This document shows, one piece after another, positions 1 through 64,000 of a DNA stretch of 64,000 nt. A model generated the notes under the pieces. That model was given only the letters and a program-made list of their open reading frames with translations, did no database searches and was not told the DNA's origin. The stretch spans positions 744,001-808,000 of the forward strand of contig NZ_CP114013.1 of NCBI RefSeq assembly GCF_028416635.1. Reading direction: 5' to 3'. The stretch's first letter is position 1. Each line of letters starts with the position of its first letter. This DNA comes from Baekduia alba. Lineage in GTDB: Bacteria; Actinomycetota; Thermoleophilia; Solirubrobacterales; Solirubrobacteraceae. The translations under genes were made by a program, and so were the position numbers.

Positions 1-1974
1 ATGGCCGGCACCACGACCGATCTCGAGCGGCAGCTCGCCGACCTCCTCGAGCAGAAGCGCTTCGAGCCGCCGGAGGCGTTCAAGGCCAATGCCTTGATCA
101 AGGACCTCTCGGTGCACGAGGAGGCGGCGAAGGATCCGGTGGCGTGGTGGCGCGAGCAGGCCAACGCGCTGCACTGGTTCGAAGCGCCGCAGGCCACGCT
201 GAACGACGACAACCCGCCGTTCTACAAGTGGTTCGAGGGCGGCAAGGTCAACGCCTCCTACAACTGCCTGGACCGACATGTAGAAGCTGGTCTGGGCGAC
301 CGCGTCGCGTTCAAGTGGCGCGGGGAGGAGGGCGAGTCGCGTGACGTCACCTACGGGTGGCTGCTGGAGCAGACGCAGCGGGCGGCCAACGCGCTGAAGG
401 ACTCCGGCGTCGAGGCTGGGGACGTCGTCGGGATCTTCCTGCCGATGATCCCGGAGGTCGTCGTCGCGATGCTGGCGTGCGCGCGGATCGGCGCGCCGCA
501 CAACGTGGTCTTCGGCGGGTTCAGCGCCGAGTCGGTCAAGGAGCGCATGGAGTTCTCCGAGGCCAAGGCGCTGATCACCGTCGACGGCGCGCGGCGCAAG
601 GGCAAGGCCGCGCCGGTCAAGAAGACGGTCGACGAGGTCGGGATGCCGGTCCAGACCACGTTCGTCGTCAAGCACACCGGGCTCGACGACTGCCCGATGG
701 GCGACGGCGACGTCTGGTGGCACGAGGCGCTGGAGGCGGCGGACGCGGAGTGCCCGGCCGCCGAGCTGGACGCCGAGCATCCGCTGTTCATCCTGTACTC
801 GAGCGGCTCGACGGCCAAGCCGAAGGGCATCCAGCACACGACGGGCGGCTACCTGACGCACGTCGCCTGGACGCACAAGCACGTCTTCGACCTCAAGCCC
901 GAGAGCGACGTGTACTGGTGCAGCGCCGACGTCGGCTGGATCACCGGGCACTCCTACATCGTCTACGGGCCGCTGCTGAACGCGGCGACGTCGGTGATGT
1001 ACGAGGGCGCGCCCGACTACCCGCACAAGGGCATCTGGTGGGAGCTGGCCGAGAAGACCGAGACCACCATCTTCTACACCGCGCCCACCGCGATCCGCGC
1101 GTGCATCAAGTGGGGGACCGAGCACGTCGACAAGGCCGACCTGTCCAAGCTGCGGCTGCTGGGCAGCGTGGGCGAGCCGATCAACCCGAAGGCGTGGCTC
1201 TGGTACTGGAAGGTCGTCGGCGGCGGCAACTGCCCGGTCGTCGACACGTGGTGGCAGACCGAGACCGGCGGGATCATGATCACCACCCTGCCGGGCGCCC
1301 AGTCGATGAAGCCGGGGATCGCCGGGACGCCGCTGCCGGGCGTCGTGGCCGCCGTCCTCGACGAGGAGGGCAACGAGGTCTCGCGCGACACGCAGGGCTT
1401 GTTGTCGTTGTCGAAGCCGTGGCCCGGGATGCTGCGCACGCTCTACGGCGACGACGACCGCTACATCTCGACCTACTGGGACAAGTGGGGCCCGGAGACG
1501 TATCTCGTGGGCGACGCGTCCAAGCAGGACGAGGAGGGCTACATCAGCGTCATCGGGCGCGTCGACGACGTGCTCAACGTCAGCGGCCACCGGATGTCGA
1601 CGGCCGAGATCGAGTCCGCGATCGTCTCGCACGGCAAGGTCGCCGAGGCCGCCGTCATCGGCGCGACCGACGAGGACACGGGCCAGAGCGTCGCCGCGTT
1701 CGTCACGCTCGAGGGCGACATCGAAGGCACCGACGAGCTGGTCGCCGAGATCCGCGAGCACGTCGCGGTCCGCATCGGCAAGCTCGCGCGGCCCAAGCGC
1801 ATCATCTGGGCCGACGACCTCCCGAAGACCCGCTCCGGCAAGATCATGCGCCGGTTGTTGAAGGACATCGCCGAGGGCCGCGAGCTCGGCGACGTCACGA
1901 CCCTGCGCGACCCGGACGTCATGTCCCAGCTGCAGGGCAAGATCAGGGAGCGCCAGGCCACCGGCGAGGAATGA
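1..1974 (+). CDS. acsA: acetyl-CoA synthetase (AMP-forming)
   Basis: A 657-aa ligase that makes acetyl-CoA from acetate, ATP and CoA via acetyl-AMP; the length matches the Acs family (about 650 aa). The adenylation signature YSSGSTAKPKG is visible at residues 267-277. The C-terminal motif PKTRSGKIMRR carries the catalytic Lys614 (codon 1840-1842), the residue reversibly acetylated in this family. The ATG is the first base of the window, so upstream control is not visible. The next gene encodes a GNAT/NDP-synthetase fusion of the type known to acetylate Acs. The full family length beginning at this ATG supports it as the true start, though a longer form cannot be excluded. Confidence 0.95.
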   Translation: MAGTTTDLERQLADLLEQKRFEPPEAFKANALIKDLSVHEEAAKDPVAWWREQANALHWFEAPQATLNDDNPPFYKWFEGGKVNASYNCLDRHVEAGLGDRVAFKWRGEEGESRDVTYGWLLEQTQRAANALKDSGVEAGDVVGIFLPMIPEVVVAMLACARIGAPHNVVFGGFSAESVKERMEFSEAKALITVDGARRKGKAAPVKKTVDEVGMPVQTTFVVKHTGLDDCPMGDGDVWWHEALEAADAECPAAELDAEHPLFILYSSGSTAKPKGIQHTTGGYLTHVAWTHKHVFDLKPESDVYWCSADVGWITGHSYIVYGPLLNAATSVMYEGAPDYPHKGIWWELAEKTETTIFYTAPTAIRACIKWGTEHVDKADLSKLRLLGSVGEPINPKAWLWYWKVVGGGNCPVVDTWWQTETGGIMITTLPGAQSMKPGIAGTPLPGVVAAVLDEEGNEVSRDTQGLLSLSKPWPGMLRTLYGDDDRYISTYWDKWGPETYLVGDASKQDEEGYISVIGRVDDVLNVSGHRMSTAEIESAIVSHGKVAEAAVIGATDEDTGQSVAAFVTLEGDIEGTDELVAEIREHVAVRIGKLARPKRIIWADDLPKTRSGKIMRRLLKDIAEGRELGDVTTLRDPDVMSQLQGKIRERQATGEE

Positions 1975-1984
1975 GGCGACGGCT

Positions 1985-2025
1985 GCAGGCATGGTGCGGG
2001 TTTCGCCCTCCGGGCGAACGCCTGC
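1985..2025 (+). other. hairpin between acs and the acetyltransferase gene
   Basis: A perfect 7-bp stem, TTCGCCC (2002-2008) with GGGCGAA (2012-2018) and a 3-nt loop, is enclosed by a second complementary pair, GCAGGC (1985-1990) with GCCTGC (2020-2025). No T-run follows, so it is not a standard intrinsic terminator. It may attenuate read-through or stabilise the acs 3' end. It lies inside the longest possible downstream reading frame and argues that translation there starts later, at GTG 2060. Confidence 0.45.
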
Positions 2026-2059
2026 GACCGAAGGCGAGCCGTCCGGGCGAGCTTTCGGC

Positions 2060-4504
2060 GTGATCGTCCGCGACGTCATCCTCCGAGACGGATCCGCCCT
2101 CCGGCTGCGCTCACCGCGGCCGGAGGACGAGGAGGCGATCCGGGCGTTCTTCGAGGCGCTGACGTTCGAGAGCCGGTACCTGCGCTTCCACGGCGCCGGC
2201 CGGTCGGACCTCATCTCGCGCGACTACGCCAACGCGGACGGCGACGCGCGCGTGCCGCTGCTGGCGCACCTGGGCGACCGCGTCGTCGCGGTCGCCGGCT
2301 ACGACCGGCTCAACGAGCCCGACGCGGCCGAGGTCGCCTTCGCCGTCTCCGAGGACCAGCAGGGCCGCGGGCTGGCGACGAGCATGTTGCAGCAGTTGGC
2401 CGACGTCGCCGCGACGCGCGGGATCACGCGGTTCGACGCCGAGGTGATGGGCGAGAACCGGCCGATGCTGCACGTCTTCGGCAACGCCGGCTTCGGCGTG
2501 CGGCGCGGCTCGACCGGCGGGATCGTGCACCTCGCGCTGGACCTGCGACCGACCGTGACGCTGGCCGAGCGGATCGACGACCGGACGCACGCGGCGACGG
2601 TCGCGTCGCTGCGGGCGCTGCTGTCTCCGGCGTCGATCGCGGTCGTCGGCGCGTCGGCGCGCGAGGGGTCGGTCGGCGGCGCGATCTTCCGCGGCATCGT
2701 CGAAGGCGGCTACCGCGGGGTGGCGACGCCGGTGCACCCGGATCGCGGCGTCGTCGGCTCGACGCGCGCGGTGGCGTCGCTGGGGGACCTGGAGGAGCCG
2801 GCCGAGCTGGCGGTCGTCGCCGTGGCGGCGGGCGAGGTGCTCGGGGTCGCGCGCGAGGCGGCCGCGGCCGGCGTTCGGGCGTTGTTGGTGGTGTCGACCG
2901 GCTTCGCCGACACCGACGAGCCGGAGGGCGTGGCCCGCGAGGAGGCCCTGCTGGCCGAGGTGCGCGCGCACGGGCTGCGGCTGGTCGGGCCCAACGCGCT
3001 GGGCGTCGTCAACACGGACCCGTCGCTGCGCCTCCAGGCGCTGATCGGGCGCGTGCCGCTGCGCGCCGGCGGGCTGGGGCTGTCGTCGCAGTCGGGCGCG
3101 CTGGGCCTGGCGCTGCTGGGCCACGCGGCCGCACGGCGGATGGGCGTGTCGTCGTTCCTGGCGCTCGGCAACCGCGCCGACGTCTCGACCAACGACGTCT
3201 TGGAGCACTTCGCCGACGACGACCGCACGACGGTCGTCGCCTTCTACGTCGAGTCGTTCGGCAACCCGCGGCGGTTCTCGCAGGTGGCGCGGCGCGTGTC
3301 GCGCCGGAAGCCGATCCTGGCGGTGAAGGGCTCGCGCCCGCGCGACGACGGCGCCGCGCCCGGCCGGCTGCGGATCGCCAACGCGCTGACCGACGCCGCG
3401 CTGACCGAGGCGCTGTTCGCGCAGGCCGGCGTGCTGCGCGTCGAGTCCACGCAGACGCTCTTCGACGCCGCCGAGCTGCTGGAGCGCCAGCCGCTGCCGG
3501 CCGGCCGCTGCCTCGGCATCGTGACCAACAGCGGTGGCCTCGGGACCGTCGCCGCCGACGCCGCGGCCGCCCGCGGCCTGTCGCTGGCCAAGGTGGCGGA
3601 CACGACGCGCGAGCGCCTCGCCGCCGCGCTGCCCCACGCCGACCGGCTCGGCAACCCGATCGACCTCGGCGTCCGCGCCGGCACCGCCGACGAGCGCCTC
3701 GCCGTCGAAGCCCTGCTCGACGACGACGGCGTCGACGCCGTCCTGGTCGTCCACGTCGGCCTCGGCGGCGACGACCCGGAGGAGCGCTTGGCCGCCCTGG
3801 AGGACGCCGTCGCCGGGGGCGAGGCGAAGAAGCCCGTGGTCGCCTGCGTCGTCGGCGGCGACGGCCGGCTGCCGGAGCGCGAGACGCGGCGCGTGCCCAA
3901 CTACCGCTTCCCGGAGGCCGCGGTGCGTGCGCTGGCGATCGCGGCCGACCGGCGGGCCTGGCTCGGCCGGCGGCTCGGCCAGAGCCCGGCGCTGGACGGC
4001 TTCGACGCGGCCGCGGCCCAGGAGGTCGCGGCGCGGGCGGGCGAGGGCTGGCTCGACGGCGACGGCACGGTCGCGCTGCTGGCCGCCGCCGGCCTGACGC
4101 TGGCCGAGCCCGGTGGCGAGGAGACGGCGGTCGCGGTCCTGATCGGCGCGGTCAACGACGCCGAGTTCGGCCCGGTCGTCGGCGTCGCGCCCGGCGGCGG
4201 GCTCGGCTGGGCCGGGCCGATCCCGGGCGACGCGGCGTTCCGGCTCGCGCCGCTGACCGACGTCGACGCCGAGGAGCTCGTCGAGCGCCCGCCGGCCGTG
4301 CGCGCGGCGCTCGCGGCCGATACCTACGACATGGCGGCGCTGCGCGACGTCATCCTGCGCCTGGGCGCGCTCGCCGACGCGGTCCCGGAGCTGGCCGAGG
4401 CCGAGCTCGACCCGGTGCTGGTCTCCGCCGCCGGCGTCACGCTCGGCGGCGCCCGCATCCGGCTCGCCGCGCCGCCGGCGCGCGATCGGGCCAAGACCTG
4501 GTGA
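2060..4504 (+). CDS. GNAT + NDP-forming acyl-CoA synthetase-like protein; probable protein lysine acetyltransferase (Pat type)
   Basis: About 814 aa from GTG 2060; ATG 1991 would add 23 residues that overlap an RNA hairpin. The first ~160 residues are a GNAT domain with an acetyl-CoA loop (QQGRGLAT). CoA-binding (VVGASAREGSVGG) and succinyl-CoA-synthetase-like domains (SQSGALG, GNRADVSTNDVL) follow. This reversed order, GNAT first, is known from the Streptomyces PatA-type acetyltransferases that modify acyl-CoA synthetases. The synthetase half looks inert: the SHTG phosphohistidine motif is absent (IANALTDAAL stands there) and the ATP-grasp region is strongly shortened after 'AAAGLTLAEP'. Lying 85 bp behind acs, its likely job is sensing CoA species and acetylating Acs Lys614. 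The target is inference. Confidence 0.82.
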   Translation: MIVRDVILRDGSALRLRSPRPEDEEAIRAFFEALTFESRYLRFHGAGRSDLISRDYANADGDARVPLLAHLGDRVVAVAGYDRLNEPDAAEVAFAVSEDQQGRGLATSMLQQLADVAATRGITRFDAEVMGENRPMLHVFGNAGFGVRRGSTGGIVHLALDLRPTVTLAERIDDRTHAATVASLRALLSPASIAVVGASAREGSVGGAIFRGIVEGGYRGVATPVHPDRGVVGSTRAVASLGDLEEPAELAVVAVAAGEVLGVAREAAAAGVRALLVVSTGFADTDEPEGVAREEALLAEVRAHGLRLVGPNALGVVNTDPSLRLQALIGRVPLRAGGLGLSSQSGALGLALLGHAAARRMGVSSFLALGNRADVSTNDVLEHFADDDRTTVVAFYVESFGNPRRFSQVARRVSRRKPILAVKGSRPRDDGAAPGRLRIANALTDAALTEALFAQAGVLRVESTQTLFDAAELLERQPLPAGRCLGIVTNSGGLGTVAADAAAARGLSLAKVADTTRERLAAALPHADRLGNPIDLGVRAGTADERLAVEALLDDDGVDAVLVVHVGLGGDDPEERLAALEDAVAGGEAKKPVVACVVGGDGRLPERETRRVPNYRFPEAAVRALAIAADRRAWLGRRLGQSPALDGFDAAAAQEVAARAGEGWLDGDGTVALLAAAGLTLAEPGGEETAVAVLIGAVNDAEFGPVVGVAPGGGLGWAGPIPGDAAFRLAPLTDVDAEELVERPPAVRAALAADTYDMAALRDVILRLGALADAVPELAEAELDPVLVSAAGVTLGGARIRLAAPPARDRAKTW

Positions 4505-4541
4505 GTTGCCGTCGCGACGCCGCCTCTGCGAGGCTCGGAGC

Positions 4542-6122
4542 ATGGGTCGCTACGACGAGCTCCGCGAGCAGCACACCTGGAACGTCCCCGAGCGCTACAA
4601 CATCGCTCAGGACGTCTGCGACAAGCATCCGCGCGACAAGCTCGCGATGGTGTGGGAGCGCTTCGACGGCGAGCGGCGGGACCTGAATTGGGGCGAGCTG
4701 CAGGACCTCGCCAACCAGGCGGCGCACGTCCTGCGGGACCATGGGGTCGACTCGGGCGAGCGCGTCGCGGTCGTGCTCCCGCCGACGCCGGAGACGGCCG
4801 CGGTCTTCTTCGGCGCCTGGAAGTGCGGCGCGATCCTGCTGTCGATGTCGGTGCTCTACGGCGACGACGGCATCGCGCACCGCCTCGACGACTCGCGGCC
4901 GCGCGTCCTGATCACCGACGCGGCCAACGCCGACCGCTTCCGCCGGCACGTCGGGACGACGGTCGGCGAGCTGCTGGTCGTCGACGAGGGCGACGGCCTG
5001 CTGACCGGCGCGCCCACCGACCACGTCGCCGCCGACACGTCGGCCGACGACCCCGCCCAGCTCTACTACACGAGCGGCACGACCGGCCTGGCGAAGGGCA
5101 TCGTCCACGCCCACCGCTACCTGCTCGCCCACGAGGAGTTCCTCTACTGCCACGAGGTGCAGGACGGCGAGCGCTTCCACGGCATGGGCGAGTGGGCGTG
5201 GGCCGCGGGCATCGCGCCGCTGCTGGGCCCGTGGCGCCTCGGCGCGGTCCAGGTCGTCCTCCAGCGCGAGGGCGGCTTCGCGCCGGCCCAGCAGCTGGAC
5301 TTCCTGAGCCGCCACGCCGTCACCAACGTCTTCACGACGCCGACCGCGATGCGCTCGATGATGGCCATCGAGGACGCCGGGACCAAGTACCCCAACACGT
5401 TCCGCCGCGTCTGCTCGGCCGGCGAGCCGTTGAACCCCGAGGCGATCCGCTGGTTCCGCGAGCAGTACGGCCTGACCGTCCTCGACTACTACGGGTTGAC
5501 CGAGTCCTACCCCTTGGTCGCCAACTACCCGTTCCAGGAGGTGCGCGAGGGGTCGATGGGCCTGCCGATGCCCGGCTGGGACGTCCGGATCCTCGACGAG
5601 GACGAGAACGAGGTCGCGCGCGGCGAGCGCGGCGAGATCTGCCTGCGCGCGCGGTCCAACCCGCACTACCCGCTCGGGTACTGGAACAACGACGAGGCGG
5701 CGCAGGAGGCCTTCGGCGGCGACTGGTTCCACACCAAGGACGCCGCGACCCAGGACGACGACGGCTACGTCTGGTACGCCGGCCGCGCCGACGACGTGAT
5801 CATCGCCGCCGGCTACCGCATCGGCCCGTTCGAGGTCGAGTCCGCCTGCATCGAGCATCCGGCGGTGCGCGAGGCCGCGGCGGTGGCCTCGCCCGACGAG
5901 CGCCGCGGCTCGGTGGTCAAGGCCTTCATCGTGCTCGCCGAGGGTCGCGAGCCGTCCGACGCCCTCGCCGACGAGATCAAGGCCTTCGTCCGCGACCGCC
6001 TCTCGGCCTACGCCTACCCGCGCCGCGTCGAGTTCGTGGCCGATCTGCCCAAGACGCTCACAGGCAAGATCCGTCGCATCGAGCTGCGCGAGCGGGAGGC
6101 AAAGGCGGCCAAGGCGGGCTAG
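4542..6122 (+). CDS. AMP-forming acyl-CoA synthetase (medium-chain/benzoate-CoA ligase-like)
   Basis: A 526-aa ANL-superfamily ligase activating a carboxylic acid as acyl-AMP and transferring it to CoA. YYTSGTTGLAKG is the ATP-binding loop, YYGLTESYP the A5 region, and PKTLTGKIRR the C-terminal catalytic-lysine motif. Start ATG 4542 begins MGRYDELREQH after a GAGG; an earlier in-frame ATG at 4506 adds twelve unlikely residues. The sequence resembles ACSM/benzoate-CoA ligase relatives more than acetyl-CoA synthetase, but the substrate cannot be read from the sequence. It lies 37 bp after the acetyltransferase gene in the same direction and could be another target of it. It meets the epimerase gene tail to tail with a 4-nt overlap. 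Confidence 0.85.
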   Translation: MGRYDELREQHTWNVPERYNIAQDVCDKHPRDKLAMVWERFDGERRDLNWGELQDLANQAAHVLRDHGVDSGERVAVVLPPTPETAAVFFGAWKCGAILLSMSVLYGDDGIAHRLDDSRPRVLITDAANADRFRRHVGTTVGELLVVDEGDGLLTGAPTDHVAADTSADDPAQLYYTSGTTGLAKGIVHAHRYLLAHEEFLYCHEVQDGERFHGMGEWAWAAGIAPLLGPWRLGAVQVVLQREGGFAPAQQLDFLSRHAVTNVFTTPTAMRSMMAIEDAGTKYPNTFRRVCSAGEPLNPEAIRWFREQYGLTVLDYYGLTESYPLVANYPFQEVREGSMGLPMPGWDVRILDEDENEVARGERGEICLRARSNPHYPLGYWNNDEAAQEAFGGDWFHTKDAATQDDDGYVWYAGRADDVIIAAGYRIGPFEVESACIEHPAVREAAAVASPDERRGSVVKAFIVLAEGREPSDALADEIKAFVRDRLSAYAYPRRVEFVADLPKTLTGKIRRIELREREAKAAKAG

Positions 6123-7069
6123 AGCCCTTCGCGGAAGCCGACGCGCCAGCTCGGCCACCGCGGCTCGAAGCCGAGCACGCGGCGCGCGCGGGCGTTGGAC
6201 GCGCCGCGCGACGCCGTCATCATCGTCACCGCGACCTCGCCCGCCGCGAGCTTGCCCAGCCAGGCCGGCACGCGGCGCGGCGGCTTGGCGCCGATCGCTT
6301 CCGCGAACGCCGGGATCCAGTCCGCGACACGCACCGGCTCGTCGTCGACGATCGCGAAGATGCCCTGCGGGCCGCCCGGCTCCAGCGTCGCGACCACGGC
6401 GCGCGCCGCGTCGTCGATGTGCGTGAACGACCACACGCCGCCGCCGTCGCCGATGATCGGCAGGCGACGCTTGGCGATCAGGTCGGTGATGTCGCCGCGC
6501 GTGCTCATGCTCGTGCCGGGACCGTAGAACCCGCCGTAGCGCAGGACGACGCCCTCGATGCCGTGCGTCGCGCGTGCGTGGGTGACCATGTCCTCCAACT
6601 CGCGGATCGCGGCCAGCGACTCGCGCTGCGCCTTCGGCGGATCCGTGTCCAGCGGCGCGTCCTCGTCCTTGACCGCCCCGCCCTCGCGCGCGAACGGCCA
6701 GCCCGTGTAGGACTGCACGATGATCCGGCGCGTGCCGGCCGCCCGGCCCGCGTCCAAGAGGTTGCGCAGCCCCTCGGTCCGCAGCCGGTTGGTCGTCGCG
6801 AACACGCGGTCGAAGTGCTTCATGTCGGTCGCGCCCGTCAGCGCCGTGAGCTGGTGGACGATCACGTCCGGCTCGGCGCCCCGGACCGCGCCCATGACCG
6901 CGTCGAGGTCCAGCGCGTCGGCGACGACCGGCATCGCGCCCAGCTCGCGCAGATGACCGGCCTTGGCCTCCGTCCGCGTCATCGCCACGACCTCGTGGCC
7001 CTCGTCGAGCAGCATCGGCACCAGCCGCTGCCCCACCGCACCTGTTGCACCAGCGATAAGGGTTCTCAT
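6119..7069 (-). CDS. NAD-dependent epimerase/dehydratase family protein
   Basis: A 316-aa extended short-chain dehydrogenase-type protein. The N-terminal Rossmann motif is GATGAVGQRL. The usual YxxxK pair is not obvious in the active-site region (IIVQSYTGWPF), so the reaction is unassigned. Group ECF41 sigma factors are typically encoded beside a carboxymuconolactone decarboxylase, oxidoreductase or epimerase-type gene, and this gene is divergent from exactly such a sigma factor. A matching promoter lies at 7080-7106, ending only 10 nt before the start codon, so the mRNA would be leaderless or nearly so. It is probably the regulon partner of that sigma factor. Confidence 0.85.
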   Translation of the reverse strand: MRTLIAGATGAVGQRLVPMLLDEGHEVVAMTRTEAKAGHLRELGAMPVVADALDLDAVMGAVRGAEPDVIVHQLTALTGATDMKHFDRVFATTNRLRTEGLRNLLDAGRAAGTRRIIVQSYTGWPFAREGGAVKDEDAPLDTDPPKAQRESLAAIRELEDMVTHARATHGIEGVVLRYGGFYGPGTSMSTRGDITDLIAKRRLPIIGDGGGVWSFTHIDDAARAVVATLEPGGPQGIFAIVDDEPVRVADWIPAFAEAIGAKPPRRVPAWLGKLAAGEVAVTMMTASRGASNARARRVLGFEPRWPSWRVGFREGL

Positions 7070-7079
7070 GGGGCCCTGA

Positions 7080-7106
7080 GACGAAACAGCCGTTGCGGGC
7101 GTGACA
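7080..7106 (-). promoter_or_regulatory. predicted ECF41-type promoter for the epimerase gene
   Basis: Reading the minus strand: TGTCACG (7106-7100), 16-nt spacer, CGTC (7083-7080). This matches the group ECF41 consensus as I recall it (TGTCACA-N16-CGTC). The -35 is one half of the 14-bp palindrome at 7100-7113. The expected start of transcription is around 7072-7074, with the start codon at 7069. Confidence 0.75.
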
Positions 7107-7133
7107 TGTCACGCCGAGAAGGGCAAGATCGTC
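7107..7133 (+). promoter_or_regulatory. predicted ECF41-type promoter for the sigma factor gene (autoregulation)
   Basis: TGTCACG (7107-7113), 16-nt spacer (7114-7129), CGTC (7130-7133). It is the exact mirror image of the epimerase promoter about the axis 7106/7107 and uses the other half of the same palindrome. The expected start of transcription is about 7139-7141. It implies the sigma factor controls its own gene. Confidence 0.75.
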
Positions 7134-7157
7134 TTCGAGCACATGACGGAATCGACG

Positions 7158-8054
7158 ATGCTGACCGACCTCCGCCCGCTGGTGTTCTCGATCGCCTATC
7201 GGATGCTCGGCTCGGTGGTGGAGGCGGAGGACATCGCGCAGGAGACGCTGCTGCGGGCGCACCGCGAGCTGGCCGACGGCACGCAGATCGCGTCGCCCAA
7301 GGCCTACATGACCGCGATCGCGACGCGGCTGTCGATCGACCACCTGCGCTCGGCGCGCGTGCGCCGCGAGGCCTACGTGGGACCGTGGCTGCCGGAGCCG
7401 CTGCTCACGCGCGCGGGCGCGGACCCTAGCGTCGACCTGCCGGCCGACGCCGAGCTGGCCGACGACCTCTCGATGGCGTTCCTGCTCGTGCTCGAGCGCC
7501 TGACGCCGGTCGAGCGCGCGGTGTTCCTGCTGCGCGAGGCGTTCGACTACACCTTCGCCGAGATCGCCGAGGTGGTGGACAAGAGCCCGGACAACTGCCG
7601 GCAGATCGCCGCGCGGGCGCGCCGGCACGTGATCGCCGAGAAGCCGCGGTTCGAGCCGTCGGCCGCCGCGCGCGAGTCGCTGGCCAAGCGCTTCCTCACC
7701 GCCGCCCAGGAGGGCGACATGGAGGGGTTGGTCGCGATGCTCGCCGACGACGCGGTCTTCACCGGCGACGGCGGCGGCAAGGCGACGGCGTTCCCGGCCC
7801 CGGTCATCGGCGCCGAGAAGATCGCCCACGCGCTCCGGGCGATCTTCCGGCAGGCGGCGGTCGCCGACGGCATCACGGTCACGCTCACCGAGGTCAACGG
7901 CATGCCGGGCTGGATCGCGCGCGAGGGCGACGGCCGCGTGATCGTCGTGATGGCCTTGGACATCCTCGACGACCACGTGCTGGGCGTGCGGTCGATCGTC
8001 AACCCCGACAAGCTGGGGCACCTCGGCCCGGTCAGCGATCGGGCCCGGCGCTAG
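7158..8054 (+). CDS. ECF sigma factor, group 41 (SigJ-like) with fused C-terminal regulatory domain
   Basis: A 298-aa RNA polymerase sigma factor. Region 2 covers about residues 8-75 (SIAYRMLGSVVEAEDIAQET) and region 4 about 105-160. A SnoaL-like domain occupies about 170-290. The three hallmarks of group ECF41 are present: WLPEP (77-81, linker), DGGGK (204-208) and NPDKL (282-286). In this group no separate anti-sigma factor is known; the fused domain controls activity. Start ATG 7158 has a GGA 7 nt upstream. ATG 7143 is an alternative giving an almost leaderless message. An upstream GTG at 7101 is excluded because it lies in the -35 element. Overlaps the HAD gene by 4 nt, tail to tail. Confidence 0.93.
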   Translation: MLTDLRPLVFSIAYRMLGSVVEAEDIAQETLLRAHRELADGTQIASPKAYMTAIATRLSIDHLRSARVRREAYVGPWLPEPLLTRAGADPSVDLPADAELADDLSMAFLLVLERLTPVERAVFLLREAFDYTFAEIAEVVDKSPDNCRQIAARARRHVIAEKPRFEPSAAARESLAKRFLTAAQEGDMEGLVAMLADDAVFTGDGGGKATAFPAPVIGAEKIAHALRAIFRQAAVADGITVTLTEVNGMPGWIAREGDGRVIVVMALDILDDHVLGVRSIVNPDKLGHLGPVSDRARR

Positions 8055-8707
8055 TCGATGATGTAGATCGGGTTGTTCAGGCGCAGCGTCATGCGGGCGT
8101 GGCCGCCGTCCAGGTCGCTCTGCTGGTCGCCGACGTCGAGGACGATCGTCGCGCCCTGCTTCTCCAGCGCCTTGCGCGCGGCGAGCTTGAAGGGGGTGAT
8201 CGTGGCCTTGGTGTCGCTCGCCGGACGGCAGGTGAGCGTGAACGGCTTCTTGATCCCCTGCGCGATCAGGTTCTTCTGGCGCAGGGCGCACGCGGCCTGC
8301 GGCGCGCCGGTGATGAACGCGATCGCGACCTTCTCGGCGCGGGCGTGCTTGATGAAGGCCTTGGCGGCGGGGAAGGCCACCGACCTGCTCTGCACGACGC
8401 ACGTCGCGAGGCCGGACAGGTCGAAGTCCACGGCGTCGAGGCAGTTCCAGTTCGACAGCGTGGTCTCGTCGATGTCGAGGACGACCGTCGGCTTCTTGGG
8501 GTGCTTCTTCAGCTGCGTGTCGAGCAGCGTCGTGGCCTTGGCGTAGCGGGCCGTGATGCCCTTCTCGTAGGCGGCCTTGCCGGCGCGCAGCTGGTCGGGC
8601 GTGTCGAGCGTGCGGTTGGTCGTGGCGACGGCGGTGCCGGCGGCCGCGAGGACCAGGAGCGCGGCGAGCGCGAGCGCCAGGGAGCGGGACAGCGTGGGGC
8701 GGTTCAT
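8051..8707 (-). CDS. secreted HAD-superfamily acid phosphatase (class B/VSP-like)
   Basis: 218 aa with an N-terminal hydrophobic signal segment (about residues 9-28, AAAGTAVA). The HAD motif I, DIDET, is at 78-82, where Asp78 would be the nucleophile. The second motif is FITGAPQ. The C-terminal GDQQSDLDGG followed by LNNPIYI corresponds to the GDxxxD...LPNPMYYI ending of plant acid phosphatase/vegetative storage proteins and bacterial class B-type phosphatases. It probably hydrolyses phosphomonoesters outside the membrane. It lies 12 bp downstream of the 8720-9697 gene, presumably co-transcribed. Confidence 0.85.
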   Translation of the reverse strand: MNRPTLSRSLALALAALLVLAAAGTAVATTNRTLDTPDQLRAGKAAYEKGITARYAKATTLLDTQLKKHPKKPTVVLDIDETTLSNWNCLDAVDFDLSGLATCVVQSRSVAFPAAKAFIKHARAEKVAIAFITGAPQAACALRQKNLIAQGIKKPFTLTCRPASDTKATITPFKLAARKALEKQGATIVLDVGDQQSDLDGGHARMTLRLNNPIYIID

Positions 8708-8719
8708 CGCCCCGGCAGG

Positions 8720-9697
8720 CTACTCGTAGACGACCACGTCGGGCCGCGGCGTCATCGCCATCACGGCCTTGGGCGTCATCGTCTTGACGTCCTCCTTGTA
8801 GAACAGCTTGAAGCCGCGGCGCATGCGCGGGGTCGTGGCGACGAAGCTCTCGTACTTGGCGATCTTCACGCTGTTGGTCCCGAAGCCGTCGACGTTGACG
8901 ACGGTCTGGACGCCGCGCGTCTGCGCCAGCCGGTCGGCGCGGGCGATCATGTCGTCCGTGAACCGGTGCACGATCAGCAGCTTCTCGGGCAGGTTCTGCT
9001 CGCGCACGATCTTCCCGAGGTAGGCCGCCGCGGCGTTGACGACGTCGGCGTCGGTCGAGCCGATGACCTTGCCCGGCAGGTCGCCGGGGCCGACGTGCCA
9101 CTCGGGGTCCAGCGCGAGGCCGACGTCGGGCTGCTCGAGGAACGGCTTGAGCCGCTCGATCTCGGGGCCGAACTGGCCGCGGCCGGGCTGGATGTCGAGG
9201 ACGAGCAGCGCGTTGACCTTGCGCGCGGCTGCGTGGTAGGCGCGGATCCGGGCGAACGAGAGGTGGTCGCGGTAGAGGCCGGTCGGGCCGGGCGCGGCGG
9301 TCGCCACCGTCGTGATCAGCTCCATGGCGGGCAGGACGGGGCGCGAGCGGCGGTCGTAGGGCTTGGCCTGCCGGACGAGCTTGCGCGCCGCCTGGGCGGG
9401 CGTCCCGATGCCGAGCGCGCCGAGCTCGTCGTCGCGCGGGTTGCCGTAGAACGCGACGACGCGCCGGTCCGGGAACAGGCGCCGGCCGCCGCCGGGGAGC
9501 TGGACGGGCTTGGGCGCGCCGTCCTCGCCGGCGCCCGCCGCGCCGCTGGACGACGCGTTGGTCCCACCCTTCGCGTCGTTGCCGCCGGAGCCGATGACGG
9601 CGCCGCCGATCACCGCCGCCGCGGCGAGGACGCCGAGCGCGGACACCGCGACGATGCGTCGCTGCCGGATGGTGGCCGGGCTGGCCATGGAGGGCAT
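8720..9697 (-). CDS. membrane-anchored extracytoplasmic protein of unknown function
   Basis: About 325 aa. Residues ~13-35 form one transmembrane or uncleaved signal segment (VAVSALGVLAAAAVIGGAVI), followed by a Gly/Ser/Ala linker and a globular domain. The globular part has alternating strand and helix stretches (VVAFYGNP, LLVLDIQPGRGQF, VGLALDPEWHV, LLIVHRFTDDMI, VVNVDGFG) that suggest a TIM-barrel, perhaps glycosidase-like. I do not recognise the family and see no secure catalytic pair. Start ATG 9697 has AGGTGG just upstream; ATG 9700 and 9688 are alternatives. Its RBS lies in a hairpin (9702-9718). Probably an operon with the HAD phosphatase. Confidence 0.72.
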   Translation of the reverse strand: MPSMASPATIRQRRIVAVSALGVLAAAAVIGGAVIGSGGNDAKGGTNASSSGAAGAGEDGAPKPVQLPGGGRRLFPDRRVVAFYGNPRDDELGALGIGTPAQAARKLVRQAKPYDRRSRPVLPAMELITTVATAAPGPTGLYRDHLSFARIRAYHAAARKVNALLVLDIQPGRGQFGPEIERLKPFLEQPDVGLALDPEWHVGPGDLPGKVIGSTDADVVNAAAAYLGKIVREQNLPEKLLIVHRFTDDMIARADRLAQTRGVQTVVNVDGFGTNSVKIAKYESFVATTPRMRRGFKLFYKEDVKTMTPKAVMAMTPRPDVVVYE

Positions 9698-9701
9698 CAT
9701 G

Positions 9702-9718
9702 CCCACCTGGACGGTGGG
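9702..9718 (-). promoter_or_regulatory. hairpin over the ribosome-binding site of the 8720-9697 gene
   Basis: The inverted repeat CCCACC (9702-9707) / GGTGGG (9713-9718) has a 5-nt loop. In the minus-strand message the AGGTGG Shine-Dalgarno sequence is the 3' arm, 2-5 nt before the start codons, so the folded form would hide it. It may control translation; nothing else supports this yet. Confidence 0.35.
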
Positions 9719-9793
9719 TGCAACCTCGACATCCGGGGGATCTGGCGTCGAACCGGCGGAACCAACGGGCCGCGGGTCGGTAAGGATGGGGTG

Positions 9794-10633
9794 ATGGCTC
9801 TCCTCGATGGCAAGAAGCTCCTGATCACCGGCGTGCTGACCGATCGCTCGATCGCCTACTCGGTCGCGCGTCGCGCGCAGGAGGAGGGCGCCGAGGTCGT
9901 GCTGACCGGCTTCGGGCGTGCGCTGCGGCTGACGCAGCGGATGGCGCAGCGGCTGCCGGCGCCGCCCGACGTGCTGGAGCTCGACGTGACCGACGAGGCG
10001 CAGATCGCCGCGGTCGCCGCCGAGCTGGAGCAGCGCTGGGGTGTCGTCGACGGGGTCCTGCACGCGATCGCGTTCGTCCCGGGCGACGCGCTGGGCGGGC
10101 GCTTCCTGGAGGCGCCGATGGCCAGCGCGACCAGTGCCTTCGAGATCAGCGCGTTCTCGCTGAAGTCGCTGGGCGCGGCGTTCGCGCCGCTGCTGGAGAA
10201 GGCCGAGCACGGCGGGTCGCTCGTCGGCCTGGACTTCGACGCGACCAAGGCCTGGCCGATCTACGACTGGGCCGGCGTGTCGAAGGCGGCGCTGGAGTCG
10301 GTCAACCGCTACCTGGCGCAGTACCTCGGCCCGCGCGGGATCCGCTCCAACCTCGTCGCGGCGGGGCCGCTGCGCACGATGGCGGCGGGCGCGATCGAGG
10401 GCTTCGACGTCCTGGCTCAGGCCTGGGAGCAGGGCGCGCCGTTGAAGTGGGACCTGAGCGACCCGGAGCCGGTCGCCGACGCGTGCCTGTTCCTGCTGTC
10501 GTCGCTCTCGCGCGCGGTCACCGGCGAGATCCTGCACGTTGACGGCGGCTTCCACGCGCTGGGCGTGCACGGCGGGGCGGTCGCGCAGGCGCAGGCCGTG
10601 GCGGCCGCGGCGGCAGACGCCTCCGAGGGCTAG
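9794..10633 (+). CDS. fabI: enoyl-ACP reductase (NADH), InhA-like
   Basis: A 279-aa reductase catalysing the last step of each fatty-acid elongation cycle. The sequence ITGVLTDRSIAY is the FabI/InhA-type dinucleotide loop. The Tyr157-x6-Lys164 pair (IYDWAGVSK) and SNLVAAGPLRTMA match InhA closely. Start ATG 9794 has AAGGA 7 nt upstream; the reading frame stays open for 1.7 kb upstream only because of GC-rich composition. It is separate from the fab operon 4-10 kb away and divergent from the 9697 gene. The C-terminal ~15 residues are Ala-rich. Confidence 0.95.
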   Translation: MALLDGKKLLITGVLTDRSIAYSVARRAQEEGAEVVLTGFGRALRLTQRMAQRLPAPPDVLELDVTDEAQIAAVAAELEQRWGVVDGVLHAIAFVPGDALGGRFLEAPMASATSAFEISAFSLKSLGAAFAPLLEKAEHGGSLVGLDFDATKAWPIYDWAGVSKAALESVNRYLAQYLGPRGIRSNLVAAGPLRTMAAGAIEGFDVLAQAWEQGAPLKWDLSDPEPVADACLFLLSSLSRAVTGEILHVDGGFHALGVHGGAVAQAQAVAAAAADASEG

Positions 10634-10697
10634 TCGTTCGGCCGGTCTTGGCCGTTCGCGATCGCTAAAGCTCACCAACGCTCACCTGCCTACGTAG

Positions 10698-10717
10698 CTC
10701 CCGCGCGACGGCGGGAG
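10698..10717. other. hairpin in the fabI/S53-peptidase interval
   Basis: CTCCCGC (10698-10704) pairs with GCGGGAG (10711-10717) around a 6-nt loop. A weaker 5-bp stem is at 10639-10654. No T-tract follows. It could end fabI transcription in a GC-rich genome or belong to the peptidase leader. Near the peptidase start, TGAGTCA occurs twice (10745-10751, 10757-10763) around the Shine-Dalgarno AAGG. Confidence 0.35.
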
Positions 10718-10765
10718 TACGCTCGGCTGACGCACCACGAGCCCTGAGTCAAAAGGTGAGTCACC

Positions 10766-13234
10766 ATGAGTGATGATCAGCAGTACGTCGTCCTTCCCGG
10801 AAGCGAGCGGGCGCCGGTGCCGGGGGCGACGCGCGTCGCCGACGCGCCGTCGGAGGAGCCGGTGGAGGTCACCGTCGTGGTCCGGCGCAAGGGCGACGCC
10901 GACGCCGCGGGCGCCGTGGCGGCGCTCGCCGAGGTCCCGTCGAGCGAGCGCGAGGCGCTGTCGCCGGCCGAGCTCGAGGATCGCTACGGCGCCGCTCAGG
11001 ACGACCTGAAGAAGGTCGAGGCGTTCGCCGTGGCCAACGGCCTCGAGGTCGTCGACGCCGACGCCGCGCGCCGCCGCGTCGCGCTGCGCGGCAAGGCCGA
11101 CCAGATGGGCGCCGCCTTCGACGTCTCACTCGGGCAGTACGAGGCCGGCGACGTCTCCTATCGCGGCCGCGAGGGCGAGATCAGGATCCCGGCCGCGCTG
11201 GACGGCGTGGTCACCGCGGTGCTCGGGCTCGACGACCGCCCGCAGGCGCGCCCGCGGCTGCGGCGCGCCGCCGAGGGCCTCGTGCCCGCGGCCGCGCACT
11301 CGTTCCCGATCCCGGCGATCGCCGAGCTGTACGACTGGCCCAGCGGGACCGCCGCCGGGCAGTGGATCGCGATCATCGAGCTCGGCGGCGGCTTCCGCCA
11401 GGCCGACCTCGACGCGTACTTCCAGGGCATCGGACGCGCGACGCCGACCGTCGTCGCGGTCGACGTCGACGGCGCGACCAACGCGCCGGGCGCCGACGCC
11501 GACGGCGAGGTCATGCTCGACATCGAGGTCTGCGGCGCGGTCGCGCCCGGTGCGGACATCGCGGTGTACTTCGCGCCGAACACGACGCGCGGGTTCACCG
11601 ACGCCATCACCGCCGCCGCCCACGACGCGCAGCGCCGGCCCGGCGTGATCTCGATCAGCTGGGGCCTGCGCGAGCAGGGGTGGACCGCGCAGGCGATGCA
11701 GGCGATGGACGACGCGTGCGCCGACGCCGCGCTGCTCGGCGTGACCGTGACCGCCGCGGCCGGCGACGACGGCGCGCAGGACGGCTCCACCGACGGCAGC
11801 GCGCAATGCGACTTCCCGTCGTCGAGCCCACACGTCCTGGCGTGCGGTGGCACGCGCCTGGAGGGCGGCGGGTCGACGATCACGTCCGAGACCGTGTGGA
11901 ACAACGGCGACGGCAGCGCCACGGGCGGCGGCGTGAGCGCCGTGTTCCCGCTGCCCGCGTGGCAGGCCCAGGCCAACGTCCCCGTGTCGATCAACCCGGC
12001 CGGCCAGGCCGGGCGCGGCGTGCCGGACGTCGCCGGCGTCGGCGATCCCAACACCGGCTACCAGATCCGGGTCGACGGCCAGAACGTCACGATCGGCGGG
12101 ACGAGCGCGGTCGCGCCGCTGTGGGCGGGGCTGATCGCGCTGCTCAACGCGCGCACCGGGCGGCGGCTGGGGTTCCTGAACCCCGACCTGTACACGTGGG
12201 CGCTCGGCGGCCGCGCGTTCCGCGACGTCACGCAGGGCAACAACATCGTCCCGGGCTCGCCGGGCTACAGCGCGCAGGTCGGCTGGGACGCGTGCACGGG
12301 CCTCGGCTCGCCGCGCGGCAACGCGATCCTCCAGATCCTCCAGCCGCCGTTCCTGCTCCAGACCGGGACGCCGATCACCGCGGCCGACGCGGCGGCGAAC
12401 TTCGCGTTCGCGACCGGGCCGGTCGACGGCGACGCGCCGGCCGACCTCGTGGGGCTGAAGCGGTCGAGCACCGGGACGGGGTCGCTGGAGGTGCACGTGC
12501 TCAGCGGCGCGTCCAACTACCAGGACTTCGCCGTGCAGACGGGGACGCCGGTCGCCGAAGCCGACGCGAGCGCGAACTTCGAGTTCGCCGTGGGCGACTT
12601 CAACCGCGACGGCTCGGCCGACGTGTACTGCTTGAAGCGGTCGGCGACCGGGACCGGGATGCTGGAGGTCCACGTCCTCAGCGGCAGGGACGGCTACCAG
12701 TCCTTCCTGCTGCAGACCGGGACGCCGATCGCGCAGGCCGACGCGAGCGCGAACTTCGCGTTCGGGCTCGGCGACTTCGACGGCGACGGGTTCACCGACC
12801 TGTACTGCCTGAAGCGTTCGAGCACCGGGACCGGGCGGCTGGAGGTCCACGTGCTCAGCGGCAAGGACAACTACCAGTCCTTCCTGCTCCAGACCGGAAC
12901 GCCGATCACGGTCGCCGACGCGGCCGCGAACTTCGCCTTCGCGGTGGGCGACTACGACGGCGACGGGCGTGCCGACGTGCTCGCGCTGAAGCGGACCAAC
13001 ACCGGAACGGGGTCGCTGGAGGTCCACGTGCTGGGCGCGGCGTCGGGCTTCCAGACGTTCGCGCTGCAGACCGGGACGCCGATCACCGAGGCCGACGCGG
13101 CGGCGAACTTCGTCTTCGCGACGGGCGGCTACGCCAGCGCCGCGCGGGCCGACCTGTACTGCCTGAAGCGGACCAGCACGGGCACGGGCCGGCTCGAGGT
13201 CCACGTCCTGGGCGCCGCCGCGGACTACCAGTAG
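10766..13234 (+). CDS. S53 (sedolisin/kumamolisin) peptidase with five C-terminal repeats
   Basis: 822 aa. Residues ~1-165 are a pro-kumamolisin activation domain. The catalytic domain spans about 175-525 with Glu248 and Asp252 (DGEVMLDIE), oxyanion Asp334 (AAAGDD) and nucleophile Ser447 (GGTSAVAP). DVTQGNN and GWDACTGLG form the calcium site near 487-513. From Phe529 to the stop are exactly five 59-codon repeats (LQTGTP...LEVHVLSG); units 2-4 carry FG-GAP-like loops such as DFDGDG. No classical signal peptide is seen, as in kumamolisin. Family members are acid-active endopeptidases, autoprocessed after export. Start ATG 10766 follows AAGGTGAG. Confidence 0.95.
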   Translation: MSDDQQYVVLPGSERAPVPGATRVADAPSEEPVEVTVVVRRKGDADAAGAVAALAEVPSSEREALSPAELEDRYGAAQDDLKKVEAFAVANGLEVVDADAARRRVALRGKADQMGAAFDVSLGQYEAGDVSYRGREGEIRIPAALDGVVTAVLGLDDRPQARPRLRRAAEGLVPAAAHSFPIPAIAELYDWPSGTAAGQWIAIIELGGGFRQADLDAYFQGIGRATPTVVAVDVDGATNAPGADADGEVMLDIEVCGAVAPGADIAVYFAPNTTRGFTDAITAAAHDAQRRPGVISISWGLREQGWTAQAMQAMDDACADAALLGVTVTAAAGDDGAQDGSTDGSAQCDFPSSSPHVLACGGTRLEGGGSTITSETVWNNGDGSATGGGVSAVFPLPAWQAQANVPVSINPAGQAGRGVPDVAGVGDPNTGYQIRVDGQNVTIGGTSAVAPLWAGLIALLNARTGRRLGFLNPDLYTWALGGRAFRDVTQGNNIVPGSPGYSAQVGWDACTGLGSPRGNAILQILQPPFLLQTGTPITAADAAANFAFATGPVDGDAPADLVGLKRSSTGTGSLEVHVLSGASNYQDFAVQTGTPVAEADASANFEFAVGDFNRDGSADVYCLKRSATGTGMLEVHVLSGRDGYQSFLLQTGTPIAQADASANFAFGLGDFDGDGFTDLYCLKRSSTGTGRLEVHVLSGKDNYQSFLLQTGTPITVADAAANFAFAVGDYDGDGRADVLALKRTNTGTGSLEVHVLGAASGFQTFALQTGTPITEADAAANFVFATGGYASAARADLYCLKRTSTGTGRLEVHVLGAAADYQ
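12350..13234 (+). repeat. five tandem 177-bp coding repeats at the 3' end of the S53 peptidase gene
   Basis: Each unit is 59 codons, beginning at 12350, 12527, 12704, 12881 and 13058; the last unit's 59th codon is the stop. Every unit contains QTGTP, ADA(A/S)ANF, a degenerate metal-binding loop, LKR(S/T), TGTG and LEVHVL. Units 2, 3 and 4 have acidic loops (DFNRDG, DFDGDG, DYDGDG); units 1 and 5 have lost them. The equal lengths imply duplication by unequal recombination, then divergence. Confidence 0.95.
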
Positions 13235-13305
13235 GAGGGCGAATCGGCCTACCGTCGTAAGGCGTATCAGGCACACCGCCGGACCATTCGGCAGAATGCC
13301 CGGCA

Positions 13306-13923
13306 GTGCGACGGATCCGCGACTTCATGCCCGCGACGCTCAGCGTCGGCGTGCGCCCGATGGAGGGCATCGTGGCGGCGACGTCCAAGGACATCGCGTG
13401 GCTGCTGCCGCGCGATCCGCGCGATCCGACCCCGGGGCTGCTGCCGCGGCCGGCTCAGATCTCGTTCCTGCATCAGGGCCACCTCGTCGTGCTCCACGGC
13501 AACGCGGAGCGCGCCCAGCAGGGCTGCGTCGCGTTCCAGGCCAACCGCGAGGGCCGCGTCGACAACCTGCGCTCGAGTCCGCGGCTGGACGTGCAGCTGC
13601 CGGTGACGGTCAGCGCGGGCGGGCTGACACGGGAGACGACGACGATCAACGTGAGCGCCGGTGGCGCCATGCTGGCCGGCGGCTTCTTCGGCCCCCGCGA
13701 GTCCGCCGTCGAGGTCGCGATCCAGATGCCGCACTCCGGCCCGATCGTCGAGGCGCGCGGCCTCATCGTCCGGATCCTGCCGGAGGGCACCGGCATCCGC
13801 TTCACCGACATCGAACCCGCCGCCCGCGACCACCTCGACTCCATGGTCCTCTCCATCCGCGCCGAGCTGGCGCGCCGCTTCGCGGAGAAGGCCGCCCGCG
13901 AAGACGCGGCCAAGGGCCGCTAG
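13306..13923 (+). CDS. PilZ-domain protein (probable c-di-GMP receptor)
   Basis: 205 aa from GTG 13306; ATG 13327 is an alternative. An N-terminal YcgR-like segment (about 8-85) is followed by a PilZ domain with the c-di-GMP motifs RxxxR (Arg89-Arg93, RSSPR) and NxSxxG (NVSAGG, from Asn115). The C-terminus is a charged helix (RRFAEKAAREDAAK). PilZ proteins change partner binding on sensing cyclic di-GMP; the partner here is unknown. It is a single gene between the peptidase and a small unknown gene. Confidence 0.85.
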   Translation: MRRIRDFMPATLSVGVRPMEGIVAATSKDIAWLLPRDPRDPTPGLLPRPAQISFLHQGHLVVLHGNAERAQQGCVAFQANREGRVDNLRSSPRLDVQLPVTVSAGGLTRETTTINVSAGGAMLAGGFFGPRESAVEVAIQMPHSGPIVEARGLIVRILPEGTGIRFTDIEPAARDHLDSMVLSIRAELARRFAEKAAREDAAKGR

Positions 13924-14006
13924 CCGCGGGTCGCGTCCCCGGTCGCGCCGCCTGCCCCGGCGCCCCGACCGCTGCCGGCCCTCCGCGACCGGAGTAGCCT
14001 CAGCCC

Positions 14007-14201
14007 ATGAGCCCGATCCCCGGAGAGCCGCTCAACCCCGATCGTCGTCAGATGACGACCAAGGATGGGCGCAGGGTCAAGCTCAAGGTTCCGGGGCTCG
14101 GTCCGGAGATCAAGCCGGGAAAGACGGAGGAGCGCGGCAGCGAGGAGCCGCCGCGGGATGATCCGCGGCCGCCGATCAACCCGAACCACGCCGGGTTCTA
14201 G
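14007..14201 (+). CDS. small hydrophilic protein of unknown function
   Basis: 64 aa, very rich in Pro, Lys, Arg, Asp and Glu, with no membrane segment or cysteine. The start ATG has a GGAG 12 nt upstream. The product looks disordered (ends PRPPINPNHAGF). Codon third positions are G/C-biased as in neighbours. It meets the yjbR-type gene tail to tail with a 4-nt overlap. No family recognised. Confidence 0.5.
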   Translation: MSPIPGEPLNPDRRQMTTKDGRRVKLKVPGLGPEIKPGKTEERGSEEPPRDDPRPPINPNHAGF

Positions 14202-14533
14202 CCGGCGCGGCGCCGTTTCGGCTTCACCAGGTCATACGAGTCCTGGATCAGGTCCATCACCATCTGATCCTCCGCGTCCCCGCCGAGCGTGATGGTCAGC
14301 CAGTGCTTCTTGTTGAGGTGGTAGCCCGGCACGACCGCCTCATAGGACGCGCGGAGCGACTCGCCCAACAAGGGCTCGCACTTCAAGGACACCTTCAAGG
14401 GCTCAGACGACAACCGCGACAACGCGAAGATCTTGCCGCCCGCCTTGAAGACCGAGATCTCCGGCGCGAAGGGGAACTCCTCGACGGCTCCTGGCATCGC
14501 CAGGCACCAGTCGCGCAGCTCCGCCGGCGTCAT
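14198..14533 (-). CDS. MmcQ/YjbR family protein
   Basis: 111 aa. The sequence LRDWCLAMPGAVEEFPFAPEISVFKAGGK and the later PGYHLNKKHW and YDLVKPKRR stretches are typical of the MmcQ/YjbR (double wing, DUF419) family, which may bind DNA; its biological role is not settled. Its ATG overlaps the tetR stop codon (ATGA), so it is the last gene of the fab-tetR operon by translational coupling. Confidence 0.85.
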   Translation of the reverse strand: MTPAELRDWCLAMPGAVEEFPFAPEISVFKAGGKIFALSRLSSEPLKVSLKCEPLLGESLRASYEAVVPGYHLNKKHWLTITLGGDAEDQMVMDLIQDSYDLVKPKRRRAG

Positions 14534-15168
14534 TCGGTGAAGCTGGGCGGCGGGACGTCGGGCTTGGAGTACACGGCGCGCCACCACAGCTCGGCGAGCA
14601 CGCGGATGGACTGGTGCGCGTCGCCGCCGCCCTGGATCAGCTCGAGCGTGACGTGCCGCTCGACCATCGCCAGGAGCGCCTGGGCGGCAAGCCGCGGCGG
14701 GATGTCGGACGGCGCGATGCCGCGGGCCTGGTCGCGCGCGATCCGGTCGGTCGCGCCCGCGACGAATCGCACCACATAGGGCGCCCACTGCGGCGGGAGC
14801 CGGTCCTCTTCGCCGGACAACATCGCCGCCAGCGTCAGCACGTGCGCGTCGCGGTCGATGATCCGCACCGTCCTGGCCAGCCCGCGGCGCAGCTCGGCGC
14901 GCGGGTCGCCGCTGCCGTCCAGATACGGCGACGCGGCCTCGTACATGTCCAGGAACGCGCGCAGGATCAGCCGGTCGACCAGCGCGCGCTTGTTCGGGAA
15001 GTAGAAGTACAGCGCCGTGCGGCTGACGAACGCCCGCTTGGCGATGACGTCCATCGTCAGCCGGCGGTACTCGGTGTCGGCGAGCGCGTCGCGCGCGGCG
15101 TCGAGGATGGCCTCCTCGGTCGCGTTGCGCGACTCGTTGTTGAGAAGCGGCTCGCCGTCCGATGTCAC
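14530..15168 (-). CDS. TetR-family transcriptional regulator
   Basis: 212 aa. An N-terminal helix-turn-helix (LTMDVIAKRAFVSRTALYFYFPNKRALVDRL, residues ~38-70) precedes a helical ligand-binding domain. GTG 15168 overlaps the stop of the carboxyltransferase gene (GTGA). As the regulator at the end of the fab operon it could sense an acyl-CoA or fatty acid and control the operon, in the manner of FasR/FabR-type regulators. The dyad at 20661-20686 before fabD is a candidate site. Both statements are inference. Confidence 0.88.
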   Translation of the reverse strand: MTSDGEPLLNNESRNATEEAILDAARDALADTEYRRLTMDVIAKRAFVSRTALYFYFPNKRALVDRLILRAFLDMYEAASPYLDGSGDPRAELRRGLARTVRIIDRDAHVLTLAAMLSGEEDRLPPQWAPYVVRFVAGATDRIARDQARGIAPSDIPPRLAAQALLAMVERHVTLELIQGGGDAHQSIRVLAELWWRAVYSKPDVPPPSFTE

Positions 15169-16529
15169 GTCTTGGCCAGCTCGAGGACGTGGGCGATGCG
15201 ATCGCGCGTCTCCGACGGCGCGATGACCTCGTCCACGAACCCCGCGGCGGCCGCGACCCGCACCGGAAGGTGCTCGGCCTCGTACGCGTCGGCGAGCGCA
15301 ACCGCATCGGCGCCCGCCTCGATCTCCCGGCGGCGCACCAGCTCCACGGCCTGGCGCGCGCCCATCACGCCGATCCGGGCGTTCGGCCAGGCGAGCGTGA
15401 GGGTGGCACCGAGATCGCGGGAGTTCATGACGATGTGCGCACCACCATACGCCTGCCGCAGCGTGACCGTCACGCGCGGGACCGTCGCCCGCCCGAACGC
15501 GCGCAGCAGCGACGCGCCGTGGCGCAGGACCGCGGCCTGCTCCTGCTTGGCGCCCGGCAGGAAGCCCGGCGTGTCGGCCAGCACCACGAGCGGGATGCCG
15601 AAGCGGTCGCACAGGTCCACGAACCACGCGCCCTTCTCGGCCGCGTCGGCGTCGAGGCAGCCGCCGAGGTGCTTGGGCTGGTTGGCGATCACGCCGACGC
15701 TGCGGCCCTCGATGCGGCCGAAGCCGACGACGAGGTTCCGCGCCCAGCGCGGCGCCACCTCGAAGAAGCCGCCGCGGTCGGTCAGCCGCATCGCGACCTC
15801 GCGCACGTCGTAGACGCGGCGATCGCACTCCGGCAGCACGTCGCCCGGGTCCTGCTCCGGCGGCGCGGCCGGCGGCGCCAGCGGCGCGCCCGCGCCGCCG
15901 ACGCGATCCGGCAGGTAGGTCAGCAGCTCGCGCGTGAGCTCCGCGGCGTGGACGTCGTCGCGCGCGACGAGCTGCGCGACGCCGTTGGCGCCCTGCACCT
16001 TCGGCCCGCCCAGGTCCGCGGCGCTGATGACCTCGCGCGTGACGCGCTCGATGATCTTCGGCCCCGTCAGGAACATGAACGCGTCGGCGGTCATGATCAC
16101 GAAGTCGCCGAGCGCCGGCGAGTAGGCCGCGCCGCCCGCGCAGGGCCCGCTCACGACGCTGATCATCGGGACCGTCGCGACCGACTGCGCGCGGAAGATC
16201 GCCGCGTACGCGGTCAGCGCCGCGACGCCCTCCTGCAGGCGCGCGCCGCCGCTGTGCGGGAAGCCCACGACCGGGACGCCCAGCGCGTCGGCGCGCTCGA
16301 TCGTCCGGGCGATCGTCTCGCCGCCAGCGGTGCCGAGCGAGCCGCCCTTGAACGACCCGTCCTGCGCCCACGCGACGACCGCGCGGCCCTGGACGCGGCC
16401 CGACCCCGACAGCACGCCGTCGCCGACCGCGGAGCGGATCGGCCGGAACGTGCCGGCGTCGAACAGCAGCTCGAGCCGAGCGCGCGCCGCGAGGTGGTGC
16501 TCCAGGCCGACGTCGAAGACCGCGCTCAT
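15165..16529 (-). CDS. acyl-CoA carboxylase carboxyltransferase (beta) subunit, accD6-like
   Basis: A 454-aa carboxyltransferase that moves CO2 from biotin to acetyl- or propionyl-CoA to give (methyl)malonyl-CoA. Two crotonase-fold halves are visible with Gly-rich oxyanion motifs GPCAGGAAYSP (N half) and YGGAHIVMNSR (C half). There is no AccD zinc finger, so it is the PccB/AccD6 type. Directly downstream of fabF, it matches the arrangement of mycobacterial accD6 behind kasA, suggesting malonyl-CoA supply for FAS-II. The biotin-carboxylase partner is not in this window. At 454 aa it is shorter than the usual ~510-540. Confidence 0.9.
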   Translation of the reverse strand: MSAVFDVGLEHHLAARARLELLFDAGTFRPIRSAVGDGVLSGSGRVQGRAVVAWAQDGSFKGGSLGTAGGETIARTIERADALGVPVVGFPHSGGARLQEGVAALTAYAAIFRAQSVATVPMISVVSGPCAGGAAYSPALGDFVIMTADAFMFLTGPKIIERVTREVISAADLGGPKVQGANGVAQLVARDDVHAAELTRELLTYLPDRVGGAGAPLAPPAAPPEQDPGDVLPECDRRVYDVREVAMRLTDRGGFFEVAPRWARNLVVGFGRIEGRSVGVIANQPKHLGGCLDADAAEKGAWFVDLCDRFGIPLVVLADTPGFLPGAKQEQAAVLRHGASLLRAFGRATVPRVTVTLRQAYGGAHIVMNSRDLGATLTLAWPNARIGVMGARQAVELVRRREIEAGADAVALADAYEAEHLPVRVAAAAGFVDEVIAPSETRDRIAHVLELAKT

Positions 16530-16533
16530 CTCG

Positions 16534-17712
16534 CTATGCCGCCTCGAGAACCAACGTCGCGTTCTGGCCGCCGAAGGCGAACGAGTTGCTCAGCGCGACC
16601 TTCACGTCGGGCGCCTCGCGCGGTGCGCCGGCGATGTGGTCGGCCTCGCACTCGGGATCGATGTCCTCGAGGCCGAGCGTCGGGGGCAGCGCGCCGCGGC
16701 GCAGCGCCTCGACGCAGGCCAGCGCCTCGATCGCGCCCGCGGCGCCGAGCGTGTGGCCCACGGCGCCCTTGCAGGAGGAGACCGGCGGGCCGTCGTCGCT
16801 GAACACCTTGCGCAGCGCGATCGTCTCGACGCGGTCGTTGATCGGCGTCGACGTGCCGTGCGCGTTGACGTAGCCGACGTCGCTCGGCGCCAGGTCCGCG
16901 TCGGCGAGCGCGTCGGTCATCGCCTCGATGGCGCCGCGCCCGTTCTCCTCGGGCTGGGTGATGTGGAACGCGTCGTTGGACGCGCCGTAGCCGGTGACGC
17001 GCGCGAAGATCTGCGCGCCGCGGGCGCGGGCGTGCTCCTCGCGCTCCAGGACCAGGATCGCGGAGCCCTCGCCCATCACGAAGCCGTCGCGGCGCGTGTC
17101 GAACGGGCGCGACTCGCCGACGCGCGACAGCGCGCCCATGCGCCGGAACGCGGCCAGACACAGCCCGACCAGCGCGGCCTCGGTGCCGCCCGCGATCATC
17201 GCGTCGACCTCCCCGCGCTGGATCATCCGCGCCGCCTCGCCGATCGAGTGCGCGCCCGTCGAGCAGGCGCTGGCGATCGAGAAGCCGGGCCCGTGGAGGC
17301 CCAGGCGCATCGCGATCTGCCCCGCCGCGGCGTTGGGCATCATCATCGGGACGAAGAGCGGGGAGACCGCGCGGTCGCCCTCCTCCAGCCAGGTCTTGCA
17401 CTCGGCCTGGAGCGTGGTGAGGCCGCCGACGCCGGTGCCGACGATCACGCCGATCCGGCGCGGATCGACGCCATTGGGCAGGTCCGCCTCGGCGGCGGCC
17501 TGGTGGGCCGCGTCGATCGCCAGCTGCGCGAAGCGGTCGGTGCGGCGCGCCTCCTTGGGCGTCATCGTCGTCTCCGGGTCGAACTCGGCACACGGCGCGA
17601 TCCCGTCCTCGGAGATCCCGCCCTGCATGCCGAGCAGGGCGTCGAAGAACGCCTCGACGCCCGTGGCGACCGGGGAGACGACGCCCCGTCCGGTGACGAC
17701 GATGCCGTCCAT
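16534..17712 (-). CDS. fabF: beta-ketoacyl-ACP synthase II
   Basis: A 392-aa condensing enzyme of type II fatty-acid synthesis. It condenses malonyl-ACP with acyl-ACP. The Cys-His-His triad is Cys150 (SACSTGAHS), His285 (VNAHGTSTP) and His320 (AVGHTLGAAG). Start ATG 17712 abuts the acpP stop with no gap; the carboxyltransferase gene follows after 4 nt. It resembles KasA/FabF rather than FabB by motif and length. Confidence 0.95.
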   Translation of the reverse strand: MDGIVVTGRGVVSPVATGVEAFFDALLGMQGGISEDGIAPCAEFDPETTMTPKEARRTDRFAQLAIDAAHQAAAEADLPNGVDPRRIGVIVGTGVGGLTTLQAECKTWLEEGDRAVSPLFVPMMMPNAAAGQIAMRLGLHGPGFSIASACSTGAHSIGEAARMIQRGEVDAMIAGGTEAALVGLCLAAFRRMGALSRVGESRPFDTRRDGFVMGEGSAILVLEREEHARARGAQIFARVTGYGASNDAFHITQPEENGRGAIEAMTDALADADLAPSDVGYVNAHGTSTPINDRVETIALRKVFSDDGPPVSSCKGAVGHTLGAAGAIEALACVEALRRGALPPTLGLEDIDPECEADHIAGAPREAPDVKVALSNSFAFGGQNATLVLEAA

Positions 17713-17964
17713 CTAGGCCGCTGCGCCCTGCAGGCGCTCGACCAGCGCGATGGCGTCGCCCACGGAGGCGATGCCCTTGAGGTCGGGGTCGGCGATCTGG
17801 ACCTCGAAGCGGTCCTCCAGCGCCTTGACCAGCTCGACGAGGTCGAGCGAGTCGACGTCGAGCTGCTCCCACGTCGTGTCGGGCTGCGCGGTCTCGGCGT
17901 CGGGCACCTTGATCGCGGCGAGCTCGGCGCGGATGGCTTCGAGGATCTCCTGCTGGCTGGCCAT
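17713..17964 (-). CDS. acpP: acyl carrier protein
   Basis: 83 aa, acidic. The phosphopantetheine attachment Ser39 is in DVDSLDLVEL, the normal ACP signature. It carries the growing acyl chain between the Fab enzymes encoded around it. AAGGAG lies 12 nt before the ATG. A 63-nt gap separates it from fabG, the longest gap in the operon, so some extra regulation or mRNA processing could occur there. Confidence 0.95.
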   Translation of the reverse strand: MASQQEILEAIRAELAAIKVPDAETAQPDTTWEQLDVDSLDLVELVKALEDRFEVQIADPDLKGIASVGDAIALVERLQGAAA

Positions 17965-18027
17965 GGTGGTGGTGATCTCCTTGTTGGTGTGCTCGGTGAA
18001 GGGCAGTGAAGGTGGTGTCTTGTACGT

Positions 18028-18717
18028 CTACGCGCCGAGGCCGCCGTCGACGGCGAGCGTGGCGCCGTTGACGTAGGCCGCGTCGTCGGAGACGAGGAAG
18101 GCCACCGCGGCGGCGACCTCCTCGGGCTGGCCGACGCGCGCCGCCGGGATCGCCGCGGCGATCTCCTTCTGCGGCAGGTCGGCGGTCATGTCGGTGGCGA
18201 TGAAGCCGGGCGTCACCGCGTTGGCGGTGATGTTGCGCTTGCCCATCTCCTTGGCCACGACGCGCGTGAAGCCCAGCAGCCCCGCCTTGGAGGCGGCGTA
18301 GTTGGCCTGTCCGGAGTTTGCGCGCTCGGCCGAGACCGAGGACACGTTGACGATCCGGCCCCAGCGGGCCTTCAACATGTCCTCCAACCCGCGCTTGGTG
18401 CAGTTGAACGCACCGGTCAGGTTGGTGTCGATGACCTTGGTCCAGTCGTCGTCGGGCATGCGGATCGCGAGGCCGTCGGCGGTGACGCCCGCGTTGTTGA
18501 CCAGGATCAGCACCGGGCCGAGCTTCTCGCGGACCTCGTCGAAGGCGGCCTGCACGGACGCGGGGTCCGACACGTCGGCCTGGACGTCGCCGCCGGAGCG
18601 GCCGAGCGTCGCGACCTTGTAGCCGTCGGCGCGCAGGCGGTCGGCGATCGACGCGCCGATGCCGCGGGTGCCGCCGGTGACGAGCGCGACCTTCTGGTCG
18701 GCCTCAGGCGCAGACAT
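18028..18717 (-). CDS. fabG: 3-oxoacyl-ACP reductase
   Basis: A 229-aa short-chain dehydrogenase. The NADPH loop is TGGTRGIG (14-21), NNAG is at 74-77, and the active site is Ser127-Tyr140-Lys144 (YAASK). It reduces 3-oxoacyl-ACP. Its start overlaps the end of fabH by 14 nt. The C-terminal VNGATLAVDGG is the usual SDR ending. Confidence 0.95.
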   Translation of the reverse strand: MSAPEADQKVALVTGGTRGIGASIADRLRADGYKVATLGRSGGDVQADVSDPASVQAAFDEVREKLGPVLILVNNAGVTADGLAIRMPDDDWTKVIDTNLTGAFNCTKRGLEDMLKARWGRIVNVSSVSAERANSGQANYAASKAGLLGFTRVVAKEMGKRNITANAVTPGFIATDMTADLPQKEIAAAIPAARVGQPEEVAAAVAFLVSDDAAYVNGATLAVDGGLGA

Positions 18718-19792
18718 GCTGGCGCTCCTTCCAGGAGACGACGCCGGCGCCCCACACGAAGCCGGCGCCGAAGGCCGCGAGGCCGACGGTCATGCCGGGC
18801 TTCAGCAGCCCGTCGCGCTCGGCTTGAGCCAGCGCGAGCGGGATCGACGCGGAGGACGTGTTCGCGACGCGGTCGACGTTGATCGCGAGCTTGTCGTGGG
18901 AGAGCCCGAGCTCGTTGGCGGCCGCCTCGATGATGCGCGAGTTGGCCTGATGGGCGACGAAGAGGTCGAGGTCGGCGGCGGCGAGGCCGGCGGCGTCGAG
19001 CGCCTCGCGCGACGCCTCGACCATCCGCGCGACCGCATGGCGGTAGACCTCGCGGCCCTGCATCCGCAGCTTGCGGTCCTCGTTGTCGGCGTAGAGCAGG
19101 TCGCCCTGCTCGGGGTCGCAGCCGAGGACGAAGCGCGAGACGCCGCGGTCCAGCTCGCCGGCCGCGACGACGACCGCGCCGGCGCCGTCGCCGAACAGGA
19201 CGGCGGTGCCGCGGTCCTCGGTGTCGGTGAGGCGGCTCAGCGCCTCGGCGCCGCAGACGAGCACGACGCGCGCGCGGCCGGTCTCGACCAGCGCGGCGGC
19301 CTGGTCCAAGGCGTACAGGAAGCCGGCGCAGGCGGCGTTGAGGTCGACGGCGGCGGCGCCGTGGGCGCCGATCAGGCGCGCGACCTCAGGGGCCAGGCCC
19401 GGCGTGACCTTGTCCGGCGTGATCGTGGTGACGATCACCTGGTCGACCTCGTCGGGCGTCCTGTTGGCGTCGGCCAGCGCGTCGGCGCAGGCGCGTGCGG
19501 CCAGCGGCGCGAGCGGCGTGTCGGCGTCGAGCCAGCGGCGCGTCCGGATGCCGGTGCGGCGGACGATCCAGGCGTCGTCGGTGTCGAGGCGCTGCTCGAA
19601 GTAGGCGTTGTCGATCTCGCGCTCGGGCAGCGCGGCGCCGACGCCGAAGAGGCCGGCGGTGAGCCCGCGGGGCAGCGGATGCCGCGTGCGCGTGCGGGGA
19701 GCGGACGTCGGCGTGCGCGTCGCGCCGGTGATCCGGCCGTTGCGCTCGGTGACGTCCGTCAGGGTCTCGGTGGTCGTGGTGACCGCCATCAT
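18704..19792 (-). CDS. fabH: beta-ketoacyl-ACP synthase III
   Basis: 362 aa; starts chain synthesis by condensing an acyl-CoA with malonyl-ACP. The triad is Cys155 (NAACAGF), His281 (VAHQANSRI) and Asn311 (VANTSSASIP). In E. coli these are 112/244/274, so this protein has an extra ~43 residues at the N-terminus, rich in Thr, Arg and Pro. ATG 19792 overlaps the fabD stop (ATGA), which supports the long form; no other Met occurs before the catalytic core. Confidence 0.94.
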   Translation of the reverse strand: MMAVTTTTETLTDVTERNGRITGATRTPTSAPRTRTRHPLPRGLTAGLFGVGAALPEREIDNAYFEQRLDTDDAWIVRRTGIRTRRWLDADTPLAPLAARACADALADANRTPDEVDQVIVTTITPDKVTPGLAPEVARLIGAHGAAAVDLNAACAGFLYALDQAAALVETGRARVVLVCGAEALSRLTDTEDRGTAVLFGDGAGAVVVAAGELDRGVSRFVLGCDPEQGDLLYADNEDRKLRMQGREVYRHAVARMVEASREALDAAGLAAADLDLFVAHQANSRIIEAAANELGLSHDKLAINVDRVANTSSASIPLALAQAERDGLLKPGMTVGLAAFGAGFVWGAGVVSWKERQHVCA

Positions 19793-20619
19793 GCTGCCGC
19801 CAGGGTTCGCTTGACCAGTCCGGTGAGCACCGCGCCGGGACCATGCTCGACGTAGCGCTCGATGCCGGCCGCGCGCAGCGCCAGCATCGTCTCCCGCCAC
19901 CGCACGGGACGCAGGAGGTTCTCGCTCAGCTCGCGACGCACGTCGGTGAAGGGCGCCGCGGTGCCGTTGGCGTACACGGGGAAGGCGGGCGCGCCGATCT
20001 CGACCTGCGCCAGCGCGCCGGCCAGGCGGGCCGCGGCCGGCTGCATGAGCGGCGAGTGGAAGGCGGCGGAGACGTCCAGGCGGCGGGCGCGCGCGCCGGT
20101 CTCGTCGCGGGCGAGCTCCTCGGCCTCGGCGACGGCGTCGGTAGCGCCGCTGAGCACGAGCTGCCCGGGCGCGTTGTCGTTGGCGATCGTCAGGCCGAGG
20201 CGCGTGGCCAGCGCGCGGATCGCGTGGTCCTCGCCGCCGAGCATCGCGACCATCGAGCCGGGCGCCAGGTCGCCGGCGTCGGCCATGGCGGCGGCGCGCT
20301 CGGCGACCAGGCCGACCGCGTCGTCGAACCGCAGGGCGCCGGCGGCGACCAGCGCGGCGTACTCGCCGAGCGAGTGGCCGGCGGCGGCGCGCACGTCGGC
20401 GACCTCGTCGGCCGCCTCCTCGCGCCAGAGGTCCCAGGCGGCGACGGAGCACAGGAAGATCGCGGGCTGCTGGAACCGCGTGCCCTCGCCGAGCCGCTCG
20501 AACGGATCGAAGCCGAGCAGCTCCAGGCCGCGCTCGAACGCGGGGAGCCCGCGGTACGGCTCGTCCATGTCGGGCGCATGGCTTCCCTGGCCCGGGAAGA
20601 TCGCGGCAATCGAAGGCAC
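19789..20619 (-). CDS. fabD: malonyl-CoA:ACP transacylase
   Basis: A 276-aa acyltransferase that loads malonate from CoA to ACP. The sequence begins with FPGQGSH, the catalytic Ser83 is in GHSLGEY, and His188 is in AFHSPLM. The start is GTG 20619. It is the first gene of the fabD-H-G-acpP-F operon. A 106-bp upstream gap with overlapping inverted repeats (20661-20694) probably holds the operon promoter. Confidence 0.95.
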   Translation of the reverse strand: MPSIAAIFPGQGSHAPDMDEPYRGLPAFERGLELLGFDPFERLGEGTRFQQPAIFLCSVAAWDLWREEAADEVADVRAAAGHSLGEYAALVAAGALRFDDAVGLVAERAAAMADAGDLAPGSMVAMLGGEDHAIRALATRLGLTIANDNAPGQLVLSGATDAVAEAEELARDETGARARRLDVSAAFHSPLMQPAAARLAGALAQVEIGAPAFPVYANGTAAPFTDVRRELSENLLRPVRWRETMLALRAAGIERYVEHGPGAVLTGLVKRTLAAA

Positions 20620-20660
20620 TGCTCACACTTAGCGCGCGCAAGGGTCCGGGTTTCACGATC

Positions 20661-20694
20661 TCGACACCGGGTGGCGGGAGTGTCGAATCCCGCC
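20661..20694 (-). promoter_or_regulatory. overlapping inverted repeats upstream of fabD (possible operator)
   Basis: TCGACAC (20661-20667) and GTGTCGA (20680-20686) form a 7-bp dyad with a 12-nt spacer. A second pair, GGCGGG (20673-20678) and CCCGCC (20689-20694), overlaps it. The two structures exclude each other. The position, 42-76 bp before the fabD GTG, suits an operator for the operon's TetR regulator, or a terminator for the preceding gene. Confidence 0.4.
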
Positions 20695-20725
20695 GAGAGC
20701 ACCTGCTGGGGTGGGAGCGGCCGTG

Positions 20726-21784
20726 CTAGGCCCGCGGCGGCGTGATCGTCAGCGCGTCCAGGAGGCGCCGGCGCCGGTCCGGGTCCTGGCCGAACACGAC
20801 GAGCCAGGCGGTGCCGATGCGCCGCGCGGTGAGGTTGCCGGAGGCGGTGGACGCCCCCAGGTGACCCGGGATCGGCGACGCACCGGGAAGCGGTGCGGCC
20901 GTGCGGTGCGGCCCCGCGGCATCCGTGAGCACGGCGGCCCGGAGCTGCACGCCGCCGAGCCGGAACACGGCCACGGCGCAGGTGCGGAACGCGCGGCCGT
21001 TGACGTCGACCCGGCGCGTGAGCGCCACCCCGACGATCGTCTGGGTCAGCGCCGACAGGTGGGTGAGCGGCGCGTGGGCGATGGCGCAGGAGCGGCGCGG
21101 CGGGTCGCGGGGGTCGACGCGCACGGTGGGCAGGGCCGCCGTCGCGGCGGGCGAGCGATCGGTCGTGGGCCTGGAGGGGCCGCCGATCGGTCGATCGTGC
21201 GCGTCGAGCAGGGTCAGCGCCGCGCGCGGCGCGCGGTCGTGGTGGCGCGGGACGAACGCGACGACGGCGCGCCAGCCGAACGGCAGCCGCGGGTCCGCGC
21301 GCGGGACGACGCGGCGGCCGTCGGGTAGCAGGACGGCGGCCACCCGCCGGTCGACGATGCGGAACTCGACGTCGCGACCGCGGTTGGTCAGGCCCGACAC
21401 GATGCCGCCGCCGGCGATCTGGGCCGCGTCGCGCGGCGCCGCCGGTCCGCACCCGCGCGCCACGCCGCTGCCGCCGTGGCCGAAGGCGAAGACCAGCGAG
21501 GTGCACCAGCCGACCTGCCCGACGCGCAGGTCGGGGCTGAGGTCGATGGCGTAGCGGCGGATGAACACGTCGGCGGGCGTCGCGCCGGTCAGCGGCGGCG
21601 ACGGCTCGCCGCCGCCGAGCGTGAGGACCGCGGCCGTCGCGGTGCCGCACAGCGCGAGCGCGGCGGCGACGGCCAGCAGCGGGCGCCGGCCGCGGAACGT
21701 GCGGCGACGCCGGGCCGTCGTCGCGCGTCGCGCCGCGGCGCCGGCGAGCTCGTCGCGCAGCAGGTCGAACGGGTCGTCGGTCAT
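20726..21784 (-). CDS. single-pass membrane protein co-encoded with an ECF sigma factor
   Basis: 352 aa. An N-terminal cytoplasmic segment of ~35 residues rich in Arg (ARRATTARRRRTFRGRR) is followed by one transmembrane helix (LLAVAAALALCGTATAAVLTL, about 36-56) and a ~295-residue extracytoplasmic domain with scattered cysteines. ATG 21784 overlaps the sigma gene stop (ATGA). The topology suits a membrane anti-sigma factor or regulated sensor, but I see no zinc-binding HxxxCxxC motif. The same architecture recurs at 53962-54726. Confidence 0.75.
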   Translation of the reverse strand: MTDDPFDLLRDELAGAAARRATTARRRRTFRGRRPLLAVAAALALCGTATAAVLTLGGGEPSPPLTGATPADVFIRRYAIDLSPDLRVGQVGWCTSLVFAFGHGGSGVARGCGPAAPRDAAQIAGGGIVSGLTNRGRDVEFRIVDRRVAAVLLPDGRRVVPRADPRLPFGWRAVVAFVPRHHDRAPRAALTLLDAHDRPIGGPSRPTTDRSPAATAALPTVRVDPRDPPRRSCAIAHAPLTHLSALTQTIVGVALTRRVDVNGRAFRTCAVAVFRLGGVQLRAAVLTDAAGPHRTAAPLPGASPIPGHLGASTASGNLTARRIGTAWLVVFGQDPDRRRRLLDALTITPPRA

Positions 21785-22284
21785 GCGTTCTCCTCCTCCA
21801 GGGTCCGGCGCAGGCGGGCGAGGCCGCGTGACACGCGTTGGCGCACGACCTGCTCGGAGCACCCGATGTCGGCGGCGATCGCCGTGTAGGGCTGCTCCGC
21901 CAGGACGCGGCGCAGCACGGCCTCGCGCTGGTCGGCGGGCAGGTCGGCGAGCGCGCCGCGCAGGTCGACCGCGCCGCGCTCCTCGATCCGGGCGAGCTGC
22001 TCGGCGTCGAGGTGGATCGGCGCCATGTCCAGCCGCCGGCGGGCGGCCGCGTCGACCCGGCGGCGCCGCGCCGCGTCGTACAGCAGGTTGCGCGCGATCC
22101 CGATCAGCCAGGCGACCTCGGGCCCGCGCGTGGCGTCGTACTGCGCGCGGTTCTCGAGCGCGCGCGCGAAGGTCTCGGCCACGACGTCGAAGACCAGCTC
22201 CGGCCGCCCGCCGACCCGCCGCGCCACGTAGCTCGTGACGACCCCTACATGTCGCTCGTAGAAGGTGCCGAAGTCCTCGTCCAC
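21781..22284 (-). CDS. ECF RNA polymerase sigma factor
   Basis: 167 aa. Region 2 is visible in FYERHVGVVTSYVARRVG through WLIGIARNLLYDAARR; region 4 is in LADLPADQREAVLRRVLAEQPYTAIAADIGCSEQVVRQRVSRGLARLR. It directs RNA polymerase to a stress or envelope regulon. It is translationally coupled to the membrane protein downstream, its likely regulator. A related pair exists at 53.9-55.3 kb. Confidence 0.9.
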   Translation of the reverse strand: MDEDFGTFYERHVGVVTSYVARRVGGRPELVFDVVAETFARALENRAQYDATRGPEVAWLIGIARNLLYDAARRRRVDAAARRRLDMAPIHLDAEQLARIEERGAVDLRGALADLPADQREAVLRRVLAEQPYTAIAADIGCSEQVVRQRVSRGLARLRRTLEEENA

Positions 22285-22329
22285 GCCTCTTCTACTTCCG
22301 AGCGCGCGGTTTGTGACCGCCGCCGGGCC

Positions 22330-23103
22330 TCAGATCTTCCCGTGGCCGGCGACCCAGGTCCCGTCGTCGGCGCGCGCGAAGTCCTGGAACAGCGCCGGCG
22401 CCTCGGCGGTCGCGATCCGGGCCACCCGGTCGAAGACCAGGCGCAGCTCCTCCTCGGCGCCGGCGGTGGTGCGCAGCGCGATGACGTGGCGCAGCGTCCG
22501 GACGTTCGCCGTCCAGATGATGTCGGTGCTCAGCCCGAGCGGCGCCAGGCGGCGCAGCGCCGAGGTCGCCTCCTTCTTGACCGCGAACGGGACGCCGTCG
22601 TCGTCGAGGCCGAGCTCGCGCGCGGCGTCGACCTGCAGCTCCTCGAGCTGCTCGACGATCGCGACGACCTGCTCGCGCAGCGGCTCCAGCGCCGGTGGGA
22701 CGCGGAAGCCGATCTCGCTGAGCCGCACGTAGCGCAGCGACTCCTGCGAGAACGCGCTGCCCGCGCGGTGGCGGACCAGCTCGTGGGTGAAGACGCGCGA
22801 CACGTCGCGGAAGGCGAACGTGTAGTTGACGTGCTCGAGCACCGACCCGTGGCCGGAGGCCAGCACGTTGTCGAGATAAGCGCCCTGGTCCTCGCGCACG
22901 CGAGTGACGTTGGGGTTCAGGCCCGGCTCCCACGAGCGGTAGCACGCGCGGCCGGCGAACTCGACGAGCGTCTCCGCGTCTCCGGCGCCGGCGCGGCGCT
23001 CCAGCCACGACGCGCCGCCGGCGGCCTCCAGGTACCCGCGCATCCCGTCGACGTCGAGCGCGGGCCGCGCGATCAGGAACACCTCTGGCCGGGTCTCGCG
23101 CAC
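22330..23103 (-). CDS. thyX: flavin-dependent thymidylate synthase
   Basis: 257 aa. It makes dTMP from dUMP with methylene-tetrahydrofolate and FADH2. The ThyX signature RHRxxS is RHRAGSAFSQESLRY at 111-125. HGSVLEH and the C-terminal NVRTLRHVIALRT region also fit. The start is GTG 23103, giving the common MxxxEVFLIARP beginning; no clear Shine-Dalgarno is seen. Divergent from the sulfate transporter operon with 118 bp between starts. Confidence 0.95.
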   Translation of the reverse strand: MRETRPEVFLIARPALDVDGMRGYLEAAGGASWLERRAGAGDAETLVEFAGRACYRSWEPGLNPNVTRVREDQGAYLDNVLASGHGSVLEHVNYTFAFRDVSRVFTHELVRHRAGSAFSQESLRYVRLSEIGFRVPPALEPLREQVVAIVEQLEELQVDAARELGLDDDGVPFAVKKEATSALRRLAPLGLSTDIIWTANVRTLRHVIALRTTAGAEEELRLVFDRVARIATAEAPALFQDFARADDGTWVAGHGKI

Positions 23104-23176
23104 GGCGCAAGGCTAGTTGGCAAGGGCCTTCCCGGCATTGCCTCTTATTCCCACTGGCTTGCTGTACACTGCCGAA

Positions 23177-23213
23177 CCTCCGAATCCCGACTGCGATTAG
23201 ACCTTTTTGGAGG
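23177..23213 (+). promoter_or_regulatory. Shine-Dalgarno-masking hairpin upstream of the sulfate transporter
   Basis: CCTCCGAA (23177-23184) can pair with TTTGGAGG (23206-23213), eight pairs including one G-U, loop 21 nt. The GGAGG of the 3' arm is the Shine-Dalgarno sequence for the lipoprotein gene starting at 23222. The folded message would block translation. It does not look like a SAM or other known sulfur riboswitch. Confidence 0.4.
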
Positions 23214-23221
23214 CCTAGCCC

Positions 23222-24253
23222 GTGAAGCCGAAGTTCCTGATCTCCACGCTCGCCATCGCGGCCCTCGCGGTCGCCGGGTGCGGCGGCTCGTCGGACGAGA
23301 CGAGCGGCGGTTCGTCCTCCTCCGCGTCGTCGCCGTCCGGCGGCACGAAGTCGACGATCTCGCTCGTCGCGTACTCGACCCCCGAGGTCGTCTACGACGA
23401 GATCATCCCCGACTTCCAGAAGACGCCCGAGGGCAAGGGCGTGGGCTTCAAGACCTCCTACGGCGCGTCGGGCGAGCAGAGCCGCGCGGTCGCCGCCGGC
23501 CAGAAGGCCGACGTCGTGGCGTTCTCGCTGAGCCCCGACGTCGACAAGCTCGTCGACCCGGGCCTCGTCCCCAAGGACTGGGTCAGCACGACGGAGGCCG
23601 ACGGCGGCAAGGGCGGCTTCGTGACGACGTCGCTCGTCTCGTTCGTCGTCCGCAAGGGCAACCCGAAGGGCATCCACGGCTGGGACGACCTGCTCAAGTC
23701 GGGCATCAAGGTCGTCACGCCGAACCCGTTCACCTCGGGTGCGGCCAAGTGGAACATCATGGGTGCCTACCAGCACGGCGGCATCGGCTACGTCAAGAGG
23801 CTGCTCACCGACCACGTGCCGGTCCAGCCGAAGTCGGGTCGCGAGGCGCTGCAGACGTTCACCGGCGGTGAGGGCGACGTCCTGATCTCCTACGAGTACG
23901 AGTACACGACGGCGGTCAAGAAGGGCGAGAAGGACATCCAGCTCGTCCAGCCCGACGACACGTTCCTGATCCAGAACCCGATCGCGTCGACCACCGCGGC
24001 GGGCGCGGCCGGCAAGGCCTTCGTGAAGTTCGCCCTCGGCGACTCCGCGCAGCAGCACTTCGCCGACTGGGGCTACCGCCCGATCAACCAGGCCGTGTTC
24101 GAGAAGAACAAGGCAAAGTTCCCGGAGCCCAAGTCGGTCAAGACCATCGACGACTACGGCGGATGGTCGAAGGTCAACGACGAGCTGTTCGACCCCGAGA
24201 AGGGCTCGGTCGCCAAGATCGAGGACGACGCGGGCGTGTCGACCGCCAAGTAG
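23222..24253 (+). CDS. cysP: sulfate/thiosulfate ABC transporter substrate-binding lipoprotein
   Basis: 343 aa from GTG 23222. Signal peptide with lipobox LAVAGC (Cys20), then a Ser/Gly-rich linker to about residue 40. The binding domain shows typical sulfate-binding elements: VAYSTPEVVYDEIIPDF, SYGASGEQSRAV, ADVVAFSLSPDVDKLV, GWDDLLKSGIKVVTPNP and GGEGDVLISYEYE. It captures sulfate outside the membrane for CysTWA. GGAGG lies 8 nt upstream and can be masked by a hairpin. First gene of the cysPTWA operon. Confidence 0.95.
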   Translation: MKPKFLISTLAIAALAVAGCGGSSDETSGGSSSSASSPSGGTKSTISLVAYSTPEVVYDEIIPDFQKTPEGKGVGFKTSYGASGEQSRAVAAGQKADVVAFSLSPDVDKLVDPGLVPKDWVSTTEADGGKGGFVTTSLVSFVVRKGNPKGIHGWDDLLKSGIKVVTPNPFTSGAAKWNIMGAYQHGGIGYVKRLLTDHVPVQPKSGREALQTFTGGEGDVLISYEYEYTTAVKKGEKDIQLVQPDDTFLIQNPIASTTAAGAAGKAFVKFALGDSAQQHFADWGYRPINQAVFEKNKAKFPEPKSVKTIDDYGGWSKVNDELFDPEKGSVAKIEDDAGVSTAK

Positions 24254-24256
24254 ACG

Positions 24257-25108
24257 ATGGGCGTCTCGGCGATCACCCGGCAGGCAGGACCGTCGCGCGG
24301 CACCCGTGCCGCGCGACGCGTCGGGGGCCGGGGCCTCACGGGCCTCGGCGTCGGCATCGTGACGCTGTGGCTCAGCGTCATCGTCCTGCTGCCGCTCGCC
24401 GCGCTGACCGCCAAGTCGCTGGACGGCGGCCTGGGCGCGTTCTGGGACTCGGTGACCAGCCGCCAGGCCGTCGCGGCGCTGCGGTTCACCATCGTCATCT
24501 CGGTCATCGTCGCCGCGATCAACGCGGTCGCCGGCCTGGCGATCGCGTGGACGCTGGTGCGCGACGAGTTCCCGGGCCGCAAGCTCGTCAACGCGGTGAT
24601 CGACCTGCCGTTCGCGATGCCGACGATCGTCGCCGGCATCACGCTGCTGGCGCTCTGGGGCCCGAAGTCGCCGGTCGGGATCAACCTCGCGTTCACGCAG
24701 GCCGCGGTGGCGCTGGCGCTGCTGTTCGTGACGCTGCCGTTCGGCGTCCGCGCGGTGCAGCCCGTGCTGATCGAGCTGGACACCGAGATGGAGCACGCGT
24801 CGGCCTCGCTCGGCGCCGGCCCGCTGACCACCTTCCGCCGGATCATCCTGCCCAACCTCGTGCCGGCGATCCTGTCGGGCGCGGCGCTGGCGTTCGCCCG
24901 CGCGGTCGGCGAGTTCGGCTCGGTCGTCCTGATCAGCGGCAACAAGCCGTTCGACACGCAGGTGTCGTCGGTCTTCATCTTCAAGCAGATCGAGAGCGAC
25001 AACGCGACGGGCGCCGCCGCGGTGTCGGTCGTCCTGCTGCTCGTCTCGCTGGTCATGTTGGTGGCCTTGCGCGGGATCGAGTACTGGGGGAACCGCCATG
25101 ACCATTAA
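24257..25108 (+). CDS. cysT: sulfate ABC transporter permease CysT
   Basis: 283 aa with about six membrane segments (first at ~33-53). The EAA-type loop, EMEHASASLGAGPLTTFRRIILP, couples the permease to CysA. It starts 3 nt after the binding-protein stop and overlaps cysW by 11 nt. The terminal WGNRHDH is cytoplasmic. Confidence 0.94.
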   Translation: MGVSAITRQAGPSRGTRAARRVGGRGLTGLGVGIVTLWLSVIVLLPLAALTAKSLDGGLGAFWDSVTSRQAVAALRFTIVISVIVAAINAVAGLAIAWTLVRDEFPGRKLVNAVIDLPFAMPTIVAGITLLALWGPKSPVGINLAFTQAAVALALLFVTLPFGVRAVQPVLIELDTEMEHASASLGAGPLTTFRRIILPNLVPAILSGAALAFARAVGEFGSVVLISGNKPFDTQVSSVFIFKQIESDNATGAAAVSVVLLLVSLVMLVALRGIEYWGNRHDH

Positions 25109-25910
25109 CCCGGTCGGCCGCCTGTCGATCCGCTTCTTCGCGCTCGGCTACCTGGCCCTGCTGCTGCTCGTGCCGATCGGCGTCGTGCTGTACCGCACGT
25201 TCGAGCCGGGCATCGGCGCGGTCATCGACTCGATCACGACGCCGGCCGCCGTCAGCGCGTTCTGGCTGACGATCGAGATCGCCGCGATCGCCGTCCCGTT
25301 GAACACCGTCTTCGGGATCATCGCCGCGCTGCTGCTCGTCCGCTCGCGGATCCGGGGCAAGCGCGTGCTGGAGGCGCTCATCGACCTGCCGTTCGCGATC
25401 TCGCCGGTCGTCATCGGTCTGTCGCTGTTCCTGCTCTACGGCCGCACCGGCTGGCTCGGCCCGACGCTGAGCGACGCGGGCATCCAGGTCATCTTCTCCG
25501 TGCCCGGCATGGTGCTGGCGACGATCTTCGTCTGCCTGCCGTTCGTCGTGCGCGAGGTGACGCCCGTGCTGCGCGAGATCGGCGACGAGCAGGAGCAGGC
25601 CGCCGCGACGCTCGGCGCGTCGCGCTGGCAGGCGTTCTGGCGCGTCACGCTCCCGGCGATCCGCTGGGGCGTGGCCTACGGCATCGTGCTCTCCACGGCG
25701 CGCGCGATCGGCGAGTTCGGCGCGGTCTCCGTCGTCTCCGGCAAGATCGCCGGCGACACGATCACGCTGCCGCTGCTCGTCGAGAACCGCTTCTCGAACT
25801 TCGACCTGGCCGGCGCCTACGCGGCGTCGGCGCTCATGGCATTGATCGCGCTCGCGACGCTGTTCGCGATGACGCTCCTGCAACGCAAGGGTGGTGGTGG
25901 ATCTCGATGA
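25098..25910 (+). CDS. cysW: sulfate ABC transporter permease CysW
   Basis: 270 aa, six predicted membrane segments. The coupling loop is [35 protein letters not shown] is a typical CysW stretch. It pairs with CysT to form the sulfate channel. The end overlaps the start of cysA (ATGA). Confidence 0.94.
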
Positions 25911-26884
25911 TCTCGGTCTCCGACGTCAACAAGCACTACGGCGAGTTCCAGGCGCTCCACGACATCTCGCTCGACATCAAGCCCGGCGCGCTGACCGCGC
26001 TGCTCGGCCCCTCGGGCTCGGGCAAGTCGACGCTGCTGCGCGTGATCGCGGGCCTCGAGACGCCCGACAGCGGCACGGTGGTCATCGAGGACAGCGACGT
26101 CACCAACGTGCCGCCGCAACGCCGCGACATCGGGTTCGTCTTCCAGCACTACGCCGCGTTCAAGCACATGACGGTGCGCGACAACGTGGCCTTCGGCCTG
26201 AAGGTCCGCAAGCGCCCGAAGGCCGAGATCAAGGTCAAGGTCGACGAGCTGCTCGGCATCGTCGGGCTCGCCGGCTACCAGGAGCGCTACCCGTCGCAGC
26301 TGTCCGGCGGCCAGCGCCAGCGGATGGCGCTGGCGCGGGCGCTGGCGGTCGAGCCCAAGGTGCTGCTGCTCGACGAGCCGTTCGGCGCGCTGGACGCCAA
26401 CGTCCGCGCTGAGCTGCGCGCCTGGCTGCGCCGCCTGCACGAGGAGGTCCACGTCACGACGGTCCTGGTCACGCACGACCAGGAGGAGGCGATGGAGCTC
26501 GCCGACCAGATCGTGGTCCTCAACGACGGCCGCATCCAGCAGGTCGGCGCGCCGCGCGAGGTCTACGACGCGCCGGCCAACGAGTTCGTCATGGGCTTCC
26601 TCGGCCCGGTGGCGCGCCTCGGCGGCGGGCTCGTCCGGCCGCACGACCTGGTCCTGCGCGCCGATCCGGAGTCCGGCGCGACCGAGGCGCAGGTCACGCG
26701 CGTCGTGCACCTCGGCTTCGAGGTCCGCGTCGAGCTGGAGCTCGCCGGCGATGACGCCGTCGCCGCGCAGCTGACCCGCCACGAGGCCGAGCAGCTCGAG
26801 CTGACCGAGGGCGACATCGTCTACGTCCGCCCGAACGCGGTGCCGGCGACGCCGACGGCCGACGGCGACCTGCAGGCCGCCTAG
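25907..26884 (+). CDS. cysA: sulfate ABC transporter ATP-binding protein
   Basis: 325 aa. Walker [10 protein letters not shown] (34-42), signature LSGGQRQRM, Walker [12 protein letters not shown], and a C-terminal regulatory extension of ~90 residues (TOBE-like, [11 protein letters not shown] type). It powers sulfate import by CysTW. The gene converges on the Rrf2 regulator gene with a 60-bp gap; no clear terminator is seen there. Confidence 0.95.
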
Positions 26885-26944
26885 GCGGCCACCGGCGGGT
26901 GACCGGGGCTGCCCGCTTCGGCGTCGGCCGTCTCCGCCGCGGTC

Positions 26945-27406
26945 CTATCGGCGCGTCACCCAGGCCTCGGGGTCCTTCGCCAGGGCCTCGATGTCCTTGG
27001 GCAGCTTGCCCGAGGCGAGGTCGGCGAGGGTGACTTGCTCGACGACGCGGCGCAGGGAGGCGCGGACGCCGATCCAGACGCGCTGCAGCGGCTCGGCCGA
27101 GCCGGCGTAGTCGACGTCCTCGGGCCGGCCGCCGCGGACGGAGGCCAGCGGGCCCTCGACGGCGCGGATGACGTCGGCGACCGTGATCTCCTCGGCCGGC
27201 CGGGCGAGCCAGTAGCCGCCCTCGGCGCCGCGGCGGCTCGTGACCAGGCCGGCGTGCCGCATGTCCGCGAGGATGTTCTCCAGGAACTTCAGCGGGATGC
27301 CCTGGGCCTGCGCGACCGCGTCGCCCTTGGTCGGACGCTCGGTCCCCGCAGCGGCCAGCTCGATCGCGGCTCGCACGGCGTAGTCGGCTTTCGCGGAGAT
27401 GCGCAC
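26945..27406 (-). CDS. Rrf2-family transcriptional regulator
   Basis: 153 aa from GTG 27406. It begins MRISAKADYAVRAAIELA, the Rrf2 start, with a winged HTH (GIPLKFLENILADMRHAGLVTSRRGAEGGYWLARP). There are no cysteines, so it cannot bind an iron-sulfur cluster as IscR or NsrR do; it fits the CymR-like sulfur-metabolism branch better. Convergent with cysPTWA, it is a plausible repressor of that operon, but the binding site is unknown. Confidence 0.88.
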   Translation of the reverse strand: MRISAKADYAVRAAIELAAAGTERPTKGDAVAQAQGIPLKFLENILADMRHAGLVTSRRGAEGGYWLARPAEEITVADVIRAVEGPLASVRGGRPEDVDYAGSAEPLQRVWIGVRASLRRVVEQVTLADLASGKLPKDIEALAKDPEAWVTRR

Positions 27407-27470
27407 CGCAGCATCGTTCCAGAAGGGGCGGAGCTACGCGGCGCTGCCGCTTTTCCGGCGGCGGATCGGG

Positions 27471-27677
27471 TCAGCCGGCGGCGTCCGGGTTGCCGGTGGA
27501 GGACTCGCGGTCGGCCTCCTTGTCGGTCGACGAGCTCGGCGCGTCGGTGTCGCCCTCGCGCTTGCGCTCGCCGCCGCCCTCGGTCCCGCCGGGCGTGGTC
27601 TCCGGGTAGCCGCCGGACCCCTCCTCCTGCTTGCGGGGATCGTCGGTGTGGTCGGGGCTGCGGTCGTCGTCGGCCAT
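27471..27677 (-). CDS. small disordered acidic protein
   Basis: 68 aa, almost entirely Asp, Glu, Ser, Thr, Gly and Pro, with no hydrophobic core. ATG 27677 is the start. It lies 9 nt downstream of the S15 hydrolase gene in the same direction and could be co-transcribed. Low complexity means the frame could be spurious, but the codon third positions are G/C-biased. Confidence 0.45.
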   Translation of the reverse strand: MADDDRSPDHTDDPRKQEEGSGGYPETTPGGTEGGGERKREGDTDAPSSSTDKEADRESSTGNPDAAG

Positions 27678-27686
27678 GCCGACGTC

Positions 27687-30266
27687 CTACCCAGCGCGGA
27701 CCGTCAGCGACCGGGTGTACGTGCGCCGGGGACCGCCGTCGTTGGGCAGCGTCGTGATCGTGACGACGTACCGCCCGGGCTTCAGGCCCTTGATCCGCTC
27801 CGAGCGCCGGCCGGCACGAAGCACGGCCCGCGCGGTCTTGCTCGCCCGCTTCGCGCCGCGCCGCTTGACGCTCACGGTCACCGTCGCGTCCTTGGACAGG
27901 ACGAACGTCGCGAGCACCTGGCGGTGGCGGCCGCTCAGCGTCAGGGCGCTGAGCCGGAACGGCACCGTGTCGAGGAACGGCGACGGCTTCACGCTCGGCG
28001 GCGGCGCGCTGGGCGTGGGCGAGGGCGTGGGGTGCGCGACCTCGGTGCCGCCGACCGTCTGGCCGGCGTCGCCGTCGCCGTCGCCGCCGCCGTTCTCGGC
28101 CGGTGGGGCGGGCGTGGCCGACACGGTCACGACGAAGGTGCCGGTCGTGGTGTTGCCCGAGGCGTCGGCGGCGGTGCACGACACGGTCGTCGCGCCGATC
28201 GGGAACGAGGAGCCCGACGCCGGCGTGCACGCGAGGCTCGGGCTCGCGTCCTGGTCGTCGCTCACGGTCGGCGTGGCCCATGTGGCGACGGCGCTGCTCG
28301 CGCCCGGCGCGGCCGTGACCGCCTGGTCGTCGGGGACCGTGAACGTCGGCGAGACGCCGTCGAAGGCGCCCGACGCGATGGCCGCGGACGAGCCTCCGGT
28401 GACGGGGAGGGAGATCGTCGAGGCCTTCGTGTCCATCGTGACCGTCGCGCCCGCGGTGCCCTTGACCGACGGGTAGCCGGTGTAGTTGGCGACCAGGATC
28501 ACCCCGATCTGATGCCCCGCTGCGAAGGTGTAGTCCTGCGGGAGCAAGGTGATGGGGAACGCGGTCGGCGTGCCGATCGTCACCGCCGCCGGCGTCGTGA
28601 GCGACAGCCGGTTGGACGAGTCGAGGATCCCCTTGGTCACGCGCCATTGCGTGACGGTGGTCGGCGGTTGGACGACCTGCTTGTAGCACGCGTCGTAGTC
28701 GCCGCGGCTCAGATCCTGCTGGCCCCAGCATGTCTCGGACGACGCGGTGTCGTCCCGGATCCCCTCGCTGCCGACCTGGGCGATGCGCGTGAACGTGGTC
28801 GGCGCGTAGTCGACGAGCAGCGCCCCCAGGTTGCTCTGGGTGGTCGAGAGCGAGGCCTTCAGGTCGACCACCGGCGTGCCGGAGATCCGGAGGTCGTGGC
28901 GCAGCGGCGCCGACAGGAACACGCGGCGGCCGGTCTGCGCGCCGGCTGGCGTGTTCATCATCACGGTCTCGGACTGTGTGGTCGGGTCCGTCCACGCCAC
29001 CGTGTCGGTCGCGCCACCCGACGTCAGCCCGACGGTCCCCGCCGCGGTCGCCGACACCCCGCGCAGGTAGAGGCTCACGTCCTGCGTCTGCGGTGCCGGC
29101 CAGTCGGCCTCGGCGTGCCAGGCGCCGTCGGCGTCCTCGACGTCGACCCGCGGCTGGTCCATGACGTCGTTGTCGAGGCCGTAGAGCCAGTGGTCGAACC
29201 ACTTGTGCAGGGTGGCGACCCAGGCGTCGCGCCGCACGTCGAACGGGTCCGCGTGCCCGGCGCGCATCAGCCACAGCTTGCGCGGCACGCCGTTCGCCGC
29301 CAGCCCCGCCCACCACGTCGCGAGGTGGTCCATCTTCACGTTGTCGTCCTGCAGCCCGTGCACGGCCAGGACCGAGGCGGTCACGTGGCCGACGTGCGCG
29401 AGGTAGGAGCGGTCCTCCCAGAACGCGTTGCGGTCGCCGGTGGCGTCGCCGTCGTCGGCGTCCAGCGTGGCCCACGCCGGCGCGCAGGCCGCCCTGTCGG
29501 CGGTGTCGGTCACCGTGCTCGACAGCGTCTTCGGGTAGTGCGTGTTGAACCGGATCCCGCCCATCCGCGAGTACCGGTACCAGTCGTCGATCGCCGACTC
29601 GGGCACGATCGTCGTGAGCCCGTGGACCCCCAGGGCGGACACGCCCTCGGTCAGCGTCCCGTCGTAGGACTTGCCGATCATCGCGGCCTTGCCGTTGTGC
29701 CAGCTCGCCGCGGTGACCAGGCCGACCGACCTGCTCGGGCCGAGGTAGCCGGACGCGTTCCCCTGCAGCCAGGCGATCACCGACGCCATCGCGCGCACGT
29801 CGTCGGCGCCGCCGTGCATGACGCAGCCGGTCGCGTTGGCGGTCCCCAAGGCCTCGGCGTAGACGACGGCGTAGCCACGCGGGACGAAGTAGTTGTCCAG
29901 GAACAGCGGCCACTTGTCGTTGACGCCGTCGGCGTCGGCGTCGCCGAGGTACTCGGTCTCGTTGCCGCGGCCGCAGCACGAGTAGTACGGGCTCGGGTCG
30001 ATGATCGCCGGGACCTTGTCGCCCGCGGCCGTGGCGGGCCGGATGATCTCGATCGCGATCTCGTCGTCGACGCCGTTGTTGTCGCGGTCGACGCCGCTCT
30101 GCGGGATGTACACGCGCTGGCGGACGGCCGACGCGTAGGCGCCCACCTGCTCGGCGGTCGTCCCGTCGGGGCCGAGCGTGTACGGGAGAGCGGACGCCGC
30201 GCCCGGCGCGAGGAGTGCGCAGGCGGCGACGACGAGGACGACCAGCGATGCACGCGCGCGGACCAT
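27687..30266 (-). CDS. secreted S15/CocE-type serine hydrolase with HYR domain
   Basis: 859 aa from ATG 30266 (GTG 30290 would add eight residues before the signal peptide). The signal peptide ends near PGAASA. The catalytic domain has the nucleophile in GKSYDGT, the acid in HGLQDDNV and the histidine in RAGHADPF, followed by the C-terminal jelly-roll of Xaa-Pro dipeptidyl-peptidase/CocE proteins. A HYR module (FPIGATTVSCTAADASG) and a proline linker (PTPSPTPSAPPP) precede a final ~90-residue beta domain. Likely an exported peptidase or esterase; the substrate is unknown. Confidence 0.9.
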   Translation of the reverse strand: MVRARASLVVLVVAACALLAPGAASALPYTLGPDGTTAEQVGAYASAVRQRVYIPQSGVDRDNNGVDDEIAIEIIRPATAAGDKVPAIIDPSPYYSCCGRGNETEYLGDADADGVNDKWPLFLDNYFVPRGYAVVYAEALGTANATGCVMHGGADDVRAMASVIAWLQGNASGYLGPSRSVGLVTAASWHNGKAAMIGKSYDGTLTEGVSALGVHGLTTIVPESAIDDWYRYSRMGGIRFNTHYPKTLSSTVTDTADRAACAPAWATLDADDGDATGDRNAFWEDRSYLAHVGHVTASVLAVHGLQDDNVKMDHLATWWAGLAANGVPRKLWLMRAGHADPFDVRRDAWVATLHKWFDHWLYGLDNDVMDQPRVDVEDADGAWHAEADWPAPQTQDVSLYLRGVSATAAGTVGLTSGGATDTVAWTDPTTQSETVMMNTPAGAQTGRRVFLSAPLRHDLRISGTPVVDLKASLSTTQSNLGALLVDYAPTTFTRIAQVGSEGIRDDTASSETCWGQQDLSRGDYDACYKQVVQPPTTVTQWRVTKGILDSSNRLSLTTPAAVTIGTPTAFPITLLPQDYTFAAGHQIGVILVANYTGYPSVKGTAGATVTMDTKASTISLPVTGGSSAAIASGAFDGVSPTFTVPDDQAVTAAPGASSAVATWATPTVSDDQDASPSLACTPASGSSFPIGATTVSCTAADASGNTTTGTFVVTVSATPAPPAENGGGDGDGDAGQTVGGTEVAHPTPSPTPSAPPPSVKPSPFLDTVPFRLSALTLSGRHRQVLATFVLSKDATVTVSVKRRGAKRASKTARAVLRAGRRSERIKGLKPGRYVVTITTLPNDGGPRRTYTRSLTVRAG

Positions 30267-30320
30267 GGCGCGCGCACTTTCGCAGAGCACGCGGACGCGG
30301 GTGGTCCGTCCGTCGAGGCG

Positions 30321-31856
30321 CTACAAGAGGCCGAGCGCCTTGCCGGCGCTGTCGGCCAGGTTCAGCAGCGGCGACGGGATGACGCCGAAGACCAGGATCG
30401 CGGCGCCGCACAGGACGGCGACGAGCGTGACCTCCCAGTCGGCGCGGTCGGTGATCGGGTCCGCGCCGGCCAGGCGCGGGGCGCCGGAGGCGTCGCGCGT
30501 CGCGACGTCGGCCGCGGCCGACGGGCGCATCCACATCGCCGCGACCACCTTGAGGTAGTACCCGAGCGAGATCATCGAGCCGATCACGATCACGACGCCG
30601 AGCCAGGTGTAGCCGCCGTCGGCCGCCGCGTCGATCAGCGTGAACTTGCCGATGAAGCCGGCCGTGGCGGGCATCCCGGCCAGCGAGAGCATCGCCAGCG
30701 TCATCGGCCACGCCAGCAGCGGGCGCGACGTGCCGAGGCCGTTGACGGCGCGGATGTCGTCGCCGTAGGGCGTCTCGCGCTCGCGCGCCGCGATCACCGC
30801 GAACGCGGCGAGGTTCATGAACAGGTAGACCGCGAGGTAGAAGACCGTGGCCTGCACGCCGACCCGCGACGCGACGACGACGCCGGCCAGCAGGTAGCCG
30901 GCCTGCGCGACCGAGGACCAGGCGAGCAGGCGCTTCAGCGACGACTGCGACAGCGCGCCGACGTTGCCGACGATGATCGTGATCGCCGCGAGGGTCGCCA
31001 GCGCGGGCGCCCAGTCGCGGTGGGCGTCGATCAGCGCGACGTCGAAGATGCGCAGCGCGCCGCCGAACGCGGCGGCCTTCGTCGCGACGGCCATCCACGC
31101 GGTGACCGGGGTCGGCGCGCCCTCGTAGACGTCGGGCGTCCACTGGTGGAACGGCGCCACCGACGCCTTGAAGGCCAGGCCGACGAGCGTCAGGCCGATG
31201 CCGGTCAGCAGCAGCGAGTCCTTGGCGACGTCGCTGGAGATCGCCTGGGAGATCCCGCGGAAGTCGGTGGCGCCGGTTCCGCCGTAGATGAAGGCCAACC
31301 CGTACAGGAACGTCGCCGAGCCGACCGAGCCGATGATGAGGTACTTCAGCCCCGACTCGAGCGAGCGCTCGCGGCGCATCTCGGTCGCGCACAGGACGTA
31401 GAGCGGGACGCTCAGCAGCTCCAGGCCGAGGAAGACCGAGACGAGGTTCTGCGCGGCGGCCAGGATGACCATGCCGGCGGCGCTGGTGAGCATCAGCGCG
31501 AAGTACTCGCCGTGCGCGGCCTCGCGCGGCGCCAGCGCGCGCCACGACAGCAGCACGGCGCCGATGCCCGTGACCGACACGATGAAGGTGATCATCAGCG
31601 TCAGGTCGTCGGAGCGCAGCGCGCCCTGCGAGCCCTTGGCCACGAACAGGTCCTTGGCGTCGTCCCACTGCCAGATGCCCAGCCCGATCGTCGTGGCGAA
31701 CGCGACGATCGTGAGGAAGGGGACGATCTGCTCACGGATGAACCGCCCGCGCAGCAGGCCGGCGAGCAGCACGACGATCGACCCGCCCAGCAGGGCGATG
31801 AGCGGCGAGACGCCGGCCCAGTCGATGGTTGGCTTGGTGACGGCTGCGAGCAACAT
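30321..31856 (-). CDS. nuoN: NADH-quinone oxidoreductase subunit N
   Basis: 511 aa, about 14 membrane helices. It is one of three antiporter-like proton-pumping subunits of complex I. The stretch GLAFKASVAPFHQWTPDVYEGAPTPVTAWMAVATKAAA contains the conserved channel lysines. It is the last gene of the nuo operon, 6 nt after nuoM. Confidence 0.95.
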   Translation of the reverse strand: MLLAAVTKPTIDWAGVSPLIALLGGSIVVLLAGLLRGRFIREQIVPFLTIVAFATTIGLGIWQWDDAKDLFVAKGSQGALRSDDLTLMITFIVSVTGIGAVLLSWRALAPREAAHGEYFALMLTSAAGMVILAAAQNLVSVFLGLELLSVPLYVLCATEMRRERSLESGLKYLIIGSVGSATFLYGLAFIYGGTGATDFRGISQAISSDVAKDSLLLTGIGLTLVGLAFKASVAPFHQWTPDVYEGAPTPVTAWMAVATKAAAFGGALRIFDVALIDAHRDWAPALATLAAITIIVGNVGALSQSSLKRLLAWSSVAQAGYLLAGVVVASRVGVQATVFYLAVYLFMNLAAFAVIAARERETPYGDDIRAVNGLGTSRPLLAWPMTLAMLSLAGMPATAGFIGKFTLIDAAADGGYTWLGVVIVIGSMISLGYYLKVVAAMWMRPSAAADVATRDASGAPRLAGADPITDRADWEVTLVAVLCGAAILVFGVIPSPLLNLADSAGKALGLL

Positions 31857-31862
31857 GGAGGA

Positions 31863-33398
31863 CTACCGGACCGATGCGGGCTTGGGGTGGACGGCGGCGT
31901 CGCTGACGACGTTCTCCTCGTGCGCGATCAGCGCCGCGGGGGCGACGGCGCGCGCGATCCCGGGCTCCGCCTTGTGGATCGCGAACTGCGGGTAGACGGC
32001 CAGGAAGAGGATCACGGTCACGAGCGGCACGAGGACGAGGCCCTCGCGGAAGCTGATCTCGCGCGACTCGACCTCGGGCCCGACGCGGTTGTGCATCGTC
32101 CGGATCAAGAACCGCAGCGAGTAGACCGCCGCCATCCCGACGCCGACGAAGGCGATCGAGGCGATGACCAGCTTGGAGTGGAAGACGCCGAAGAGGATCA
32201 GGAACTCGCCGACGAAGTTCGACGAGCCGGGCATCGCCAGGTTGGCGAGCACCACGATCAGGAACAGCGTCGCGAGCACGGGCGCGCGGAACGCGATGCC
32301 GCCCATGTCGCGGATGTCCTCGGAGCCGTGCGCGCGCTCGGCGAGGTAGGCGACGATCACGAAGGCGGGGGCGACGACCAGGCCGTGGTTGATCGACTGC
32401 AGGATCGCGCCCTGCGAGCCGTCGCCGGTCAGCGAGAAGATCCCGAGCGTGATGAACCCGAGCTGGGCGATCGACGAGTAGCCCAGGATCAGGCGGGCGT
32501 CCGTCGTCGTGAAGGCCATCGCCGACCCGTACAGGATCGACCCCAGCGCCAGCACCAGCATCAGGTCCTGGAAGTGCACGGCGGCGTCCGGGAAGATCGG
32601 CAGCACGACGCGCAGGAAGCCGTAGGCGGCGACTTTGGACAGCACGGCCGAGAACACGGCCAGCACCGGCAGCGGCATGTTCTTGTAGCCGTCGGGCATC
32701 CAGCCGTGGACCGGGAACGCCGGCATCTTGACCCAGAAGGCCGCGGCGAAGCAGAGGAAGATCCACTCCTGCGAGCCCTTGCCCAGCGGCGACGCCTGGA
32801 GGTCGCTGAAGGCGAAGGACAGGTCGTTGCCGGTCTGCTGCGACACCAGGACGCCGGTGGCGATCGCCGCGGCGAGCATCAGCAGCGAGCCGACCAAGGT
32901 GTAGATGAACAGCTTGGTGATCGCCGCGACGCGCGTCCCCTCCGGACCGTAGATGCCGGCCAGGAACAGGAACGGCAGCAGCATCAGGTCGAAGAACAGG
33001 ACGAAGAGCGCCAGGTCCTGCGCCATCAGCGCGCCGAGCACGGCGCTCTCGGCGAGGCCGAAGAAGAAGAACAGCTGGCCGCCGTGCTCCCACTCCTTCA
33101 TCGCCGCCCAGATCAGGCACACCAGGAAGATGAACGCGGCGAGCGCGATCAGGTACAGGTTGAGCCCGTCGAGCCCGAGCTTGTAGTGGATGCCCAGGGG
33201 CTTGATCCACATCTGGTCGGTGGCGTCCTGCAGCCCCTTGGCGCCGCGTTCGAAGTCGGCGATCGCCCAGAGCGTCCACGCGAACGTGCCGAGGGCGCCG
33301 AGGATCGCCAGCGCGCGGGAGGCGACGCCCGGCAGGAACAGCCCGAGGAACGCCGCGGCGGCGGGCAGCCAGAGGGGGATGGAGAGAGGAAGGCTCAC
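31863..33398 (-). CDS. nuoM: NADH-quinone oxidoreductase subunit M
   Basis: 511 aa from GTG 33398, which overlaps the nuoL stop (GTGA). It has about 14 membrane helices; the proton-channel region includes AFWVKMPAFPVHGWMPDGY and the conserved glutamate in LFFFFGLAESAVLGAL. Antiporter-like membrane-arm subunit of complex I. The frame remains open upstream into nuoL, but that part is a shadow. Confidence 0.95.
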   Translation of the reverse strand: MSLPLSIPLWLPAAAAFLGLFLPGVASRALAILGALGTFAWTLWAIADFERGAKGLQDATDQMWIKPLGIHYKLGLDGLNLYLIALAAFIFLVCLIWAAMKEWEHGGQLFFFFGLAESAVLGALMAQDLALFVLFFDLMLLPFLFLAGIYGPEGTRVAAITKLFIYTLVGSLLMLAAAIATGVLVSQQTGNDLSFAFSDLQASPLGKGSQEWIFLCFAAAFWVKMPAFPVHGWMPDGYKNMPLPVLAVFSAVLSKVAAYGFLRVVLPIFPDAAVHFQDLMLVLALGSILYGSAMAFTTTDARLILGYSSIAQLGFITLGIFSLTGDGSQGAILQSINHGLVVAPAFVIVAYLAERAHGSEDIRDMGGIAFRAPVLATLFLIVVLANLAMPGSSNFVGEFLILFGVFHSKLVIASIAFVGVGMAAVYSLRFLIRTMHNRVGPEVESREISFREGLVLVPLVTVILFLAVYPQFAIHKAEPGIARAVAPAALIAHEENVVSDAAVHPKPASVR

Positions 33399-35407
33399 GA
33401 GGACTGGATCAGGAAGTACAGGATCACGGCACCGGCACCGACCAGCAGCAGCGCCGCGTAGGCGCGCAGGAAGCCGGACTGCAGGGCGCGGACGGCGGCG
33501 GAGCCGGCGCGCACGATGCCCGACGTCCCGCCGACGAGCGTGCCGTTGACGAACACGCGCTCGAAGGTCTGCTGGCCGAAGCGGCCGAACCAGGCGAACG
33601 GGCGGACGACCAGCAGGTCGATCAACTCGTCGAAGTACCACTTGTTGACGAAGAACCTGTGCAGCGCGGGCACGCGCTCGCGGATGCGGACGGCGATCTC
33701 GCCGTCGGCCTTGCCCCAGATGGTGTAGGCGATGAAGATGCCCAGCACGCCGAGGCCGGCGCCGAGCACCAGGCCGAACCAGAGCTTGCCGTTGCTCGCC
33801 GCGACGTGCACGGACGAGCCGGCGAACGTCGGCTCCAGGAAGGTGTCCAGCCACGTCGTCGTCTTCGGGATCAGCACGACCCCGCCGACGGTCGCCAGCA
33901 CGGCCAGCGTGCCCATCGCGACCTTCATCGGCAGCGCGCGCTCGGCGATGTGGTGCTCGGGGCCCGGGAAGCCGACGTCGGTGTCCTCGACCTCGCCGTT
34001 GGCGGGGTTCGTGGCCTGCGGCGCGTGGTACAGGTGGCCGTGCTCAAGCTCGCGCGCCTGCTCGACCGGCTCGCCCCAGAAGGCGCGGAAGATCATGCGC
34101 CACGTGTAGACCGCGGTCATCAGCGCCGCGACGTAGCCGGCGACGTAGAGGATCCAGTGCCAGCCGCCGGCCTCGGCCTCGAAGAGCAGGATCTCGTCCT
34201 TGGAGAAGAACCCTGAGAACGGCGGGACGCCGGACAGCGCGAGGCCGCCGATCACGAAGCAGAGGAACGTGAACGGCATCGCCTTGCGGAAGCCGCGCAT
34301 GCGATCGAGGCTCTGGTCGCCGCCCATCGCGCTGATCAGCGAGCCGGCGGACATGAACAGCAGCGCCTTGAAGAACGCGTGCGTCATGAGGTGGAACAGG
34401 CCGGCGACGTACGCGCCGGAGCTCACGCCCATGATCATGTAGCCGATCTGGGACATCGTCGAGTAGGCGATGACGCGCTTGAGGTCGGTGACGACCATGC
34501 CGATCGTCGCGGCGACGACGAGCGTGACGGCGCCGACGATCGTCCCGACGTCGGCCGCGGCGACCGACTGCTCGAAGAGCGGGTGCATGCGGGCGATCAG
34601 GTACACGCCGGCGGTGACCATCGTCGCGGCGTGGATCAGGGCGCTGACGGGCGTCGGGCCCTCCATCGCGTCCGGGAGCCACGTGTGGAACGGGACCTGG
34701 GCGGACTTCGCGAACGCGCCGATCAGCAGCAGGATCAGGCCGGCGGTCAGGTCGCCGTGGTGGTTGGCGCCGATCTCCTTGGCCTGCGCGAACGTCCCCA
34801 GGAGGTCGAGCGTGTGCGAGCTCTTGAGGATGAAGAACGTGCCGAGGGTGAGGCCGATGTCGCCGACGTGGTTGATGACGAAGGCCTTGATGCCGGCGCT
34901 GGTCGCCGTCGTGCGGCGGTACCAGAAGGAGATCAGCAGGTAGGACGCCGCGCCCACGAACGCCCAGCCGACGATCAGCAGCAGGAAGTTCGCCGCCAGG
35001 ACCAGCAGCAGCATGCTGAAGACGAAGTAGTTCAGGTACGCGAAGAACCGGTTGTACCCGCGGTCGCCCGACATGTAGGCGAACGAGTAGAGGTGGATCA
35101 GCGTCGAGACGCCGGTCACGACCAGCATCATCAGGATGCTGAGCGGATCGACGAGGATCGACAGGTGGGCGTCGACCTGGCCGACGACCACGTAGTCGTA
35201 GAGCGAGGAGACGAGCTGGCGGTGCTCCTCCTCGCGGCCCTGCAGGGAGAACAGCGCGATGACCGCGAAGACGAAGGCGCCGGCCAGCGCGGCCGTGCCG
35301 ATGAGGCCGGCCGTCTTGTTCTTGATGACCTTGAACCCGAGGCCGTTGATGACCGCGCCCGCGAGCGGACAGGCCAGCGCGAGCCAAGCGGCGGTGGTGG
35401 GACTCAT
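33395..35407 (-). CDS. nuoL: NADH-quinone oxidoreductase subunit L
   Basis: 670 aa, the largest antiporter-like subunit, with the long C-terminal lateral helix that ties the membrane arm together. The signature FAKSAQVPFHTWLPDAMEGPTPVSALIHAATMV holds the channel lysine and histidines. ATG 35407 immediately precedes the nuoK stop in an abutting arrangement. Confidence 0.96.
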   Translation of the reverse strand: MSPTTAAWLALACPLAGAVINGLGFKVIKNKTAGLIGTAALAGAFVFAVIALFSLQGREEEHRQLVSSLYDYVVVGQVDAHLSILVDPLSILMMLVVTGVSTLIHLYSFAYMSGDRGYNRFFAYLNYFVFSMLLLVLAANFLLLIVGWAFVGAASYLLISFWYRRTTATSAGIKAFVINHVGDIGLTLGTFFILKSSHTLDLLGTFAQAKEIGANHHGDLTAGLILLLIGAFAKSAQVPFHTWLPDAMEGPTPVSALIHAATMVTAGVYLIARMHPLFEQSVAAADVGTIVGAVTLVVAATIGMVVTDLKRVIAYSTMSQIGYMIMGVSSGAYVAGLFHLMTHAFFKALLFMSAGSLISAMGGDQSLDRMRGFRKAMPFTFLCFVIGGLALSGVPPFSGFFSKDEILLFEAEAGGWHWILYVAGYVAALMTAVYTWRMIFRAFWGEPVEQARELEHGHLYHAPQATNPANGEVEDTDVGFPGPEHHIAERALPMKVAMGTLAVLATVGGVVLIPKTTTWLDTFLEPTFAGSSVHVAASNGKLWFGLVLGAGLGVLGIFIAYTIWGKADGEIAVRIRERVPALHRFFVNKWYFDELIDLLVVRPFAWFGRFGQQTFERVFVNGTLVGGTSGIVRAGSAAVRALQSGFLRAYAALLLVGAGAVILYFLIQSS

Positions 35408-35707
35408 CTAGCCGTGCAGCTCCCGCATCTCGTCGACGTCGATCGGCAGGCGGCGGCGGAACATCGCCACCACCAGGCCCAGGCCGATGCAGACCTCGCA
35501 GGCCGCGACCACCATGACGATGATCGCGAAGATCTGGCCGTCGCCGTTGCCCCACATGCGGGCGAAGGCGATCAGGGCCAGGTTGGAGGCGTTGAGCATC
35601 AGCTCCAGGCAAAGGAGGATGACCAGCGGGCTGCGGCGCGTGAGCACGCCGGCCGCGCCGATCGAGAAGACGATGGCGGAGACGGAGAGGTACCAGCCGA
35701 TGTCCAT
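35408..35707 (-). CDS. nuoK: NADH-quinone oxidoreductase subunit K
   Basis: 99 aa, three membrane helices. The conserved membrane glutamates are in LLCLELMLNASNL and AACEVCIGLGL. ATG 35707 overlaps the nuoJ stop by 1 nt (TAATG). Couples quinone reduction to proton pumping. Confidence 0.96.
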   Translation of the reverse strand: MDIGWYLSVSAIVFSIGAAGVLTRRSPLVILLCLELMLNASNLALIAFARMWGNGDGQIFAIIVMVVAACEVCIGLGLVVAMFRRRLPIDVDEMRELHG

Positions 35708-36396
35708 TACCAGCCGCCGTCCTCGATCGCGGGGGTCTCGTCGTCCTCGGCGCCGCGCGCCGCGGTGATCGCGGCCGGCTGCAACGAGGCGGTGGGGTTG
35801 ATGTCGCCCACGCCCTCGGCGATGGAGCCGGTGCCGTCGGGCAGGCGCGCGGGGATCGGGTGGAGGAACTCCTCGTCGGAGCCCTCCAGCCCGCCGCGGC
35901 GGCGCGCCAGCACGACGGCGCCGACGGCGGCCATCAGCAGCAGGAACGACGCGGCCTCGAACGGGAAGAGGAAGCGGGTGAGCAGCAGCTCGCCGATCGC
36001 GGCCGGCGTGCCGAAGCCCGCCTCGTAGCCGGCGCCCTTGGAGTCGATGCCCTTCAGGCCCGACCCGAGCACCGCGATGAGCAGCTCGACGGCGAGCAGG
36101 CTCGCGAAGACGATCGACGCGGCCTTCAGCCCTGGTCCGCCGGCGGGCCGCACGGGCTCGTCCTGGGAGCCGACGTAGGCCACCACGAAGACGTAGAGCA
36201 CCATGACGGCGCCCGCGTAGACGACGACCTGCGCCGCGGCGATGAACTCGGCGCGCAGCAGCAGGAAGAGCGCGGCCAGCGACAGCAGGTGACACACCAG
36301 CGCCAGCACGGAGTAGAAGGGGTTCGGCAGCGTGGCGACGCCGACGGCGCCGACGATCGCTCCGATTGCCGCGATGAAGAAGAAGACAGCAGCCAT
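35707..36396 (-). CDS. nuoJ: NADH-quinone oxidoreductase subunit J
   Basis: 229 aa with five membrane helices in the first ~165 residues (YAGAVMVLYVFVVAYVG is the NuoJ hallmark) and a hydrophilic tail of ~60 residues. The tail is longer than usual. A 34-nt gap separates it from nuoI. Confidence 0.95.
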   Translation of the reverse strand: MAAVFFFIAAIGAIVGAVGVATLPNPFYSVLALVCHLLSLAALFLLLRAEFIAAAQVVVYAGAVMVLYVFVVAYVGSQDEPVRPAGGPGLKAASIVFASLLAVELLIAVLGSGLKGIDSKGAGYEAGFGTPAAIGELLLTRFLFPFEAASFLLLMAAVGAVVLARRRGGLEGSDEEFLHPIPARLPDGTGSIAEGVGDINPTASLQPAAITAARGAEDDETPAIEDGGW

Positions 36397-36430
36397 GGTT
36401 AGCGTGGACCTGGGACCGCCCGGACCGAGG

Positions 36431-36970
36431 CTACTCGCCCTCGCCCCGGAGCGGCGTGCGCTCGAAAGGCTCGGCGAGCAGCATCTCCTTGGTGAAGATG
36501 AGGTCGTTGCGGTTGTAGTCCGACATCTCGAAGTCGTTGCCCATCGTGATCGCGTCGAACGGGCACGCGACCTCGCAGTAGCCGCAGAAGATGCAGCGGC
36601 TCAGGTTGATCTCGTAGACCGCGGCGTAGCGCTCACCGGCCGACACGCGGTTCTCCGGCGTGTTCTCGGCGGCGACGACGCGGATGCAGTCCGACGGGCA
36701 GGCCGCGGCGCACAGCGAGCAGCCGACGCACTTCTCCAGGCCGGTGTCCTCGAACTTGTGGAGGCGATGCCGGCCGCGGAAGCGCGGGTAGACCGGGATC
36801 TTCTCCTCGGGGTAGGAGACGACCGACACCGGCGCGACGGACTGGCGCAGCGTGGTCTTCAGACCACGCAGCGTCTCGCCGAAGGCACGGTAGAAGGAGC
36901 CGGGACCGCCGAGGCGGTCGGGGCTGTCGACGACGTGGAGCTCGTCCGCGGACGGAGGCCAGGGGGACAT
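36431..36970 (-). CDS. nuoI: NADH-quinone oxidoreductase subunit I
   Basis: 179 aa with two 4Fe-4S motifs, CVGCSLCAAACP and CIFCGYCEVACP, clusters N6a and N6b on the route to quinone. ATG 36970 begins MSPWPPSADE, 2 nt after the nuoH stop; the frame is open upstream only as a shadow of nuoH. Confidence 0.95.
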   Translation of the reverse strand: MSPWPPSADELHVVDSPDRLGGPGSFYRAFGETLRGLKTTLRQSVAPVSVVSYPEEKIPVYPRFRGRHRLHKFEDTGLEKCVGCSLCAAACPSDCIRVVAAENTPENRVSAGERYAAVYEINLSRCIFCGYCEVACPFDAITMGNDFEMSDYNRNDLIFTKEMLLAEPFERTPLRGEGE

Positions 36971-36972
36971 GC

Positions 36973-37995
36973 TTAGTCGGTCACCACCAGGATGATCGCG
37001 GTCACGAGGGCGTTGAGGGTGGCGAGGGGCAAGAGCACCTTCCACCCGAGGGACATCAGCTGGTCGTAGCGCAGACGGGGGAACGTCGCGCGCGCCCAGA
37101 CGAAGAAGAAGATGAACACCATGGCCTTGCCGATCACGACGATCGGGTCGACCCATCCAGGCGGGTGGATGCCGAACGGCAGCCACCAGCCGCCGAGGAA
37201 CACCGTGACCATGATGAACGACGCCACGACCATGTTGAGGTACTCGGCGAAGTAGTACGTGGCGAAGCGGCCGCCGCCGTACTCGGTGTTGTAGCCGCCG
37301 ACCAGCTCGCCGTCGGCCTCGACGAGGTCGAAGGGCGGGCGGTTGGTCTCGGCGAACGAGGCCAGCAGGAAGATCAGGAAGGCGACGAACTGCGGGACGA
37401 TGTACCACATCCCGGCCTGGCCCTTGACGATGTCGACGAGCGACAGCGACTGGGCGGTCATGACCACGCCCACGAGCGCCAGGCCCTGGGCGACCTCGTA
37501 GGAGATCAGCTGCGCGGCGGCGCGCATCGCGCCCAGGAACGAGTACTTCGAGCCTGACGACCAGCCGCCGAGCATGATCCCGTAGAACGCGATCGAGCCG
37601 AAGGCGAAGAGGTAGAGCGGCCCGATCGAGGAGTCGACGCCGTAGAGCCCCGTCTTGGTCCCGAAGATGTCCTGGACGTCGCCGAACGGGACGATCGCCA
37701 GCGCGGCGACCGCGGTGACGATCGAGATCAGCGGCGCGAGCGCGAACATCCAGCCGATCGACGTCCGCGGGCGGAACTGCTGCTTGAACAGCAGCTTGCC
37801 GATGTCGGCGATCGGGGTCAGCGCGCCGAACGGGCCCACGCGGTTCGGGCCGTAGCGGTTCTGCATGCGGCCCATGACCTTGCGGTCGGCCATCAGCGCG
37901 ACCGGCACGATCTGGAGGCCGACGGCGAAGATGACGATCGCCTTGGCGATCTGCATCCACCACGGCTCGTAGTAAAGGACGTCTGCGAGGATCAC
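36973..37995 (-). CDS. nuoH: NADH-quinone oxidoreductase subunit H
   Basis: 340 aa from GTG 37995, eight membrane helices. It forms the quinone chamber with NuoB and NuoD. Conserved loops: MQNRYGPNRVGPFG, ETNRPPFDLVEADGELVGGYNTEYGG and FVWARATFPRLRYDQLM. 21 nt after nuoG. Confidence 0.96.
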   Translation of the reverse strand: MILADVLYYEPWWMQIAKAIVIFAVGLQIVPVALMADRKVMGRMQNRYGPNRVGPFGALTPIADIGKLLFKQQFRPRTSIGWMFALAPLISIVTAVAALAIVPFGDVQDIFGTKTGLYGVDSSIGPLYLFAFGSIAFYGIMLGGWSSGSKYSFLGAMRAAAQLISYEVAQGLALVGVVMTAQSLSLVDIVKGQAGMWYIVPQFVAFLIFLLASFAETNRPPFDLVEADGELVGGYNTEYGGGRFATYYFAEYLNMVVASFIMVTVFLGGWWLPFGIHPPGWVDPIVVIGKAMVFIFFFVWARATFPRLRYDQLMSLGWKVLLPLATLNALVTAIILVVTD

Positions 37996-38016
37996 GATTG
38001 GGCTCAGCTCAAGGGG

Positions 38017-40467
38017 CTACGAAAGGGTGGGCACCGCGGCGCCCTTGCGGATCTCGACGAGCGGGCCGTCGACGCCGTTGCCCTCGAGGAAGGCGCTGCC
38101 GACGGGGATCGCCGCGCGGACGCTGACGGTCGCCTCGACCACGTCGGCGGCGTCGTCGCCGACGACGACCTTCTCGCCGTCGAACACGCCGAGGCGCTTG
38201 GCGTCGGTCGGCGACAGCTCGACGCGCGTGCGCGCCTTGAGGAACTGGAGGGCGGGCGAGTTGGCGACCTCGGGGCCGGCCCAGATCGACCGGTAGGTGC
38301 CGATGCGCACGCGGCCGTTGGCCTCCGGGCCTGCCGCCGGCGGAGCCGGCGCGGCGGTGGGCGTGGTGGGCGCGCTCGCGGGCCACGCGGCCGCCGCGTC
38401 GGCGACGGCCGGCCAGCGCAGGCCCTTGCCGCCGATGAGGTCGAGCGTGAGGCCGTTGTAGAACGGCACCGCCGCGAAGAGCTGCTGGCTGGCCATCGGG
38501 CCGGTGAGGACGCGGACGTCGTCCAGGCCGACGCGCTTGGCGATCTCGCTGATGACCCACCAGCCCGCGCGTGTCTCGCCCTGGCGGGCGATCGCCTGGC
38601 GCAGGCGCTGCACGCGGCCGTCGGGGTGCACGACGGTGCCCTCGTGCTCGGCGTGCGACTCGGCGGGGAAGACGACGGTGGCGTGCTCGCGCACGCCCGC
38701 GGTGAGGTAGCCGGCGTGCGCGACGATCGTCGACGCGCGCTCCAGGCCCTCGTCCCACCGCGCCCGGTGCGGGTGGGTCTCCAGCGGGTCGGCGTTGACG
38801 AGCCAGAGCGCGGCGAGCTCGCCGTCGGCGGCCGCGGCGGCGATGCCGGCGGCGTCGCGGCCGGCCGCGACGGGCGCGAGGCCCGGGCCGGCGAAGGGCA
38901 GGACGCCGACCTCGCGCAGGCCGCGCGCGTTCGCCGAGGACGGGACGCCGAGGAGGCCCGCCCCGTCGCGGCCGCGCAGGCCCAGCGTGTCGGCGATGGC
39001 GACGAGCGCGGCGGCGCCGGCCGGATCGGTCAGGACGCGCTCGCCGTAGACGACCACGACGTCCTCGCCGCCGTCGCGCAGCAGCGCGACGAGGTCCGCG
39101 AGCTGCTCAGGCACCTCGCCGGGGTGGGCGGGATCGAGTCCGGCGGCGATCAGCGCGGCGGCGCGCGCCTCGTCGCCGGGGGCGAAGCGGACGACCTGCT
39201 GGGCGTTGGGGTCCAGCGACGACGGGCGCGACGTGGCGACCGCGAGCTTGACGCGGTTGCGGCGCACGCCCTTGCGGATGCGGAGGTCCACGATCGGCAT
39301 GTCGTCGACCGGCTCGACGCCGAGCGTCAGGACCGTGTGGGCGAACTCGAGGTCCGGGACCGTCGCCTGCAGCGCCGGGTCGTGCAGCGCGAGCAGGTCC
39401 TCGCGGCCGACGGTGTCGAAGATGCGCGAGTCGAGGTCGTTGGTGCCCAGGCCGGCGCGCGCGACGTGCTGGAGGAGGAAGCCCTCCTCGTTGGTCGTGC
39501 CGCCGCCGGCCAGGACGCCGACGCGGCCGCCGGCGCGGCGCAGGCCCGCCGCCGCCTCGTCCAGCGCGCGCTCCCACGAGACGGGGCGCAGCTCGCCGCC
39601 GTCGCGGACCATCGGCTCGGTGATGCGCTCGTCGACGTGGATGGCCTGGTAGGCGAAGCGCCCGCGGTCGCAGAGCCAGCCGTCGTCGACCTCGTCGTTG
39701 TCGCGGGCCAGGACGCGCAGGACGCGCTCGTCGCGGACCGTGAAGGTGAGGTTGCACTGGCCCGGGCACAGCGTGCAGACGCCGCCGGCGCCCTCGATGT
39801 CCCACGGGCGCGCGCGGAAGCGGTAGGGCTGGCTCGTCAGCGCGCCGACGGGGCAGAGCTCGGTGATGTTGCCGCTGAACGGCGCGACGTAGGGGTGGCC
39901 GTCGAACGTGCCGACGAACGTGTGCGCGCCGCGCTCCTGGAAGACCAGCTGGTAGTCCTCGGAGACCTCTTGGGAGAAGCGCACGCAGCGGTAGCAGAGG
40001 ATGCAGCGCTCGCGGTCGATCGCGATCAGCGGCGAGAGCTCGAGCGGCTTCTCGAAGTGGCGCTTGGGCTCGATGAAGCGCGAGCGGCCGCCGCCCCAGC
40101 CGAAGGAGATGTCCTGCAGCGGGCACTCGCCGCCCTTGTCGCAGACCGGGCAGTCGAGCGGGTGGTTGATCAGCAGGAACTCGACGACGGCCTGCTGGGC
40201 GGTCTTGACGCGGTCGGTCTGGGTGTGGACGACCATCCCGTCCTTGACCGGCGTGGAGCACGCGGTCTGGAGCTTCGGGATGCCCTCGATCTCCACCAGG
40301 CACATGCGGCACGCGCCGACGGGCTGGCCGAGCTTGGGCTCGTAGCAGAAGACCGGGATCTCGACGTCGCCGTGCTTGGCGCCGTCGACCAACATGATGT
40401 TCTCGGGAGCGGTGACCTCCCGGCCATCGATCGAGAAGGTGACCAACTTGGTCTCGGGACGAGGCAT
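38017..40467 (-). CDS. nuoG: NADH-quinone oxidoreductase subunit G
   Basis: 816 aa. An N-terminal 2Fe-2S domain (CYEPKLGQPVGACRMC), a CPVCDKGGECPLQD motif for the N5-type 4Fe-4S cluster and CILCYRC for N4 are followed by CTLCPGQC...C, the extra N7-type cluster site. The rest is a molybdopterin-oxidoreductase-like domain. A 60-nt gap precedes it, the largest in the operon. It carries electrons along the peripheral arm. Confidence 0.95.
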   Translation of the reverse strand: MPRPETKLVTFSIDGREVTAPENIMLVDGAKHGDVEIPVFCYEPKLGQPVGACRMCLVEIEGIPKLQTACSTPVKDGMVVHTQTDRVKTAQQAVVEFLLINHPLDCPVCDKGGECPLQDISFGWGGGRSRFIEPKRHFEKPLELSPLIAIDRERCILCYRCVRFSQEVSEDYQLVFQERGAHTFVGTFDGHPYVAPFSGNITELCPVGALTSQPYRFRARPWDIEGAGGVCTLCPGQCNLTFTVRDERVLRVLARDNDEVDDGWLCDRGRFAYQAIHVDERITEPMVRDGGELRPVSWERALDEAAAGLRRAGGRVGVLAGGGTTNEEGFLLQHVARAGLGTNDLDSRIFDTVGREDLLALHDPALQATVPDLEFAHTVLTLGVEPVDDMPIVDLRIRKGVRRNRVKLAVATSRPSSLDPNAQQVVRFAPGDEARAAALIAAGLDPAHPGEVPEQLADLVALLRDGGEDVVVVYGERVLTDPAGAAALVAIADTLGLRGRDGAGLLGVPSSANARGLREVGVLPFAGPGLAPVAAGRDAAGIAAAAADGELAALWLVNADPLETHPHRARWDEGLERASTIVAHAGYLTAGVREHATVVFPAESHAEHEGTVVHPDGRVQRLRQAIARQGETRAGWWVISEIAKRVGLDDVRVLTGPMASQQLFAAVPFYNGLTLDLIGGKGLRWPAVADAAAAWPASAPTTPTAAPAPPAAGPEANGRVRIGTYRSIWAGPEVANSPALQFLKARTRVELSPTDAKRLGVFDGEKVVVGDDAADVVEATVSVRAAIPVGSAFLEGNGVDGPLVEIRKGAAVPTLS

Positions 40468-40527
40468 GGGGCTACGCGACTCGCTTGACGGTCGTGGCGT
40501 TCACGGAAGGGCGGCAGCGCTGGCCCG

Positions 40528-41853
40528 TCATGCGACGGCTCCCTGGAGGAGCGCCAGGTCGGGCGCGCCCTCGTCATCGTCGGCGATCAGGTCGTTGGCG
40601 GCGCGCGCGGCCTCGATGTGGGCCTCGAACTCGTCGCGGAACTTGGCGACCATGGAGCCGACGGGCATCGCCATCGCGTCGCCGAGGACGCACAGGCAGT
40701 TGCCGATGATCTGCTCCTGGACCGAGGCCATGATGTCGAGGTCCATCGGCGTGGCGAGGCCGGACTGGATGCGCTCGAGCATCTTCACGGTCCAGTTGGT
40801 GCCCTCGCGGCACGGCGTGCACTTGCCGCAGGACTCGTGCCGGTAGAACTCGGCGAGCCACAGGCAGACGTCGACGACCGAGTTGGAGTCGTCGACCACG
40901 ATGATCGCGCCCGAGCCCAGCATGGACCCGGCCTTGGCCAGCGTGTTGAAGTCGTAGGGGAGGTCGAGGTCGTCGGCCGTCAGGACCGGCGACGACGAGC
41001 CGCCCGGGAACCACAGCTTGATCTCGCGCCCGTCGTCGGGGCCGCCGGCCAGGCCGTAGATGATGTCGCGGCTGGACATGCCCAGCTCGATCTCGTAGTT
41101 GCCGGGGCGCTGGACGTTGCCCGAGATCGAGATGAGCTTCGTGCCGGTGGAGCCCTCGGCGCCGATCGTCGCGTACTCGGCGCCGCCCATCTCGACGATC
41201 AGCGGCACGGTCGCCAGCGTCTCGACGTTGTTGATGAGCGTCGGGCCCTGGTAGAGGCCCTGGTTGGCCGGGAACGGCGGCTTGAGGCGCGGGTTGCCGC
41301 GCTTGCCCTCGAGCGAGTCGAGCAGGCCGGTCTCCTCGCCGCAGATGTAGGCGCCCGCGCCGCGGTGGACGGCGAGGCTGAGCGAGTGGCCGGTGCCGAG
41401 GATGTTGTCGCCGAGGAAGCCCGCGTCGAAGGCCTCGACCAGCGCGGCGTCCAGGATGTCGGCCTGCTGGACGTACTCGCCGCGGATGAAGATGAACGCG
41501 CGGTTGGCGCCCGCCGCGTAGGCGGCGATGATCATGCCCTCGATCAGCAGGTGCGGGATCTTCTGCATGAGCTCGCGGTCCTTGAAGGTCCCGGGCTCGG
41601 ACTCGTCCGCGTTGCAGACCAGGTACTTGTCCATCGTGCCCTTGGGCATGAAGGACGCCTTCATGCCCATCGAGAAGCCGGCGCCGCCGCGGCCGCGCAG
41701 GCCGGACGCCTTGAGCTCCTCGACCAGCGCCTCGGGCGGCATGGTCAGGGCCTTGCGCAGACGATCGCCGTAGCCGCCGCGGCGCTTGTACACCTCGAGG
41801 GTGTGCAGGCCGGGCTCGTCGATGTTGTCGAAGATGAGGGGCTGCTGGGCCAT
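40528..41853 (-). CDS. nuoF: NADH-quinone oxidoreductase subunit F
   Basis: 441 aa, the NADH-oxidising flavin subunit. FMN loop GLRGRGGAGFSMG; NADH site GAGAYICGEETGLLDSLEGKRG; N3 cluster SCGKCTPCREG plus the later GNCLC. ATG 41853 overlaps the stop of a 19-codon ORF whose start resembles NuoF's own N-terminus. Electrons from NADH enter complex I here. Confidence 0.96.
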   Translation of the reverse strand: MAQQPLIFDNIDEPGLHTLEVYKRRGGYGDRLRKALTMPPEALVEELKASGLRGRGGAGFSMGMKASFMPKGTMDKYLVCNADESEPGTFKDRELMQKIPHLLIEGMIIAAYAAGANRAFIFIRGEYVQQADILDAALVEAFDAGFLGDNILGTGHSLSLAVHRGAGAYICGEETGLLDSLEGKRGNPRLKPPFPANQGLYQGPTLINNVETLATVPLIVEMGGAEYATIGAEGSTGTKLISISGNVQRPGNYEIELGMSSRDIIYGLAGGPDDGREIKLWFPGGSSSPVLTADDLDLPYDFNTLAKAGSMLGSGAIIVVDDSNSVVDVCLWLAEFYRHESCGKCTPCREGTNWTVKMLERIQSGLATPMDLDIMASVQEQIIGNCLCVLGDAMAMPVGSMVAKFRDEFEAHIEAARAANDLIADDDEGAPDLALLQGAVA

Positions 41854-41912
41854 CAGGCTCGCTCGCTTCGCATCTTCGAGTCGAAGATGAGGGGCTGCTG
41901 CGGGGTGCTCAC
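41853..41912 (-). CDS. 19-codon ORF linking nuoE and nuoF; partial copy of the nuoF start
   Basis: GTG 41912 overlaps the nuoE stop (GTGA) and its own TGA overlaps the nuoF ATG (TGATG). It encodes VSTPQQPLIFDSKMRSERA; NuoF begins MAQQPLIFDN. The 20 bp at 41828-41847 recur exactly at 41881-41900. So either a small tandem duplication left a vestigial start, or a leader peptide now couples nuoF translation to nuoE. Confidence 0.4.
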   Translation of the reverse strand: MSTPQQPLIFDSKMRSERA

Positions 41913-42721
41913 TCGGTGTCCTCTTCCGGCTGGGACGGCGCCTGCTCGAGGGGTGCGACCGGCTCGTCGGGCGGGTCCGGCACGCCCATGGGCGGGCCGA
42001 AGGACGAGGGCTCGGCGGGCAGCGGGACGCCGCCCGGCGCGGGGCGGTCGATCTCGGACTCCACCTGCGCGAAGTCGGTGCCCACCCGGTCCCACTCGCG
42101 GGTGTTGGCGTGGGGGTCGGCCGACGGGCGCTTGATGAGCTGCTTGGCCGGGAGCGGGTCGGCGCCGTCGCGCACCTGGCGCGCCAGCTCGGCGACCTCG
42201 CCGTCCTCGACCGGGCCGACGAACACGCCGTTGACCGAGACCATCGGGGCGATGTCGCAGGCGCCGAGGCACTCGAAGCCGCGTACCTGGACGTCGGGGT
42301 CGTCGCCGACGGCCTCCTGCATCTCGGCCAGCAGCTTGCGGCCGCCGCGCAGCGAGCAGGAGATGTTGGTGCACACGTAGACGCGCTTGTGGCCCACGGG
42401 CTGCGTGTCCAACATGTCGTAGAACGACGCGACGGCGATCAGGTAGGCCGGCGTCAGCCGCATCACGCACGCGACCTGGCGGAACGCCTCGGGCGAGCAC
42501 CAGCCGTGCAGCTCCTGCGCGGCGGCCAGCGCCGGGATCGCCGCGCTGCGGCGGTCCGGGTACTTGGCGATGTGGTGCTCGATCTCCTCGCGCAGGGCGG
42601 CGGGCACCGGCGTGGTCGCCGGGTCCGGGATCTCCTGCGGGTCCTTGCTCAGGTCGACGGAGTCGTCCCAGCCGGGGACGCGGGAGCCGTGGGCGAAGCG
42701 CTTGACGTCGGGAAGCGACAT
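41909..42721 (-). CDS. nuoE: NADH-quinone oxidoreductase subunit E
   Basis: 270 aa. The thioredoxin-like 2Fe-2S (N1a) domain has CTNISC and CLGAC. Known NuoE proteins are about 160-240 aa; here a Pro/Glu-rich tail of ~75 residues (after residue ~195) adds length, with no visible motif. 19 nt after nuoD. Confidence 0.94.
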   Translation of the reverse strand: MSLPDVKRFAHGSRVPGWDDSVDLSKDPQEIPDPATTPVPAALREEIEHHIAKYPDRRSAAIPALAAAQELHGWCSPEAFRQVACVMRLTPAYLIAVASFYDMLDTQPVGHKRVYVCTNISCSLRGGRKLLAEMQEAVGDDPDVQVRGFECLGACDIAPMVSVNGVFVGPVEDGEVAELARQVRDGADPLPAKQLIKRPSADPHANTREWDRVGTDFAQVESEIDRPAPGGVPLPAEPSSFGPPMGVPDPPDEPVAPLEQAPSQPEEDTE

Positions 42722-42740
42722 GAAGGTCTTGCTCCTGCCT

Positions 42741-43997
42741 CTACCGATCCACGCCGCCGAGCACCGGGTCCATCATCGCCAGCGTGGCGATGAGGTCGGC
42801 GATGTAGGCGTCCTTGACCATCGGGAGGGTGGCCTGGAGGTTCACGAAGGAGGGGTCGCGCATGTGCACGCGCGCGGGCTTGCTCGAGCCGTCGGAGCGG
42901 ATGAACACGCCGTACTCGCCGCGCGGGCCCTCGATCGGGTAGTAGACCTCGCCCGGCGGGACGCGGAAGCCCTCGGTCACCAGCTTGAAGTGGTGGATCA
43001 ACGCCTCCATCGACGTCGCCAGCTCGTGGCGCGGCGGCAGCGCGACCTTGCGGTCCTCGGTGATGTGCGGACCCTCGGGCAGCCCGGCGAGGGCCTGCTC
43101 GATGATCTTCACCGACTCCTTCATCTCCTGCATCCGGACGGCGTAGCGATCGTAGTTGTCGCCGTTCTTGCCGATCGGGATCTTGAAGTCGAAGTCCTCG
43201 TAGGAGGAATAGGGCATGGCCTTGCGCAGGTCCCACGGGTTGCCGGCGGCGCGCAGCAGCGGGCCGGTGACGCCGAGTCCCTCGAGCGTCTCGACGTCCA
43301 GCGGGCAGGTGCCGCGCAGGCGGCGCAGGGCGATCTCGTTGCGGTCCAGGAGGTCGAGGTACTGGTCGACCTTGGCCGGCATCTCCTGGCAGAACTTCGC
43401 GAGCTTCTCGGCCCAGCCGGCGGGGATGTCCTCCATCACGCCGCCGACCTGGAAGTAGCGCGTGTGCATGCGCTGGCCGGAGCTGTACTCGAAGAGGTCG
43501 AGGATCGTCTCGCGCTCGCGGAAGCAGTACCACCAGACCGTCACGGCGCCGAGGTCCAGCATCGACGTGCCGAGCCACACCAGGTGGCTCATGATGCGGT
43601 TCAGCTCCATGTGGATGACCCGCAGGTACTGCGCGCGCTTGGGGACCTCGACCTCGAGCAGCGTCTCGGTCGCGCCGCAGAAGGCCATCGCGTTGAAGTA
43701 GTAGGCCAGGTAGTCCATCCGCTCGATGACGGGGATGGCCTTCCAGTAGGACTTGTCCTCGGCGGTCTTCTCGATGCCGGTGTGGACGTAGCCGATGATC
43801 GGCTTGAGGTCGCGGACGACCTCGGCCTCGAGCGTCACGAGCAGGCGCAGCACGCCGTGCGTCGCGGGGTGGTGCGGACCCATGTTGAGGGTCAGCAGCT
43901 CCTGGTCGGGCGCGGGCGCGGCCAGCGTCTGGGAGCGCTGGAAGACGTCGACGCGCTCCTCCTCGGAGCGGTAGTCGGTGCTGACGTCGATGCTCAT
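42741..43997 (-). CDS. nuoD: NADH-quinone oxidoreductase subunit D
   Basis: 418 aa, related to the [NiFe]-hydrogenase large subunit but without metal cysteines. NMGPHHPATHG, GYVHTGIEK and the C-terminal DPVLGGVDR are diagnostic. It lines the quinone site. ATG 43997 overlaps the nuoC stop (ATGA). Confidence 0.96.
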   Translation of the reverse strand: MSIDVSTDYRSEEERVDVFQRSQTLAAPAPDQELLTLNMGPHHPATHGVLRLLVTLEAEVVRDLKPIIGYVHTGIEKTAEDKSYWKAIPVIERMDYLAYYFNAMAFCGATETLLEVEVPKRAQYLRVIHMELNRIMSHLVWLGTSMLDLGAVTVWWYCFRERETILDLFEYSSGQRMHTRYFQVGGVMEDIPAGWAEKLAKFCQEMPAKVDQYLDLLDRNEIALRRLRGTCPLDVETLEGLGVTGPLLRAAGNPWDLRKAMPYSSYEDFDFKIPIGKNGDNYDRYAVRMQEMKESVKIIEQALAGLPEGPHITEDRKVALPPRHELATSMEALIHHFKLVTEGFRVPPGEVYYPIEGPRGEYGVFIRSDGSSKPARVHMRDPSFVNLQATLPMVKDAYIADLIATLAMMDPVLGGVDR

Positions 43998-44524
43998 GCC
44001 TGACCGTCGATTCCGATCGTGTAGTCCTTGCCCGCCGTCTCCGCGGCGGTGAAGAGGACGGGCTCGCCGCCGAGCGGGAAGTCGCGGCGCTGCGGGTGGC
44101 CCTCGTAGTCCTCGGGCATCAGGATGCGGCGCAGGTCCGGGTGGCCCTCGAAGAGCACGCCGAACATGTCGTACACCTCGCGCTCCTGGTGGTTGGCGGT
44201 CGGCCACTTCACCGTGACCGACGGCACCAGCGGGGCGTCGACCGGCACGCGCAGCTTGATCGTGAGGCGGTCGAGCGCGTCGCGGTCGAGCAGCTCGTAC
44301 TGCACGCCGAGGCGCGGCTCCTCGGGGAAGTAGTCGAGGCCGTGCACGCTCATGAGGTGCTTGAAGCCCTTGGCGCGCAAGGTCTCCAGCACCGCGCCGA
44401 TGGTGCCGGGCGCGACGTTGATCGCGCCGGTGCCGCGGAAGAACTCGGTGCCCAGTACGGCGTCGTCGCCGTGGGCTTCGCGCAGGTCCTGGGCCAGCAG
44501 CTCGGTGCCGGGCGCGTCAGGCAC
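43994..44524 (-). CDS. nuoC: NADH-quinone oxidoreductase subunit C
   Basis: 176 aa from GTG 44524. The 30-kDa subunit signature WPTANHQEREVYDMFGVLFEGHPDLRRILMPEDYEGHPQRRDFPL is intact. Peripheral-arm scaffold. Overlaps nuoB by 8 nt. Confidence 0.95.
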   Translation of the reverse strand: MPDAPGTELLAQDLREAHGDDAVLGTEFFRGTGAINVAPGTIGAVLETLRAKGFKHLMSVHGLDYFPEEPRLGVQYELLDRDALDRLTIKLRVPVDAPLVPSVTVKWPTANHQEREVYDMFGVLFEGHPDLRRILMPEDYEGHPQRRDFPLGGEPVLFTAAETAGKDYTIGIDGQA

Positions 44525-45179
44525 CGGCCGGCTCCTCGGTGCTGCTCCGCAGGAGCTCCTCGCCCTCGTCGGGCAGGACCTCGACCGTGCGCTCGGCGCC
44601 GTAGCGCTCGCGCCAGCCCATGCTCGGGTCGCTGTGGACCATCGAGCGCAGCTTGAGGATCCCGTGCATCAGCGCCTCGGGGCGCGGCGGGCAGCCCGGG
44701 ACGTGGACGTCGACCGGGAGGAACTTGTCGGCCGGGACGATGGCGTAGTTGTTGAAGACGCCCATCGAGCTGCTGCACGCGCCCATGGCGATGGCGTACT
44801 TCGGGTCGAGCATCTGGTCGTAGATGCGCCGGACGATCGGCGCCATCTTGATCGAGACGCGGCCCGAGAGGATCAGGAGGTCGGCCTGGCGCGGGGACGC
44901 GCGGAAGGCCTCGAAGCCGAAGCGGGCGATGTCCAGGCGCGCGCCGACGACCGACATCATCTCGATCGCGCAACAGGCCAGGCCGAAGGTCGCGGGGAAC
45001 AGCGAGTTGCCGCGGGCCCAGTTGGCGGCACGGTCGAGCGTCGTCGTGATGACGCGCTCCTGGACGTACTGCTCCATGTCGGCGTCGCTGAGGTCGCCGC
45101 GGAGCATGTCGCGCGCCTGCAGCTGGCGGATGCGGAAGTCCTCCGCGTTGCCCGCCTTCTCCCGCTTGATGATCTCCAT
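44517..45179 (-). CDS. nuoB: NADH-quinone oxidoreductase subunit B
   Basis: 220 aa. Ligands of the terminal N2 cluster: tandem Cys69-Cys70 (GLACCAIEMM), Cys135 (GACSSSMG) and Cys163 (VPGCPPRPEA). Passes electrons to quinone. The C-terminal ~35 residues are an acidic extension. 14 nt after nuoA. Confidence 0.96.
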   Translation of the reverse strand: MEIIKREKAGNAEDFRIRQLQARDMLRGDLSDADMEQYVQERVITTTLDRAANWARGNSLFPATFGLACCAIEMMSVVGARLDIARFGFEAFRASPRQADLLILSGRVSIKMAPIVRRIYDQMLDPKYAIAMGACSSSMGVFNNYAIVPADKFLPVDVHVPGCPPRPEALMHGILKLRSMVHSDPSMGWRERYGAERTVEVLPDEGEELLRSSTEEPAGA

Positions 45180-45193
45180 GAGTTCCTACCGTT

Positions 45194-45556
45194 CTAGCGC
45201 CACTCGAGGGCGCCGCGTCGCCACACGTAGATGAACGCCACGACCAGCAACACGATGAAGACGGCGGTCTCGATCAGGGCGAAGGTCCCGAAGGCCCGCA
45301 GCTGCACGGCGATCGGGTAGAGGAAGACGACCTCGATGTCGAACAAGATGAACAACATCGCGATCAGGTAGAAGCTGATCCCGAAGCGGAAGCCCTGGTG
45401 GACCTCGGAGGGCATGCCGCTCTCGTAGGGGTCCGCCTGGTAGGTCGTGGGGGTCTTCGGCTTGGGCCCGAGCAGGCTGCCGGCGCTGACGAACAGCGCA
45501 CCGACGAGACCGCCGAGGCCGAGGAAGACGATGGCTGGAAGGTACGTCCGGAGCAC
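45194..45556 (-). CDS. nuoA: NADH-quinone oxidoreductase subunit A
   Basis: 120 aa from GTG 45556, with GAGAGG just upstream; this gives the family length. ATG 45631 would add 25 non-membrane residues and overlap the divergent gene. Three membrane helices with YESGMPSEVHQGFRFGISFYLIAMLFILFDIEVVFLYP, the NuoA signature. First gene of the operon. Confidence 0.95.
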   Translation of the reverse strand: MLRTYLPAIVFLGLGGLVGALFVSAGSLLGPKPKTPTTYQADPYESGMPSEVHQGFRFGISFYLIAMLFILFDIEVVFLYPIAVQLRAFGTFALIETAVFIVLLVVAFIYVWRRGALEWR

Positions 45557-45629
45557 TCGGCCTCTCGTTGTATCACCAACTTGTAACTTGCTGCCACAAA
45601 GTGGCGCTCCGCACTTGCACACCACCGCC
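45557..45629. promoter_or_regulatory. divergent promoter interval of nuoA-N and the 45630 gene
   Basis: Only 73 bp separate the two start codons, so the promoter of the 15-kb nuo operon should be here or just inside the neighbour. Visible elements: a perfect 5-bp hairpin GCCAC-AAA-GTGGC (45593-45605) and, reading toward nuoA, CAAGTT repeated twice with 1 nt between (in 45578-45590). I cannot assign -35/-10 boxes securely. Confidence 0.45.
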
Positions 45630-46073
45630 ATGACCGAAGCCGCGCACGTCCTTGCCCTCCTGGTGGCGATCTCGAACGGGATCGCCGGGGTGGTGTCCGC
45701 CGTTCTCTGGTGGCGGGTCGAGCCTCATCGCTTCGCATGGGTGCTCATCCGTGTCGGCCAGGCGCTGGCGATCGCCCAGGCGATCGGCGCCGGCGTTCTG
45801 GCTGCAATGGGCCTGGATCCGGCCGACTCGCTCTACTGGTTGTACGCCTTGCTGCCCGTAGTGGTGTCGTTCGTGGCCGAGCAGCTGCGGCTGGCGTCCG
45901 CCCAGCTCGTGCTCGACGGGCGCGACCTCGAGGACGCGCAGGCGGTCGGGCGGCTGCCGGAGGACGAGCAGCGCTCGATCGTGCTCCAGATCGTCCGCCG
46001 CGAGATGGGCGTGATGTCCGCCTCGGCGCTCGTGATCGCGTTCCTGGCGCTGCGCGCGCTGGGAACGGTGTAA
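45630..46073 (+). CDS. integral membrane protein of unknown function
   Basis: 147 aa from ATG 45630. Four hydrophobic segments at about 6-27, 38-60, 67-86 and 127-145, with an amphipathic charged stretch (QLVLDGRDLEDAQAVGRLPEDEQRSIVLQIVRREM) between the third and fourth. No family recognised. Being divergent from nuoA, it may respond to the same signals. Confidence 0.7.
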   Translation: MTEAAHVLALLVAISNGIAGVVSAVLWWRVEPHRFAWVLIRVGQALAIAQAIGAGVLAAMGLDPADSLYWLYALLPVVVSFVAEQLRLASAQLVLDGRDLEDAQAVGRLPEDEQRSIVLQIVRREMGVMSASALVIAFLALRALGTV

Positions 46074-46085
46074 GCGTCCTGACGG

Positions 46086-46586
46086 TCAGGCGAGGCGGCC
46101 GAAGCCGCCGCGGAAGAACAGCAGCGGATCGTTCAGCGCGCCGGGGCTGTCATCGGCGCTGAGGTGCGTCACGCGGCCGATGCCGATCGTGTGGTCGCCG
46201 GCCGGCGTCAGCGTGTCGAGGTCGCAGGCGATCCACGCCAGCGCGTCGTCCAGGACCGGGACGCCGTGGGCGACCGTGTGCGTCACGGCCTCGAACTTCT
46301 CCTGGGCCAGGCGCTTGGAGGCGAACAGCTTGGCCATGTCCTCCTGGCCGGCGCGCAGGACGTTGACCGCGAAGCGCCGCGCCTGGGCGACGACCGGGAG
46401 CGTCCGGGAGCCGTTGTCGAACGCGACGAGCAGCAGCAGCGGGTCGAGGCTGAGGCTCGTGACCGCGTTCGTGGTCAGTCCGGCGGGGCCGTCGTCGCCG
46501 TGCGCGGTGACGATGGCGACGCCGGTGGCGAAGCTCCCGATCACCTCGCGGTAGCGCGCCGGGTCGACTGCTGGCGTCGTCTCCAT
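46086..46586 (-). CDS. flavin reductase-like domain protein
   Basis: 166 aa, HpaC/DIM6-type fold: RYREVIGSFATGVAIVTAHGDDGPAGLTTNAVTSLSLDPLLLLVAFDNGSRTLPVV, then FAVNVLRAGQEDMAKLFAS. Members reduce FMN/FAD with NAD(P)H for a partner monooxygenase; none is encoded nearby. C-terminal DPLLFFRGGFGRL is typical of the family. Confidence 0.9.
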   Translation of the reverse strand: METTPAVDPARYREVIGSFATGVAIVTAHGDDGPAGLTTNAVTSLSLDPLLLLVAFDNGSRTLPVVAQARRFAVNVLRAGQEDMAKLFASKRLAQEKFEAVTHTVAHGVPVLDDALAWIACDLDTLTPAGDHTIGIGRVTHLSADDSPGALNDPLLFFRGGFGRLA

Positions 46587-46605
46587 CGTCGATGAGCGTA
46601 GTTCA

Positions 46606-46693
46606 GACGCGGGCGCCGACCAGGTTGCCGCCGTATCGAGAGCGATCGCGTGAACGTCTATGAAGCGATCGATTCGAGGTCGGCGCCCGCGTC
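46606..46693. repeat. 16-bp perfect inverted repeat
   Basis: Arms 46606-46621 (GACGCGGGCGCCGACC) and 46678-46693, separated by 56 nt. The loop holds AGCGATCG twice (46641-46648 and 46663-46670). It lies between the AbiEi-like gene and the flavin reductase gene, both minus strand. Could be a large terminator stem, a protein-binding cruciform or a remnant of a mobile element. Confidence 0.6.
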
Positions 46694-46740
46694 GACCCTC
46701 AGTTCGCGACGAACGTCACGATCCCTTCGCCAGTCGCCCT

Positions 46741-47697
46741 TCAGCGCTCGATCGCGTCAAAGCCGCGCGTATCGCGGACTTGACGCGATCCACTGAGGAG
46801 ATCGTGCAACTCGACGGCGACCGAGGCCGGGTCATCGACGATCTGGCGGTCGGTGAAGCGCGCGACGCGCCAGCCCTCGCGGAGGAGTTGCCGATCGCGA
46901 GCGCGATCGGCGTCGAAGGCGCGGCGCGTCCGGCCGTGGAAGGTCCAGCTGTCCACCTCGACGATCAGGAGGTGGTCTGGCCATCGGAAGTCCGACTCGC
47001 GGACGCCGTCGTAGCGGTTGACCTGCGGTCGAGGGAGGTCGCGGTCGAGGCAGAGCTGCAACATCGACGCCTCGAGATCGCTGCGTGTCGTCGACACCCC
47101 GTTGCCGTGCATGTCGGCGAGCAGCGCGACGAGCGCCCGCCGTCCCGGGCGGCCCGGATGGGCGTCGAGCACGGCACGCACGGCGACGAGGTCGAACACC
47201 TCGGCCTGCTCGGCGCGCTCGACGGCCCGGCGGAGGTGATGGGCTGGGACTACCGCAGCCAGGTCGATGAGCGTCCGGGGGATGGTCGTCGTCGGCACGC
47301 CGCGCTCGACCGAGCGTTCCTCGCGTGGGAGGTCGGTCGAGTGGTGGACGATCCGCCCGCGTCGCTTGGCGGTTCCGCCGCGCCCGGGCATGGTCAGCTC
47401 GACGAACGCGCCGGTCCAGGGGCGGATGCCCCACAGCGCCGCCGCGCTGCGATGGCTCGCGACAGCTCGCTCGCCGGCCGCGAGCACGAACGCCAGCATC
47501 CATCCTTCGCGCCGAAGCTCGGCGTGCCCGACGGCGTAGACCCCGCGCTGCAGGGTGATCAGCCGACCGGTCGCGCGCCGGTGGTCGATCGCGTCGCTGC
47601 CGAGCCCGGCGCGCAGCAGCTGCCGCCGGGTCACCACCCCGTGCTGCCGCGCGGCGAGCGCCTGGATCTCGCGTTCGATCGCGTCAAGTCCGCCCAT
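46741..47697 (-). CDS. AbiEi-like HTH + DUF559 (Vsr-type nuclease fold) protein
   Basis: 318 aa. Residues ~5-80 resemble the AbiEi antitoxin winged HTH (AARQHGVVTRRQLLRAGLGSDAIDHRRATGRLITLQRGVYAVG). The C-terminal ~100 residues are DUF559-like: VEVDSWTFHGRTRRAFDADRARDRQLLREGWRVARFT, with the E-x-D and the R-D-x-x-L helix of very-short-patch-type endonuclease folds. This pairing is common in actinobacteria; the function is not established. No toxin gene adjoins it. Its coding sequence ends with a near copy of its own beginning. Confidence 0.8.
   Translation of the reverse strand: MGGLDAIEREIQALAARQHGVVTRRQLLRAGLGSDAIDHRRATGRLITLQRGVYAVGHAELRREGWMLAFVLAAGERAVASHRSAAALWGIRPWTGAFVELTMPGRGGTAKRRGRIVHHSTDLPREERSVERGVPTTTIPRTLIDLAAVVPAHHLRRAVERAEQAEVFDLVAVRAVLDAHPGRPGRRALVALLADMHGNGVSTTRSDLEASMLQLCLDRDLPRPQVNRYDGVRESDFRWPDHLLIVEVDSWTFHGRTRRAFDADRARDRQLLREGWRVARFTDRQIVDDPASVAVELHDLLSGSRQVRDTRGFDAIER
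46744..47691 (-). repeat. terminal repeats of the AbiEi-like gene
   Basis: In coding direction the 21 nt at 47691-47671 (encoding GLDAIER) recur at 46764-46744 (encoding GFDAIER) with three mismatches, a direct repeat of the gene's two ends. A third copy of its first 15 nt lies inverted at 46776-46790 (GGACTTGACGCGATC). Confidence 0.6.
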
Positions 47698-47743
47698 ATG
47701 GCGGAATAGGCGCGATCCGTCGGAGACTCGCCCCCCCTCGGGG

Positions 47744-48139
47744 CTACTTCTGCACCACCTTGAGCTCGCCGTACTGGCCGAGGTCGTCGTGGTTGCCGAT
47801 CGTGCACGTCAGCCGGTACTTGCCGGGCTTGAGCGTGATCGCGGCCTGCTCGGAGCCGTGCTCGCCGGGATGGAGCGTGTCGGTCCGGCCGTAGGTGATC
47901 GGCTCCTCGCCGTCCTCGGGGTCGAGGGACTCGATCGCGAGGTTGTGCGTGAGCCGGCCCTTGTTGACCGCTTCGAGGTGGATCCGGCCGGCTGGGACCT
48001 CGAAGTTCTCCGGTCGAATCCGGTACTCGTCGAGGGTCACGTGGAGCACGCTGTCCTTCGCGGAGGTGTACGACGGTCCGTCGCCGCACCCCGCGACTGT
48101 CAGCGCGCCCAGGAGGAGGAGGGCGGCAAGCCTGCGCAT
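47744..48139 (-). CDS. cupredoxin-domain lipoprotein
   Basis: 131 aa. Lipobox LTVAGC with Cys18. A blue-copper-like fold with candidate ligands His65 (LTHNLAIE), Cys112, His117 and Gln122 (C-x4-H-x4-Q). The axial ligand is Gln rather than Met, as in stellacyanin-type sites, which usually lowers the redox potential. Likely a membrane-tethered extracytoplasmic electron carrier. Divergent from the cytochrome c gene with 13 nt between start codons. Confidence 0.85.
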   Translation of the reverse strand: MRRLAALLLLGALTVAGCGDGPSYTSAKDSVLHVTLDEYRIRPENFEVPAGRIHLEAVNKGRLTHNLAIESLDPEDGEEPITYGRTDTLHPGEHGSEQAAITLKPGKYRLTCTIGNHDDLGQYGELKVVQK

Positions 48140-48152
48140 GAAAGGGTCCCGT

Positions 48153-48593
48153 ATGATGCCCGGCCGCATGCCTCGCCGTCCCCTGATCGCCCTCGCCGCC
48201 GTCATGGCAGCCGCCGTCGCGGCCGTCGGCTGCGGCCAGGAGAGCAACGACATCAAGCAGCCCACGGCCTCCGCGCCGCACTTCGAGGGCATCGACCAGC
48301 AGTACGCCGCCGGCGCCAAGCTGTTCGTCGAGCGCTGCTCCGGCTGCCACAACCTGGGCATCGTCGGTGCCGAGGGCGGCGCGCTGAAGGTCAAGGACCG
48401 CGAGCGCGTCGACGGCCCGAACTTCAACGTCCGCAAGGAGGATCGCGACTCGATCCTCTACGCGATTCGCAACGGCGGGTTCTCCGGCGCGATCATGCCG
48501 CAGGACATCGTCGTCGGGAAGGAAGCCGAGCAGGTCGCCGACTTCCTCGCGAAGTACGCCGGGCACGGCAAGTCCAAGAACGCCCGGAACTAG
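48153..48593 (+). CDS. monohaem cytochrome c lipoprotein
   Basis: 146 aa from ATG 48153 (AAAGGG 6 nt upstream; ATG 48156 and 48168 are alternatives). Lipobox VAAVGC, Cys27. Haem motif C62-S-G-C65-H66, and distal Met115 (GAIMPQD). The spacing is that of small class I cytochromes in terminal-oxidase electron transfer. Its 3' end and following hairpin are repeated in tandem (48562-48706). Probably a redox partner of the divergent cupredoxin. Confidence 0.92.
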   Translation: MMPGRMPRRPLIALAAVMAAAVAAVGCGQESNDIKQPTASAPHFEGIDQQYAAGAKLFVERCSGCHNLGIVGAEGGALKVKDRERVDGPNFNVRKEDRDSILYAIRNGGFSGAIMPQDIVVGKEAEQVADFLAKYAGHGKSKNARN

Positions 48594-48706
48594 CCGCGAC
48601 TCTCCGCGGCCGCGCCCCAGGCACGGCAAGTCCAAGAACGCCTGGAACTAGCCGCGACTCTCCGCGGCCGCGCCCAGGCACGGCAAGTCCAAGAACGCCC
48701 GCAACT
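48562..48706 (+). repeat. tandem repeat of the cytochrome c gene end
   Basis: Three copies begin at 48562, 48620 and 48677 (periods 58 and 57 bp; the last is ~30 bp). Each contains the codons for GHGKSKNARN and, in copies 1 and 2, a CCGCG/CGCGG stem with a 6-nt loop after the stop. Copies 2 and 3 lie outside the gene. It looks like recent replication slippage of the 3' end and terminator. Confidence 0.9.
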
Positions 48707-48741
48707 GAGTCGCCGCGCGCTCGCCGGTAGGCTCCGGCGCC

Positions 48742-50007
48742 GTGCTCGACCTCAGGCTGATCCGACGGGACCCCGACGCCGTGCGCGCCGCGCTGGCGCG
48801 CCGTGGGGAGTCCGACGTCGGGAGGCTCGACCGCGTGATCGAGCTCGACGCGCGGCGCCGTGAGATCCTGCCGCGCCTCGAAGGCCTGCGCGCCGAGCAG
48901 AACGCGGCCAACCAGGCGATCGCCGCCGCCAAGAAGGCCGGCGAGGGCGCCGACGAGGCGATCGCGAAGATGCGCGCGGTCGCGTCCGAGGCCAAGGGCC
49001 TCAACGACGAGCTCGCCACCGTCGACGCCGACCTGACGCCGGCGCTCGCGCAGCTGCCGAACCTGCCCGATGAGACCGCGGCGCCGCAGGACACCGTCCT
49101 GCGCGAGGTCGGCGAGCCGTGGGTCCCGGAGTGGCCGGTCCGCGACCACCTCGAGCTCGCCGGGCCCGACCGCATCGACACGGAGCGCGGCGCGCGCCTG
49201 TCGGGCTCGCGCTTCGCCTACCTGCGCGGCGACGTCGCGCGGCTGGAGCTCTCGCTCGTCTCCTGGGTGCTCGACCTGCTGTCCGAGCAGGGGTTCGAAC
49301 CGGTCATCCCGCCGGTCCTCGTGCGCGAGGAGGCCCTGTACGGCACCGGCTTCCTGCCCGACACCGAGCAGCAGATCTACCACCTGCCCGCCGACGACCT
49401 GTACCTCGTCGGGACCTCCGAGGTCGCGCTCGCGTCGCTGCACGCGGGCGAGATCCTCGAGGCGCTGCCCATGCGCTACGCCGGGTTCTCGCCGTGCTTC
49501 CGCCGCGAGGCCGGCGCCGCCGGCAAGGACACGCGCGGGATCTTCCGCGTGCACCAGTTCGACAAGGTCGAGATGTTCTCGTTCGTCGAGCCGAGCGCGG
49601 CGCGCGACGAGCACGAGCGCCTGCTGGCGATCGAGGAGTCGATCATGCAGGCGCTGAACCTGCCCTACCGCGTGGTGAACATCGCGGTCGACGACCTCGG
49701 CGCGAGCGCGGCGAAGAAGTACGACATCGAGGCGTGGCTGCCGTCGCAGAAGCGCTACCGCGAGCTGACGTCGACGTCCAACACCACCGACTACCAGGCC
49801 CGCCGCCTGGAGATCCGGTACCGGCCCGACGGCGCCGGCGGCAAGGCCAAGCCGGAGGTCGTGCACACGCTCAACGGCACCGCGGTCGCGGTCGGCCGGA
49901 CGCTGATCGCGGTCCTCGAGAACGGTCAGCAGGAGGACGGCTCGGTCGCCCTGCCCGAGGCGCTGCGCGCCTACGGGGCGCCGGCGTCGCTGCCGCCCGC
50001 CGGCTGA
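48742..50007 (+). CDS. serS: seryl-tRNA synthetase
   Basis: 421 aa from GTG 48742. An N-terminal coiled-coil tRNA-binding arm (about 28-100), motif 2 FRREAGAAGKDTRGIFRVHQF and motif 3 LNGTAVAVGRTLIAVLEN. Charges tRNA-Ser. Two tRNA-Ser genes (UGA and GCU anticodons) lie 2.5 and 6 kb downstream. Its end overlaps the STAS gene by 37 nt, convergent. Confidence 0.96.
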   Translation: MLDLRLIRRDPDAVRAALARRGESDVGRLDRVIELDARRREILPRLEGLRAEQNAANQAIAAAKKAGEGADEAIAKMRAVASEAKGLNDELATVDADLTPALAQLPNLPDETAAPQDTVLREVGEPWVPEWPVRDHLELAGPDRIDTERGARLSGSRFAYLRGDVARLELSLVSWVLDLLSEQGFEPVIPPVLVREEALYGTGFLPDTEQQIYHLPADDLYLVGTSEVALASLHAGEILEALPMRYAGFSPCFRREAGAAGKDTRGIFRVHQFDKVEMFSFVEPSAARDEHERLLAIEESIMQALNLPYRVVNIAVDDLGASAAKKYDIEAWLPSQKRYRELTSTSNTTDYQARRLEIRYRPDGAGGKAKPEVVHTLNGTAVAVGRTLIAVLENGQQEDGSVALPEALRAYGAPASLPPAG

Positions 50008-50369
50008 GTCGCCCGGACCGCGGCGAGCGCCGGCTCGACGCCGGCGTGGATGGGGAACGTCGCGTCCAGCCTCGTGATCTCGAACAGCCGCAGGACGGTC
50101 GGGTTCTGGCACACCAGCGCCATCGCGCCGCCCGCGCGCGTCACGCGGCGCAGCGCGTTGAGCAGGACGCTGAGGCCGGTCGAGTCGATGAACATGACGC
50201 CGCTGAGGTCCAAGACGATCGCGATGCGGCCGGCGTCGACGGCGGCGGCGAGGACGCCGCTGAACTCGGGTACGGTCGAGACGTGGATCTCGCCGTCGAC
50301 GGCGATCACGGTCGTGCGGGCGTCCACGTCACGCGCGCGCGTGCGGAACCTGGGCTCGGCGAAGGACAC
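49971..50369 (-). CDS. STAS-domain protein (anti-sigma factor antagonist type)
   Basis: 132 aa from GTG 50369; a TTG at 50408 would add 13 residues. The domain shows AVDGEIHVSTVPEFSGVL and MFIDSTGLSVLL; Ser63 in DSTGL is where SpoIIAA-type antagonists are phosphorylated. No anti-sigma kinase or sigma-B gene is in the window. The C-terminal ~15 residues are Gly/Ala/Pro-rich. Confidence 0.82.
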   Translation of the reverse strand: MSFAEPRFRTRARDVDARTTVIAVDGEIHVSTVPEFSGVLAAAVDAGRIAIVLDLSGVMFIDSTGLSVLLNALRRVTRAGGAMALVCQNPTVLRLFEITRLDATFPIHAGVEPALAAVRATQPAGGSDAGAP

Positions 50370-50432
50370 GGCGCGAGCTAGCCTCGTCGTTCTCGGCACA
50401 CGCGTCAACCACGGCGGTACGCGCCGCTCGGC

Positions 50433-51866
50433 TCAGCGGAACGTGACCCAGCGATGCACCGTGCTGCGGCGCTTCTGCTGGTCGACCGCGGACGCCGTCA
50501 GCCGGGCCTTGACGGACTTCCTGTGGGCCTTGCGCAGCAACTTGATGGTCTTGCTCGGCAGCGTGATCGTCCAGCTGCCCAGGCCCGGACCCTCAGTCGT
50601 CTTCCTGAGGGCCAAGACGGTGCGCTTCTTCGACTTGATGGACTTGGCCGTCGCCTTGCTGAGGACGAGGCTCGCGGTGAACGTGCACTTCGACGAGCAC
50701 GCGATGCGCACCGGCAGGTCGATGCCGTCGACGGGGTCGAAGGTGATCAGCGGCTTGCGCTGGATGACCGGCTCGACGAGCGCCTTGGGGTCGATGATCC
50801 GCAGGTCGAGCGCCGCCGTGCCGAGGCCGCCGCGGAAGTCGCGCGCGCCGACGGCGACGTGGTAGGTCCCGGCCGCCGTCCAGACGTGGGCGACGCTCGG
50901 GCCGCTGGTGGCCTGGTCCCAGCGGCCGTCGCCGTCGAAGTCCCACAGGTAGCGGGTGATCGTCGAGTCGGCGTCGGTGAAGGCGGCGCGGAGGCGGACG
51001 ACGCCCTTGATGAAGCTGCGCGGGGCGTCGACGGCGACGGTGCCGGCCGGCGGCGTGTTGGGGCCGGCGCCGAAGACCTGGAGCTCGCGGAGGTCGATCG
51101 TGGGCTGCGCGGCGTCCTGGGGCGCGAGCGCCTGGAGGCGCACGAACCGGATCTGCGCCGTGTTGGCGCCCGGCGCGATTGCGGTGTTGCGGTTGCGCGC
51201 CGACGCGTCGAGCGTGCCCTCGGCGGCCGTGTTGTAGGTGATGCCGTCGGGCGAGGTCTGGAGGCGGTAGGCGCCCAGCGCGGCGCCGGCGTCGTGTGCG
51301 CAGGATGCCGACGGGTCGATCACGAACTGGCGGACGTCGATCGTCTGGGGCAGGGCGATCGTGATCTGGGCGGGGTCGGCCTGCGGGTCGGGGTGCGTCG
51401 CGACCGTGGCCGACCAGCCCGTGGCGCGGTCGTTGTCGGTCGCGGCGGAGCTGGCGCAGCCGGCCGCCGCCGCGCCGTCGTCGTTGGACGAGCTCTGCGC
51501 GCCGCCCGCCGAGGCCGCCCAGTCGCGGTGGAGCAGGACGTTCTGGGTCCCGAGGCCGGTGGTCGGCAGCGTGATGCCGTCGATCTGGGTCTTCTCGTAG
51601 CCGGTCGGGCCGGCGACGGTGAGCGTCCCGGTCTCGCCCGGCTGGAGGCCGGTCAGGAGGTAGCGGCCGCTGCCCTCGGCCGCGACGGGCGGCAGCGCGC
51701 CCCACGCGAGGGTCGCGCCGGAGAGGCCGAGGCCGGTGTCGGCGTCCGACACGTAGCCGGAGACGCCGCCGCCGAGCAGGCCGGCGGCATGGGCGGGCTC
51801 GGCCGCGCCGAAGGCGGCCGCGACGGCGATGACCAGCGCCGTGACGCTGCTGCGGGATGACGACAT
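50433..51866 (-). CDS. secreted multidomain protein (carboxypeptidase-regulatory-like, F5/8C-like, PKD)
   Basis: 477 aa. Signal peptide ending near AEPAHA. Then a carboxypeptidase-regulatory-like domain (GGGVSGYVSDADTGLGLSGATLAW), a discoidin/F5-8C-like domain (ATDNDRATGWSA ... QFVIDPSASC ... ELQVFG), a PKD domain (YLWDFDGDGRWDQATSGPSVAHVWTAAGTYHVAV) and a C-terminal beta domain with CSSKC. All are binding or structural modules with no catalytic site, so it probably binds carbohydrate or the cell surface. ATG 51866 has GGAGG upstream. Confidence 0.8.
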   Translation of the reverse strand: MSSSRSSVTALVIAVAAAFGAAEPAHAAGLLGGGVSGYVSDADTGLGLSGATLAWGALPPVAAEGSGRYLLTGLQPGETGTLTVAGPTGYEKTQIDGITLPTTGLGTQNVLLHRDWAASAGGAQSSSNDDGAAAAGCASSAATDNDRATGWSATVATHPDPQADPAQITIALPQTIDVRQFVIDPSASCAHDAGAALGAYRLQTSPDGITYNTAAEGTLDASARNRNTAIAPGANTAQIRFVRLQALAPQDAAQPTIDLRELQVFGAGPNTPPAGTVAVDAPRSFIKGVVRLRAAFTDADSTITRYLWDFDGDGRWDQATSGPSVAHVWTAAGTYHVAVGARDFRGGLGTAALDLRIIDPKALVEPVIQRKPLITFDPVDGIDLPVRIACSSKCTFTASLVLSKATAKSIKSKKRTVLALRKTTEGPGLGSWTITLPSKTIKLLRKAHRKSVKARLTASAVDQQKRRSTVHRWVTFR

Positions 51867-51969
51867 GAGTTCCCTCCTGCTCCTCTGACACGCCCTCCTG
51901 GCGGCGGCGCAGCCTAACCGTGCGGCGGCCCGCGTGGCTAGTGCGAAGGAGACAAGCCTGTTCCCTCGG

Positions 51970-52476
51970 TCAGGCGCGCCACGCGAGCGTGAGGGTCCCG
52001 CCGACGGGGACGCCGCGCCACTGCCAGGCCGCTTCGCGGAGGCGGTCGGCGAGCGGCGGGATCGCCTGCGGGGTGAGCGTCGACGGTCGCCGGTGCCCGG
52101 TCAGCCGCGTGATCGCCCGGTCGTCGTGCGGCAGCTCGCCGTGGACGATCATGCAGACGGCCGCGACCGCGACCTCCGCGACGTTGAGGTCGAGGCTGTT
52201 GGCCTTGGTGATGTCCTTGCCTCGCGCGCTGGCCCGCGGCTTCTGCCGTCCGGCATGGACCGACGCGAGCGGGAACAGCCCACCGGCCTCCAGCGTGCCC
52301 CAGACCCCTCGCTCGAGATCCAGCTGCCGCTCGACCACCAGATGCGCGATGTCGTGCGGCAACGGCGGCTCGAACCGGTTGTACGAGCCACCCCGCAGAT
52401 GGACGACCACGCCATCCGGCCGCCTGGCGAGCGCGTAGTACGCCCGCCCGGCCTCGCGATGGAAGGTGACGTCCAT
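51970..52476 (-). CDS. protein of unknown function
   Basis: 168 aa from ATG 52476. Begins MDVTFHREAGRAYYALARRPDG; soluble, no signal or membrane segment. A DIAHLVVE stretch (residues ~42-49) resembles the H-x-x-x-V/E helix of toxin/metal-binding folds, but a full metalloprotease motif is absent. Lies 28 nt downstream of tRNA-Ser(UGA) on the same strand. No family recognised. Confidence 0.65.
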   Translation of the reverse strand: MDVTFHREAGRAYYALARRPDGVVVHLRGGSYNRFEPPLPHDIAHLVVERQLDLERGVWGTLEAGGLFPLASVHAGRQKPRASARGKDITKANSLDLNVAEVAVAAVCMIVHGELPHDDRAITRLTGHRRPSTLTPQAIPPLADRLREAAWQWRGVPVGGTLTLAWRA

Positions 52477-52504
52477 GGCCGGGACGCTACGGGCCTGGGT
52501 GCTA

Positions 52505-52591
52505 CGGAGCGGGAGGGATTCGAACCCCCGGACCCTTGCGGGTCGGCTGCTTTCAAGGCAGCTGCAATCAGCCGGACTCTGCCACCGCTCC
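52505..52591 (-). tRNA. tRNA-Ser(UGA)
   Basis: 87 nt including the discriminator. Acceptor stem GGAGCGG/CCGCTCC, anticodon stem GCTGC/GCAGC with loop CTTGAAA (anticodon TGA), a long variable arm and T-loop GGTTCGAATCC. CCA is not encoded. Class II structure and discriminator G confirm serine. Confidence 0.95.
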
Positions 52592-52614
52592 AAGGCGATC
52601 CAGCTCCTGCGGAG

Positions 52615-52768
52615 TCACCGACCTCCTGCCCGCATGGCACTCGCGCAGGAGGTGTCAGACCCATCGGGCCGCATCACGTAGAGCCAATCGTACGACTGCG
52701 CGACGATCGACTTCACCACGTAGCCCTGCGCGTTGGAGTGGACGCTCCCGGTCGCGGCCGACGGCTCA
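52615..52768 (-). pseudogene. orphan coding-like frame, possible gene remnant
   Basis: Reading minus from about 52779, one frame gives VTAEPSAATGSVHSNAQGYVV then KSIVAQSYDWLYVMRPDGSDTSC and stops at 52617-52615. It has protein-like composition and G/C-biased third positions but no start codon and no supporting RBS. It may be the tail of an older gene displaced by the 52766-53980 gene. A 9-bp inverted repeat ACCTCCTGC/GCAGGAGGT (52621-52629, 52645-52653) overlaps its end. Confidence 0.2.
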
Positions 52769-53980
52769 GCGGTGACGCGGGCGCGGGCGGACCGGTGCGG
52801 GCGCGATGCGGACGGTGGGTGCGGCGATCACGCAGGGGGCGCGGTAGAGGACGTTCGGTGTCGGGATCCGTAGGAAGCGGCCGCAGAGGCCGGAGCCGTC
52901 GGGAGAGACGACGGGGGAGGGTTTGTACGTGGCGGGCGGCGAGCAGCGGATGCGGCCGACGAACGCGGCCGTGCCGAGCGGCTGGACGTGCGGTGTGCCG
53001 TCGCCGCCGGTCCAGACGACGTAGCGCTCCTCGGGGCGCTTGGCGCGCGGGACGACGAAGGCATAGGCGTTGTCGACGACGTCGGCGCGGATCGCGGTGC
53101 CGTCCGGACTAGTCAGGAACGCTGCGGGTACGCCGTCGGGCACGATCCCGGAGACGCTCAACATGTCGTGGTTGGGCCCGCCGCACGGATCGATCGCGAC
53201 GGGCTCGCGGCCGCGGACGAGATCCTCGAGCCGGCCGCCGGCACCGGCGGGCGCGCCGCCGAGGGCGACGACGGCGAGTCCGGGGTGGGGCTTGGCGGCG
53301 GGCGCCGGCGCCGGCGCCGTCGGCGCGGGGGTGGGTGTCGTGACGGCCGGCGGGGTCGCTTGCGGGGCCGTCGCGGGCGGCACGGCCGTCGGCGGAGCGT
53401 GCTTCGGCCTGGTCGGCGGCGCCGCCGGCGTGGCTGGCACGAGCGTCCGGCGCTTCGGCTTGGATGCCGACCCCGGGGCGCGGATCACGCAGCGCGTCAG
53501 CGCGAGCAGGCCGTCCTTGACGTCGCGGACCGGGACCACCCACGCGCGGCCGCCGTCGGCGGTCGTGCGCAGCAGGCGCGCCGCGGCGGGATCGAAGGGC
53601 TCGAGGCCGCGGGCGCGCAGGGCGGCGAGCGCCTCGGCGGGCAGCGCGTCGTCCGCCGCCTGGGCCTGGCGCAGCACGCCGAAGGCCTTCGTCAGGTCGT
53701 CGGGCACCGGCTCGACCGCCGGCGACTTGTCGTCCTTGATCACGCACGGCCGCCCGGCGTCGACCAGGGTCGGCGCGGCGACCGCAGGGGACAGGATCCG
53801 TCGCGCGCTGGGCGCGCGCTGCAGCAGCACCACGCGCGTGTGCGCGCGTGCCCGCGCGGCGGCCGCGGCGCGCGTGCGGTCGGTGTCGCGGCCGTCGGCC
53901 AAAGCGGCGAGGACGCCGAGCGCGATGCAGGCGAGGGCGAGAGCGGCGACGGCGGGGAACGTCACGCGGCGGGTCGACAT
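52766..53980 (-). CDS. secreted proline-rich protein downstream of an ECF sigma module
   Basis: 404 aa from ATG 53980 (GGAGG 5 nt upstream). One N-terminal hydrophobic segment (about 7-27), an alpha-helical part to ~170, a Pro/Ala/Thr linker (about 180-235, e.g. PPATAPQATPPAVTTPTPAP) and a C-terminal domain with several cysteines (DPCGG, IRCSPP, GLCGRF, APCVI) that could form disulfides outside the cell. Overlaps the membrane-protein gene by 19 nt. Probably an envelope protein controlled by the linked sigma factor; no family recognised. Confidence 0.7.
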   Translation of the reverse strand: MSTRRVTFPAVAALALACIALGVLAALADGRDTDRTRAAAAARARAHTRVVLLQRAPSARRILSPAVAAPTLVDAGRPCVIKDDKSPAVEPVPDDLTKAFGVLRQAQAADDALPAEALAALRARGLEPFDPAAARLLRTTADGGRAWVVPVRDVKDGLLALTRCVIRAPGSASKPKRRTLVPATPAAPPTRPKHAPPTAVPPATAPQATPPAVTTPTPAPTAPAPAPAAKPHPGLAVVALGGAPAGAGGRLEDLVRGREPVAIDPCGGPNHDMLSVSGIVPDGVPAAFLTSPDGTAIRADVVDNAYAFVVPRAKRPEERYVVWTGGDGTPHVQPLGTAAFVGRIRCSPPATYKPSPVVSPDGSGLCGRFLRIPTPNVLYRAPCVIAAPTVRIAPAPVRPRPRHR

Positions 53981-54726
53981 GGTGCCTCCGGGGTCGTGGG
54001 CGCGCAGGTGAGAAGGGCTTGGCCGGCGGCGTCGTCGATGCGGACGCTCGCCACGTCGCGGCCGCCGTCGAGGGCGACGGCGAACACGCGCAGCCCGCGC
54101 GGCAGGTGGCCTTGGGCGATGGCGTCGCCGTCGACCGGCTGCGCGGCGAGCTGCACCGACGAGGCGGCGCCGCCGCCGTACGCGCGCGAGATGACCGTGA
54201 CGATCGCCGCGCCGGCAGGCAGCGCGCCGAACGCCCAGGTCTGGTTCGACGCCGGGTCGTAGTAGGTCTGGACGCGCCGCGCGGCGAGCGCGCGGGGGTT
54301 CGTCCCACCGGCGTCGCAGCGCGCGCCCGCGCCGCCGCCGGGCACGCTCAGGAACAGGCCGACGGCCTCGATCGTCCCGTAGCGGCACGTCGTCGCGCTC
54401 AGCTTCCAGGCCACGCCGCGCTGCGTCCCGGCCCCGACGTACACGGCGGCGCCGGCGCCGGCGGGCGCGACGCCGTCGGGTGCGCGCAGCCGCTCCGGCA
54501 GCAGCGGCGGCGGGTCGGGGGCCCAGACCGCGTCGCGGGTCGCGATCGCGGTCGGGACCAGCGCCAGCGCCGCGGCCGCCGCGACGACGAGCCCGCGGCG
54601 GCCGCCACGCAAGCGCGGCACGGCGAAGCGCCGGCGCGAGCGGCGCGTCTCCGCCGAGCCCGCCCAGGCGCCTTCCAGCGCCGCGCCGAGCTCGGCCAGG
54701 ATCGCGTCCGGGTCACGGCCGCTCAT
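53962..54726 (-). CDS. single-pass membrane protein co-encoded with an ECF sigma factor
   Basis: 254 aa. A ~45-residue cytoplasmic segment (DPDAILAELGAALEGAW then basic residues), one membrane helix (GLVVAAAAALALVPTAIA, about 45-62) and an extracytoplasmic domain of ~190 residues with C-YGTIEAVGLF and C-APTTPEAPC. ATG 54726 overlaps the sigma stop (ATGA). Same layout as 20726-21784: a candidate anti-sigma factor or sensor without a visible zinc motif. Confidence 0.75.
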   Translation of the reverse strand: MSGRDPDAILAELGAALEGAWAGSAETRRSRRRFAVPRLRGGRRGLVVAAAAALALVPTAIATRDAVWAPDPPPLLPERLRAPDGVAPAGAGAAVYVGAGTQRGVAWKLSATTCRYGTIEAVGLFLSVPGGGAGARCDAGGTNPRALAARRVQTYYDPASNQTWAFGALPAGAAIVTVISRAYGGGAASSVQLAAQPVDGDAIAQGHLPRGLRVFAVALDGGRDVASVRIDDAAGQALLTCAPTTPEAPCRPAA

Positions 54727-55265
54727 GCCGTCCCCTCCATCGCGAGCGCGAGCGTCCGCAGCCCGCGGGACACGCGTGCGCGCACCGCGTCCTCGGAGAT
54801 CCCGAGCCGCCGCGCGATCGCCGCGTAGTCGAGCTCGTCGACGATGCGCAGGCGCACCGCGTCGCGCTGCTCGGGGGACAGGTCCTCCAGCGCGCCGGCG
54901 AGCGTCGCGCGCAAGGACCCCAACTCGGCCAGCTCCTCGAGCCGCGCGATCTCGTCCGCCGCCAGCTGCGGCGGATCGACATGCAGGCGTTGCAGCGCGG
55001 CGCGCTCGGTGCGGCCGCGGCGCAGCGCGTCGGCGAGGACGTGGCGCGCGATCCCGTAGGTCCAGGCGGCGAGCGCCTCCTCGTCGTCCGGGTCGCCCGA
55101 GAACCGTGCGCGGGACTCCCACGCGCGGGCGTAGGTCTCCCCGACGAGGTCGACGGCGAGCTGGCCGTCGTAGGTCCGGCGCGTCAGCCAGATCAGCAGG
55201 CGCCGCGCATCACGGCGATACGCGGCGGCGAGGTGCTGATCGGAGATGGACGAACGACGGGCCAC
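54723..55265 (-). CDS. ECF RNA polymerase sigma factor
   Basis: 180 aa from GTG 55265. Region 2: LIWLTRRTYDGQLAVDLVGETYARAWESRARF and ALAAWTYGIARHVLADALRRG; region 4: LEDLSPEQRDAVRLRIVDELDYAAIARRLGISEDAVRARVSRGLRTL. It resembles the sigma factor at 21781-22284 in size, motifs and coupling, so the two are probably paralogous modules. First gene of the operon sigma - membrane protein - secreted protein. Confidence 0.9.
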   Translation of the reverse strand: MARRSSISDQHLAAAYRRDARRLLIWLTRRTYDGQLAVDLVGETYARAWESRARFSGDPDDEEALAAWTYGIARHVLADALRRGRTERAALQRLHVDPPQLAADEIARLEELAELGSLRATLAGALEDLSPEQRDAVRLRIVDELDYAAIARRLGISEDAVRARVSRGLRTLALAMEGTA

Positions 55266-55310
55266 GCGATGATCTTCGCGTGGCCCGCGGAGTTGTGACG
55301 CAGCCTGCGG

Positions 55311-55976
55311 CTAGGACGCGTCGACGCCCACTCCGATCGGGCACGAGACGCCCGTCCCGGTCATCGAGCAGTACCCGCCCGGGTTCTTGGACGGCGAGAG
55401 GTACTGCTGGTGGTAGTCCTCGGCGTAGTAGAACGGTCCGGCGGGCGCGACCTCCGTCGTGATCTCGCCCTTGCCCGCGCGCGCGAGCGCGTCGTCGTAC
55501 CGGCGCTGGGAGAGCTCGGCGGCCGTGGCCTGCTCCTCGCCGACCGTGTAGATCGCGGAGCGGTACTGGGTGCCGACGTCGTTGCCCTGGCGCATGCCCT
55601 GCGTCGGGTCATGGGCCTCCCAGAACGCCTTCAGGAGGTCGTCGTAGGAGATCTCGGCGGGGTCGTAGGCGACGAGGACGGCCTCGGTGTGGCCGGTGCG
55701 GCCCGAGCAGACCTCCTCGTAGGTCGGGTTCGGCGTGCTGCCGCCCTGGTAGCCGACGGCCGTCGTGTAGACGCCCGGGAGCGACCAGAACGCACGCTCG
55801 GCGCCCCAGAAGCAGCCGAGGCCGAAGTAGGCGACCTCGATGCCGGCGGGGAACGGCGGCGTGAGCGGGGTGCCGAGCACCGTGTGGGGGTTCGGCACCG
55901 GGATGGTGGCGTCGCGACCCGGCAGCGCGTCCTCCGCGCTCGGGACGGACAGCTTGTTTCGGTTCGAGAAAAGCAT
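55311..55976 (-). CDS. msrA: peptide-methionine (S)-S-oxide reductase
   Basis: 221 aa. The catalytic motif GCFWG has Cys55; [26 protein letters not shown] and [18 protein letters not shown] are diagnostic. [11 protein letters not shown] tail supplies the resolving cysteines. Repairs oxidised methionine using thioredoxin. A ~40-residue N-terminal extension precedes the core, as in the longer MsrA forms. Confidence 0.96.
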
Positions 55977-56055
55977 CTGAATGAAGGTCTCCGTGCGGTG
56001 CTCGTACGTTACGCCGGTGAAGCCGGGCCAGTTCCGTACACTTCCCCGATCCCTT

Positions 56056-56145
56056 GGAGAGGTGGCCGAGTGGCTGAAGGCGCTCCCCTGCTAAGGGAGT
56101 ATGGGGTTTAGAGCCCCATCGAGGGTTCGAATCCCTCCCTCTCCG
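56056..56145 (+). tRNA. tRNA-Ser(GCU)
   Basis: 90 nt including discriminator G. Acceptor GGAGAGG/CCTCTCC, anticodon stem CTCCC/GGGAG with loop CTGCTAA (anticodon GCT), long variable arm, T-loop GGTTCGAATCC. CCA is not encoded. Confidence 0.96.
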
Positions 56146-56205
56146 TTCCCGTCTGCTCGACCTCACCGCACCGCGGCCGAGGCCGGGCTAGACTGGATGC
56201 CCGTT

Positions 56206-56279
<74 letters not shown>

Positions 56280-56285
56280 TCACGG

Positions 56286-56308
56286 AAAGCCCCGCAAAGC
56301 GGGGCTTT
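56286..56308 (+). terminator. intrinsic terminator after the tRNA genes
   Basis: AAAGCCCCGC (56286-56295), loop AAA, GCGGGGCTTT (56299-56308): a perfect 10-bp stem, followed by CTGCTT. Seven nt after tRNA-Arg; the best terminator in the window. The A/T ends make it able to work in both directions. Confidence 0.92.
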
Positions 56309-56898
56309 CTGCTTCCCAGGAGGCTCCCAGTTTTGGCGCGTTGGCGCTGGTGGGGCAACGTTTAGGGCAACACGACACGGTTCGGGGGCAGGCGCGAGAG
56401 GCTCCGAACGCCGGGGTGGCGACCGACGCTGCTCGATGGGTTCTGGCCGTCTCGGACGCCAGGACCTCGTCGAGCGACACGATCATGGTGTGGCGCAGGC
56501 CGACTGACCGGCGCCGTCGTCGTCGATGAGGATGATCTCGATGTGGTGAACGGCCAAAGCTGTCTGCGTCAGGCGTCGGGGAGGAGCGAGCGGGAAGCTC
56601 AAGCCGATCCAGAGCGCTGGTACAAGCTCACCGAACGTCCAGGTCCCGGCCCCCGGATGCTCGCGCAGCCAGGGCGCGGAAGAACCTCAACCGGCGCGGT
56701 TTCCGGTATCAGCGTTACCGGGCACGCGCGCAGATCGGCGGCGATCGGACCGCATCGACGCCGACGCGGCGGGCTTGCTTCCGCTTTCTCGCGCGCGGAG
56801 CTAGCGTGGCGCGTCCGGGGCCGGCGATCGCGCCGGCCATCAAAGCGCCCCCGCGCCGTGTCACCGGCCGGGGGCATGGCCCAAGGAGCGTCAACTCC
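56309..56898. other. 590-bp interval without a convincing gene
   Basis: Frames here are arginine-rich and lack protein-like patterns. On the minus strand about 56430-56283 one frame gives [25 protein letters not shown], which recalls the tails of actinobacterial tyrosine integrases; this is weak. A hairpin GGCCGGCG-ATCG-CGCCGGCC lies at 56819-56838, and AAGGAG (56883-56888) precedes the next start codon. It follows two tRNA genes and begins the accessory segment. Confidence 0.5.
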
Positions 56899-57133
56899 AT
56901 GGACAACTCAGACCGTATCGGTCGGGGCTCGGTTGAGATCCCCGACGAGCTCTTGCCGTTGTTGCGTGATCGAGTACTACTTCGAGAAGCTCTTCAACGG
57001 CATCGGCTTGCTGTTCTACCTGCCGTCCTGGGAGCTGAGCGACATCCGTGACCAGCTCGCGGGAATCGTCGATGACATCGACGTATTCGACTGGCGCGGC
57101 GTCGATCTGCTCTGGGGTCGCAAGCCGGCCTGA
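56899..57133 (+). pseudogene. small gene interrupted by a frameshift
   Basis: ATG 56899 has AAGGAG 10 nt upstream and gives MDNSDRIGRGSVEIPDELLP followed by LLR, after which this frame becomes nonsense. From GTG 56966, one base out, a clearly protein-like frame continues to TGA 57133 (VIEYYFEKLFNGIGLLFYLP, then SWELSDIRDQLAGIVDDIDV). Together they would make an ~79-residue protein if one base near 56965 is removed. Options: a recent frameshift mutation, a sequencing error, or programmed +1 shifting. Family unknown. Confidence 0.55.
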
Positions 57134-57180
57134 GAAACCCGCGTGCGGCGCGGCGGTTGCCGCGCCGCAACGGGTCGGCG

Positions 57181-58632
57181 TCAGACCTCGGCCGGCGACC
57201 TGGAGCCGGTCTCGCGCAGAGACGTGAACAGCGTCCGTGCGTGGTGGCGCAGGTTGTGCCATCCCTCGTCCTCCAGCGCGTGGCCGAACAAGAAGTCGCG
57301 CGGGCCCGCGTCGCGCTCGGCCATGAAGTCGTCGGAGGCGGCGCGCAGTTTCGCCACCTCGCTGCCGAGCTCCTCGAGCTGTGCGGCCTGCTGCTCGTCG
57401 AGCAAGCCTGCCGACACGAGCTCGCCGACGCGCGGAGCGTGCGCTTCGACGGTCGAACACGCCCGCTGCAGCGACCCCAGCTGAACGTAGCGGCGCTGGG
57501 CCTGTGGCCCGCACGCGAGGTTCATCAGGGCCAGGCGCAGGGCGGGATCGAGGCCGTCACCGAACGAGGGTGCGAACAGGCTGCCGATGGGCCCGCCCGA
57601 TCCGAAAACGGTGCCCGCACAGCGAATCACCGGGCTCGGAAGGTCGGCCGGCCACTGCAGCTCGGCGTTGCTCCAAGTCGCTCCCGAGTCGCCGGACCGA
57701 TAGAGGTCTCCGGTGATCGTCGTGTAGTAGAAGGCGCCCGGCTCGTCCGGCGACGTCGTCAGGAAGCCCATCGCCGTTCCCTCACGGTCTGGGAGCCCAT
57801 CGGTCAGCTCCTGCCACGGTTCGTCGCCGACTCGGCGGTAGAGCGTCGACCACACAGGGAAGCCGGGAATCGGGACGGCGTGCCCGCTGTACGGGTCCTT
57901 AGCCGCGACGATGACGATCGTCTCCGGATCCCCCGGGTCGACCGCCGCGCCGTCGAAGTAACAGATCTCCTCGGGGATGCCTTCCAGGTCACGGCGCCAC
58001 GTGGCGCCGCCGTCGCGGGTCTCGGCGTAGAACATGCCGCCCGACTCGTAGACGCGACCGGGAGCGCCAGGGTGGGTGAGGAGCGTGTGCGCGTCGGGAT
58101 CGGCGTCGGGGCACAGCTCCCAGTTCTCGCCCCCGTCCCCGCTGCGGAAGATGCCGCCGAGCTCGATGCCGACGAGCAGCTTCTGCGGATCGCCCGGGTC
58201 GATCGCGATCGACTCGATGTGATGGGTATCGGGCGCGGGCGGGAAGCTCCATTCGGGACGCGATGGGATGTCCTGGAGTGCCAGGGCCGGAAGCTCGTGG
58301 AAGGTCGCGCCCCGGTCCTCGGAACGCCAGAGCGCGGACGGCTCGGTGCCGATGTAGATGACGCCGGCGCCGTTCACTCGCTCGCCATAGCTGACCGCCA
58401 TCGACCACACCAGGGACCCGATCCCCGGACCGGCCTGCTCCCATGTCGCCCCGCCGTCGTCGCTGCGAAACAGTCCGTCATCGACGGTCGCCGCGTAGAC
58501 GAGGTTGGGCGCGAGTGGGTCGGCGGAGATGCGGACCACCGGTCCGGCCTTGAGCGTCAGTTCGGCCTTGGCCGTGCCATTCAGCGTCACCCGTGCGAGA
58601 CCCTCATCGAGGCCAAACCAGATGTTTGTCAT
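57181..58632 (-). CDS. BNR/Asp-box beta-propeller protein with helical C-terminal domain
   Basis: 483 aa without a signal peptide. At least five Asp-box motifs (S-x-D-x-G-x-T-W type): SDDGGATW, SEDRGATF, SGDGGENW, RDGGATW and SGDSGATW, as in sialidase/sortilin-like propellers, cover residues ~1-360. Residues ~365-483 are a different, mostly helical segment (QRRYVQLGSLQRACSTVEAH ... LEELGSEVAKLRAASDDF). No sialidase RIP motif or catalytic Tyr/Glu is evident, so a glycosidase role is not shown. 16 nt after the dehydrogenase gene, same operon. Confidence 0.8.
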   Translation of the reverse strand: MTNIWFGLDEGLARVTLNGTAKAELTLKAGPVVRISADPLAPNLVYAATVDDGLFRSDDGGATWEQAGPGIGSLVWSMAVSYGERVNGAGVIYIGTEPSALWRSEDRGATFHELPALALQDIPSRPEWSFPPAPDTHHIESIAIDPGDPQKLLVGIELGGIFRSGDGGENWELCPDADPDAHTLLTHPGAPGRVYESGGMFYAETRDGGATWRRDLEGIPEEICYFDGAAVDPGDPETIVIVAAKDPYSGHAVPIPGFPVWSTLYRRVGDEPWQELTDGLPDREGTAMGFLTTSPDEPGAFYYTTITGDLYRSGDSGATWSNAELQWPADLPSPVIRCAGTVFGSGGPIGSLFAPSFGDGLDPALRLALMNLACGPQAQRRYVQLGSLQRACSTVEAHAPRVGELVSAGLLDEQQAAQLEELGSEVAKLRAASDDFMAERDAGPRDFLFGHALEDEGWHNLRHHARTLFTSLRETGSRSPAEV

Positions 58633-58648
58633 GTCGTTACTCCCTGGG

Positions 58649-59743
58649 TCACGGCTTGGCGATTGCCATCCACATCGGCTCTCGTCGCTCGCGGAGGGCC
58701 GCCGTTGCCTTGTTGATGTCTTGAAGTGGGTAGCGATGAGTGATCAGGTCGTCCGCGACCAGTCGGCCGGTCGCGAGCAGGTCGATGATCTGGCGCGTGT
58801 CGGAGCGTGTGCAGCTGCGCGTGCCGACGATCCGCCAGCAGTTGGCGACCAGGGCGGCGGTGGGCATCGGCGGGGCGGAGTAGTTGATCCCCATAACCGC
58901 AGCGGTGCCGCCGGTTCGCAGCGCCGCGATCGCCTGCCACGTGCCCGCGCCCGTGGAGAAGTAGTCGACAACCGAGTGGACCCCGGACGGCGCGAGTCGC
59001 CCGATCGCCTCGGTTAGTCCCTGCGCCTCCTCCCAGCCCTCGTCCAGCTCCTCCAGCGCCACCGCGTCGACCGGCTGGTCGACCAACGACTGCAGTGCGT
59101 CGAGCCGCTCGCGTGACCGCGCGACAGCGATCAGGCGCGTGACGCCGAAGAGCGATGCCAGGCGGATCGTGGCGGCACCCATGTTCCCGGTGGCGGCAGT
59201 CACGACCAGCGTCGCGCCCGGATCAAGCGCGGACAGCTTGAGCGCGCGCAGCGCGTTCGCCAGCGTGTGCACCTTCGCTCCGACTTCGAACGAGACGGCG
59301 GCCGGCAGTGGGTCGAGCAGCCAGTCGGGAGTTCGCGCGAACTCGGCGAGCGCGCCGTCGCGGTAGTGCTCGCGCAGCGGGCGTCCGTCCTGCCCGAAGA
59401 CCGGGCCGCCAAACAGGGAAGCCCCGTGGCACATCTGTTCGCGGTCGGTGCGGCAGTACTCGCAGTTCCTGCAGCCGAGGTTTGCGTGGATCCTGACGCG
59501 ATCGCCCGGCGCGAACGTGACGACGTCGTCGCCGACCTGCTCGACCGTGCCGGCGGCCTCATGGCCCAGCGTCGTCGGCACCGGGAGAATGCCGATGCTG
59601 GCAAGCCGCGCGAAATCCGCGAGCAGCGGTGACAGCCCCGCGGCCGCGACCTTCACGAGGACGTCGTGCGGCCCAAGGGTGGGGAGATCAACGTCCTCGA
59701 TCCGGAGCAGTGTTTCGTCGGGGTATGCCCTCGCAGCAAGCAC
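58649..59743 (-). CDS. zinc-type medium-chain alcohol dehydrogenase family protein
   Basis: 364 aa. GroES-like half with LGHEAAGTVEQVGDDV (His61-Glu62), a structural-zinc set Cys91, Cys94, Cys97, Cys105 (GCRNCEYCRTDREQMC) and a Rossmann half (VTAATGNMGAATIRLA). The first catalytic-zinc cysteine, usually in GVCGTD near residue 38, is replaced by GLSPLLAD. Oxidises or reduces an alcohol/sugar derivative with NAD(P); substrate unknown. Divergent from the IclR regulator and followed by the propeller gene. Confidence 0.9.
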   Translation of the reverse strand: MLAARAYPDETLLRIEDVDLPTLGPHDVLVKVAAAGLSPLLADFARLASIGILPVPTTLGHEAAGTVEQVGDDVVTFAPGDRVRIHANLGCRNCEYCRTDREQMCHGASLFGGPVFGQDGRPLREHYRDGALAEFARTPDWLLDPLPAAVSFEVGAKVHTLANALRALKLSALDPGATLVVTAATGNMGAATIRLASLFGVTRLIAVARSRERLDALQSLVDQPVDAVALEELDEGWEEAQGLTEAIGRLAPSGVHSVVDYFSTGAGTWQAIAALRTGGTAAVMGINYSAPPMPTAALVANCWRIVGTRSCTRSDTRQIIDLLATGRLVADDLITHRYPLQDINKATAALRERREPMWMAIAKP

Positions 59744-59802
59744 TTACGGCCCTCCTCGGTAGTCGCGCTTCTCCCTCTCGGTCAAGGTTAGGCGCACACC
59801 GG

Positions 59803-59821
59803 TTCTGTCTGGTAGATAGAA
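59803..59821. promoter_or_regulatory. dyad in the dehydrogenase/IclR interval, possible operator
   Basis: TTCTGTCT (59803-59810) and AGATAGAA (59814-59821) form an 8-bp dyad with one mismatch around GGT. It is in a locally AT-richer 169-bp divergent interval, the place where an IclR regulator would bind to control both genes. The same ATAGA core occurs at 60717-60721 before the SnoaL remnant. Confidence 0.4.
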
Positions 59822-59912
59822 TCTTGTTGCGATCAGCGAAACCTATGATGCCTCGCCACGTTTGTCAACCAGCGTGTCGTCGCGGGCTCCGGCGCAAGTA
59901 GAGTCGCGTCTG

Positions 59913-60683
59913 ATGAGCGACCCGACCGTCCCCGCGTACCCGATTGAATCGGTCGATCGCGCGCTGACCGTGATCCTGGCCTTCGAGGAGACCGACTCGT
60001 TGACGATCGTCGAGGCGAGCCGGCTACTCGGCGTCTCGCGCTCGACCGCCTACCGGCTGCTCACCGTGCTCGAGCATCGTGAGTTCGTCCGCCAGGACAA
60101 GCGCACCAAGTCGTTTCACGGCGGCCCGGCGCTGCTGCGCGTCGGCCTCGCGGCAGTCCAGCGTTCCGACATCCGCGTCGCGCTTCACCCGCTGCTGGAG
60201 CGCGTCGTCGCAGAGGTGGACGAGACCGCCCACCTGGTGGTGCTCCAAAACGGCGACGCCTTCTACCTCGACTGCGTCGAAGGCTCGAAGATGGTTCGCG
60301 CGACGTCGCGCGTCGGGTCGTCGCTGCCAGCGCACGTCAGCGCTGCCGGCAAGGTGCTCTTGGCGAATCTGCCGCTACGCCGGCTCGATGAGCTGCTCAG
60401 CGGTGAGCTGCGAGCCGTCACGCGACGGTCGAAGGTGTCCGCGAACTCCGTGACGCGGGAGCTGAACAAGGTGCGCAAGCAGGGCTGGGCCATTAACGAC
60501 GAGGAGAGCGAGATCGGGCTGCGGGCCGTCGCGGTGCTCGTCGATGCCGCGGCGACCGGTACCGGGATCGATGCGGCGATCACCGTCGCCGGACCGAGTC
60601 TGCGGCTCACCCCCGAGCGTCTCCTCGAGATCGCCGCGATTCTCAGCACCTGCGTCGTGGACTTTGCGGACGGCTCGCCGTAG
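59913..60683 (+). CDS. IclR-family transcriptional regulator
   Basis: 256 aa from ATG 59913. HTH: LTIVEASRLLGVSRSTAYRLLTVLEHREFV (about 29-58). The effector domain shows FHGGPALLRVGLAA and GWAINDEESEIGLRAVAV. It probably represses the divergent dehydrogenase operon until a catabolic substrate binds. It is a close sister of the regulator at 61102-61854: over half of the residues match by eye across the whole length. Confidence 0.92.
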   Translation: MSDPTVPAYPIESVDRALTVILAFEETDSLTIVEASRLLGVSRSTAYRLLTVLEHREFVRQDKRTKSFHGGPALLRVGLAAVQRSDIRVALHPLLERVVAEVDETAHLVVLQNGDAFYLDCVEGSKMVRATSRVGSSLPAHVSAAGKVLLANLPLRRLDELLSGELRAVTRRSKVSANSVTRELNKVRKQGWAINDEESEIGLRAVAVLVDAAATGTGIDAAITVAGPSLRLTPERLLEIAAILSTCVVDFADGSP

Positions 60684-60730
60684 GTCGAAGGCGTCTGCTA
60701 GTCGTAACAGAGTTTCGATAGACGACCAAA

Positions 60731-61098
60731 ATGCGTGACTCACCACGAGGCGCGACCTATAGCCGCGGGCCTTATGGCGACGCTCGACACTGCTGCATCA
60801 TCCGTCCCGGCCAGTCGAACATCGAGCTCGACGGCGACATGGCGGTCGGCGAGACGTACTGCATCGCGACGTACGTGGGTCCGGGCGAGGCGGACCAGCG
60901 ACGACCGTTCTGATGACGAGGTATCTCGACCGCTTCGAGAAGCGCGACGGGGAGTGGACGATTGCCGATCGCGTCGTCGCGTTCGACGCTCAGCTCAACG
61001 TCCCAGGCGGGCTGCCGGCGCTCGCTCCGGAGCCGAACTGGGGCCGGCGTGACGAGACCGACGCATCGCACGCGCTGTTCGCATCGCTGAAGCGGTGA
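60731..61098 (+). pseudogene. decayed SnoaL-like (NTF2-fold) gene
   Basis: Two frames fit end to end. The first (60731-60913) contains IELDGDMAVGETYCIATYVG and ends at TGA 60911-60913. The second starts at ATG 60913 in another frame with TRYLDRFEKRDGEWTIADRVV. In intact SnoaL_4-type proteins these pieces are contiguous after an ~80-residue N-terminus, missing here. So the gene is truncated and frameshifted. The remnant lies between the two IclR genes. Confidence 0.75.
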
Positions 61099-61101
61099 AG
61101 C

Positions 61102-61854
61102 TCACGCCGGGATGAGACTCGCCAGCACGTTGGCGATCTCGAGCAGGCGCCCCTCATCGAGACGCTCCGATGGGCCGGCAACGCTGATCGCCGCGTCCAT
61201 GATCCCGCGCTCGGGCGCCCCGGGGATGAGGACGCTGACGGCGCGGACGCCCGCTTCGCTCTCCTCGTCGTTGATGGCGAACCCCTGCCGCCGCACCTTC
61301 GTCAGCTCACGCTGCACGCTGCCCGAGGAGACCTTCGAGTTCAGCGTCAGCGCGTGGAGCTCGCCGCTCAGAGTGTCGGAGAGCCGGGCGGGAGGGAGGT
61401 TCGCGAGAAGCACCTTGCCGCCCGAGGTCAAGTGGGCGGGGAACGAGGTCCCCAACCGAGCCGTCGCGCGAACGACTTTCGAGCCTTCGACGCAGTCGAG
61501 AAAGAACGCCTGACTGCCCTGGAGGACCACGAGGTGCGCGGTTTCGTCCACTTCGGCGACGACGCGCTCGAGCAGCGGGCGCAGCGCGGCCCTCACGTCT
61601 GATCGCTGCACCGCCGCGAGCCCGACGCGACGGAGGGCGGGCCCGCGATGAAAGATCTTCGAGCGTTTGTCCTGGCGGACGAACCCGCGATGTTGCAGGA
61701 CGCTCAGAAGCCGAAACGCGGTGGATCGCGACACGTCGAGGAGCGTGCTCGCCTCCGTCACGGTGATCGAGTCCCTGTCTTCGAAGGCAAGGATCAGCGA
61801 GAGCGCGCGGTCGACCGACTCGATCGGGTAGGCAGGATTCGCAGCGCCACGCAC
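61102..61854 (-). CDS. IclR-family transcriptional regulator
   Basis: 250 aa from GTG 61854, overlapping the permease stop by 1 nt, so it is coupled to the transporter operon. HTH: ITVTEASTLLDVSRSTAFRLLSVLQHRGFV. The rest parallels the IclR at 59913-60683 (PAYPIESVDRAL, KVLLANLP, INDEESE). It may sense the sugar or its product and control the transporter and the dehydrogenase operon. Confidence 0.92.
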   Translation of the reverse strand: MRGAANPAYPIESVDRALSLILAFEDRDSITVTEASTLLDVSRSTAFRLLSVLQHRGFVRQDKRSKIFHRGPALRRVGLAAVQRSDVRAALRPLLERVVAEVDETAHLVVLQGSQAFFLDCVEGSKVVRATARLGTSFPAHLTSGGKVLLANLPPARLSDTLSGELHALTLNSKVSSGSVQRELTKVRRQGFAINDEESEAGVRAVSVLIPGAPERGIMDAAISVAGPSERLDEGRLLEIANVLASLIPA

Positions 61855-62828
61855 TACACGCGATCCCGAAGCCTGTCGCTGCGGCCGTAGCCGGCCACAG
61901 CGAGCAGGATGAGAACGCCGAAGATGATCTGCTGGTCGGCAGGGTCGTAGCCGCGGCCAACCAGAATCGTGGTGAGCTCGGTGAGCATGAGCGCGCCGAC
62001 GACCGTATGTGTGTAGTCGCCACGCGCCCCCATGAACGCGGTGCCACCGAGGATCACCGCCGTCAGACCTTCGAACAGGTATGGGTCGCCGAGCGTCTGG
62101 GTGGCGCCGGAGAACCCCGCGAGCAGGATTCCCACGAGCGCGGACATCGTCGCGCTGGCGGCGAAGACCGCCGCCCAGACGCCCCCTGTCGGAACGAGCG
62201 CCAGCGACGCAGCTCGCGAGCTGGCACCGGTCGCATAGGTCCAACGCCCGGCCCTGGTGCGGTGCAGCAGCACCGCCATCGCGCCCGCAAAGAGGACCCA
62301 AATGGCGACGATCGGACTGACCGATAGTCCGAGCGTGGTCGCGTTCGGGCCGACGATGTCCGAGAGAAAAGCCGGCGGTGCGCCGGTCACGGTCCCGTGC
62401 GTCCAGGCGACGACTCCACCCGCCGCGATCGACCCCATGGCGAGGGTCACGATCAGCGAAGCGATGCGGTAGCGGTAGCAAATCCATCCGGCTGCCCCGC
62501 CAAGCGTGGCCGCGATCGCGACGATCAGCGCGAGCGCGAACGGGAAGGCCCAGTGGTACGTGCCACAGAGCTCGCTGACCATGATCGCTCCAAGCGCGAT
62601 GAAGCCCGCCACCGAGAAGTCGAGGCCGCCGACGATGATCACGAGCGTCTGTCCGGCGGCCGCGAGACCGAGCAGTGCCGCGAGCACCAGCATCGGGCGG
62701 ATGCTCTGGGTCCCGGCGAACCCGTCGAGCGTCGCCGAGCCGTAGACGAAGAGCAGCACGAGCGCCAGCAGCTGCAGCACCGGCCATCGCCGCTGCATGC
62801 GCGCGATCGACGTCACGAGTGCGGTCAC
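61854..62828 (-). CDS. ribose-type sugar ABC transporter permease
   Basis: 324 aa from GTG 62828, which overlaps the second permease's stop (GTGA). About nine membrane helices. BPD_transp_2 signatures GQTLVIIVGGLDFSVAGFIALGAI and VILGGTAFMGARGDYTHTVVGALML match RbsC-type permeases. Forms a channel with the next subunit. Confidence 0.9.
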   Translation of the reverse strand: MTALVTSIARMQRRWPVLQLLALVLLFVYGSATLDGFAGTQSIRPMLVLAALLGLAAAGQTLVIIVGGLDFSVAGFIALGAIMVSELCGTYHWAFPFALALIVAIAATLGGAAGWICYRYRIASLIVTLAMGSIAAGGVVAWTHGTVTGAPPAFLSDIVGPNATTLGLSVSPIVAIWVLFAGAMAVLLHRTRAGRWTYATGASSRAASLALVPTGGVWAAVFAASATMSALVGILLAGFSGATQTLGDPYLFEGLTAVILGGTAFMGARGDYTHTVVGALMLTELTTILVGRGYDPADQQIIFGVLILLAVAGYGRSDRLRDRV

Positions 62829-63802
62829 GCCGTCGCCGCCGTTTGCCTTGTCGCGATTCGAGGTGCCGCTGCTCTCGAGCCGACGACAACCCCGAGCAGA
62901 AGCATGCCGCCGTAGACGACCGGGAGCCATTCCGGTGCCACGCTCAGCGCTCCCAGGAACGTCTGGATCAGGTACAGCACGATGGCGCCGAGAGCGGATC
63001 CGACCATGCCGCCGCGGCCGCCGTAGAGCGGGGTCCCGCCGAGCGCGACCGCCGTGATGCCAACGAGGGCGTAGCTCGCACTTGCTCCGGCTTCACTTGC
63101 TTGGACGAGTGCCGTGAGCGCGATCCCGGCGAAGGCGGCGAAGACGCCGCCGATCGCGTACGCGATGACCCGCGTCGCCGCCACGTTCACACCGGCCGAA
63201 AATGCGGTCGCGTCGTTGCCACCCACGGCGTACAGCGCGCGGTGGTAGGCCGTGCGCCCCAGCAGCAGCCAAATCACGACGGCAGCGCCGATCACGAGCA
63301 CGGCGCCAGGCACTGGCCCGACCTGATCGGCCAGCGACGTCGTCCAGTTGCTCCCGGCCGCCTTCGGAGTCGCGCCGACCTTGAGGTTGATGCCGTTGAT
63401 GACGAAGAACATGCAGAGGGTCGCGATCACCGGCTCGTAGCGCAGCACCGCAACGAGGAGACCGTTGATCGTCCCGACCGCGAGCCCGAACGCAGCAAGA
63501 ATCGCGACGTTCGCCCAGGCGGAGTCGATGCCGTGCGGCAGGAGGGTGTGGACGAGCAGGACGTTGCACAGCACCGCGAGTGGACCGACCGAGATGTCGA
63601 TTCCGCCGCCGCCGGACAAGATCGCCGGCGTCGAGGCGAGCGCCACCAGCATCACCGGCGCGAGGGTCGCCAACTGCTGAGGCCAGTTGTCCGGGTTCGC
63701 GAAGTGCGGCTGGGCGATCACGTTTGCGATGAAGAGCGCGATCGTGAGGAGCAGCGCAAACAGGTAGGACCTTCCCCGGAGGAACCCGAGCGCCTCAGTC
63801 AT
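62825..63802 (-). CDS. ribose-type sugar ABC transporter permease
   Basis: 325 aa, same RbsC/BPD_transp_2 family as its downstream partner. STPAILSGGGGIDISVGPLAV and VALGGTPLYGGRGGMVGSALGAI are diagnostic. Paired permeases of this type occur in autoinducer-2, rhamnose and erythritol systems, so the substrate is open. Overlaps the ATPase gene by 8 nt. Confidence 0.9.
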   Translation of the reverse strand: MTEALGFLRGRSYLFALLLTIALFIANVIAQPHFANPDNWPQQLATLAPVMLVALASTPAILSGGGGIDISVGPLAVLCNVLLVHTLLPHGIDSAWANVAILAAFGLAVGTINGLLVAVLRYEPVIATLCMFFVINGINLKVGATPKAAGSNWTTSLADQVGPVPGAVLVIGAAVVIWLLLGRTAYHRALYAVGGNDATAFSAGVNVAATRVIAYAIGGVFAAFAGIALTALVQASEAGASASYALVGITAVALGGTPLYGGRGGMVGSALGAIVLYLIQTFLGALSVAPEWLPVVYGGMLLLGVVVGSRAAAPRIATRQTAATA

Positions 63803-64000
63803 GGCGGGCCTCGGAGCGGTTGTGCGCGAAGAACGCCGAGACGAGCGCCTCGCGCGTCAACGCGTCGCGCCCGATTTCGCAGGACAGCTCGTCCTCACGA
63901 AATACGAGGACGCGGTCCATGAGCTCGACGTGCTCGTCGACCTCCGTCGACACCATCACGATGGCGACGCCTTCGCCGGCCAGCGAGATCAGCAAGTCGT
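63795..64000 (-). CDS. sugar ABC transporter ATP-binding protein, C-terminal part
   Basis: Only the last ~67 residues are in the window; the rest lies beyond 64000. GVAIVMVSTEVDEHVELMDRVLVFREDEL is the H-loop region of RbsA/MglA-type ATPases (here Ser-Thr-Glu after the switch strand, as in the second, degenerate nucleotide-binding domain). It energises the two permeases. The substrate-binding protein is presumably upstream, out of view. Confidence 0.88.
   Translation of the reverse strand, partial: DLLISLAGEGVAIVMVSTEVDEHVELMDRVLVFREDELSCEIGRDALTREALVSAFFAHNRSEARHD

Follow-up and report, generated by a model that had tools for sequence, protein, structure and literature searches.

Genes at the locus

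The window is a stretch of 64,000 nucleotides from Baekduia alba, corresponding to bases 744,001–808,000 of a one-contig genome of 5.86 Mb. It contains a sigma factor gene and an epimerase gene that are transcribed divergently (Table 1). The sigma factor scores above the curated cut-offs of TIGR02957 (SigX4) and PRK09636 (SigJ) and matches the Pfam models Sigma70_r2 (1e-15) and Sigma70_r4_2 (2e-12). It resembles SigJ of Mycobacterium tuberculosis (structure 5xe7) over its full length (E = 7e-44), including the fused C-terminal domain. The SnoaL_2 match within this domain (residues 182–254) is barely above the cut-off, with a score of 27.5 versus 27. The divergent gene belongs to the Pfam family Epimerase (6e-24).

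Wecke et al. 2012 (PMC3426412) define ECF41 sigma factors by a WLPEP motif in the linker and by a conserved extension at the C terminus, roughly 100 amino acids long. The protein in the window has sigma2 and sigma4 domains, the WLPEP linker, and a C-terminal extension, and its gene has an epimerase gene as a neighbor. The neighbors that mark the group are genes for a carboxymuconolactone decarboxylase, an oxidoreductase, or an epimerase, so the divergent epimerase is of the right kind. An earlier note, made from the DNA alone, had named the flanking genes as an ECF41 sigma factor and an epimerase. The profiles agree with this, as do the motifs WLPEP, DGGGK, and NPDKL, all of which are visible in the translation.

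Table 1. Features of the divergent locus, in window coordinates.
Feature	Position	Strand	Basis
NAD(P)-dependent epimerase/reductase gene, predicted target	6119–7069	-	Profile matches
Predicted -10 (CGTC), epimerase promoter	7080–7083	-	Pattern match; spacer fits the profile
Predicted -35 (TGTCACG), epimerase promoter	7100–7106	-	Pattern match and consensus (PMC3426412)
14-bp palindrome CGTGACATGTCACG	7100–7113		Two inverted TGTCAC hexamers, 0 bp between
Predicted -35 (TGTCACG), sigma factor promoter	7107–7113	+	Pattern match
Predicted -10 (CGTC), sigma factor promoter	7130–7133	+	Pattern match; spacer fit weaker
ECF41 sigma factor gene, fused C-terminal SnoaL-like domain	7143–8054	+	Profiles, motifs, and structure match

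Two outward-facing promoter motifs

The 73-bp intergenic region between the two genes holds a 54-bp site, GACGAAACAGCCGTTGCGGGCGTGACATGTCACGCCGAGAAGGGCAAGATCGTC (7080–7133; read directly from the window). TGTCACG-N16-CGTC runs outward from the palindrome on both strands, at 7106–7080 (-) and at 7107–7133 (+), and the two -10 elements face outward with 46 bp between them. These are the only two matches to the motif in the window, against an expectation of 0.08, and 100 dinucleotide shuffles of the window never gave two. The mirror-image arrangement around one palindrome that the earlier note described is exact. The palindrome is single-copy in the window, even if up to 2 mismatches are allowed. 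The whole genome contains 7 single matches to the motif, versus 0 for a reversed control pattern. From the base composition, 4e-6 zero-gap pairs would be expected in a genome of 5.86 Mb, and divergent pairs with gaps of 0–30 bp are expected by chance about 1e-4 times per genome of this size. We rejected a chance motif on the strength of the shuffles and the reversed control.

The ECF41 promoter is defined as TGTCACA-n16-CGTC by Wecke et al. 2012 (PMC3426412), which is the consensus that the earlier note had used. Compared to TGTCACA-N16(+/-1)-CGTC, both sites match 6 of 7 positions of the -35 and 4 of 4 positions of the -10, with a spacer of N16. The seventh position of the -35 is G at both window sites instead of the published A; G is also found in 13 of 40 comparable sites.

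According to the same paper, the partner gene is the ECF41 target in Bacillus licheniformis and in Rhodobacter sphaeroides, and the sigma factors activate such promoters. Also, among 55 divergent ECF41/COE loci, the motif was found before the sigma gene in 36 and before the COE gene in 41, so divergent dual promoters at ECF41 loci are already known (PMC3426412). The locus in the window resembles those loci in its sigma group, the class of its epimerase partner, its -35/-10 motif and spacing, and its divergent layout. On the other hand, the distance between the promoters, a shared palindrome, and competition are not described in the parts of that paper that were searched.

Distribution of divergent pairs of predicted promoters

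As a first test of whether the sites are promoters, we searched 1,066 distinct genomes from the window's phylum with a pattern that considers only the DNA (GACG-N17-GTGACA-N0..30-TGTCAC-N17-CGTC). Divergent pairs were found in 20 of these genomes (21 loci, 20 distinct sequences), and the reversed control pattern had 0 matches in the 1,066 genomes. In every one of the 20 distinct sequences, an ECF41-type sigma gene lies no more than 1.5 kb from the pair, and most of these sigma genes are directly adjacent to it. At the pair loci of more distant relatives, the sigma genes match the SigI/SigJ models.

The distance between the -35 and the -10 was preset by this search. In a second test, we selected loci by protein similarity and considered any distance from TGTCAC to CGTC near the sigma gene. 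The protein-selected loci have a distance of 17 nt almost throughout; the count, with eight loci found by the pattern included for comparison, is 43 of 49. The earlier note had placed an ECF41-type promoter ahead of both the sigma gene and its partner, and this is supported by the motif pair's tracking of ECF41 genes in 20 of 20 sequences. As judged from these patterns, the sites at 7080–7133 are very likely two ECF41 promoters.

The genome has seven good matches to ECF41-like sigma factors, and the promoters at 7080–7133 could be open to any of them. At the ECF41-like loci at 2.11 and 5.23 Mb, the motif is upstream of the partner gene, and the sigma gene comes next on the same strand.

Several other arrangements were seen. 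At four loci, dual ECF41-type promoters separate a SigI-like sigma factor from a different sort of partner, which is an ABC-transporter ATPase at three of them and a glyoxalase-family protein at the fourth, so the partner is not always a COE enzyme. At three loci, the dual promoter is flanked on both sides by epimerase-like genes that are transcribed away from it, and the ECF41 sigma gene is downstream of one of these genes. At five divergent ECF41/epimerase loci, the start codons are only about 27 bp apart (with the starts extrapolated from homology), the TGTCAC box of the epimerase falls within the sigma reading frame, at about +8, and the sigma gene has no visible TGTCAC box.

The palindrome as a probable pair of -35 boxes without a gap

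The gaps between the promoters in the 20 sequences were 0, 0, 6, 6, 6, 9, 9, 10, 10, 11, 11, 12, 12, 12, 12, 16, 19, 20, 24, and 30 bp. Because the gap can be anything between 0 and 30 bp at a constant -35/-10 distance, we read the palindrome as the zero-gap case: it is two inverted copies of the predicted -35 hexamer with nothing between them. Ten of the 20 gaps are at 9–12 bp, which is perhaps one helical turn, although this was noticed post hoc and some of the species are related. A Rayleigh test for helical phasing of the 20 gaps gave p ~0.06.

Among the 1,066 genomes, only the window's species and a single sister species (G270) have the zero-gap palindrome. The sigma factors of these two species are 85% identical, and the epimerases are 69% identical. 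The sister species retains both -35s, both -10s, the zero gap, and the 12-bp core GTGACATGTCAC, but its palindrome differs in the outer base pair. In a third species of the genus (G298), the gap is 10 bp, and in the genome G314, the partner and sigma genes are in tandem. The earlier note had proposed a search of relatives for the palindrome and the symmetric spacing. The paired CGTC is kept, but the palindrome itself is absent from the homologous loci outside these two species, so one of the outcomes that the note had named as refuting its idea was seen in part. The palindrome is not a conserved device of ECF41 loci, as it is limited to two sister species and the -35s of the other loci are 6–30 bp apart.

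Perfect inverted repeats such as this one of 14 bp, placed between divergent genes, are also a classic layout for an operator, so we considered whether a dimeric transcription factor might bind the palindrome and regulate both genes, with the spacing to CGTC being incidental. The spacing of the half-sites should then be fixed, but it takes values between 0 and 30 bp, and it is the distance to CGTC that is constant, at 17. Also, the sister species does not keep the palindrome's outer base pair, and the motif pair follows ECF41 genes and not any single family of regulators. We consider an operator to be very unlikely, and we rejected it because of the half-site gaps of 0–30 bp across homologous loci.

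Another possibility is that the sites are two ECF41 promoters whose zero gap has no function: it would be one value among short gaps that are loosely distributed, in an intergenic region that is compact, and the promoters would fire independently at natural levels of expression. Only one pair of sister species has the zero gap, and given gaps of 0–30 bp among the relatives, a uniform model predicts 0.65 zero-gap cases in 20 sequences and a probability of 0.48 for at least one. However, the zero gap was kept in two species whose sigma factors and epimerases have diverged to the identities given above. Furthermore, in 173 genomes (146 from the window's family and 27 from another order), pairs with gaps of 0–30 bp are found in 13 genomes, and no pairs with gaps of 31–60 bp are found among these same 173, so closeness itself is perhaps under selection. 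We consider the chances that the zero gap is functionless to be about even.

The contrast between 13 genomes with gaps of 0–30 bp and none with 31–60 bp suggests that dual promoters are closely packed as a rule. Such packing may come from the shortness of the intergenic regions, or proximity may have been selected for.

Promoter spacers and predicted leaders

As a third test, we built a 17-position profile of the spacer from 36 sites, leaving out the zero-gap species; these positions had not been used in the search. Compared to random 17-mers from the window, the spacer of the epimerase site is in the top 0.7%, and the spacer of the sigma site is in the top 17% (the sigma site of the sister species is in the top 2.5%). 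The further preferences of the profile are C at 18, T at 19, and T directly 5' of CGTC. The epimerase promoter fits the profile better than the sigma promoter does, which suggests that the split favors the enzyme. Between the window's species and its sister, the epimerase-side spacer (7084–7100) is identical despite the epimerases' 69% identity; on the sigma side, 5 of the 17 spacer positions differ.

Transcription from ECF promoters generally starts about 7–10 nt beyond the -10, here CGTC. The ATG of the sigma gene (7143) is 9 nt after its CGTC, and the ATG of the epimerase gene is 10 nt after its own, so if the starts lie in this range, both mRNAs would be nearly leaderless, beginning at the start codon or a few bases from it, with predicted starts near 7141–7143 (+) and 7069–7072 (-). 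The earlier note had predicted a nearly leaderless mRNA for the epimerase. The short layout was confirmed, but it is not a trait of the epimerase alone, as the sigma mRNA has the same layout. A distance of 8–11 nt from CGTC to ATG on the sigma side recurs in most of the other loci, while on the epimerase side it is mostly 28–39 nt. So, by these distances, the predicted short leader of the epimerase is the unusual one, and it coincides with the zero gap. The starts that were mapped by Wecke et al. give leaders of 22 and 23 nt (PMC3426412), which is another difference from the site in the window. A second in-frame ATG of the sigma gene, at 7158, is also kept in the sister species, so the start codon of the sigma gene is not certain.

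Possible competition between the promoters

Holoenzyme with the sigma factor from 7143–8054 would transcribe the sigma factor's own gene rightward, which would be positive autoregulation, and the epimerase gene leftward. Where the -35s touch, polymerases that face in opposite directions would most likely exclude each other, because each holoenzyme would cover the -35 and the upstream contacts of the other promoter. Mutual exclusion at the touching -35s is plausible on these grounds. It is probably not specific to the palindrome, given that pairs with gaps of 31–60 bp were absent from the 173 genomes. The intergenic region would then be a fixed divider of one sigma signal: the ratio of epimerase to sigma factor would be constant, and self-activation would be capped.

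We compared exclusive and independent promoters with a simple model. If E is the holoenzyme, then the exclusive occupancies are KeE/(1+KeE+KsE) and KsE/(1+KeE+KsE). By algebra, the ratio of the outputs is Ke/Ks at any E in the exclusive model, and it drifts to 1 at saturation if the promoters are independent. In a computed example with a three-fold weaker sigma promoter, the self-activated level was 4.3 units with exclusion versus 17.1 units with independence. The exclusive layout had a single steady state in every case that we computed. With a constant ratio and lowered self-activation, the layout would divide the signal and brake it, but would not act as a switch.

The earlier note had instead proposed a built-in ratio switch, in which the relative output of the promoters shifts with conditions. 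Mutually exclusive binding is plausible, and an additional activator or repressor on one side could tip the balance. However, the same holoenzyme serves both promoters, so exclusive occupancy would hold the ratio constant at every level, the computed cases had only one steady state, and a site for a second regulator was not identified. We do not favor the switch and think it very unlikely.

Competition of this kind has a precedent: at bidirectional promoters in E. coli, competition for polymerase between opposed starts was demonstrated by Warman et al. 2026 (PMC12825309), and it appears at high activity only. If the same holds here, the weight of competition would depend on promoter strength. 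As in E. coli, where a single polymerase binds at once (PMC12825309), one compact element would give rise to divergent transcripts. The window site would work like these bidirectional promoters, yet it is outside their class. Members of that class share a symmetrical -10 and have starts about 10–23 bp apart (PMC12825309). The window site has neither of these features; instead, its -35s abut, about 70 bp separate its predicted starts, and a single ECF sigma factor would serve both directions.

In the literature on divergent promoters with overlapping or shared -35s, we found nothing nearer than the papers on bidirectional promoters. The zero-gap form, packing within 0–30 bp, and competition were not found in the literature searched, which was mostly without subscription papers and so is weak evidence of novelty.

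Overall, we think it fairly likely that the locus has divergent, back-to-back ECF41 promoters that share one sigma signal, that probably exclude each other, that act as a fixed divider, and that yield near-leaderless mRNAs. It is more doubtful that, throughout the phylum, the two promoters of divergent ECF41 loci are held to a distance of about 30 bp or less for the sake of exclusion, with the divider being selected and the palindrome being its limiting form; we suggest this only tentatively.

Implications for the control of ECF41 sigma factors

The pairing of the two promoters was known, and only the tightness of their packing is new here. To our knowledge, ECF41 sigma factors act without a separate anti-sigma protein, which raises the question of how their self-activation is restrained. 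If the promoters are independent, then this locus is nothing out of the ordinary, just a compact case of an arrangement already known. If abutting promoters do exclude each other, then the layout limits positive feedback and fixes the ratio of enzyme to regulator without the help of another protein. The gaps of 0 to 30 bp that occur in nature are ready material for testing this. The main interest of the locus is as a testable natural design by which a sigma factor's self-activation would be limited with no need for an anti-sigma protein.
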